From Spirochaetales bacterium (GTDB taxonomy: Bacteria; Spirochaetota; Spirochaetia; DSM-2461), in assembly GCA_016936295.1 (NCBI GenBank), contig JAFGYD010000192.1:1-38242 (forward strand): 38,242 bases of DNA, read 5' to 3'. Each line of letters starts with the position of its first letter. Within the stretch, counting starts at the first letter, position 1. Below the pieces are notes generated by a model. The model did no database searches. It saw only the letters and a program-made list of their open reading frames with translations, and was not told the origin of the DNA. Positions 1-38,242 of the stretch are shown here, in pieces. The position numbers were made by a program, and so were the translations under genes.

Positions 1-2
1 CA

Positions 3-3000
3 GGAAATACAATAACAATAGTTGGAAACTGGGATATCACAACCTTTAACCATGGAACCTCTCTCGTAGAGTTCATAACAAGTCCATCTAATATAACAGC
101 AACTTCAGATTCAGAATTTTACGATATTGCAGTCTCTTCAAGTAGTTTAACTCTGTATGCTGATACTATAATTAATAGGAATATTACAAATAATGCTACA
201 CTAATAGATGGTGGTAACACCATTACTTTAACTGGTACCTGGGGAAATACAGGAACATTTACTGCTACAGGAACTTTTCAATTTGATAATAATGCTGTAA
301 CTTCAAATATAACAGGATCAACTTCTTTTAATATTGTAGCGAATACAATAGGTGCAGCAGGAAAAACAATTATTTTTGAAGCAGGAACAACACAATCCAT
401 TAATCAAATGAATATAAACGGAACTTCAGGTAACTTAATAATATTACAAAGTTCTATACCTGGTACAAGATGGTATGTAAAGAATAACGACAGTAATGAA
501 GGAAACGATACAAACGATTATTTACATATAACAGATAGTGAAGTTAGTGGGACTTCAAATCTATCAGCAGGTGTACATAGTTACAATAATGGAAATAATG
601 ATATCTCACCAGGAGTTAGTCCAAATGAAGGATACTGGCTGTTCCAAATATTTGTTACTTGGAATGGAAGTTCTAGCTCCAGCTGGAATAACCCGGCAAA
701 CTGGACTCCAAACAGTATCCCTGCTTATACAAGTGATGTAACCATTCCTGATACATCAGGATTACCAAATATTCCACATCTGGTAAGCAACTCCTATGTT
801 AATAGTTTAACTATGTTACCACTATCTGAATTATATATTGATGGTTATACTTTAAATTTTAAATCAGCTACACAATCACCAGCACTTGCAAACAACGGTT
901 TAAATAATAGCGGAACTATTTACAGAGATGGAACTTTAGGTGAGAGTGTAACCCAGACTGATCCAAATTCAGGAACTGTTGTATATATAGGAACACCTGG
1001 ATATTTAGAAAATTACCCAATTATTGGAACAAATACCGTCGATTATTATAATCTCATAGTTAATGGAGCAGCTAATCTTCAATCTAATGTAAATGTTCAA
1101 TGTGCAAATAATATATTAATAAACAACACACTAAATGGAGCGTTTAATGTAATTCTTCAGGCTGATAATAGTGTAATTTTTGAAAACTTAATTGGAAATA
1201 TTACTCCTCCATCATCATTAACTGTCACAACACCAGTAAATACTGGAGATATTGTATTTAAAGATTCAGCAGTAATTAATGGAAACGTTACGTTAATAGC
1301 TGGAGATAGAACCCTTGCAGAGCCGAATAGAGGTGGTGTTTTTAGTAATAATACACTATCTGTTTTAGGAGATTTAAATATAACAGGAACAACATATCTT
1401 CACTCCGCTAATAATACAACGGTTGGAGGTAGTATGATTGTTAATAACCTCTATATCTCATCTACTTTTGGAGTCTCTGTAACCGGAGGATTAACAGCAA
1501 ATAATGTTGTACTTACCCATGGAAATATTAATTTAAACGGAAGTAACTTTATTGTAAATAACGATCTAGTCATATTGGGTAGCGGTTATAATACTACAGA
1601 CCCAGATACAGGCCTTACTGGGTTATTTGATTATAATAATATCAGTAGAACTACTCCTGTAACTGCCGAGATTATCACTAGCTATTTAAGTGGGTACGAT
1701 CCTGCATACTCATCTTCTGCTCCATTTACAACAACATTTTCAGATTTAGTAGCATCTACAATTACTGTTAGTGGTAATTTTTATAATAATGGGGCATCTC
1801 TAACAGGTTCTGGAGTTTGGAATTTTAATATACCTGATAATAATACTAAAAGCTCTGTTTTTGCAGAAACATACAACTCTGTAATACAAAACAGTGTTGC
1901 AAATTATCCTGTTTCTGCCGCAGAGAATAATACAATTACAACATGTACTAACTGGTTTAATACAAGACCTACCTTTGATATAACAGCGACAGGATTGGCA
2001 ACTGTATACGATGATGTTATAAGAGTAAAACTATCAGGTGGATTACTTTTCGAAAATAGTGAAAATGAAATATCATCAGCGGTCTCCTCTGGGTTAATTG
2101 GTGTTTCTAATAAATCTATTACAGGAAGTGATTTAAAAACCTACAAAGACCCAGAATGTACAATAGGAACTGATGGTGCTGGAGATCTTTCTACCTTCTA
2201 CATAAGAGTGGAAAATAGTGATAGTTACAGGTGGAATACCGATGCAACAGGTTTAAGTCCAGGTATGGCAACAAGTACAGATAGAGGGCGTAGTGGAATT
2301 GCTCCGGTTACCAGAACTACAGTGCCTAACCTTGTAGTTGAAAAAGCATCAGCATCAGTATTTTTATCACTACAGGATTCTTATAAAAATAGAATAGAAC
2401 ATAGACCTCTTGGTAGTAAAATTACCGATATAAAAGATAATGTAGATCCAGTTATAATTTCAATAGACGCATCAAAGCACAATTCAGGAACTGCCGATAC
2501 TTTTGATGGGCATAATTATTTTGAAATCACTTTCTCAGAAAATATTAATTACAACGTAAATAGTAGTTCAGTTAGCTCAATCTCTTCTAATACTAGAAGC
2601 AGTACAATAATACAAAATAGCGACACCACCCCATTGGGTTATATTTCACAATCTGGAACCAACGTGAATGTCTCCGGACTTTTTAATTATCCCGGAAGTT
2701 TTGTATCTGGATCATTCGACTCAGAACCAAACACAAATGCACTTTATACACCATCAAATTATAAATTAAGAATAGATGTTGCAGGGTATAAGAGTGGGAC
2801 TTCCTGGCCTGGGTATTTGGGATCATTAAACTCCAATATAGATAATTATACAAAAATCTCAAACCCTAGTTACAATTTCATATACAATAATTTTGATAAT
2901 ACAATAGCTGATCTTAAAGATGCACAGACAGATACAACGCTTGCTGCACAGTTGACCCAGACCTATAGAACAGCAACAATTTTAGGAAACACAAACATAG

Positions 3001-4778
3001 TTGATAATGCAGGTAATCCGTTGGCAGGCTCAACCACACCATACGATGGATATTTTAAAAACATGAATATTACTGGTAGCGGTTGGGATGTATTCCCTCC
3101 ATATTTCTCTAAACAGATGCTGGAGAATGGAGAAGAAACAGATGTATACGAGATCTACTTTTTAGACCAATTTATTAGTGTTGGAAACCGAATTGTTGAC
3201 AATATTGCATTCCATCTGCTTGATAATCATATCATGCAACCTTATTGGATTTCATGGACAGGTTGGAATAAAGGTGTTCCATCATCTTTATTGAATATAA
3301 GACCCGACCCTGTAGGTGGATTAAGAGATATTAATTTTATATCAAATCCAGAAGCATTTAAAATGGGTAAATTAACAGATACCACCAGAATATCAACTCC
3401 TATAACCGGGATGACTACATCGGTTGATACATATATGTTTAGAAGTAAAATGAATGATTCCTTTGAAATTAATACTGCTGATGATCTATATTTCTCAATT
3501 CAAATTGATGAAAGTCAGAACTGGTTATTAAAAAATCAGATGAATTTAACATACGACTCAACTGTAGGAAAAATTACTGATTATGCAGGAAATCTACTCC
3601 CAAATTCCAACTCATCTTTGGATGCTTTCCAGTGGATACCTCCAAATATTTTACTAAGCTTAGGAATTGTAAACGATAAAACCCTATATATTCAGTATAC
3701 AAAGGATGTATATGCAAACGATCCTTCAAATACAATACGTACCGGTATAACAAAAAATTCTTTTACACTAGATTCAAAAGATGGGAATACTATATCAAAT
3801 ATTTTAGCTGTAGATGGTGATGCATACGACACAGTTGGGAAAAGTGAGTTTTTTATTACATTAGCAAATCCACTAAGTGCTAACGATATGGTTCACGGAA
3901 GGCTTATTACTAACGATTATGTTATTTATGACAGATATGGTACAGATACAGGTTTAGTTGAACGTCGTTTGTCGGATCTTGGAATAGGGTTGGTTACACC
4001 TGTATATGGAACCGATTCAATACATAAAGATGGCAGATTAGTTGAAGGAGAGGGTAGTCTAAAGGATTTTGACGGAACAGGACGACTAATGCCCGAGGAT
4101 GTTATTATAGCTACACAAGTCGGTGGTGATTTAAATCAGGAGTTGGAACTACAGCTTTTATACGATATAGATACCGACCTATCTGCAGCAATAGATTATG
4201 ATACAACAGATAATATCTTTAATAAAAACCTTTGGCTCCCAGAACCTCTTCAGGGAACATATATTTTTGATAATCTAAATATTAGAACCTTAAATTTATC
4301 CGGCAACGATAGTAACTTAAAGTTATTTTCAGTTCCAAACGATGATGCGGAGTTAATGGTTGGAGGACTTGTTCAATTTATATATAAACTGGGCGCATCC
4401 GAAGATCTCTATTGTGTATCAATTCCTCAGGGGGGAACTTATTTAAGCGATTTAATTCCATGGGAATTTAACTTAGAAGATTTAAAAAGACAAAGAGGTG
4501 GAGTTACTATATTAAATAACGTTATTAATCCTCTAATGGGTCAAAAAACAGAACTTATTGTTGAACAGGATAAACCGGGAAAATCTATAATATCTGTTTT
4601 TTCTATAGACGGAACTTTAGTAAAAACAATACAAAATGGAAGACTTTCTGCAGGGGAGTATCGTTATTTATGGGATGGAACAAATAAAGCCGATAAACCA
4701 GTTGCCAGAGGTGTATATTTTATAAAAGTTATAGCTCCAGGTATAAACGAATCCCGGAAGGTTATGATTGTTAAGTAA
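3..4778 (+). CDS. Large repeat-rich surface/secreted protein with C-terminal FlgD-Ig-like domain (5' end missing)
   Basis: The reading frame is already open at base 3 and stays open to the TAA at 4776-4778, so the gene begins upstream; about 1591 residues are visible. The first 140 residues contain two copies of a glycine/threonine/asparagine-rich unit beginning GNTIT[IL]xGxW, about 70 residues apart, typical of right-handed beta-helix adhesins. Further on there is a WNG...NPANWTPNSIP...DVTIP segment of a kind common in cell-surface proteins, then long Ser/Thr/Asn-rich stretches with few Cys. The last 65 or so residues (SIISVFSIDGTLVKTI, YLWDGTNK, ARGVYFIKV) match the FlgD Ig-like fold often found at the C-terminus of large exported proteins. 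Role is probably adhesion or surface structure; the ligand is unknown. No signal peptide can be judged because the N-terminus is outside the window. Confidence 0.8.
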   Translation, partial: GNTITIVGNWDITTFNHGTSLVEFITSPSNITATSDSEFYDIAVSSSSLTLYADTIINRNITNNATLIDGGNTITLTGTWGNTGTFTATGTFQFDNNAVTSNITGSTSFNIVANTIGAAGKTIIFEAGTTQSINQMNINGTSGNLIILQSSIPGTRWYVKNNDSNEGNDTNDYLHITDSEVSGTSNLSAGVHSYNNGNNDISPGVSPNEGYWLFQIFVTWNGSSSSSWNNPANWTPNSIPAYTSDVTIPDTSGLPNIPHLVSNSYVNSLTMLPLSELYIDGYTLNFKSATQSPALANNGLNNSGTIYRDGTLGESVTQTDPNSGTVVYIGTPGYLENYPIIGTNTVDYYNLIVNGAANLQSNVNVQCANNILINNTLNGAFNVILQADNSVIFENLIGNITPPSSLTVTTPVNTGDIVFKDSAVINGNVTLIAGDRTLAEPNRGGVFSNNTLSVLGDLNITGTTYLHSANNTTVGGSMIVNNLYISSTFGVSVTGGLTANNVVLTHGNINLNGSNFIVNNDLVILGSGYNTTDPDTGLTGLFDYNNISRTTPVTAEIITSYLSGYDPAYSSSAPFTTTFSDLVASTITVSGNFYNNGASLTGSGVWNFNIPDNNTKSSVFAETYNSVIQNSVANYPVSAAENNTITTCTNWFNTRPTFDITATGLATVYDDVIRVKLSGGLLFENSENEISSAVSSGLIGVSNKSITGSDLKTYKDPECTIGTDGAGDLSTFYIRVENSDSYRWNTDATGLSPGMATSTDRGRSGIAPVTRTTVPNLVVEKASASVFLSLQDSYKNRIEHRPLGSKITDIKDNVDPVIISIDASKHNSGTADTFDGHNYFEITFSENINYNVNSSSVSSISSNTRSSTIIQNSDTTPLGYISQSGTNVNVSGLFNYPGSFVSGSFDSEPNTNALYTPSNYKLRIDVAGYKSGTSWPGYLGSLNSNIDNYTKISNPSYNFIYNNFDNTIADLKDAQTDTTLAAQLTQTYRTATILGNTNIVDNAGNPLAGSTTPYDGYFKNMNITGSGWDVFPPYFSKQMLENGEETDVYEIYFLDQFISVGNRIVDNIAFHLLDNHIMQPYWISWTGWNKGVPSSLLNIRPDPVGGLRDINFISNPEAFKMGKLTDTTRISTPITGMTTSVDTYMFRSKMNDSFEINTADDLYFSIQIDESQNWLLKNQMNLTYDSTVGKITDYAGNLLPNSNSSLDAFQWIPPNILLSLGIVNDKTLYIQYTKDVYANDPSNTIRTGITKNSFTLDSKDGNTISNILAVDGDAYDTVGKSEFFITLANPLSANDMVHGRLITNDYVIYDRYGTDTGLVERRLSDLGIGLVTPVYGTDSIHKDGRLVEGEGSLKDFDGTGRLMPEDVIIATQVGGDLNQELELQLLYDIDTDLSAAIDYDTTDNIFNKNLWLPEPLQGTYIFDNLNIRTLNLSGNDSNLKLFSVPNDDAELMVGGLVQFIYKLGASEDLYCVSIPQGGTYLSDLIPWEFNLEDLKRQRGGVTILNNVINPLMGQKTELIVEQDKPGKSIISVFSIDGTLVKTIQNGRLSAGEYRYLWDGTNKADKPVARGVYFIKVIAPGINESRKVMIVK

Positions 4779-5603
4779 ATGACTATAACAGCAATTATCC
4801 CTACATATAATAGAAAAGAATTACTACTAAGAGCCATTATTTCAGTAATAAATCAGGTAGAAAAAGTAGATGAAATTATAGTTGTTGATGATGGTTCTAC
4901 CGATGGTACAGAACAGTTATTCCCAATGAGGAATATAATTTACAAAAAAATTGAACATACAGGCTACCCGGGAAGAGTTAGAAATATAGGAGTTAACCTT
5001 TCAACATCCCAATATATTGCATTCCTAGACTCCGACGATGAGTGGTTACCATATAAAATATACTTACAAAAACAATTTATAATCAATAATCCAAAATGTA
5101 AAATTTTACATGGTCTAGAAAGATGGATTATGAATGGTAAAATTGTATCTCAGAAAAAAAGAAAACATAAAAGAAGTGGTAATATTTTTCCAGATTCATT
5201 ACAGGGCTGTATTATAGGACCTTCTACAGTCCTTATGTTAAAAGATTTGTATTTAAAATATAACGGGTTTAAAGACAATATAGAGATTGGAGAAGATTAT
5301 GATCTTTGGCTACGAATTACAAACTCTCATGAAATTGACTATATCGAAGATGAAATAATTATAAAGTATGCAGGTCATGGAGATCAGTTATCATTCAAGT
5401 ACGACTACATTGAGCCATTTAAAATTGATGTATTGGAAGAATTGATAAATAGATATGATTTAAAAGATGAAAACAGGAAACTGGCAATAGATAGTCTGGT
5501 TAAAAAATATGACATAGTAATAGAAGGCTGCATCAAAAGGAGAAAGATCGATGCAGCCAAAAGTTATAACAATAAAAAGACTCTGTTTTTAAATTCTATT
5601 TAA
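4779..5603 (+). CDS. Glycosyltransferase family 2 (GT-A fold)
   Basis: A 274-residue inverting GT2-type sugar transferase. Visible motifs are the N-terminal IIPTYNRKELL, the nucleotide-binding VVDDGSTDGT (Asp37, Asp38), GYPGRVRNIG, the metal-binding DXD region LDSDDEW (residues 83-89), and GEDYDLWLRI near residue 175 carrying the likely catalytic acid region. No membrane segment is evident, so it is probably cytoplasmic or peripheral. Its ATG follows the TAA of the surface-protein gene with no base between, which implies translational coupling. The sugar donor and acceptor cannot be read from sequence; modification of the upstream protein or of surface glycan are both possible (inference). 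Its 3' end overlaps the convergent nagA by 15 bp. Confidence 0.88.
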   Translation: MTITAIIPTYNRKELLLRAIISVINQVEKVDEIIVVDDGSTDGTEQLFPMRNIIYKKIEHTGYPGRVRNIGVNLSTSQYIAFLDSDDEWLPYKIYLQKQFIINNPKCKILHGLERWIMNGKIVSQKKRKHKRSGNIFPDSLQGCIIGPSTVLMLKDLYLKYNGFKDNIEIGEDYDLWLRITNSHEIDYIEDEIIIKYAGHGDQLSFKYDYIEPFKIDVLEELINRYDLKDENRKLAIDSLVKKYDIVIEGCIKRRKIDAAKSYNNKKTLFLNSI

Positions 5604-6761
5604 CAAAATCTCCCCTGCGACTATTGTCATACATATATTAAAGTTATCATCGATAACAGTAATATCAGCTAACATGCCGGGAATTAAAGCCCCGGTTTTA
5701 TCCATACGTAGTACGGTTGCGGGATTAGAAGAAGCCATTCTTAAGGACTGTTCTAATTGGATACCCCATTTTGAAAGGTTTTTAATTCCACTTATCATTG
5801 TGGATGATGAACCAGCTATAACATCATCATCTTTATGTCTAAAAATATTCTCATCGGTTAAGTAAACCTCTCTTTTATTGGCTAAAAGACAGCCACAATT
5901 CTGTTTTGTAGGTTTTAATGCATCTGTAATTAAAACTACTTTATCTATTGGTTTTTCCCTTAGTAAAAGTTTTACAAGGGATGGATGTACATGTATTCCA
6001 TCTGCAATAAGTTCACAAGAAATCTCTGGGTGAATTAAGATTGCTCCTACACATCCTGGATCCCTGTGGTGAAGTTTCCTCATAGCATTAAAAAAATGAG
6101 TAGAGTGTAGAATCCCTGTCTGCATACCTTCCACCATCTGCTCATAAGAGGCACTTGTATGACCGGCTGAAAGAACAATCCCGTGTTTTGTACAGTAAAG
6201 AGCAAGTTCTCTCATGTTTTTCAGTTCTGGAGCAACAGTCATTATTGCAATATTTCCCCCAGTCTCTTCCACGAAATGCTTCATTAAATCTAGGTTTACT
6301 TCTTTAATGCAATCCTCTTTCTGAGCACCTCTTTTTTCCTTGGATATAAAAGGTCCTTCTAGGTGTAATCCCCTAATCTTGGCACCCTTCTCTTTCCCAA
6401 TAGCATCTCTACAAGCATGTAAGCTGCTTAAGAATTCAGAGTCTGGTTGAGGATAAATTGTAGGGCAGAAACTTGTAACTCCGTATTCTATCAGGGCTTC
6501 ACTCATTCCAAGAATTGATTCAACAGTTCCATCTTCAGTTCCAAAACCATGTATACCATGAATATGTGTATCAACAAAACCTGCAGTAAGAATTCGACCA
6601 CCAAGATCTATCATCTCTGTATCTGCATCCAGTTTTAATTTATGTAGCCTCGATTCACCAACAACATCGTAAATCTGATTATCCTTTATAATTACAGCGC
6701 CATTATCTATATACGTATAACCAGTAAAAATTCTGGCATTCTTTAAACATTTAAAACCCAT
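5589..6761 (-). CDS. nagA: N-acetylglucosamine-6-phosphate deacetylase
   Basis: NagA hydrolyses GlcNAc-6-phosphate to glucosamine-6-phosphate and acetate, in amino-sugar or peptidoglycan recycling. The amidohydrolase signature is complete: DTHIHGIHGFG (His66, His68), GLHLEGPFIS (Glu135, metal), SAGHT (His201), HFFNAM (His222), IADGIHVHP and the catalytic Asp280 in LITDAL. I place the start at 6761 (MGFKCLKNARIF, 390 residues) because an AGGAG (complement of 6770-6774) precedes it; the frame extends 22 codons upstream to a non-ATG start but that part looks like leader. No nagB or PTS gene is adjacent. It is convergent with the glycosyltransferase gene and divergent from the peptidase gene. Confidence 0.95.
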   Translation of the reverse strand: MGFKCLKNARIFTGYTYIDNGAVIIKDNQIYDVVGESRLHKLKLDADTEMIDLGGRILTAGFVDTHIHGIHGFGTEDGTVESILGMSEALIEYGVTSFCPTIYPQPDSEFLSSLHACRDAIGKEKGAKIRGLHLEGPFISKEKRGAQKEDCIKEVNLDLMKHFVEETGGNIAIMTVAPELKNMRELALYCTKHGIVLSAGHTSASYEQMVEGMQTGILHSTHFFNAMRKLHHRDPGCVGAILIHPEISCELIADGIHVHPSLVKLLLREKPIDKVVLITDALKPTKQNCGCLLANKREVYLTDENIFRHKDDDVIAGSSSTMISGIKNLSKWGIQLEQSLRMASSNPATVLRMDKTGALIPGMLADITVIDDNFNICMTIVAGEILLNRI

Positions 6762-6780
6762 TTGATTGACTCCTAGTATA

Positions 6781-6809
6781 ATTCTATGTAGATTGTCAAA
6801 TGATGTCAA
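6781..6809 (-). promoter_or_regulatory. Candidate sigma-70-type promoter for nagA
   Basis: On the minus strand TTGACA (complement of 6804-6809, perfect consensus) is separated by 17 bases from TAGAAT (complement of 6781-6786, one mismatch). The predicted start is a few bases before the AGGAG of nagA, giving a leader of only about 13-16 bases. A second TTGACA lies at the complement of 6794-6799, but its spacing to any -10 is poor. Confidence 0.6.
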
Positions 6810-6864
6810 GTTAATATGGTGTACCAAACAAACATTTAAGGTTATATTTAAATAGAGGTTATAA

Positions 6865-8289
6865 ATGAAAAATAAAATTGAAAAAATTTTGAATATATTT
6901 GCAGAGATAAATAGTATCCCAAGAAAATCTAAAAACGAGAAACAGATATCTGATTGGTTAGTCTCCTGGGGAGAGAATCACGGCTTTATAGTCGAAAGAG
7001 ATGAATTCATGGATGTACTAATCAGGGTTCCAGCAACTCCCGGGTACGAAGATAGACCATCTATAGCATTTCAAGGTCATATGGATATGGTTTGTGAAAA
7101 GATTCCTGAATCAAACCATGATTTCTCAAAGGATCCAATAAAAATGTATCAGGAAGATGGCTGGTTAAAAGCTGTAGATACATCCCTTGGTGCAGATAAT
7201 GGGATAGCAATAGCGGTTGCTCTGGCTATAGCAACAGATAGGGAAGTAAACCATCCTGAATTGGAACTTTTATTTACTGTAGATGAAGAAACAGGTCTTA
7301 CCGGTGCTGTCAATCTGCCAACTAACTGGCTTAGAAGTAAAATTCTAATAAATATAGACTCCGAAGATGACGGTGTCTTTACTATTGGTTGTGCTGGAGG
7401 AAGAGATGCTCATATTACACTGGACAGAAGTGTTACCAGTAATCCTGATTTTAATACAACATATACAATTAGTGTTGGAGGCTTAAAAGGTGGTCATTCC
7501 GGTGTTGATATACATAAAGAAAAGGGAAATGCATTAATTATAGCTGCACGGCTCCTAAAAGAGTTTAAACATAATAATATTGAATTTGGAGTTGTCTCAT
7601 TCAATGGTGGAAGTGCCCATAATGCTATTCCAAGAAATTCAAAGGCTGTAATTTCAATAAATAGTGAAAATATAGGTAGAATTGATGATATAGTAAAAAG
7701 TTTTACAGAAATTGTTAAAAATGAGTTTAAAAACGTTGAACCTAGTCTTACAATTAAAACAGAGAGTATTAAGGAATCAGTATTATCTGATGATGGTTCG
7801 ATTATAGATTTAATTCTATCATTACCCCACGGAGTAATGTATAACTCATCCGAAATGAAGGGGATTGTTGAAACATCATCAAATGTAGCTGTTATATCGA
7901 CTCATGAAGAAAAATATAAAATTTTAATGAGTCAGAGAAGTTCAGTAATGAGTAGATTAGATGAGATTTGTAATAAAATTGATTCTATAGTCAGTTTAGC
8001 AAAGGGTTCTGTGGAGTTTGGAGGGGGATATCCTGCCTGGCAGCCAGATTTTAATTCAAAAATTTTAAAGGAATTTATAACGTGCTATAAGGAGTTATTT
8101 CATAAAGAGCCTGTTATAGAAGTAATACATGCTGGTTTGGAGTGTGGTGTAATTGGGTCTAAATATAGTGGAATGGAGATGATTTCTATAGGTCCTACTA
8201 TTAAAAACCCACATAGTCCAGATGAGAAAATGGAGATATCTACATTGGGGAATTTATGGGAGTTATTAATTCATTACCTTAATCTTTAG
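6865..8289 (+). CDS. pepD: Aminoacyl-histidine dipeptidase (cytosolic non-specific dipeptidase, M20 family)
   Basis: A 474-residue zinc metallopeptidase of family M20 that cleaves Xaa-His and other dipeptides in the cytoplasm. Metal and catalytic sites are visible: GHMDMVCEK (His72, Asp74), LGADNGIA (bridging Asp111), DEETGLTGA (general base Glu141 and metal Glu142), INIDSED (Asp165) and a C-terminal PHSPDEKMEI (His450). The GHMDMVCEK motif and overall length are typical of PepD rather than of DapE or PepT. The ATG at 6865 is preceded by AGAGG with suitable spacing. It is transcribed divergently from nagA with a 103-bp gap. No membrane or signal segment is seen. Confidence 0.93.
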   Translation: MKNKIEKILNIFAEINSIPRKSKNEKQISDWLVSWGENHGFIVERDEFMDVLIRVPATPGYEDRPSIAFQGHMDMVCEKIPESNHDFSKDPIKMYQEDGWLKAVDTSLGADNGIAIAVALAIATDREVNHPELELLFTVDEETGLTGAVNLPTNWLRSKILINIDSEDDGVFTIGCAGGRDAHITLDRSVTSNPDFNTTYTISVGGLKGGHSGVDIHKEKGNALIIAARLLKEFKHNNIEFGVVSFNGGSAHNAIPRNSKAVISINSENIGRIDDIVKSFTEIVKNEFKNVEPSLTIKTESIKESVLSDDGSIIDLILSLPHGVMYNSSEMKGIVETSSNVAVISTHEEKYKILMSQRSSVMSRLDEICNKIDSIVSLAKGSVEFGGGYPAWQPDFNSKILKEFITCYKELFHKEPVIEVIHAGLECGVIGSKYSGMEMISIGPTIKNPHSPDEKMEISTLGNLWELLIHYLNL

Positions 8290-8307
8290 TTTTGCCCGAT
8301 ATTGGTA

Positions 8308-8334
8308 TTGAGTTTGGAATGTATTGAGTATAAT
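8308..8334 (+). promoter_or_regulatory. Candidate promoter for the chemotaxis receptor gene
   Basis: TTGAGT (8308-8313), a short 15-base spacer, and a perfect TATAAT (8329-8334) sit just upstream of the GGGAG/ATG of the downstream receptor. The short spacing lowers confidence. A CCCGATAT at 8295-8302 resembles a flagellar-sigma (sigma-28) -10 element but lacks a correctly spaced TAAA. Confidence 0.4.
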
Positions 8335-8356
8335 TTATATTGATTGGGAGTTAGTA

Positions 8357-10201
8357 ATGAGTATAAGAAAGCAAATTTTTAGTGCAATGGCCATTTTAAT
8401 GGGTGTTTTTTTGATAACAATATTTTTTATGAGTAGAAATGCACGGGATTTGCAATATCTTACAAAATTAGCAACAAACTCAAATGGACTTTCAACGTCT
8501 TTCTTTAGTCTCGAAACACAAAGTTTGCGTTTTAGATCTGAAAAACACACCATATCTAACTCAATGTATAGTTTTAATGCAACCAAGAATGAGTTTTCTA
8601 AACTTCTTGATGAACTTAACAGCACCCTTGATAATGATTTAATAGATGAAGAGCAGAGAGCTAGATGGGAAAATATTAATAAACTTTGGAGTCATATAGA
8701 GATTCAAATAGATTTGGTTATTGAAAAACTAGGAGGAATGGAGAGAAAGACTATATCCACACTTTTTACATCCTACTCTTTTTCTACAATACTATCCGAT
8801 ATCAATCTTGTTTTAGGGAACGATAGATATAAAGATGAGTATTTGAATATAAGAGCAATAGATACTGCTCTACAGACTCTGGGTTCCACAACCGAAATTT
8901 TAAATAAAGCTCTGCTGGATACAAGAATATTACTGGAAGAATCAGTTGCTATACGTTCAAAAACCAATGAGAGAATATCCATGATTGCCCTAATAGTAGC
9001 AGCTCTTTTTGGTATTCTGTTTACAATTATTTTTAGTAACTCTATATCAAGAAAGATCATAACCGTTAAAAATATTCTTCAGGAAATATCAAATAAAAAC
9101 TTATCTGTAGATGTTAATATTAAAAGTAAGGATGAATTTGGTGAATTAGCCCAATATGTAAAAGAGTTGGTTGTTAATTTAAAGGTGTTTATAGAGAGTG
9201 CTGGTCAGTCGGCATTAAAGGTACAGGAGACACGTGAGGTTTTAGATCGTGAAACCCATGTATCTGAAGACTCTTTAAATGGTATAAATAACACTGTAAA
9301 CGAGGTTAAAAGCAGAGTTTCTGAATTAGATAGAAATATAGAGAAATCATCAATAGATATTACTTCAATGGATAGTGAAATTTCAGGTATTGTAAATTTT
9401 ATAAACGATCAGACCTTAGCTGTTTCAACTAGTTCTTCAGCAATAGAGGAGATGACAGCCTCGGTAGCTCAAATTGCAAACCTGACTTCAGCTAAACAAT
9501 CTACAACAGATAGCCTGCTTCAAGTGGTAACCCAGGGTGGTGAGAGTGTAGACAATACATACGAAAATATATTAAAAGTTAGCAGCGAAATAGTTCAAAT
9601 AAGGGACTTGGTCGATGTTATTAAAAATGTTGCAGATCAAACAAATATTCTTTCAATGAATGCAGCAATAGAGAGTGCCCATGCCGGTGATGCTGGAAAA
9701 GGTTTTTCAGTAGTTGCAGATGAGATTAGAGCTTTAGCAGAGTATACTTCAAACAATGTTACAGCTATAAATAAAGCTATTAAATCAATTTCTCTAAGAA
9801 TTGAAGCCTCTTTAAGGGCTAGTGAAGAGAGTGCTACTGTCTTTGATAAAATTAACAAGGATGTTAATGAGTTTTCTCAAGCTATGTTAAATATCTCTTC
9901 ATCAATAGAGGAGTTAGCTTCAGGAGGACAGGAAATTCTTAACTCTACAAGTACTCTGTCAGATATTAATTATAGTGTTAAAGATAGTGCTCATAAGATT
10001 AAAAAACAATCCGAAATAATAAATCGGGCAATGGCGACAATTAAATCTGTTTCCAGCGATGTTAATAGTCATATTATAGGTATATCAAACAGAACTGATA
10101 TGGTTATTGAGTCATTTAAGGGCATAAATAGTGTTTCCGACCAGAGTAACGAGCAGATTAAGGATTTAACAGGTCGAATAGATGAGTTTAAATTGGACTA
10201 A
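8357..10201 (+). CDS. Methyl-accepting chemotaxis protein
   Basis: A 614-residue transmembrane chemoreceptor that passes ligand signals to CheA/CheW at the polar array. Order: short cytoplasmic N-terminus, TM1 (about 7-25), a roughly 180-residue periplasmic sensor domain of helical type, TM2 (about 208-228), HAMP, then a long coiled-coil signalling domain. The conserved hairpin tip (DQTNILSMNAAIESAHAG...GFSVVADEIRALAE, about 426-463) is intact. No C-terminal CheR-docking pentapeptide is seen. Start chosen at ATG 8357 after GGGAG (8346-8350); the frame is open a further 11 codons to a TTG that overlaps the promoter. The ligand is unknown. The 3' end overlaps the convergent aminotransferase gene by 14 bp. 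Confidence 0.93.
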   Translation: MSIRKQIFSAMAILMGVFLITIFFMSRNARDLQYLTKLATNSNGLSTSFFSLETQSLRFRSEKHTISNSMYSFNATKNEFSKLLDELNSTLDNDLIDEEQRARWENINKLWSHIEIQIDLVIEKLGGMERKTISTLFTSYSFSTILSDINLVLGNDRYKDEYLNIRAIDTALQTLGSTTEILNKALLDTRILLEESVAIRSKTNERISMIALIVAALFGILFTIIFSNSISRKIITVKNILQEISNKNLSVDVNIKSKDEFGELAQYVKELVVNLKVFIESAGQSALKVQETREVLDRETHVSEDSLNGINNTVNEVKSRVSELDRNIEKSSIDITSMDSEISGIVNFINDQTLAVSTSSSAIEEMTASVAQIANLTSAKQSTTDSLLQVVTQGGESVDNTYENILKVSSEIVQIRDLVDVIKNVADQTNILSMNAAIESAHAGDAGKGFSVVADEIRALAEYTSNNVTAINKAIKSISLRIEASLRASEESATVFDKINKDVNEFSQAMLNISSSIEELASGGQEILNSTSTLSDINYSVKDSAHKIKKQSEIINRAMATIKSVSSDVNSHIIGISNRTDMVIESFKGINSVSDQSNEQIKDLTGRIDEFKLD

Positions 10202-10910
10202 CCCCCTTCTGTTTTTCATACTCATTCTGTAAAACTTTTATTACTGTATTGTTGATATTAAATTTTATATCATCGCATCTAATAACAGGAAGGATTCCAG
10301 GTGATGTTCCAGTTATTATTAACGAATCTACTTCCCTTAATAAATCCTCAGTGACTATTTTTTCATAAACATTTATCTGTTTCTCTTTACATATATCAAA
10401 TATAACTTCCCGTGTTATCCCATTAAGTGCTTCACCTATTGGAGAAGATATAATAGATCCATCCTTATCTATAAGAAGAAAATTAGACCGACTCCCTTCA
10501 GTAATATGACCCATTTCATTTACTAACAGGACATCGTAAAATCCCATTAGTTCACAGTATTTACCTGTTTCTTCCTTAAAATTTAAATTTTCCCTTTTAA
10601 TTAGTGGATCAACTCTCTCTCCCTTAAATAAACCTGTTGTTCCACCATTTTTATAAGTTATACTATCAGGTTTTCTACTTACTATTAATTCTGCACTAAA
10701 TTCATTTGTATCGCAAAAATAATTTACTTTAATGTTAAATCCTTTTGATGAATTAAGTAGAGGTGCAATTAATTGATCTACATTTTTTATTAGCTCATCT
10801 AATTTGTAGCTTTTATATAAAGCAATTGAATTTAAAAAACGCTTCATATGTCTTTGGTAAAATAGTGGTCTTTGGTTCTCAATTGCCATAACTTCATAAA
10901 TTTTAATCAT
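10188..10910 (-). CDS. PLP-dependent class IV aminotransferase/lyase
   Basis: A 240-residue fold-type IV PLP enzyme, the family that includes branched-chain aminotransferase, D-amino-acid aminotransferase and aminodeoxychorismate lyase. The Schiff-base lysine is most likely Lys105 in LIKREN, since its spacing to the following GFYDVLLVNE matches D-amino-acid aminotransferases. The cofactor motif ITEGSRSNFLLI (Glu138) and the C-terminal TGTSPGILPV phosphate-binding region are present. It is about 30-40 residues shorter than typical members, mainly at the N-terminus, so the reaction cannot be assigned. There is no Shine-Dalgarno: TAAAAT ends 5 bases before the ATG. Divergent from the thioesterase gene across only 36 bp. 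Confidence 0.85.
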   Translation of the reverse strand: MIKIYEVMAIENQRPLFYQRHMKRFLNSIALYKSYKLDELIKNVDQLIAPLLNSSKGFNIKVNYFCDTNEFSAELIVSRKPDSITYKNGGTTGLFKGERVDPLIKRENLNFKEETGKYCELMGFYDVLLVNEMGHITEGSRSNFLLIDKDGSIISSPIGEALNGITREVIFDICKEKQINVYEKIVTEDLLREVDSLIITGTSPGILPVIRCDDIKFNINNTVIKVLQNEYEKQKGVSPI

Positions 10911-10912
10911 GC

Positions 10913-10944
10913 TTTATTTTAGAATAATTATCGTGTAATATAAA
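10913..10944. promoter_or_regulatory. Overlapping divergent promoters, both predicted leaderless
   Basis: The whole 36-bp spacer between two divergent ATGs can be read as two overlapping promoters. Plus strand: TTTATT (10913-10918), 17 bases, TAATAT (10936-10941), 5 bases, ATG. Minus strand: TTTATA (complement of 10939-10944), 17 bases, TAAAAT (complement of 10916-10921), 5 bases, ATG. Each -10 overlaps the other's -35, so the two promoters should be mutually exclusive. The -35 matches are weak (3 and 4 of 6); the assignment is inference from spacing. Confidence 0.45.
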
Positions 10945-10946
10945 GT

Positions 10947-11339
10947 ATGGAATATAAAACAGTTATTTATTCAAGACATTACGAGTGCGATGCCTATGGG
11001 CATGTTAATAATGCAGTTTATTTAAACTATTTAGAACACGCCAGGGGTGAATTTCTAAAAGAGATAGGTTTCGATTATAAAGGATTTGTAGATGCCGGTT
11101 ATGGTGTTTATGTAATAAAAATATCAATATCCTATAAAAATTCAGCATTACCTGAAGATAAATTAGATATTTATACCACTTTAGCAAAAAGACGAAGCGC
11201 TAGTGGAACCTTTAATCAAGTAATTAAAAGAGATAATGATATAATTTGCGAAGCTGAGGTTACTTGGGCTTCTATAGGAACTGACGGAAAAATGTCTCCA
11301 ATACCTAAAGAGTGGGATGTTCCCGGGTTACATATTTAA
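10947..11339 (+). CDS. Acyl-CoA/acyl-ACP thioesterase, hotdog fold (4-hydroxybenzoyl-CoA thioesterase/YbgC-like)
   Basis: A 130-residue single hotdog domain. The family signature is near the N-terminus: Y-x-x-D-x-x-G-H-V-N-N (residues 12-22) with the catalytic Asp, followed by YLNYLEHAR, and then IKISISYKNSALPEDKLDIYT and ASIGTDGKMSPIP. Such enzymes release acids from acyl-CoA or acyl-ACP; the chain specificity cannot be told. No Shine-Dalgarno precedes the ATG. Its TAA is followed immediately by the ATG of the adenylate cyclase gene, so the two form a transcriptional and translational unit. Confidence 0.88.
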   Translation: MEYKTVIYSRHYECDAYGHVNNAVYLNYLEHARGEFLKEIGFDYKGFVDAGYGVYVIKISISYKNSALPEDKLDIYTTLAKRRSASGTFNQVIKRDNDIICEAEVTWASIGTDGKMSPIPKEWDVPGLHI

Positions 11340-13136
11340 ATGAGAGTTACAACAAAAGTACCAAGATATAACTCTATTCTTTTTCTGTTATTTCCTTTTT
11401 TTATATATACAGTTTTAAATTTTTCTCTGGTAAGCTCAATTTTTACCGAGGAGTTGGTAAAATTTAGTACTCAGTTAAAACCAAATATTAGAAGTGTAAT
11501 TGCAGCAGAAAAGGAAGGCTCTTCCGAGTTTTTAAATCTGGATGTACCATATTCAGATTTAAACCAGGACGAAAAGATTAAAAGAATATATACTCGGGAT
11601 TATGCAGGTGTAATTTTTGTTATTTTTATTTTAATTTTACTTTTTAATTTACCTATAAAAAAATACTTTAAATGTAAAAGAAAGAATCGAACTATAACCA
11701 ATTTTACTGTAGCTTATACAAAGTTTTTTATAAATTTTTCACCAGAAATCATAGGTGGAATTGTTTTCCTTGGTTCCTGCTATATACATTTTTCTCTCTA
11801 TCGTCTTTTAAAATCTATTCCACAGGGCGAATTTATGTCTAGAGCAGTAAGAAATATTCTAATTGTCTCAATATTTACATTTATCCTTGTACTTCTACTT
11901 GTATATTTAGGGCAGAAATTTAGGGTTCAAACAAAATATATCCAATGGGTTTTTTCCGAAGAAGAGTTAAAGAGACGGCCAAATGGGTTTAATTTCCCAG
12001 GTTTACGAGGACGTTTTTTTATTACAACAATTTTTATAACTTTCATTCCATTAGCAATAGTACTTTTCTATATAATTTCAAGTTTCACTACAATTTCATC
12101 TTTAAAAGATTTAAGTGTTGATCAATTTAATTTCCTTTTAGGTGATTGGGTTAAAATAATAGATATTTTTAGCGACGTAGATCCAAGGTCCTTAGTTTTA
12201 AACGAGCTAGATGTCGATTCTATTCAATATATTGATAGTTTTGGTGTAATGCAACTATTTCTTGGGATAGTTCCCGGGCTATTTTTCTCATTGATATATA
12301 TAATTAAAATAGTAAGTTGGAGTAATACATCCATATTAAAACCCATTAACGAGCTACTTTTTGCCATGAAAAAAGTAGCTAAAGGAAATCTCGATTCATA
12401 TACAGTTGTGCGGTCCAGGGAAGAGACAGGGGAGTTAGCATACGGTTTTAATCAAATGCTTGACGGTTTAAAGGATAGGGATAGAATCAAATCTCTGTTT
12501 GGGCAGTATCTTTCAGCCGAAATTTCCGAAGAAATTTTAAAGGGCAATGTTGATTTAGATGGAAGTATGTATCAGGCAACTATACTATTTGCAGATATCC
12601 GGGGTTTTACATCATTATCAGAAACTATAACTCCCCATCAGACCATAAGTTTTTTAAATGAATATTATAATGTCATGATAGATGTAATACATCAGCATGG
12701 TGGTATTATTGATAAATTTTTAGGAGATGGTGTTTTAGTCCTCTTTGGTGTCCCTATAGCTTCAATAGATCATGCCGATAGAGCTGTTTCTGCAGCCTTT
12801 AAAATGAGGGAAAAGCTTGAAGAGTTTAATAGTAAACGAGAATCAGAAGGGTTATTTACTATAAAAATAGGAATAGGAATACACACAGGAGAAGTTATTG
12901 CAGGAAATGTTGGTAATTCTAATAAGTTGGAGTATACAGTAATTGGTGATACTGTGAATGTTGCATCCCGAATTGAAAGTTTGACAAAACAATTTGAAAC
13001 TGAGTTGTTAATTGGAGAGACTGTTTATAATAACCTCTCCTTAAATAGTACAGTTAAGAAGAGGTTTGAAAAATTAGATGGTGTTACATTACGTGGTAAA
13101 AGAGTTAAGGTTAACCTGTTAAAACTTATTTCTTAA
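11340..13136 (+). CDS. Membrane-bound class III adenylate cyclase with HAMP domain
   Basis: A 598-residue protein with about six hydrophobic segments (roughly 12-33, 88-104, 137-155, 168-192, 225-247, 302-325), a HAMP linker (about 326-380), and a C-terminal class III cyclase domain (about 405-575). All key residues are present: metal ligands Asp419 (FADIRGF) and Asp463 (GDG), adenine-specifying Lys459 and Asp537 (VIGDTVN), and transition-state Asn540 and Arg544 (NVASR). The Lys/Asp pair points to ATP, hence cAMP. FGQYLSAEISEEIL before the catalytic core is the short signalling helix common in bacterial AC-HAMP proteins. It starts directly at the stop of the thioesterase gene. The 3' end overlaps the convergent permease gene by 11 bp. 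Confidence 0.92.
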   Translation: MRVTTKVPRYNSILFLLFPFFIYTVLNFSLVSSIFTEELVKFSTQLKPNIRSVIAAEKEGSSEFLNLDVPYSDLNQDEKIKRIYTRDYAGVIFVIFILILLFNLPIKKYFKCKRKNRTITNFTVAYTKFFINFSPEIIGGIVFLGSCYIHFSLYRLLKSIPQGEFMSRAVRNILIVSIFTFILVLLLVYLGQKFRVQTKYIQWVFSEEELKRRPNGFNFPGLRGRFFITTIFITFIPLAIVLFYIISSFTTISSLKDLSVDQFNFLLGDWVKIIDIFSDVDPRSLVLNELDVDSIQYIDSFGVMQLFLGIVPGLFFSLIYIIKIVSWSNTSILKPINELLFAMKKVAKGNLDSYTVVRSREETGELAYGFNQMLDGLKDRDRIKSLFGQYLSAEISEEILKGNVDLDGSMYQATILFADIRGFTSLSETITPHQTISFLNEYYNVMIDVIHQHGGIIDKFLGDGVLVLFGVPIASIDHADRAVSAAFKMREKLEEFNSKRESEGLFTIKIGIGIHTGEVIAGNVGNSNKLEYTVIGDTVNVASRIESLTKQFETELLIGETVYNNLSLNSTVKKRFEKLDGVTLRGKRVKVNLLKLIS

Positions 13137-14355
13137 AAAAAAGTTTAAATAGCTCTATCATATTTAATGTTTTACCCTTTCTTAAAATGCTTATACTAAA
13201 AATCTTACCGGAGAATATAATTGCTCCTACCAAAGTAATAAGTTGAATAGCTAGTGAAAGTAGAACCATTAAAAGTCCAGGAGAGTTAATTAATAATCTT
13301 GTACTCATTACAATTGCAGAAGTAAAGGGTATATAACTTAAAGCTACTGTAATAGGAGAGTTAGGATTTTGAATTAAAGATGTATTAAGAATCATTGGTA
13401 GCATAAGCATTAATTGCATTGGTATTTGAATCTGACCTAGTGCTTGTTCATTTTCTGCCCCTGCACCAAATGAGACATATATAAAAATATATATAAAGAA
13501 TGTAGCAATAAACATTGCAAAAATTAATATAAATTGAGGCGCTGAAATGGCTACAACAGTTATATCTGCATCAATAAGTGGTAACCCTAGTTTAATAAAT
13601 AGTGACGCAATTAAAAACCATACTGTAAACTGAATAAACCCTGCTATAGATGCACCAAAAACCTTTCCTAACATTATAGTATTTGAATCAACAGAACTTA
13701 AAAGGATCTCAATTGTTTTTGAGGTTTTTTCGGAAATAACAGATCTCGAGGCTGTTATTCCGTAGGTTAAAACTATCATCATAATCAATATCGAAATGGC
13801 CATTGTTATTATCATAACTGACATATAGTCAGAATCATCAACATTACCATTTTCTGATATTTTAAAGCTTTTCAGTTCATAGCCCTCTGTTAACCATTGG
13901 CTATCGGTTTTTGAAAGTCCAAGTTTTCCCAGTTTCATTTTATAGACATAATCATTTACAGCATCCATAATCTGCTCGGAATATTGAAAGTCTGTCCCTG
14001 TTTCAGAATAATATTTCACTGTACCAGGCTCATTAACATTACTTGGAATAACCGCAAACCCCTTGGATTTTTTATTTAATGTAGATTCTTTCCCTTGATC
14101 TATATTCTTGGCAACAAGTACATTAATATCATCGTTTTTAAGTTCATCTTCTATGTAGCTTATTAGATCTAAATCTTCGCAATATATTGAGATATAAGAA
14201 TCTTTTTCTGTATCCATAGCTTTAACAGCTATATAACCGGGAATTATTGCAAATGCTGCAAAAAGAATAGGTCCTAAAAAGGTCATTATTATAAACATTT
14301 TAGTCTTACTTATCTGTTTGAACTCATGTTTAACAATTAAAAATAATTTATTCAT
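13126..14355 (-). CDS. ABC-2-type exporter permease (NatB-like)
   Basis: A 409-residue membrane component of an ABC exporter. It has an N-terminal membrane segment (about 20-40), an extracytoplasmic domain of about 135 residues, then a cluster of roughly five to six hydrophobic segments (about 178-395). The soluble domain followed by SVISEKTSKTIEILLSSV and the Gly/Met-rich helices fit the NatB / ABC2_membrane_3 family, associated with sodium or drug export. The start overlaps the stop of the ATPase gene by 8 bp, showing translational coupling. The transported substrate is not defined by sequence. Confidence 0.88.
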   Translation of the reverse strand: MNKLFLIVKHEFKQISKTKMFIIMTFLGPILFAAFAIIPGYIAVKAMDTEKDSYISIYCEDLDLISYIEDELKNDDINVLVAKNIDQGKESTLNKKSKGFAVIPSNVNEPGTVKYYSETGTDFQYSEQIMDAVNDYVYKMKLGKLGLSKTDSQWLTEGYELKSFKISENGNVDDSDYMSVMIITMAISILIMMIVLTYGITASRSVISEKTSKTIEILLSSVDSNTIMLGKVFGASIAGFIQFTVWFLIASLFIKLGLPLIDADITVVAISAPQFILIFAMFIATFFIYIFIYVSFGAGAENEQALGQIQIPMQLMLMLPMILNTSLIQNPNSPITVALSYIPFTSAIVMSTRLLINSPGLLMVLLSLAIQLITLVGAIIFSGKIFSISILRKGKTLNMIELFKLFFKK

Positions 14356-15250
14356 CTATACCTACCCCTTCAACACTATTTATAAAAATTTTATGAAGTG
14401 ATGGAACTACTTTCTCAAATTTTCTTATAGTTAGTTTTCCCACTACTTCCTGTAAGAAACTATTGCAGAAACTATCATCTTCAAGCTCTACTTCTACGTA
14501 TCTAGGGTAGTTAATTACAGATTTAACACCATTTATATTTTTTATAAATGAACCATCTCCATCATATTCAACTACAACAGAATTACTTCCATAGGAGGAT
14601 TTTATTTTGGAGAGAGATCCACTTACAATAGCACTCCCTTTGTTTATAATAACAATGTCGGAGCATATCTTTTCAGCCTGATCCATTACATGTGTTGAAA
14701 AAATAATGGTTTTTCCCTTATCTTTTAAAATAAGAATAGCTTCACGTAGTTTATCCATACTTAGTGGATCCAATCCACTAAATGGTTCATCTAAAATAAC
14801 TATGTCAGGGTCATGAATTATGGATGTTATAAACTGAACTTTCTGGCTCATCCCTTTAGACAACTCTTCAGTTTTTTTCAAACTCCACTCGTGCAAACCA
14901 AAGAAAGTCAGCCACCTTTCAAGTTCCACATCTAATTGATCCCTTGATTTCCCTTTTAACATTCCAAAGTAGAGAATAAATTCTCTAACAGTAAGTTTTT
15001 TGTAAATACCACGCTCTTCTGGTAAATATCCAATTTTATCCTTATCAACTTTCTTAAGTGGTCTACCATCGAATAAAATTTCTCCAGAGTCTGGATTAAG
15101 AATGCCCATAATCATTTTTATGGTTGTGGATTTTCCAGCTCCATTTGGTCCTAGTAATCCAAAAATTTGTCCCTTTTCAGTAGAGAAAGATACGCCTTTT
15201 ACTGCATCAATAGAATCATAACTTTTACTTATATTTTTCAATTCAATCAT
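14348..15250 (-). CDS. ABC transporter ATP-binding protein (NatA-like)
   Basis: A 300-residue ATPase partner of the downstream permease. Walker A is GLLGPNGAGKST (31-42), the Q-loop region is GYLPEERGIY, the signature is LSKGMSQ, and Walker B is DIVILDEPFSGLDP followed by the switch His in STHVMDQ. The GYLPEERG and LSKGM variants are those usual in the NatA/DrrA-type export subfamily. The C-terminal 80 residues form the extra domain seen in this group. No Shine-Dalgarno is seen; instead AATTAT ends 5 bases before the ATG. It lies 43 bp downstream of umuC on the same strand and could also be reached by readthrough from umuDC. Confidence 0.9.
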   Translation of the reverse strand: MIELKNISKSYDSIDAVKGVSFSTEKGQIFGLLGPNGAGKSTTIKMIMGILNPDSGEILFDGRPLKKVDKDKIGYLPEERGIYKKLTVREFILYFGMLKGKSRDQLDVELERWLTFFGLHEWSLKKTEELSKGMSQKVQFITSIIHDPDIVILDEPFSGLDPLSMDKLREAILILKDKGKTIIFSTHVMDQAEKICSDIVIINKGSAIVSGSLSKIKSSYGSNSVVVEYDGDGSFIKNINGVKSVINYPRYVEVELEDDSFCNSFLQEVVGKLTIRKFEKVVPSLHKIFINSVEGVGIDE

Positions 15251-15255
15251 AGGTA

Positions 15256-15285
15256 ATAATTCACTTTTTAAATATATTTCGTCAA
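15256..15285 (-). promoter_or_regulatory. Candidate promoter for the ABC exporter genes
   Basis: On the minus strand TTGACG (complement of 15280-15285) is followed after 18 bases by AATTAT (complement of 15256-15261), which ends 5 bases before the ATG. The -35 is good and the -10 is poor, so this is tentative; if used, the transcript would be leaderless. Confidence 0.35.
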
Positions 15286-15293
15286 GAACTTTT

Positions 15294-16538
15294 TTAGTTA
15301 ACCATAAGTAGCTCCTCCCAATTTGTTGTGTATTGTGGGGAGAGTAGATCTCTTTTCATTTTCCATTTTGGAAGAGTATCTCTTGGAATATTACACACAA
15401 CACAGTTCTTCCCATATTTTTTATTTATTTCGTTAATGCTTTTTTGTACCCGATCTTTTCTCCCATCGTTTATAGCAAAAATATCCGGTGTTAACTCCTT
15501 TGTTAGACGTAGATCAATAAACATGACACTGGTTTTTTTATATTTATATCCTTCCTTGTATATCATTCGTATACCCCTGTCTACAGCCTTTATAAAGTCA
15601 GGTAAGTAGTCTGAATAATCTGGCAGATCCATTGTTATAGAGTTCATATATTGTTTTTCGTTTTCTCTGAATCTATTTGTTGTTAAGTATATGGATAGTG
15701 ATTTAGCTTTAAGATTCTGTCTTACCATCTTATGAAATGCATCATGGGCATAACTTTTTGTAGCTTCTATTAAATCGTCTAAATCTGTAATTGGGTTTCC
15801 AAAGCTTTTAGAGCTAAGGATTGCTCTATTTTCTTTAACTTCCTGTTCCATATTTATGGCTTTCTTTCCCATAAGCTCCCACTTAGTCCTAAGTGCCACA
15901 ATTGTCATATATTTTTTTACCCACCAATCTTCCAGTTGTATAAAATCGTAGGCTGTAAAAATATTTTTATTTCTTAAGAACAGGGCACTCTGCCTTCCAA
16001 TACCCCACACATCTTCAATTGGAGTCTCTTTTAGTATATCTTCCCTAATTTCCTCTCTAATCCAAAATAGTCCATTAGCCTCTTTTTTACCTATATGATT
16101 TGCTATTTTTGCCAGGGTCTTTGTCTCTGCAATTCCAATTGATACAGGCATTCCTATCCATTTCTTAATTTTCTTTCTAATGTCTGCTGCCTGGGAGAGA
16201 GGATCCGAAAAGTTCCAATTTGCAAAGGCTTCGTCTATAGAATAGACCTCAACATTGTCGCTGGACTCCATAATTAAACTCATTATACGGCTTGAAAGGT
16301 CTCCATATAGGGTATAGTTAGATGAAAAAACATGAACATCATTCTTTTTAAAAAGCTCTTGGAGTTTAAAAAGTGGTGTCCCTCTTGGAATATTGAGTTT
16401 TTTTGCCTCTGGGCTCATTGCAACAATACATCCATCGTTATTTGATAAAACTACAACAGGTTTATCTTTAAGATCAGGTCGAAAAACCTTCTCACATGAC
16501 GCGTAAAAGCTATTACAGTCAATTAAGGCAATAGGCAT
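15294..16538 (-). CDS. umuC: Y-family translesion DNA polymerase V catalytic subunit
   Basis: UmuC copies past DNA lesions together with cleaved UmuD. From the start chosen here ([19 protein letters not shown], 414 residues) the polymerase acidic residues are Asp7 and the Asp102-Glu103 pair in YSIDEAF; the [10 protein letters not shown] segment (about 33-42), the helix-hairpin-helix [15 protein letters not shown] and the little-finger region are also present. The start is set at 16538 because GGAG with a 6-base spacer precedes it; an upstream ATG at 16550 has none. The gene overlaps umuD by 20 bp. The C-terminus keeps a UmuC-type extension. Confidence 0.93.
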
Positions 16539-16968
16539 TTTTATCTCCATATAGTTTATGTATAGTAAAAGTTACAACACCCCATACCTGGAAATCAGAG
16601 TCTATAAAAACTTCAATATCTTCGTAACTACTATTTTCAGGGTGCAAAAAAATTCTGTTACCATTTTTTATCAATCTTTTTACTGTAAATTCTTTATCTA
16701 ATGATGCTATAATGATGTCGTTGGATTTGGGTGTAATGGATCTATCAATGATTATAATATCCCCGGGAAATATTCCTGCATTTATCATTGAATCCCCTTG
16801 TGCTCTAGCTGCAAAAGTTGCAGCTTTATTTTGAACCAGAAATTTATTAAAGTCGAGTTCCGACTCTATATAATCTGTTGCAGGAGAAGGAAAGCCTGCT
16901 GTAATAGTATTAAAAAAAAGTGGTATCATATTTTTACTATACATCTGTTTAGTAATTTTATCAATCAT
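16519..16968 (-). CDS. umuD: SOS mutagenesis protein UmuD, self-cleaving S24 peptidase
   Basis: A LexA-like regulator that, once cleaved under RecA stimulus, activates UmuC. Counted from the longest start (149 residues), the cleavage site is Ala24-Gly25 ([13 protein letters not shown]) and the Ser-Lys dyad is Ser60 (GDSM) and Lys97 (FTVKRL), the same numbers as in E. coli UmuD. The start is uncertain: the ATG at 16968 has no Shine-Dalgarno, while a good promoter ends 6 bases before an inner ATG at 16929 ([13 protein letters not shown]), which would shorten the protein by 13 residues and give a leaderless mRNA. The gene is divergent from the histidine kinase gene. Confidence 0.92.
16935..16954. 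promoter_or_regulatory. 20-bp dyad over the umuDC -10, candidate LexA-type operator
   Basis: The minus strand reads TACTAAACAGATGTATAGTA: 9-base arms matching at 8 of 9 positions around a 2-base centre. It covers the -10 and much of the spacer of the umuDC promoter. Its length and its TACT...AGTA ends resemble the E. coli LexA consensus, although the inner bases differ. Assignment to LexA is inference from position and from SOS control of umuDC in other bacteria. Confidence 0.45.
16936..16964 (-). promoter_or_regulatory. Candidate umuDC promoter
   Basis: On the minus strand TTGATA (complement of 16959-16964) and TATAGT (complement of 16936-16941) are each 5 of 6 to consensus and separated by exactly 17 bases. 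The -10 ends 6 bases before the ATG whose first base is 16929. Because the element lies inside the frame of the longest umuD start, it favours the inner start if real. Confidence 0.55.
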
Positions 16969-16980
16969 GATGGAGACTTA

Positions 16981-18219
16981 ATGGCAAAAGAAAGAGATAA
17001 AACTAAAATTAAAATTTTTAATCTTGGTATGGGTGTTACAGTATTTCTCCTATTTACAATAGGCACTGTTATAAATGGAAACCTAGATAACGACTATATT
17101 AATTTCAAACTATTTAAAAATCACTTTAATGTGAATAGTGACTCTTTAATTAATAATAGTAAACTCTCCCTAGAGCTTAGGAATCCTGGATTGGAAAAAA
17201 CAATTAATGAACTCGATCTTAACTTTTTTATTTTCAGGGCAGAATCGTTACTCTCTGCAATTAAAACTATTAATAAAAAGTATCGTTTATCCTGGGTTAA
17301 TATTACTAATTCATGGATAGAATTAGTAGAAAATTACAACGACGATTCTTTCGCTTCAAGTTTTAAAATAGAAAAATTGGTTATGGAGTTAACTTCTGAA
17401 TTAGAGAGTATGAATAATACACTTTTAAAAACGGTAAAAATATGGAAATTTTCATATATGCTTTTATTGGCTATAAATTTACTGGTTTTTATCTATCTAT
17501 TAATTTATGTGACTTTTCTGGATAGTAATGGAGACGGAACAAATACAAAAGGTATTACCAATGTTAGAAATGCTCTCATTCAGGGGCAAGAGCAGGAAAG
17601 ACTAAGAATTTCTTTAGAGCTACACGATAAAGTTGCACAGGATCTTTTTGCTTGTAGAATGATTATTAACGATATAACGACAGTGACAACAGATCAGGGG
17701 ATTATAAATTCATTTGATAAAGCAATATCTCTACTGGATTCCTCAATAAAAGAGGTTCGGGATTTATCATACTCCCTAAGGCCTCCCGCACTCCAGGCTA
17801 TAGGTCTAGATAGTGCATTTAAGAGTTACATCGATAATTTCTCCAAAAAAATTGAGATTCCTATAACATATAAAGCTATTGGGGTTACCAATAAGAAAAT
17901 AGATGAAACTGTAAGTATTAATCTTTATCGAATACTTCAAGAAACTCTGAATAATACAGCTAAACATGCCCATGCCGAGAATATAGATATTAAATTAATA
18001 TATACACATCCATTTCTGCTTTTGAAAATTGAAGACAATGGAGTTGGATTTCGATATGTAAAATCAGAAATGAAGGCAAAAGGGCGGAATAAATTAGGAC
18101 TACCGGGGATTTCCGAAAGAGTATCCCTTCTTGGTGGAGAATTAATAATCAATACAGAAAAAGGAGAGGGGACCAAGATTTTAATTAAGGTTCCTGTAGA
18201 TGTGAATGAGAAATTATAA
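16981..18219 (+). CDS. Sensor histidine kinase, NarL/DegS type (HisKA_3 + HATPase_c)
   Basis: A 412-residue membrane kinase. TM1 is at about 11-31, followed by a mostly helical periplasmic sensor region of about 120 residues, TM2 at about 155-178, then the dimerisation helix with phospho-acceptor His215 in RISLELHDKVAQDL. The ATPase domain (about 315-410) shows the N box QETLNNTAKHA, the DNGVGF G1 box and GLPGISERVSLLGG. The ATG at 16981 has GGAG 5 bases upstream; the frame is open further upstream across umuD, but that stretch is antisense to a real gene. The 3' end overlaps the response-regulator gene by 14 bp. The signal sensed is unknown. Confidence 0.92.
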   Translation: MAKERDKTKIKIFNLGMGVTVFLLFTIGTVINGNLDNDYINFKLFKNHFNVNSDSLINNSKLSLELRNPGLEKTINELDLNFFIFRAESLLSAIKTINKKYRLSWVNITNSWIELVENYNDDSFASSFKIEKLVMELTSELESMNNTLLKTVKIWKFSYMLLLAINLLVFIYLLIYVTFLDSNGDGTNTKGITNVRNALIQGQEQERLRISLELHDKVAQDLFACRMIINDITTVTTDQGIINSFDKAISLLDSSIKEVRDLSYSLRPPALQAIGLDSAFKSYIDNFSKKIEIPITYKAIGVTNKKIDETVSINLYRILQETLNNTAKHAHAENIDIKLIYTHPFLLLKIEDNGVGFRYVKSEMKAKGRNKLGLPGISERVSLLGGELIINTEKGEGTKILIKVPVDVNEKL

Positions 18220-18868
18220 TGTTATGTTGGTAGATGACCATCCTTTTTTAAGGGCTGGTTTAAGGGAAGTTATAAAAGAGAATAAAAATTATACTGTTGT
18301 AAGTGAAGCTAGCGATAAAAGTGAGGCCATTCAGGAGTTTACCGATAAACTTCCAGATGTGGTCGTTTTAGATATAAACTTGGGTTCCGAATCAGGGTTA
18401 GATCTTATTAAGCCATTTAGGGATATGAAAGAGAGTGTAGGTATTTTAGTTTTAAGTATGTACGAAGATTACGAATACCTGATTAAAGCTTTTAGTGCCG
18501 GTGCAGACGGGTATGTTGTAAAGGGAGCAGCAACAGACATTGTTTTATCTGGAATTTCTATTGTTGCAGGACGAAATGTCTTTCTCGGTCCAAAAATGGC
18601 AGGAATAATGGTTCAAAGGATGTTAGAGAAAGGATCTTGTGAATTTTCCGAAGAAGAAAATGATAGATATGAGACATTAACCGATAGGGAACAGGAAATT
18701 TTTAGACTTCTTGTTAATGGTTTAACATCCAAGCAGATTGGAAAAGAGCTATATATTAGTTCAAAAACAGTAGATAATCATAAAAGTAAAATAATGAGTA
18801 AGTTAGAGGTACATAACTCTGTAGGATTATTCAGATTTGCAACAAAAATAGGGTTACTGGATAGTTAG
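18206..18868 (+). CDS. Response regulator, NarL/FixJ family (REC + LuxR-type HTH)
   Basis: A 220-residue DNA-binding regulator paired with the overlapping kinase gene. The receiver domain has the acidic pocket Asp10-Asp11 (LVDDHPF), phospho-acceptor Asp56 (VVLDINLG), Ser84 at the switch position and Lys106 (VVKGA). The C-terminal HTH (about 155-215) has TLTDREQEIFRLLVNG, KQIGKELYIS and KTVDNHKSKIMSKL, the full LuxR/GerE signature. Translation is probably coupled to the kinase by the 14-bp overlap. Target promoters are not evident in the window. The next gene starts one base after its TAG. Confidence 0.93.
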   Translation: MRNYNVMLVDDHPFLRAGLREVIKENKNYTVVSEASDKSEAIQEFTDKLPDVVVLDINLGSESGLDLIKPFRDMKESVGILVLSMYEDYEYLIKAFSAGADGYVVKGAATDIVLSGISIVAGRNVFLGPKMAGIMVQRMLEKGSCEFSEEENDRYETLTDREQEIFRLLVNGLTSKQIGKELYISSKTVDNHKSKIMSKLEVHNSVGLFRFATKIGLLDS

Positions 18869-18869
18869 T

Positions 18870-20690
18870 GTGAATGAAATAAATAGAGATTCTTTAGTTA
18901 TATATAAAAATCAGCCAGCAATTGTTACCGAAGCAGGTAAAAAATTTGAAATAAAACTAAATAATGGTGAAATTAAAAAAGTAAGGGATAAAGATATATT
19001 ACTTATCCATCAGGGACCAGTAAAAAGTTTACAGTTTATAAAAAAAGATATAGATATCCAGGAGATTTGGACCTTATTACAGGGAGAAACAGTAACTCTA
19101 GTAGAATTTGCAGAATTTTTATATGGTGATAGTTCTCCATCATCCCTATATTTTGCATATGATGAATTAGAAAATGGAATCCATTTTAAAGGGACAGTAG
19201 ACTCTATACAGGCGAATAGCCAAGAAGAAGTAGAGGAGTATATCCAAAAAGAGAGAGATCAAAAAGACAAACAGGAAGCTTACAATCAGTCCATAGAAAG
19301 ATTAAAAAATGAGAAATGGAATCCTGATGATGATGACTATATAAGAGATATTGAATCTGTTGCTCTTGAACAAAAAACCAGTAGTAAAATTTTAAAAACC
19401 CTTGGTATAAAAGAAAATAGTCTGGATGCCCAGAAGTTTCTTAATAAAATTGGTTATTGGCCCGAATATTATAACCCTTATCCAGGTAGGTTGGGTATTA
19501 AGCTAACATCACCTCCACAGGAAGAACTTGATATTAATATAAAAAATAGACTGGATTTAACCCATTTAAAATCCTACGCTATAGATGATGAAGGGAGTAA
19601 TGACCCCGATGATGCAATTTCCATGGAAGGGGATTATAAAATTTGGATACATATTACCGATGTTTCCTCGGTTGTTGAAGCGGGATCTGTTAGTGATATA
19701 GAGGCTTCAAACAGAGGTTCAAATCTCTATCTTCCTACTCAAACAGTTCATATGCTACCTGAAAATGTAACCCGCTTACAGGCTTTAGGTGCTGAAAATG
19801 GAAATAATACCATTTCATATTTAATAGAATTTGATGAAAACTACAATATTGTAAATAGAGATATATTTTTAGCACGGGTAAATGTAACTAGACTCAGTTA
19901 CGAAGAAGTTGAAAACAGAAAGAATGAAGAGTCTTTTCAAAGTCTATACACCATTTCAAAACATTTAAAAGCAAGACGGGAAGAACTTGGTGCATTAACA
20001 ATATCTCTACCAGAGGTGAAAATTAGGGTAAACGAAGAGAATGAGATATCTATAAAGCCTATACATGGTGTTGAGAGTCGAAATGTCGTTTCGGAATTTA
20101 TGCTTTTAGCAGGAGAGACAGCAGCACTATTTTGTCACGAAAATAATATAGCTATTCCTTATGCAACACAGCAACCATCTGATTCTAAAGGCACTCCAGA
20201 AACAGATTTATCTTCAATGTATGTATGGAGAAGGAAATTTAAAAAAGGTGAGACTAAATTAAATCCCGAGCCACATGCAGGTCTTGGATTTAACTGCTAC
20301 ACAAGAGCAACAAGTCCACTTCGGAGATATTCAGATCTAATAGTAAACCATCAAATTAGAAATTTTCTTTTAGGAAAAACACTTCTTAACGAGGAGGAGG
20401 TTCTTTTAAAAGTCTCACCAGCCATAGACGCAGGGAAAAAAAGGGGGCAATGCGAAAGATTATCTAATCAACACTGGAAATTAGTTTACTTGTCACAAAA
20501 CAGAGGATTAGTTTTTAATGGTGTCTTTGTAGAAAAAAAGGATAAAGATAAGGGTGTTTTATTAATAGAAGAGTTGGCAATGGAAACAACAGTTACAATG
20601 AAAGAATTCCCTCCATTAAACGAAATAGTAAGGGTTAAAATAAAAAAAATAGATATCCCCGGTGGGGAAGTTCTATTTTCTGTCTGTTAA
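18870..20690 (+). CDS. RNase II/R-family 3'-5' exoribonuclease (RNB domain)
   Basis: A 606-residue processive exoribonuclease. The RNB catalytic aspartates are in DDEGSNDPDDAIS: Asp239, Asp245, Asp247 and Asp248, spaced exactly as Asp201/207/209/210 of E. coli RNase II. A second RNB signature, ATSPLRRYSDLIVNHQ, lies near residue 490, and the last 70 residues resemble an S1-like RNA-binding domain. The first 45 residues form a small beta-domain (NNGEIKKVRDKDILLIHQGP) rather than the usual cold-shock pair, followed by a winged-helix-like segment, as in cyanobacterial/chloroplast-type RNB enzymes. It begins with GTG one base after the response-regulator stop; no in-frame ATG is close. The 3' end overlaps the convergent gene by 18 bp. 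Confidence 0.88.
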   Translation: MNEINRDSLVIYKNQPAIVTEAGKKFEIKLNNGEIKKVRDKDILLIHQGPVKSLQFIKKDIDIQEIWTLLQGETVTLVEFAEFLYGDSSPSSLYFAYDELENGIHFKGTVDSIQANSQEEVEEYIQKERDQKDKQEAYNQSIERLKNEKWNPDDDDYIRDIESVALEQKTSSKILKTLGIKENSLDAQKFLNKIGYWPEYYNPYPGRLGIKLTSPPQEELDINIKNRLDLTHLKSYAIDDEGSNDPDDAISMEGDYKIWIHITDVSSVVEAGSVSDIEASNRGSNLYLPTQTVHMLPENVTRLQALGAENGNNTISYLIEFDENYNIVNRDIFLARVNVTRLSYEEVENRKNEESFQSLYTISKHLKARREELGALTISLPEVKIRVNEENEISIKPIHGVESRNVVSEFMLLAGETAALFCHENNIAIPYATQQPSDSKGTPETDLSSMYVWRRKFKKGETKLNPEPHAGLGFNCYTRATSPLRRYSDLIVNHQIRNFLLGKTLLNEEEVLLKVSPAIDAGKKRGQCERLSNQHWKLVYLSQNRGLVFNGVFVEKKDKDKGVLLIEELAMETTVTMKEFPPLNEIVRVKIKKIDIPGGEVLFSVC

Positions 20691-21155
20691 AGATTTTTTT
20701 ACATGCTCTGGCAGATAGTGGATATGTTTATCAATATCTTTACGAATTTCAGAAGCACTTATTGGGGTCATCTCTCTTTTATGGTCGAATTTTAAGTGGT
20801 CTACATTTAAAAAATTAGCGAGTGTATCCCCATAAGTTTCAGATGAAACTATACAATCAATACAAGGGTATTCTTGCTTAATGAATTTACACCATGCTTC
20901 AGTTCTGTTCTCTTGTGGTAGTTCATTTATTGCATCTCGATTTGTTATATCTATATCTATTTCTCTATTATTTTTATAGTGTTCAATTAACCAGGAATAT
21001 CTTAATTCTGGTTCAATAGGTTCGTTTTTTGAAATTACAAGAAGAATCTTAATTCTTTCACAATATTGTAATCCATATTCTATAAGAGATAGATGACCGC
21101 TATGTAGAGGCATAAATTTACCAATGATTAGACCGTAATTGTACTGTTTTATCAT
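20673..21155 (-). CDS. NMN adenylyltransferase-like protein, NadR N-domain type
   Basis: A 160-residue nucleotidyltransferase of the HIGH superfamily. The N-terminal GKFMPLHSGHLSLIEYGL (His18 and His21 of the HxGH motif) and the C-terminal PISASEIRKDI (the ISxTxxR-like motif) bind ATP. The FDHKRE block just before it resembles the FDPxR region of NadR-type NMN adenylyltransferases, which make NAD from NMN and ATP. The NadR repressor and ribosylnicotinamide kinase domains are absent. The start lies 7 bp downstream of the stop of the HPr-like gene, so the two are in one operon. Another nucleotidyl transfer substrate is possible. Confidence 0.8.
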   Translation of the reverse strand: MIKQYNYGLIIGKFMPLHSGHLSLIEYGLQYCERIKILLVISKNEPIEPELRYSWLIEHYKNNREIDIDITNRDAINELPQENRTEAWCKFIKQEYPCIDCIVSSETYGDTLANFLNVDHLKFDHKREMTPISASEIRKDIDKHIHYLPEHVKKSLTDRK

Positions 21156-21162
21156 AATAGCT

Positions 21163-22710
21163 CTACCGTCTTAAGTAAGAAAGTTCTTTAGGTAATACAA
21201 TATTATTACCAAATTTATCCTCACCGTAGCCATTTTCAGCTAAAATTTTAATATCTTCTAAAACCCTTACATCCCCTTCAAAAAATACCATCTGATCCGA
21301 TTTTATGTCCAATGTACCTGTTGCTAAATGGTGTGTTATTGCCCTTTTTGCATAGGATGATATCTTTTCTCCATGAATAGGAGGTAAATCTTCAAAGGAG
21401 AATGATTTATTATAAAGGGTGATATCTTCATTCTCCATTAAATCCATATAAACATTTCTTAAAGCGGTTTTAAGTTGTAATGAATCAAGGGGTAAGGCAT
21501 TTTTTTTCTTAATAAAATCCATATTATTTACAACTTTATTTATCATAAATCTTTTTTGGGCATTAATAACTTCATTTGCTCTAAATAGTTCTAATGGTAT
21601 TGCTGCATTATATGTTTTATCATCCATAATCATTTTAATTTCAGTTCCATAATGGATAACAATTTTAGCAATTAAAGTAGATGGTCTAACATGAAATCCC
21701 CTGTAGTTTGGAATTCTAACCCTTATTTTGCCTCTTTTTTCATAGTTTAACAATGTTTCTTTGCATAGTCTTTGTGCTTTATCACTAAGTTCCAATGCGT
21801 ATCTTATAAATATATCAATAATGATTGTTACTATATCAATATCCGATGCAGGAGGTATAACACTATTAAAAAGTGTAGGTTTTAAGAAAGTTGCATGTCT
21901 TTCAATGTAGTGCGAACACTTAGTGCTTATATCTAATAAATGGTAAATAACAGATATATAGCATTTCAATCCAGGTAGAGTTTTATCTGAATTTAGTTTA
22001 ATCGATTCAGAGAGGTAAGTATCAAATAGAGATTGAAGACTATGAAATTTATTCTCGAATTGCATTAGTTTCGCTTCATCAAAAACATCTGGAATCATAC
22101 TTAAGTAATCAGATTTTTTTGTTTTAACAATTTTTTTTAGTTGGCTAAAATCTTCTGCAATATTCAGGAAACTTGTTGCCAAAGAAACTGCAGCCTGCTC
22201 CGCGGTTTTTATAGATCTTTTCTTTCTATTCCGCTCCAAATACCCTAAATCAGGGTAATCATTGTAAAATGAACACTCTATTGGACATACATTAAATACT
22301 ATATTTACTTTTTTAAACTGTGTTATTGCATTTAATCCACTATTATAGAGCGCTTTTTTTAATAGATTATATGCCTCGTTTATATCGTATTTAAACTCTG
22401 TTTCATCTGCTAATATCTTTTTTTTAGGAAGTTGTTCGATTAAACGGGTACATTTAAAACAGCAGCCGGAAAATGATTTTACAACAGCTACAGCTTCACG
22501 GACTGGAAACCACTGTTTATTGTGTAGACAACCGTAATAGTCAAGGAAATCCTCTAAATGACCAGCTTCAACTTTAAGTCTAGCTAGAAACAATTGGGAA
22601 AAATTCCCCTCATAACCTTTTTCCATTATATGACTTATTAATACAAAAAATACTCTAGAGTGCTTTTCTACCGCTTCAAGGTATTTCTTATAATCAACTT
22701 CCAAATCCAT
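21163..22710 (-). CDS. 515-residue protein with internal HPr-like domain, function unknown
   Basis: I do not recognise the full-length family. Residues about 328-395 look like an HPr phosphocarrier domain: RVRIPNYRGFHVRPSTLIAKI places His340 and Arg342 where HPr has its phospho-His15 and Arg17, followed by a strand-helix pattern. The equivalent of the regulatory Ser46 is not obvious (IPLELF). The N-terminal 320 residues are mostly helical and carry clustered cysteines (Cys61, GCCFKC at 82-87, CPIEC at 142-146), which could bind metal. The C-terminal 100 residues match nothing I know. No Shine-Dalgarno; TATATT ends 5 bases before the ATG. First gene of an operon with the NMN adenylyltransferase-like gene. 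A regulatory or phosphorelay role is inference. Confidence 0.7.
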   Translation of the reverse strand: MDLEVDYKKYLEAVEKHSRVFFVLISHIMEKGYEGNFSQLFLARLKVEAGHLEDFLDYYGCLHNKQWFPVREAVAVVKSFSGCCFKCTRLIEQLPKKKILADETEFKYDINEAYNLLKKALYNSGLNAITQFKKVNIVFNVCPIECSFYNDYPDLGYLERNRKKRSIKTAEQAAVSLATSFLNIAEDFSQLKKIVKTKKSDYLSMIPDVFDEAKLMQFENKFHSLQSLFDTYLSESIKLNSDKTLPGLKCYISVIYHLLDISTKCSHYIERHATFLKPTLFNSVIPPASDIDIVTIIIDIFIRYALELSDKAQRLCKETLLNYEKRGKIRVRIPNYRGFHVRPSTLIAKIVIHYGTEIKMIMDDKTYNAAIPLELFRANEVINAQKRFMINKVVNNMDFIKKKNALPLDSLQLKTALRNVYMDLMENEDITLYNKSFSFEDLPPIHGEKISSYAKRAITHHLATGTLDIKSDQMVFFEGDVRVLEDIKILAENGYGEDKFGNNIVLPKELSYLRR

Positions 22711-22715
22711 GATTT

Positions 22716-22744
22716 AATATAAACCTATGAAAAATTATGTTCAA
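22716..22744 (-). promoter_or_regulatory. Candidate leaderless promoter for the HPr-like operon
   Basis: On the minus strand TTGAAC (complement of 22739-22744), 17 bases, TATATT (complement of 22716-22721), then 5 bases to the ATG. The -10 matches 5 of 6 and the -35 matches 4 of 6. The predicted start falls on or next to the A of the ATG. Confidence 0.5.
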
Positions 22745-22753
22745 CCATTTTAC

Positions 22754-22782
22754 TTTCCAAATAACAATTTTCTTATTATAGT
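22754..22782 (+). promoter_or_regulatory. Candidate promoter for argH
   Basis: TTTCCA (22754-22759, 4 of 6), 17 bases, TATAGT (22777-22782, 5 of 6), giving a leader of about 15 bases with AGAGG before the ATG. Confidence 0.45.
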
Positions 22783-22804
22783 ATCTAGGTGAAAAGAGGT
22801 AATT

Positions 22805-24109
22805 ATGAGTAAGATATGGGCTAAAGATTATGAACTGGATTCATTAATCGAAGAGTTTACAGTTGGAAACGATTACGAGTTGGATCTGGATCTAGTAGAA
22901 TTTGATTGTATTGCAAGTATGGCACACGCTAAAATGCTCTCAACAATAGGAATCCTTTCAGAAAGTGAATATGACAAACTGGAAACAGAGCTTCAAAAGA
23001 TTATAATAGATGTAAAAGATGGGAATTTTATAATAAATAGAAGCGATGAAGATGGACATACTGCAATTGAGAGTCGTTTAACCCAAAAACTTGGTGATAT
23101 TGGTAAAAAAATACATACCGGAAGAAGTAGGAACGATCAAGTAATAACAGCTACCAGACTATATTCCAAGTCACAAATAAAAAAGACTATTAGTAGTGGA
23201 TTAAAATTAGTTGATTCTTTAATAGAGATGGCTCAAAAGAATAAAGATGTTCCAATGGTTGGAAGAACTCATATGCAGAGTGCTATGCCTTCATCTGTAG
23301 GTTTATGGGCAGGCGCATTTGCCGAAGAGATTTTAGATGATGTTAAAAATCTTAAAAATATTTATCAGTTAATCGATCAAAATCCACTTGGTTCAGCAGC
23401 TAGTTATGGTGTGCCATTGCCATTAAATAGAGAATTAACAGGGGAAATTTTAGGTTTTAAAAAAGTTCAAAACAATGTTTTATATGTTAATAATTCCCGT
23501 GGTAAGTTTGAGTCCATAATACTGGATGCTATGGATCAGGTTACCTTAACTTTAAGTAAAATGGCTCAGGACTTAATTCTGTTTTCCCTCCCCGAGTTTG
23601 ATTATTTCTCACTGCCAAAAGAGCTTTGTAGTGGATCTAGTATAATGCCTCAAAAGAAAAATCCCGATGGATTCGAGCTAATTAGAAGTAAATCAGCAAT
23701 AGTAACTAGTTGTGCGTTTCAGATAAAAAGTATAATTCGATCACTTCCTACAGGATATAATAGGGATTTTCAAGATACAAAAGAGCCATTTATGCGTGGG
23801 TGTAAAACAACCCTTCTTTCAATACGAATTATGGAGTTATCTATACAGAAACTAGAAGTAAATGTAGATAAATGTATTAAAGGTTTTACTCCAGAAAATT
23901 TTGCAACAGATGTTGCTCTTGAAATGGTTGCAAAAGGAGCATCTTTTAGGGATGCTTATGTAGAAGTTGGATTAAATATAGATAAACTTGCAAATAGAGA
24001 TCCTGTCGAAGCTATTAAGCTTAGAACACATACTGGGACATCTGGTAATTTAGGTCTGGATTTAATTCAGCAAGGTGTAAATCTGCTTAGAAAAGAGCTT
24101 ATTTTATAG
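22805..24109 (+). CDS. argH: Argininosuccinate lyase
   Basis: A 434-residue member of the fumarase/aspartase superfamily that splits argininosuccinate to arginine and fumarate, the last step of arginine synthesis. The family signature GSSIMPQKKNPDGFEL (about 276-291) carries the catalytic Ser, and the GRSRNDQV and GRTHMQSAMP blocks contribute the other active-site residues (His near 158). The start follows AGAGG. No argG or other arginine gene is adjacent, so it stands alone between a divergent gene and a convergent one. The hairpin that follows it is shared with the minus-strand transporter gene. Confidence 0.95.
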   Translation: MSKIWAKDYELDSLIEEFTVGNDYELDLDLVEFDCIASMAHAKMLSTIGILSESEYDKLETELQKIIIDVKDGNFIINRSDEDGHTAIESRLTQKLGDIGKKIHTGRSRNDQVITATRLYSKSQIKKTISSGLKLVDSLIEMAQKNKDVPMVGRTHMQSAMPSSVGLWAGAFAEEILDDVKNLKNIYQLIDQNPLGSAASYGVPLPLNRELTGEILGFKKVQNNVLYVNNSRGKFESIILDAMDQVTLTLSKMAQDLILFSLPEFDYFSLPKELCSGSSIMPQKKNPDGFELIRSKSAIVTSCAFQIKSIIRSLPTGYNRDFQDTKEPFMRGCKTTLLSIRIMELSIQKLEVNVDKCIKGFTPENFATDVALEMVAKGASFRDAYVEVGLNIDKLANRDPVEAIKLRTHTGTSGNLGLDLIQQGVNLLRKELIL

Positions 24110-24136
24110 AAAAAAAGAGGAGCTATTAGCTCCTCT
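24110..24136. terminator. Bidirectional intrinsic terminator between argH and the Na/Pi transporter gene
   Basis: A 9-bp perfect stem (AGAGGAGCT / AGCTCCTCT, 24116-24124 and 24128-24136) with a 3-base loop. On the minus strand it is followed by a run of Ts (As at 24110-24116 on the plus strand), a canonical terminator for the transporter gene; in the plus direction the tail CTTAATTAT is weaker. Confidence 0.85.
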
Positions 24137-24141
24137 CTTAA

Positions 24142-25830
24142 TTATCTCATTACTTCCAATTCCTGCATTATATTCATGCAAAAATCACCAATATGCTCTA
24201 TTTGTCTAACCATATCAATATATAATAGTTCAGCTTTTACATCGCTACCTTCCTGAATTTGTCTTCTTGCACTCTTTTTAAGTGTAGTTCTAAACTCATT
24301 AATCTTGGCTTCAATTGAAGTTGCATCAGCAATTTTATATTTTTTGGTCTTTGTTGATAAATTATATACAACATTTTCAAGGAATTCTGAAACAAGCTCT
24401 TCGTAAGGTCTTAACTCTTCTAAAGCTGTTTCATGGAAAATTAATCCTTTTTCTCCCTGTTTTTGTGCAATTATCATTAGTTTGTAACAACTGTCCCCAA
24501 TACTTTCAAGCTCATTTACTATTCTCATTAAAGAAGCTGCATCGGTTAAACCATCATCATTTAAGTTTTCTTTAGTACAGTTAAGTAGGAAGTCCGAAAG
24601 TTCATCCTGCATCTGGTCTGTATAATCCTCTTCATACTTCATCTGTTGAAGTTCTGATTCCAGGTCTACTTTTTCACCTGAAATAGAGTTTCTAAATCTA
24701 GCAAACATTTTCTTAACTATCTCGGACATAACCTTAACTTCTTCTTTAGCTTTTAAAAGGTAAAGCTCAGGTATATCCTGTAATCCTGTACTCATGTATT
24801 CAAGTTTATACTGTTTTATACCCTCGTCATCTGCTTTAGATTTAATTATTGCAGTAACTAAATTTGAGAACTGAGGAACAAACCAAATAAAAATTAATGT
24901 TGCCGAAACATTAAATATTGTATGAAACATAGCTAAAGTAAATCTTGGATCATCTCCAGGTACTACAAAATATATAACCCTTAAAAATGGATAAAAGAAA
25001 ATTAATGCAAGGATGGTTCCAAATACATTAAATAAAACATGAACCATAGCAGCTCTTTTTGCATTTGTATTTCCTGCAATAGATGCTAAAAAGGCATCAA
25101 TTGTTGTTCCAATATTACTTCCTAGTGCCATAGCTGCTGCTATTTCCAGTGGTAAGCCTATACCTGCTCCATCAGTTCCAACAAGTATAAGGATAACACC
25201 CATAGTTGCACTTGATGAGTGGATAATAATAGTGGCAATCGCACCTACTGCTACAAATAAAATAACAGAAAGGTAACCTAATTCTGTTAATTTATGTAAG
25301 CTTAACATAAAAGCTGCAGCTTCCTCTTTTCCAGGAAGAAGATCTTTTAAAAGATGTAAACCTAAAAATAGGAGTCCAAATCCTATAAAGAATTCACCCC
25401 AGCTTTTCCGGGTATCATTTTTACTAAATAGAAGTAGAGGCATTCCTATACCAATACATGGAATAGCAATAGCAGACATACTAACTTTTCCAATAACAGC
25501 AATTATCCAGCTTGTTACGGTTGTACCAATATTTGCACCCATTATTACACCAATTGATTGTGAAAGGGTTAAAAGGCTTGCATTTACAAAACTTACAATC
25601 ATAACAGTTGTTGCTGAGGATGATTGTATTATCGCAGTAATAAATATACCAGTTAAAACAGCGGTAAATCTATTTGATGTCATCATGTTTAAAATGCTCT
25701 GCATTCTATCACCTGCTGCTTTCTGTATTCCGTCACTCATTATCTTCATTCCATAAAGGAAAATTCCGAGGCATCCTGCAATTTCTAGTATTAGTACTAT
25801 TAACGACAGAAATTTAGTTATTAAAAGCAT
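24142..25830 (-). CDS. Na+/phosphate cotransporter-family protein with C-terminal PhoU-like domain
   Basis: A 562-residue membrane protein. The N-terminal about 320 residues hold roughly eight or nine membrane segments with the duplicated QSSSATT (about 69-75) and HSSSATMG motifs of the Na/Pi cotransporter (NptA/YjbB) family, plus GANIGTT and GSNIGTT repeats. The cytoplasmic C-terminal part (about 345-562) is helical and PhoU-like, which in this family is thought to gate or regulate transport. It could import or export phosphate. Start at 25830 follows AAGGAG. It is divergent from prs and ends at a strong terminator. Confidence 0.9.
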   Translation of the reverse strand: MLLITKFLSLIVLILEIAGCLGIFLYGMKIMSDGIQKAAGDRMQSILNMMTSNRFTAVLTGIFITAIIQSSSATTVMIVSFVNASLLTLSQSIGVIMGANIGTTVTSWIIAVIGKVSMSAIAIPCIGIGMPLLLFSKNDTRKSWGEFFIGFGLLFLGLHLLKDLLPGKEEAAAFMLSLHKLTELGYLSVILFVAVGAIATIIIHSSSATMGVILILVGTDGAGIGLPLEIAAAMALGSNIGTTIDAFLASIAGNTNAKRAAMVHVLFNVFGTILALIFFYPFLRVIYFVVPGDDPRFTLAMFHTIFNVSATLIFIWFVPQFSNLVTAIIKSKADDEGIKQYKLEYMSTGLQDIPELYLLKAKEEVKVMSEIVKKMFARFRNSISGEKVDLESELQQMKYEEDYTDQMQDELSDFLLNCTKENLNDDGLTDAASLMRIVNELESIGDSCYKLMIIAQKQGEKGLIFHETALEELRPYEELVSEFLENVVYNLSTKTKKYKIADATSIEAKINEFRTTLKKSARRQIQEGSDVKAELLYIDMVRQIEHIGDFCMNIMQELEVMR

Positions 25831-26037
25831 CTATATAAACTCCTTGTGTTAGATGATAATTCACTTTTTGTAAAATTTATATTAAAAAAAAGCAATCTTT
25901 ACAAATATATTTAACACAAATCTAACAAAAGGTCAGTTGTTCAATAATTGTTTTTATTTATATACATGGTTTCTTGACCCCTAAATACCTACTATGATAA
26001 TCTTTAATAACTTTGATTTTTATTAAAAGGGGCCTTA
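25831..26037. promoter_or_regulatory. Divergent promoter region between the Na/Pi transporter gene and prs
   Basis: This is the longest spacer in the window. Plus strand: TTGACC (25974-25979), 16 bases, GATAAT (25996-26001), a good promoter for prs. Minus strand: TTGTAA, 16 bases, TATAAA (complement of about 25881-25886), then AAGGAG before the transporter ATG. The rest is A/T-rich and shows no clear repeat or Pho-box-like direct repeat. Confidence 0.5.
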
Positions 26038-27288
26038 ATGAGTTTCTCACAACCTACTAAGCTGGGCATTGTTGCTTGTCCAGGTGGTGAACAGTTTGCA
26101 GATGAAATAATTACAAACTTAAAGTCTATTTATTATAGACGTTTTGAAAAAAAGACTAGAAATATTTCTAAAGTCTATGGTGTAACCGAGGAAGAGGCTG
26201 TAAAGCATTTGAATTATGATAACGATCTTAGTTCAACACAAGTTAAAATTTATGGAAATCCAGACAAGTACAGGGTTCCATCCTTTAAAGTACCGGGTAC
26301 TTTTACGAGGTTTGCAAACGGGGAGCTGAAAGCAGAAATTAAACACTCTGTAAAAGGGATGGATATTTACATTGTTCAGGATGTAGAAAATGCCGAGCCA
26401 ATTCAATTCAGTACAGGAGAGCCTGTTCAGTGCTCAATCAATGACCATATATTTAATCTTTTAGTTACCATCGATGCTGTTAAGCAGTCTGGAGCAAGAA
26501 GTATTACTGTTGTTGCACCTGTTTATCCATATTCCAGACAGCATAAAAAGAAGGGTAGAGAAGGGTTAACTGCATCATCCTTAGGTCGGATTTTAGAGGG
26601 TGCTGGTGTATGCAGGATTATTACTTTGGATATTCATTCTAAGGAGATTGAGCATACTTTTAAAGAGCTTAGTCTTGTTAATTTACATGCTTCATACCAA
26701 GTTTTAAGAAAACTCAGTAATATAATGGATCTTCATAACGAGGATATGGTTGTTGTTTCTCCAGATACTGGAGCCATAGATAGAAATAAATACTTTGCAA
26801 GCTCACTACAAAAACCGTTGGCCCTATTATATAAAGAGCGAGATTATTCTAAAGTAACCGAGAGTGCCAGTGAGTCAAATATAACAAGTGCAAGACTTCT
26901 TGGTGATGTAAACGGTAAAAATGTATTTATGGCCGACGATATGTTGGGTACTGGTGGTACCATGATTAAAGCTATGGGGTTACTAAAAGATAACGGTGCT
27001 AAAAAAATAGTTTGCGCTGTATCACTTCCATTGTTTACCGGGAAGGCAATCGAATATTTTGACCAAGCGTATGCTGAAGGTAAATTTTATAGAATTATTG
27101 GTACGAATGCAGTAACAAAAAGTATTGAACTTCTTGAAAGAGAATGGTATGTTTGTGCTAACGTTTCGAATCTATTTGCTAGAAGTATTTCTAGGCTGCA
27201 TCATAATAGGTCAATGAGTCCTATTCTTGACAACAGCAAAATGATTCAAAGAATGTTAAGTCAAAGTAAGAAAAAAGAAAATAATTAG
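26038..27288 (+). CDS. prs: Ribose-phosphate pyrophosphokinase (PRPP synthase), long form
   Basis: Makes PRPP from ribose-5-phosphate and ATP for nucleotide, His, Trp and NAD synthesis. Core motifs are present: FANGELKAEI, PYSRQHKKKGREGLTASSLG (the counterpart of the ATP-binding RQDRK region), TLDIHSKEIE (metal-binding loop), VVSPDTGAIDR, and the PRPP loop ADDMLGTGGTM. At 416 residues it is about 100 longer than the usual 315; the extra length lies mostly in an N-terminal segment of about 50 residues before VPGTFTRF and in the C-terminal tail (residues after about 370). The start has AAGGGG upstream. Confidence 0.92.
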   Translation: MSFSQPTKLGIVACPGGEQFADEIITNLKSIYYRRFEKKTRNISKVYGVTEEEAVKHLNYDNDLSSTQVKIYGNPDKYRVPSFKVPGTFTRFANGELKAEIKHSVKGMDIYIVQDVENAEPIQFSTGEPVQCSINDHIFNLLVTIDAVKQSGARSITVVAPVYPYSRQHKKKGREGLTASSLGRILEGAGVCRIITLDIHSKEIEHTFKELSLVNLHASYQVLRKLSNIMDLHNEDMVVVSPDTGAIDRNKYFASSLQKPLALLYKERDYSKVTESASESNITSARLLGDVNGKNVFMADDMLGTGGTMIKAMGLLKDNGAKKIVCAVSLPLFTGKAIEYFDQAYAEGKFYRIIGTNAVTKSIELLEREWYVCANVSNLFARSISRLHHNRSMSPILDNSKMIQRMLSQSKKKENN

Positions 27289-27297
27289 TTTGATCTA

Positions 27298-27326
27298 TTG
27301 ACAATAGTTGTTAGGGTTGGTATATT
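27298..27326 (+). promoter_or_regulatory. Promoter for tRNA-Thr
   Basis: A perfect TTGACA (27298-27303), 17 bases, and TATATT (27321-27326), ending 12 bases before the mature tRNA 5' end. This is the best-matching promoter in the window, fitting a highly expressed stable RNA. Confidence 0.8.
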
Positions 27327-27338
27327 TCTCGAGCGTTA

Positions 27339-27411
27339 GCCCTTGTAGCTCAGTTGGTAGAGTACGTCCATGGTAAGGATGGGGTCACCGGTTCAAGTCC
27401 GGTCAAGGGCT
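27339..27411 (+). tRNA. tRNA-Thr (anticodon GGT)
   Basis: Cloverleaf with acceptor GCCCTTG/CAAGGGC, D stem GCTC/GAGT, anticodon stem CGTCC/GGATG with loop ATGGTAA (anticodon GGT), and T arm ACCGG-TTCAAGT-CCGGT. The discriminator base is T and no CCA is encoded. Confidence 0.96.
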
Positions 27412-27437
27412 CTTGGGCGATGTAGGCTTTGATAACG

Positions 27438-27464
27438 TTGACATATTTGTAGATTACGCATAAT
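27438..27464 (+). promoter_or_regulatory. Candidate promoter for rpmG
   Basis: A perfect TTGACA (27438-27443) precedes CATAAT (27459-27464) with a short 15-base spacer, upstream of the GGGAG and ATG of rpmG. Spacing lowers certainty. Confidence 0.45.
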
Positions 27465-27490
27465 GTATATAAAATCAGGGAGTTTGGTTT

Positions 27491-27667
27491 ATGGCTAAAG
27501 GAAAAAAAGGCGCTGTTGAGTTACTAGCATTACAGTGTACAGAGTGTAAAAGAAAGAATTATACTACGCAAAAGAACAGAAGAAATGTACAGGGTAAGTT
27601 AGAGCTTAAAAAGTACTGTAAATGGTGTAAAGGTCATGTTTTACATAAAGAAACAAAAATTAAGTAG
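27491..27667 (+). CDS. rpmG: 50S ribosomal protein L33
   Basis: A 58-residue basic protein of the large subunit: [20 protein letters not shown], then YTTQKNRRN and a C-terminal [16 protein letters not shown]. Two CxxC pairs (Cys16/Cys19 and Cys43/Cys46) make it the zinc-binding form. GGGAG lies 8 bases before the ATG. It sits between the tRNA-Thr and tRNA-Trp genes, as commonly found upstream of secE-nusG. Confidence 0.95.
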
Positions 27668-27676
27668 ATTGCATAC

Positions 27677-27750
27677 AGGCCAATAGCTCCAATTGGCAGA
27701 GCGTCGGTCTCCAAAACCGAATGTTGTAGGTTCGAATCCTACTTGGCCTG
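27677..27750 (+). tRNA. tRNA-Trp (anticodon CCA)
   Basis: Acceptor AGGCCAA/TTGGCCT, D stem GCTC/GAGC, anticodon stem TCGGT/ACCGA with loop CTCCAAA, and T arm GTAGG-TTCGAAT-CCTAC. Discriminator G as expected for Trp; no encoded CCA. A run of eight Ts follows but without its own hairpin. Confidence 0.96.
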
Positions 27751-27781
27751 TGTTTTTTTTATATGGAATCGGGAGAATTGA

Positions 27782-27961
27782 ATGAATAAGATTAAGGCAT
27801 TTTTAAGCGAAACTGTAGTTGAAATGAAAAAGGTTGTATGGCCTAGTTGGCCTTCTGCGTTATCTTCAATGAAGGTTGTTATAATTTCAACAGTGATTTT
27901 TGCAATTCTGTTTGGGTTAGTAGATTTCTTGCTTTTAAGTGGGGTTTATTCATTATTCTAG
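27782..27961 (+). CDS. secE: Preprotein translocase subunit SecE
   Basis: A 59-residue single-span membrane protein of the SecYEG channel. It has an amphipathic N-terminal helix with the conserved KKVVWPSWP (residues 16-24) and one membrane helix (about 32-55). The length is that of the short single-TM SecE. GGGAG precedes the ATG. It is followed by a hairpin before nusG. Confidence 0.94.
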   Translation: MNKIKAFLSETVVEMKKVVWPSWPSALSSMKVVIISTVIFAILFGLVDFLLLSGVYSLF

Positions 27962-27971
27962 ACCGAAATAT

Positions 27972-27998
27972 TTGACTTATATGTATTGTATCTAAAAT
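27972..27998 (+). promoter_or_regulatory. Possible promoter upstream of nusG
   Basis: TTGACT (27972-27977), 15 bases, TAAAAT (27993-27998). It partly overlaps the left arm of the following hairpin, so initiation would place the start inside the stem. Tentative. Confidence 0.3.
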
Positions 27999-28023
27999 CT
28001 CAGGCTAAAGTCTGGGATTTTTT
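27994..28023 (+). terminator. Hairpin with T-run between secE and nusG (terminator or attenuator)
   Basis: Left arm 27994-28005, loop TAAA (28006-28009), right arm 28010-28021: about 12 pairs with two G-T wobbles, running directly into a row of Ts ending at 28023. It has the form of an intrinsic terminator and would reduce readthrough from the tRNA-Trp-secE transcript into nusG. Confidence 0.65.
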
Positions 28024-28046
28024 GTATGCAGGAAGAAGGTAGATTT

Positions 28047-28601
28047 ATGGCAAAAGGTTGGTATATTCTTCATGTTTTTTCTGGACATGAGAACAAAGTA
28101 GAGAAATATATTCAGATGCATCGGGAAGAGGGTCTTTTTGGTGATGTTATTTCTGATGTAAAAGTTCCTTCCGAAGAAGTTTCTGAGAAAGTGAACGGTA
28201 AGACTCGTGTAGTTAAAAAGAAAATATTGCCTGGTTATGTAATGCTTGAAATGGATCTGCCGGAAAGAGGTTGGAAAAAAGCTTGTGTTGCTATTCGAAA
28301 AATTCAAAGTGTTTTGGGTTTCTTGGGTACTATGGGTGATTCAAAGCCTCAGCCAATAAGTTCTGAAGAAGCAAAGGCTATCTTGCAGAAAGCTGGTGCA
28401 ATTAAGGCAGACAAAGGTCTTCTTGTTGGTCAAGATTTTGTTGCAGGTGAAAAAGTACGTATAAATGAAGGTCCTTTTGAGTCTTTTACAGGTGTTGTTG
28501 ATAAAGTAATGCCAGAGAAAGGAAAGCTTCAAGTTGTTGTTGGGATATTTGGAAGAAATACACCTGTTGAGGTAGAATTTCAACAAGTAGAGCGTATATA
28601 A
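28047..28601 (+). CDS. nusG: Transcription termination/antitermination factor NusG
   Basis: A 184-residue elongation factor. The NGN domain begins MAKGWYILHVFSGHENKVE and contains PGYVMLEMDL and the VLGFLGTMG region. The C-terminal KOW domain (EKVRINEGPFESFTGVVDKV ... VEVEFQQVERI) contacts Rho or ribosomal S10. The start at 28047 follows AAGG; an in-frame ATG at 28026 lies upstream of that site and is unlikely. Its place after secE and before rplK is universal in many phyla. Confidence 0.95.
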   Translation: MAKGWYILHVFSGHENKVEKYIQMHREEGLFGDVISDVKVPSEEVSEKVNGKTRVVKKKILPGYVMLEMDLPERGWKKACVAIRKIQSVLGFLGTMGDSKPQPISSEEAKAILQKAGAIKADKGLLVGQDFVAGEKVRINEGPFESFTGVVDKVMPEKGKLQVVVGIFGRNTPVEVEFQQVERI

Positions 28602-28662
28602 TATTGTTTGAATTATGGGAGCTTGGGTTTGACTTAAGCGTTATTACCATAAAGGAGATATA

Positions 28663-29094
28663 ATGGCAAAGAAAAAGGTAACGGCAGTAATTAAATTGCA
28701 AGTTCCTGCGGGAAGTGCAACTCCTGCGCCACCAGTAGGTCCTGCTCTTGGACCTCACGGTGTAAGTGCTCCACAATTTGTTCAGCAATTCAATGAAAGA
28801 ACAAGTAAGTTGGAGAAAGGTTTAACAATTCCGGTTGTTATTGAAGTTTATTCAGATAGAAGTTTTTCTTTTATAACAAAAACTCCTCCTGCAGCAGTTT
28901 TATTAAAGAAGGCGGCTAATTTGAAAAGTGGTTCAGCTGAGCCTCATAAAGTAAAAGTAGCGACTCTTTCTGTTAAACAAATTAAGGAAATTGCAGAGCT
29001 TAAAATGCCTGACCTTAATGCAAATACAATTGATGCTGCTGTGAGTATTATTTCTGGAACTGCCCGATCAATGGGTATAGTTGTTGAGGGGTAG
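28663..29094 (+). CDS. rplK: 50S ribosomal protein L11
   Basis: A 143-residue protein of the GTPase-associated centre. N-terminal domain [17 protein letters not shown] and [12 protein letters not shown], then the C-terminal rRNA-binding domain with [13 protein letters not shown] and [18 protein letters not shown] lies 6-7 bases before the ATG. It is 4 bases upstream of rplA. The 61-base leader from nusG shows no obvious L1-binding fold. Confidence 0.97.
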
Positions 29095-29098
29095 ATAG

Positions 29099-29770
29099 AT
29101 GAAAAGAGGAAAAAAATATAAAGAAGCTATAGCTAAAGTTGATTCTTCAGTTTTATACCCTGCAGTTGATGCGTTAAATTTGGTAAAAGAAGTATCTTAT
29201 GCTAAATTTGATGAAACAGTTGAGGTTGCAGTTAAGTTAAATCTTAAAAAAAGCCACACAGTTAGAGATACAGTAGTTCTTCCTAATCAGTTTTTAGGTG
29301 AGAAGAAAATTCTTGTATTTGCTAAGGGTGAGAAAGCAGATGAAGCTAAGGAAGCAGGAGCAACTTATGTTGGTGCTGACGAATTAGTTGAAAAAGTTAG
29401 AGGCGGTTGGTTAGATTTTGATATCTGTGTAGCAACTCCTGATATGATGAGGGAAGTTGGTAAGTTAGGTCCAGTTTTAGGTCGAAGAGGTTTAATGCCT
29501 AACCCTAAAACAAGAACTGTAACTATGGATATTAAGGGTGCAATTGCAGAACTTCAAAAGGGAAGAACTGAATTTAGAGCAGATAAAACAGGTGTTGTTT
29601 CTATTGCTATAGGTAAAGTTTCTATGGATGTTGCTAAAATCGAGGAAAACTTAAATACTTTTACAGCTGAGCTTAAAAGAAAGAGACCAGTTGATTTAAA
29701 AGGTGACTTTATTAAATCTTTATCTGTTGCTTCTACTATGGGGCCTGGTGTAAAGGTCGATTTTAAATAG
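29099..29770 (+). CDS. rplA: 50S ribosomal protein L1
   Basis: A 223-residue protein of the L1 stalk. Recognised by [49 protein letters not shown] and [18 protein letters not shown] precedes the ATG, overlapping the end of rplK, which gives tight coupling. L1 is often the repressor of its own operon. Confidence 0.97.
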
Positions 29771-29793
29771 TCGCTTACTGAAGGAGAAATTAA

Positions 29794-30297
29794 ATGGTAG
29801 AAAAGAAAATTCAACAATATAAAATTGATGCTGTAGGACAGTTAGAAAGACAATTTTCTGAAGTTAAAAGTTATTTTTTAACTGATTATCGAGGTTTATC
29901 TGTAGATCAAATTACAGAAATTCGAGGTAAATTAAGAGCTTTAGATGCAGAAATTCATGTTGTAAAAAATAATTTTGCAAAAAGAGCTTTTGAGTTAGTT
30001 GATGTTAAGGGTTTAGAGGACTATTTAGTTGGTCCAACAGCTATAGCATTAGTTAAGGGTGAGCCAGGACCAGTTGCTAAAGCTTTATTTGACGCGGTAA
30101 AAAGTACTAAGTTAGAGGTTAAGGCTGGATATGTTTCTGGTGAGGTTATGGATGCTGATGCTACAAGAGTTTTTAGTACATTACCTACAAGAGATGAAGC
30201 AATTCAAATGTTAATGTACGCTATGAATGGTGTTACATCTAAACTTGTTAGAACAATTCAAGCAGTTGCTGAACAAAAAGCATCTGCAGAAGCGTAA
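29794..30297 (+). CDS. rplJ: 50S ribosomal protein L10
   Basis: A 167-residue protein that anchors the L7/L12 dimers. The YFLTDYRGLSVDQITEIRGKLR, VKNNFAKRAF and GPTAIALVKGEPGPVAKAL segments are typical, and the C-terminal helix carries L12-binding sites. AAGGAG lies in the 23-base gap from rplA, too short for the long L10 leader that mediates autoregulation in many bacteria. Confidence 0.96.
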   Translation: MVEKKIQQYKIDAVGQLERQFSEVKSYFLTDYRGLSVDQITEIRGKLRALDAEIHVVKNNFAKRAFELVDVKGLEDYLVGPTAIALVKGEPGPVAKALFDAVKSTKLEVKAGYVSGEVMDADATRVFSTLPTRDEAIQMLMYAMNGVTSKLVRTIQAVAEQKASAEA

Positions 30298-30309
30298 AAA
30301 ATAAAAAAA

Positions 30310-30343
30310 CAGCGTTAGTCTTCTTAGTTGTATGCTATCGCTG
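30310..30343 (+). promoter_or_regulatory. Hairpin in the rplJ-rplL spacer
   Basis: CAGCGTTAG (30310-30318) pairs with CTATCGCTG (30335-30343) at 8 of 9 positions, with a 16-base loop. It ends about 10 bases before the AGGAG of rplL and could affect its translation or protect the 5' end of a processed rplL message. Confidence 0.4.
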
Positions 30344-30366
30344 AGGAAATTATAGGAGAAGATAAT

Positions 30367-30735
30367 ATGACAACAGAAGAAATTTTAAATGCAATTGCTG
30401 GAATGACAGTATTAGAAGTTTCAGAGCTTGTAAAAGCTATGGAAGAGAAATTTGGTGTATCAGCTGCGGCTCCGGTTGCAATGGTTGCAGGTGGAGCAGT
30501 TGCAGAAGCTGCTGATGAGCAAACTGAATTTAACGTAGTGTTTAAAGGTTTTGCAGATGGAAGTAAAATTCCAGTAATTAAAGCAGTTAGAGAAGTTACA
30601 GGACTAGGTCTTAAAGAAGCAAAAGAGATCGTTGAAGGTTCTGATGCAGTAATTAAAGAGGGTGTGTCAAAAGAAGATGCAGCTTCAGTTAAGGAAAAAT
30701 TAGAAGCAGCTGGTGCTGTAATTGAAGTTAAGTAA
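30367..30735 (+). CDS. rplL: 50S ribosomal protein L7/L12
   Basis: A 122-residue acidic stalk protein that recruits translational GTPases. The N-terminal dimerisation domain is [20 protein letters not shown], then an Ala-rich hinge ([17 protein letters not shown]) and the C-terminal factor-binding domain with [20 protein letters not shown]. Start at 30367 follows AGGAG; the frame is open 13 codons upstream to a TTG across the spacer hairpin, which is not a likely start. Confidence 0.97.
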
Positions 30736-30772
30736 TAGTATTTTTTATTTAATATTATAATTTTTTCTCAAC

Positions 30773-30804
30773 TACCACCTCGAAGATGATCTTCGAAGGT
30801 GGTA
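30773..30804 (+). terminator. Hairpin between rplL and rpoB (probable attenuator)
   Basis: ACCACCT-CGAAGAT pairs with ATCTTCG-AAGGTGGT: a stem of about 14 pairs with a one-base bulge and a loop of 3 bases. The 3' side continues ATTGTTGTC, not a clean T-run, so it is better seen as a partial terminator or RNA-processing site. An attenuator or RNase III site at this place controls rpoBC in E. coli. Confidence 0.65.
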
Positions 30805-30826
30805 TTGTTGTCTGGGGGTAGTTTTA

Positions 30827-33800
30827 GTGTTTGTACGAGATAAGTCGGTAGCCCGAAGTTATATTGGGAAAGAATATGATGAGGTAATGCAGTTACCTAA
30901 TCTTATTGACATTCAGTTGTCATCATATGAGAAGTTTTTACAAAAGGAAACTTTGGAAAAGGGCGAGCCTCTAAAAGATCAGGGATTAGAAAGTGTATTT
31001 AGATCTATATTTCCAATTGAAAGTTCAAACGGAGAGCTATCCCTTGAATTTAATAATTACACTTTAGATACAAAAAAAGAGTTATTATCCGAATCTACTT
31101 GTAAAAAGAAAGGTTTGAGTTATTCAATGCCTGTTAAGGCAAATATAAGTCTTGTATTTAATAATACAGGTGAGATTAGACAAAAAGTTTTATATATGGG
31201 TGATATCCCTTTAATGACCGATAGAGGTACTTTTATTATTAATGGTGCAGAAAGGGTTGTTGTAAGTCAAATTCATAGATCTCCAGGTGTTATATTTTCT
31301 AGGGACAAAGATATATATTCATCAAGAATTATACCATATAGAGGTTCTTGGTTGGAATTTGAAATCGACCAAAAAAGAGAACTGATTTATGCAAAAATAG
31401 ATAGAAAGAAAAAGGTTTTGGGTTCTTTATTTCTACGTGCTTTAGGTTTTGAAACCAGGGAGCAGATTATAGAGCAATTCCATGCTATTGAATCTGTAAA
31501 ATTATCTAAGAAAAGTAAAGAAGAGCTTGTAAATAAGTATTTTGCAAAAGCTGTTTACGGATTAAAAGATGGTGAAGAGAAAAAACTTTACAGAGCTGGT
31601 GAAAAAATTCATCCACATGATATAGATGAAATGTTGAATTCCGGTGTAAAAAAAGTTGATGTAATCGATTTTTCAGCAAAGGGATTCCTTGACTCAAGAG
31701 TTGTTTTAAACTGCTTCGAGCGTGAAGAATCTAAATTTAGTAAAGATGATTTAGAAAAAGATGAACCATCAAGGGAAGAAGCTATAGCTCAAGTATATGC
31801 AATACTTCAACCAGGTGAACCTATTACTGTTGAAAGTGCAGAAAAAGATTTAAAATCAATGTTTTTCTCATTAAGAAGATATGAATTAGGATCCGTAGGT
31901 AGATATAAATTAAATAAAAAATTCGACTACGAAGATCCAAATGAATCATTAGTTCTTGAAATGAGAGATATTGTAAATACAATGGCTCAGTTAATTAAAG
32001 TTTATGAAGGAGATGCTTCAATAGACGATATTGACCACTTGGGGAACAGAAGGATTAGATCTGTAGGTGAGTTACTTGAGAATTCATTAAAGGCAGCATT
32101 TTCCAGAATGGAAAGAATTTCTAAGGAGAGAATGTCTTTAAAAGATAATGAGGCATTAAAACCTCAGGATTTAATCTCTATTAAACCTATAGTTGCGGCT
32201 ATTAAAGAGTTTTTTGGTTCTTCTCAATTATCTCAATTTATGGATCAGGTAAATCCTCTTTCAGAGTTAACTCATAAAAGAAGATTAAATGCTTTGGGTC
32301 CTGGAGGTCTTTCAAGGGATAGAGCTGGATTTGAGGTAAGGGATGTACATTATTCTCATTATGGAAGAATGTGTCCTATCGAAACTCCAGAGGGACCGAA
32401 TATTGGTCTAATTGTTTCTTTGGCTAACTATACTAAAGTTAACGATTTTGGTTTCCTTGAAACTCCTTATAGAAAAGTTGTAGACGGAAAGGTTACTAAG
32501 CAGGTTGAATATTTATCTGCAATGGATGAAGAAAAGCATTACATAGCCCAGGCAAGTGCTCAATTGGATAAGGATGGAACATTCCTTGAAGAGAGAGTAG
32601 CTGTTAGAAAAAGTGGTGACTATTCAACAAAAGTACCTAGTGATATTAAATATATGGACGTAAGTCCTAAGCAAATAATTTCTGCTTCAGCGTCTCTTAT
32701 TCCTTTCTTGGAACATGATGATGCTAACCGGGCACTTATGGGTTGTAACATGCAACGTCAAGCTGTTCCGTTATTATTCCCAGAAGCACCACTTGTTGGT
32801 ACGGGGATGGAAGCAAAATGTGCTTACGATTCAGGTGTTTTAGTTAAAGCTAAAATTGATGGTCAAGTATCCTATGTTTCAACAGATAGTGTAATTATCA
32901 CACCAATAGATGGTGGAGAGCCAGTAGTTCATGAGTTAATAAAATTCCAAAGAACTAACCAGGATACATGTTTTAATCAAAGACCAATTGTTAAAAAAGG
33001 TGAAATGGTTAAAAAAGGTGATGTTATATCCGATGGACCTTCTGTAGCTAATGGTGAATTAGCTCTAGGTAAAAACTTGTTAGTTGGATTTGTTCCTTGG
33101 AATGGTTACAACTATGAGGATGCTATTTTAATCTCTGAACGAATTGTTAAAGAGGATTATTATACTTCTATTCATATTAAGGAATTTATTACAGAAGTTA
33201 GAGAGACTAAGTTAGGTCCTGAAAAGTTAACTAGAGATGTACCAAATACTTCAGAAAGATCTTTAGAACAGTTAGATGTTGAAGGTATTGTTAGAGTTGG
33301 TGCTAAAGTAGATTCAGGAGCAATATTAGTTGGAAAGGTAACACCGAAAAATGAAACTGAAACAACTCCTGAATTTAAACTTTTAAACTCTATTTTTGGT
33401 GAAAAAGCTAAAGAAGTTCGAGATTCTTCTCTTAAACTTCCACATGGTGTTGAAGGTACAGTTTTAGATATTCAAAGACTTAAGAGATCTGAGGGTGATG
33501 AATTATCTCCAGGTGTAGAAGAGGTTGTAAAAGTTCTTATTGCCACTAAACGAAAGTTAAAAGAGGGTGATAAAATGGCTGGTCGACATGGGAATAAGGG
33601 TGTTATTGCACGTATATTACCAGTTGAAGATATGCCATATATGGCAGATGGAACATCTCTTGATATTTGTTTAAATCCTCTAGGTGTACCGTCAAGGATG
33701 AATATTGGTCAAATCTTGGAAACTGAGTTAGGTTGGGCTGCAGGAACATTAGGTAAATTCTTTGAAACACCTGTTTTCCAATCAGCAAGTACAACTATGA

Positions 33801-34312
33801 TTGAAGATGCTCTAGAGTCTGCAGGTTTACCAAGAAGCTCCAAGGTTACTTTATATGATGGATATACAGGGGAAGCTTTTAAGAATCCTGTATTTGTTGG
33901 ATATATGTACTATTTAAAACTTCATCACTTAGTTGATGATAAAATGCATGCACGATCTACAGGTCCTTACTCATTAGTTACTCAGCAGCCTCTTGGAGGA
34001 AAAGCTCAGTTTGGTGGACAAAGACTTGGAGAGATGGAGGTTTGGGCATTCCAGGCTTACGGTGCAGCCCATACATTACAAGAGCTTTTAACTATTAAAT
34101 CTGATGATATGGTAGGTAGAGCAAAAATCTACGAAAGTATTGTTAAGGGTGATGTTGCTACTTTTGCTGGTGTACCAGAATCATTCAGAGTTTTAGTTCA
34201 AGAATTAAGAGGTCTTGCTCTTAATTTAACTATTTACGATGAAAAAGGTAGAGAGGTTCCTCTTACAGAAAGAGATGCCGAGATCATAGATAAACAAGGT
34301 AGTCGGTTCTAA
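30827..34312 (+). CDS. rpoB: DNA-directed RNA polymerase subunit beta
   Basis: A 1161-residue core subunit. Recognisable blocks are [23 protein letters not shown], the rifampicin region [20 protein letters not shown] then [57 protein letters not shown] and the C-terminal [18 protein letters not shown]. It starts with GTG at 30827 after GGGGGT. In the rifampicin cluster Asn488 occupies the position of E. coli Ser531 and Val that of Asn518. The beta lineage-specific insertions of E. coli are missing, as expected for spirochaetes. rpoC follows after 13 bases. Confidence 0.98.
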
Positions 34313-34325
34313 GGAGATATAGATA

Positions 34326-37300
34326 ATGAATGAAAATCAAGATTTTGACCATATAATGTTAAAGCTGGCTTCACCTGAGCAGATCAGAGCTTGGTCTTAT
34401 GGTGAAGTTAAAAAGCCGGAAACAATTAACTATAGAACTCTTAGACCAGAAAAAGAAGGTTTATTCTGTGAAAGAATATTTGGAACTACTAAAGAGTGGG
34501 AATGTTACTGTGGTAAATTCAAATCTATTAGATATAAAGGTGTTGTATGTGATAGATGTGGAGTTGAAGTAACACATTTCAAAGTTAGAAGAGAGAGAAT
34601 GGGGCATATAGAATTAGCATGTCCAGTTTCTCATATTTGGTATTATCGATCTGTTCCATCAAGAATGGGTCTATTATTAGATCTCTCTATAGCTGCACTT
34701 AGAAGTGTTCTTTATTATGAGAAGTATATTGTTATAGAACCTGCAGATACAGATTTAAAGAAGCATCAACTTCTAACAGAAGAGGAATATTCAGAAGCTA
34801 GAGATAGATATGGAGTTACTTTTACTGCAGGGATGGGTGGTGAAGCTATAAGTTCAATTTTAGAAAATCTTGATTTGGATGCGTTATCATCTGAATTAAG
34901 AGCAAAAATGAGCGAAAAAGGTGTTAAATCTGATAAAAGACTTCTAAAAAGAATTGAAATTGTTGAAAACTTTAGGGATTCTGGTAATAGAGCAGAATGG
35001 ATGATTTTAGATGTTATTCCTGTAATTCCACCAGAACTAAGACCAATGGTTCAACTAGATGGAGGTAGATTTGCTACTTCTGACTTAAACGATCTTTATA
35101 GAAGAGTTATTAACAGAAATAACCGTTTAAAGCGATTAATGACACTACATGCACCTGATATTATAATTAGAAATGAAAAGAGAATGCTTCAGGAAGCAGT
35201 TGATGCACTTTTTGATAACTCAAAAAAGAAAAAAGTTGTTAAAGGTGCTTCAAATAGACCTCTAAAATCTCTTTCAGATATGTTAAAAGGTAAGCAAGGT
35301 CGATTTAGACAGAACTTACTTGGTAAACGTGTAGATTATTCAGGTCGATCGGTTATTGTTGTTGGACCTAATTTAAAATTACATCAGTGTGGTCTTCCTG
35401 CAAAAATGGCTTTAGAGTTATTTAAACCATTTATAATGAAAAAACTTGTAGAAAGAGACATTGTTTATAATATCAAAAAGGCAAAAAGTCTGGTTGAGCA
35501 TGAGACACCAGAGGTTTGGGCAGTTTTAGACGAAGTTGTAAAAGAACATCCAGTTCTTTTAAACCGAGCGCCAACTCTCCATAGACTTGGGGTGCAGGCG
35601 TTTGAACCAGTTTTAGTTGAAGGAAAAGCTATTAGACTTCACCCATTAGTTTGTGGTGCCTTTAATGCCGACTTTGACGGTGACCAAATGGCTGTTCACG
35701 TTCCTTTAACAAGAGCGGCTCAAATTGAGTGCTGGACTTTAATGCTTTCGGATACAAACTTAATGTCTCCAGCAAACGGTCAACCAGTTGTTTATCCATC
35801 TCAAGATATGGTTTTAGGTATTTATCATTTAACAAGTGTAAGACCTAAAGCAAAGGGAACAGGAAAATACTTTAGTAGTAAAGATGAAGCACTATTGGCT
35901 GTTCAATCAGATGCTGCCGAGTATCAATCATTGGTACATGTTCTTATTGATGATGAATGGATTGAAACAACACCAGGAAGAATTGTTTTAAACGATTTAT
36001 TACCAGAAGAGGTAAGTTTTGTTAATTACAGATTGGGTGACGATCAAATAAGAGAGTTAATATCTCATACTTATGAAGAGCATGGTTCTTATGTAACTGT
36101 AAGAATGTTAGATATTATTAAAGATACTGGTTACAAATTTGCAACAATTTTTGGTGCTTCTATTGGTGTTGATGATATATTAATACCAGAGTGTAAGAAA
36201 GAAATGATTGATGCTGCGAATGCTGAAGAAAGTAAAATAATCAATCAGTATATGCAGGGTCACATTACATCAGATGAGCGATATAACAGGGTTGTTGAGG
36301 TTTGGTCTACAACTAATGAAAAGTTGACCAACGAAATGATGGATAATGTTGAAAAAGATAAAGACGGTTTTAACAATATTTTCATGATGGCAAACTCTGG
36401 AGCAAGGGGATCTCGAAATCAGATTAGACAATTATCTGGTATGAGGGGTCTTATGGCTAAACCTTCAGGTGATATTATTGAATTACCTATTCGATCTAAC
36501 TTTAAAGAGGGACTATCGGTAATTGAATTCTTTATTTCTACTAATGGTGCTCGAAAAGGTCTTGCAGATACAGCTCTTAAAACAGCGGATGCCGGTTATT
36601 TAACACGAAGATTAGTAGATATAGCTCAAGATGTCGTTATTAATGAAGAAGACTGTGGTACTATTAACGGTATTGAAATGGTTGCTTTAAAAGATGGTGA
36701 AGATGTTGTTGAAGCTCTATCAGATAGAATTCAAGGACGTTTTACACTGGAAAGAGTAAAGCATCCTATTACTGATGAAATTATAATTGATGTTAACGAA
36801 GAAATTACAGATAAATTAGCTAGAGCAATTGAAAGTGTTGGTGTTGAATCCGTAAAAGTAAGAACGGTTTTAACATGTGAAGCTAAACAAGGTGTTTGTA
36901 AAAAATGTTATGGTAGAGATCTATCAAGAAATAAAAATGTTAACATAGGTGAAGCTGTAGGTATTGTTGCTGCTCAATCAATTGGTCAACCAGGAACTCA
37001 GTTAACAATGAGAACATTCCATGTTGGTGGTGCGGCATCTGCAGTAACAGAAGATAATAAAATATCATTGAGTTATCCTGTTTTAGTTAGATCTTTAAAG
37101 GGTCAATCTGTTGATTTAGAAGATGGTAAAGTTTTATTTACAAGAAAAGGTGAGATGATTGTTTCAAAAATTCTTGATAAATATAAAATTGAAAAAGGTG
37201 ATAAAGTACTTGTAGAAGATCAGCAAAAAGTTATTAAGGGAGAATTAATAATTGAGCGTTCATCTGGAAATGTTGAAGCAGATGATATTGCTTTTGTAGT

Positions 37301-38242
37301 TCTTCATGGTGGTGAGTTACTTTTAGTTGCACAGGATCAAGTAGTTCAGATTAGAAATGGTTCAACCGTAATAGTTAAAGAAAATCAAATTGTTCCAGCC
37401 GAAGAATCAATGGCTTTCTTTGACCCATTTAGTGATCCAATCATTGCTGAATTTACTGGTAAAGTGAAGTATGAAGATATCATCCCTGGTTCAACTCTTC
37501 GAGAAGAGGTAAATGAAGATACTGGAAATGTTGAGAAAAAAATCTCAGATACTGCTGCTGAAACTTTACAACCTAGAATTTTAATTTTAGATGATAGTGG
37601 GAAAGAGCTTGCAACTTACTTTTTACCTAATAATGCTTATTTAAGTATAGATGATAAAGAGAGTGTAAAAGCAGGAACAACTCTTGCTAAACTACTAAAA
37701 GAGAGTGCTAAAACCCAGGATATTACTGGAGGTTTACCGCGGGTTGGTGAATTGTTTGAAGCTCGAAGACCAAGATCAGAAGCAGTTCTTGCCAGAATTG
37801 GTGGTGTTGTTAGATTTAAAGGAATTGCTAAAGGTAAACGATTAGTTGTAGTTGAAGATCCTTTTGGACGAGAGTTTAAACATCAAATACTTATGGGTAA
37901 ACACTTAGTTGTACGAGATGGAGATACTGTAAAAGCAGGTGAAAAACTTTGTGAAGGTAATATAGATCCACATGATATTTTAGATATTCTTGGGGAAAAT
38001 GCTTTACAGCGATTCTTAGTAGATGAAGTTCAAGAAGTTTATAGAATGCAAGGTGTTCAAATCAATGATAAACATATTGGTGTTATTGTTCGTCAGATGA
38101 TGAGAAAAATAGAAATAACAGAAGTTGGTGATACTCACTTTATTTATGGTCAACAAATTGATAAATATTCTTTTAGAAAAGAGAATGACAAAGTTGTTGC
38201 TCAGGGTGGTCAACCAGCTGTTGCAAGACCTTTATTATTAGG
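34326..38242 (+). CDS. rpoC: DNA-directed RNA polymerase subunit beta' (3' end outside window)
   Basis: The frame opens at ATG 34326 after AAGGAG and is read to the end of the window (1305 codons) without its stop. Visible features are the first zinc site CYCGK...CDRCGVEV near the N-terminus, the catalytic NADFDGDQM near 35670, the bridge helix [19 protein letters not shown], the trigger-loop region [20 protein letters not shown], and the second zinc site [17 protein letters not shown] followed by [20 protein letters not shown]. The last codons give [11 protein letters not shown], which aligns with a conserved block near the C-terminus, so only a small part is missing. I did not translate every codon by hand. 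Confidence 0.97.

Follow-up and report, generated by a model that had tools for sequence, protein, structure and literature searches.

Few bacterial phosphocarriers have been studied as well as HPr, whose known fusions are with other parts of the PTS. NPr and Crh, regulatory HPr paralogues with the same fold, each consist of some 85-90 aa and stand alone. Multidomain HPr proteins include FPr/FruB (EIIA-HPr), DhaM-type proteins (EIIA-HPr-EI) and MTPs (PMC2405797). In E. coli, HPr is reported to bind and regulate PfkB, PykF, NagB and Adk directly (PMC8167557, which cites Rodionova 2017).

Here we analysed a 38,242-nucleotide stretch of DNA from a Spirochaetales bacterium (hereafter the window). 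It encodes a 515-residue protein (Table 1) of an uncharacterised family, in which an insert interrupts HPr and a large helical domain is fused to it. An earlier note on this DNA had pointed out the HPr-like domain and proposed a PTS-like phosphate signal tied to NAD metabolism through a neighbouring NadR-type gene. This interpretation is partly supported. The observation is confirmed as real and well conserved, and the HPr part is right and larger than the note saw; the NAD part does not hold as a general feature, the NadR-type gene being a local neighbour.

Table 1. Positions in the window of the 515-residue protein, its parts and two neighbouring genes.
Feature	Position	Strand	Basis
515-aa protein (ATG start; ORF read from 22710 to 21163): helical N-terminus, split HPr domain, conserved tail	21163..22710	-	115 homologue rows; model with mean pLDDT 88.6
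All-helical N-terminal domain, residues 1-322, without convincing solved relative	21745..22710	-	Model; pLDDT 91.1, pTM 0.91
HPr, first part, residues 326-395	21526..21735	-	Model, profile alignment and conservation
Active-site-like motif GFHVRPST, residues 338-345	21676..21699	-	His340 = HPr His15; Arg342 = HPr Arg17
Insert between αB and β4 of HPr, residues 396-465	21316..21525	-	Model and conservation
HPr, second part, residues 466-493: β4 474-480, αC 481-492 (GDxRVLxDIxxLAE)	21232..21315	-	Model and Foldseek; sequence evidence alone weak
C-terminal tail GYGEDKFGNNIVLPKELSYLRR, residues 494-515	21166..21231	-	Conservation; extends past canonical HPr C-terminus
NadR-type NMN adenylyltransferase-like protein, 160 aa	20673..21155	-	TIGR01526, 66 bits, below curated cut-off
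Argininosuccinate lyase-like (argH-like) gene, divergent	22805..24109	+	Name read from its sequence alone

Sequence similarity to HPr

The profile search of the HPr region, which the note had proposed, gave a weak but specific match. Searched alone, the 515-aa protein hit TIGR01003 (E = 1.5e-5) and PF00381 (E = 0.0079), in both cases over residues 330-370 only and under the curated cut-offs (24.8 versus 47.9 bits and 16.7 versus 23 bits, respectively). Three other family members just reached the PF00381 cut-off. Among 30 aligned homologues, 28 matched TIGR01003 and 22 matched PF00381. Outside the HPr part, Pfam and NCBIfam searches with the protein and 30 homologues returned only scattered chance matches. 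Nothing useful came from a single-sequence scan of genome contigs, nor from phmmer and hmmsearch against PDB sequences.

When profiles were compared, the C-terminal part aligned with canonical spirochaete HPr at 92.7% probability (E = 4e-7) over 50 columns. Because this alignment is gap-free, residue n of the protein can be numbered as HPr n-325. His340, Arg342, Ile371, Leu373 and Phe376 are then the equivalents of His15, Arg17, Ser46, position 48 and position 51 of HPr. His340 and Arg342 are thus placed as in the HPr active site, in agreement with what had been read from the single sequence.

Predicted structure

An AF2 model built from 30 sequences (mean pLDDT 88.6, pTM 0.82) predicts HPr topology for the C-terminal region, with an insert ahead of β4. 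Strand β1 (326-332) is followed by αA (341-354), β2 (358-362), β3 (365-368) and an elongated αB (372-395); after αB come inserted helices with short strands, then β4, αC and the tail. The β-α-β-β-α-β-α order of HPr is found in the AF2 model and by Foldseek, as a predicted fold. Against the PDB, Foldseek retrieved the Thermoanaerobacter HPr entries 3le1 and 3lfg (probability 0.99; TM 0.72/0.77 of the target). These alignments run over 176-177 columns for targets of 87-89 residues, and therefore superpose both HPr halves across the insert. The whole-chain E-values were around 1, presumably owing to the small share of the query that the HPr part makes up. Region 325-400, for which the note had suggested such a structural comparison, is HPr-like in the predicted fold. 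The supposedly unknown C-terminus is, in the model, mostly the second HPr half (β4 and αC), separated from the first by some 75 inserted residues and followed by a near-invariant tail. Unlike PTS HPr, in which about 85-90 aa form one continuous domain, the protein has its HPr domain interrupted.

When the second half alone was aligned to the HPr profile, the probability was 0.2%; with the insert spliced out, the alignment grew to 81 columns and the score barely rose. A register scan gave two peaks, for a segment starting at 432 (score 52.3) and for the expected start at 468 (score 49.1), over a background of about 44. Since sequence alone does not decide the second half, the HPr split rests on the structure model.

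The N-terminal 323 residues, modelled alone from 60 sequences, gave a pLDDT of 91.1 and a pTM of 0.91. No Pfam or NCBIfam model matched this domain and Foldseek found no solved structure at E ≤ 0.001. Its top match was CHAD (E = 0.10, TM 0.27, rmsd 16 Å). A CHAD/polyphosphate identity was rejected as not significant and is kept as a lead only. Comparison of the model with a viral structure library gave no meaningful match.

Conservation within the family

None of the 115 homologue rows departs from His340, Val341, Arg342 or Pro343; these rows include near-duplicates and are reduced to about 70 at 85% identity. Conservation of His340 had been set as a test beforehand. The hydrophobic positions of the HPr face are also kept (Leu373 and Phe376). 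The Ser46-like site, already reported as not apparent, is Ile371 in this protein; serine occupies this position in 42 of the 115 rows and mostly Leu, Met or Ile in the others, whereas Ser46 is invariant in 23 canonical HPrs from the same group of genomes.

The three-part architecture is fixed, and conservation differs strongly between its segments. Columns conserved at ≥97% are rare in the insert (3%) and the N-terminal domain (5%), more frequent in the first (27%) and second (29%) HPr parts, and reach 55% in the tail (12 of 22 columns), so that the tail is the most and the insert the least conserved segment. The spacing from Arg387 to Gly465 has a median of 75 aa and ranges from 62 to 130 in the family. 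On αB, Asn379, Glu380, Asn383 and Lys386 are invariant and Arg377 and Arg387 near-invariant; together with Asp480, Arg482, Glu497, Asp498, Asn502 and Asn503 of the second HPr part and tail, they form a near-invariant polar set. Invariant residues of the N-terminal domain are Asp57, Trp67, Arg71, His223, Asp230, Thr231, Arg271 and His272. The N-terminus had been described as helical and Cys-clustered. The model agrees with the helices, but the cluster is not conserved (Cys83 in 3, Cys84 in 20 and Cys87 in 5 of 115 rows), and a metal site formed by it was rejected on this ground. The only common cysteine is Cys316 (105 of 115 rows).

Distribution and phylogeny

In the genome of origin and its relatives, 33 of 61 genomes had a match. 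A profile-seeded scan of GTDB species genomes confirmed at least 231 stretches, of which 80 were retrieved; the scan was pattern-based and the figure is a lower bound. Members occur in Spirochaetota, Planctomycetota (Phycisphaerae, Sedimentisphaerales), Lentisphaerota and Pseudomonadota, the last including Competibacteraceae, Accumulibacter, Dechloromonas and Hahella. A spirochaete-specific family is therefore rejected, as members are found in at least four phyla. Of 296 genomes sampled evenly from the phylum, 14 had a match at E ≤ 0.001; eight strong matches are members, and the other six, which are weak, are apparently cross-hits to ordinary HPr. Members were seen at full length or as fragments at contig ends, and a separate half was never recognised.

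In the tree, phyla cluster strongly but imperfectly, and proteobacterial members nest with planctomycete and lentisphaerote members, a branching pattern compatible with transfer. Loci L098 and L121, labelled as cyanobacterium and Phycisphaerales, share the gene neighbours of the Competibacteraceae clade in which they fall and are probably mis-binned contigs. The genome of origin carries a second paralogue (G000:C183; L038:4672-6165), 35% identical; both sister genomes (L036, L037) likewise have a paralogue. Its neighbours in the genome of origin are a histidine kinase-like gene and, downstream, one for a UshA/NadN-like 5'-nucleotidase.

Gene neighbourhood

The NadR-type gene starts 7 nt past the stop of the 515-aa ORF, and its 3' end overlaps by 18 nt that of a convergent ribonuclease-like gene (18870-20690). 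It had been named as the only operon partner, which is true of the genome of the window; in both sister genomes a gene for YjbQ (secondary thiamine-phosphate synthase family), absent from the window, lies between the two (L002:1073-1492, L060:7561-7980). A close NadR-type homologue beside the HPr-like gene is found only in the genus of the window (3 genomes, 67-69% identity to that of the window). Among 22 other genomes searched of the same taxonomic family, 21 have the HPr-like gene and none a close NadR-type homologue; the sole NadR-type match, in G003, is weak (E = 2e-5) and located elsewhere. The gene pair, whose conservation the note had wished to see checked, is therefore confined to one genus and interrupted by yjbQ in two of its three genomes. 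These data do not support a general link between the PTS and NAD metabolism, and an NAD operon as a family feature is rejected.

Other NAD genes occur near relatives. A NAD(+) diphosphatase (NudC) gene is divergent from the HPr-like gene at L061, L065, L066, L067, L070 and L076, a weak hint of an NAD connection. Elsewhere in the taxonomic family, a paralogue has a Crp/Fnr-like gene upstream and pncB convergent. As nudC is divergent and pncB convergent, neither forms an operon with the HPr-like gene and both are leads only.

Immediate neighbours of the family genes are otherwise highly variable. No conserved operon partner was found among the neighbourhoods read, and therefore the context names no target. 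No PTS gene was recognised among the immediate neighbours read, and PADLOC gave no match that would point to anti-phage defence. As a synteny marker, an argininosuccinate lyase-like gene recurs next to the family gene or close by in several further genomes of the taxonomic family. Phosphofructokinase (PFK) stands beside the gene in two unrelated arrangements, as divergent 6-phosphofructokinase in spirochaetes and as convergent diphosphate-type PFK in Competibacteraceae. PFK genes of either type are adjacent or one gene off at L072, L073 and L075, and at L095, L098, L105, L112, L120, L121, L129 and L138. RpiB (ribose-5-phosphate isomerase B) is encoded upstream in two Phycisphaerae, and NagB is convergent in one planctomycete. 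By our own rough estimate, less than one event would be expected per such category at flanking positions. The NAD and PFK adjacencies are suggestive, but the categories were picked after seeing the data and the genes are mostly not co-directional.

PTS setting

The N-terminal domain of enzyme I (EI) was found in all 66 genomes tested, 46 of which are carriers of the family, and canonical HPr in all 45 tested, including 38 carriers. Because EI is present in non-carriers as well, its co-occurrence is uninformative and was dropped as a discriminator. The genome of origin has a canonical HPr (89-aa frame) elsewhere and one EI match. HprK was found in 21 of 25 carriers; the four without it are two planctomycetes, G031 and G002, the last an incomplete genome. 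Given its absence from two planctomycete carriers, it is not required. Since every carrier tested has EI and canonical HPr, and Ser46 is not kept in the family, the 515-aa protein is an addition to the PTS phosphoryl chain and not a replacement. For the same reasons it is probably neither a sugar phosphocarrier nor an HprK substrate. Its link to the PTS is plausible.

Proposed function

As the best reading, to which we give an even chance, the protein is a PTS-coupled regulator with putative phosphorylation at His340 and a helical domain that modulates a target. We infer that His340 of the discontinuous HPr domain would accept a phosphoryl group from EI or HPr~P, and that the phosphorylation state would report the PEP/pyruvate and sugar-flux state of the cell. 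The charge on His340 would alter contacts among the HPr module, the inserted segment, the conserved tail and the 322-residue helical domain. The helical domain would be the output of this switch, binding and modulating a target that most likely belongs to central carbon or energy metabolism. A family member would then probably be a sensor of cellular sugar and energy state. Support comes from the invariance of His340-Val341-Arg342-Pro343, the HPr-like model, the kept hydrophobic face, the presence of EI and HPr, and the PFK, NagB and RpiB neighbours. The direct control of E. coli glycolytic enzymes by HPr, as reported in PMC8167557, also counts in its favour. Against it stand the occurrence of EI in non-carriers, the lack of a conserved operon partner, and the near-invariant polar set on αB and the tail, which seems to exceed the needs of a phosphocarrier and could be a ligand-binding or catalytic site.

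This polar set invites a different explanation, in which the HPr fold was co-opted for a ligand-binding protein or enzyme, and His340 and the invariant polar residues of αB and the tail form a phosphorylated-metabolite pocket or catalytic site that receives no phosphate from EI. Near-invariance of so many polar residues beyond His and Arg, including over half of the tail columns, is typical of a pocket; the Ser46 site not being kept and the lack of a recognised PTS gene among the immediate neighbours read also favour it. However, a co-opted fold would need neither the exact His-x-Arg-Pro nor the HPr hydrophobic positions, both of which are kept, and we regard this explanation as rather unlikely. 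The HPr active-site residues would equally suit a phosphate sink or alternative carrier, which would compete with HPr for EI phosphate or pass it to an unusual EIIA-type acceptor, and the genome of origin has a canonical HPr and one EI match. The size of 515 aa and the conserved 322-residue helical domain would be superfluous for such a role, and canonical HPr is always present, making this very improbable. Little probability is likewise left for the idea of the earlier note, in which NMN adenylyltransferase or NAD turnover would be tuned through a phosphorylated His340. The closely spaced NadR-type gene, nudC in several genomes of the taxonomic family, the nicotinate phosphoribosyltransferase gene pncB beside a paralogue and the UshA/NadN-like gene downstream of the second paralogue of the genus speak for it. 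However, only one genus shows the NadR pairing, with yjbQ interrupting in both sister genomes, and nudC and pncB are on the opposite strand. The UshA-like match stays under the cut-offs for UshA and for NadN, the planctomycete and proteobacterial neighbourhoods read contained no recognisable NAD gene, and the gene categories were chosen post hoc.

Taken at its widest, the PTS-coupled regulator would be a signalling protein of several phyla, with a split HPr relaying an on/off signal, in the form of PEP-derived phosphate, to a new helical output domain. This PTS route would be distinct from those through EIIA, HprK and HPr itself and might act on glycolysis or NAD turnover; so wide a claim is tentative and, as a whole, somewhat doubtful. 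A strict HPr active site in an interrupted, helix-fused domain, kept in at least four phyla, points to an unexplored PTS output, and this idea is directly testable by a standard EI/PEP assay. Carriers such as Spirochaetota, Phycisphaerae, Competibacter and Accumulibacter are relevant to wastewater treatment and anaerobic carbon turnover.

Comparison with known systems

Searches of the open-access literature found no description of an architecture that combines a split HPr with a helical domain, which, given that scope, is weak evidence of novelty. Like CHAD, a polyphosphate-binding helical domain, the N-terminus is all-helical, and the CHAD entries 6qva, 6qv7 and 6qv5 recur among its weak matches, but the similarity is insignificant at the values given above. 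With HPr (PF00381/TIGR01003; ptsH) the protein shares the predicted fold, the His15-Arg17-Pro18 active site, the hydrophobic position 48 and the αC end. Unlike HPr, it has a domain split by about 75 residues between αB and β4, an elongated αB and an extra invariant tail; it is fused to a 322-residue helical domain, has no conserved Ser46 and scores under the curated cut-offs. HPr is one domain within a larger protein, as in FPr/FruB, DhaM-type proteins and MTPs. However, the partners in those proteins are EIIA and EI, whereas the partner domain here matches no PTS domain or Pfam family. In the proposed role, the protein would resemble NPr and Crh, with an HPr fold serving regulation alongside the transport PTS.
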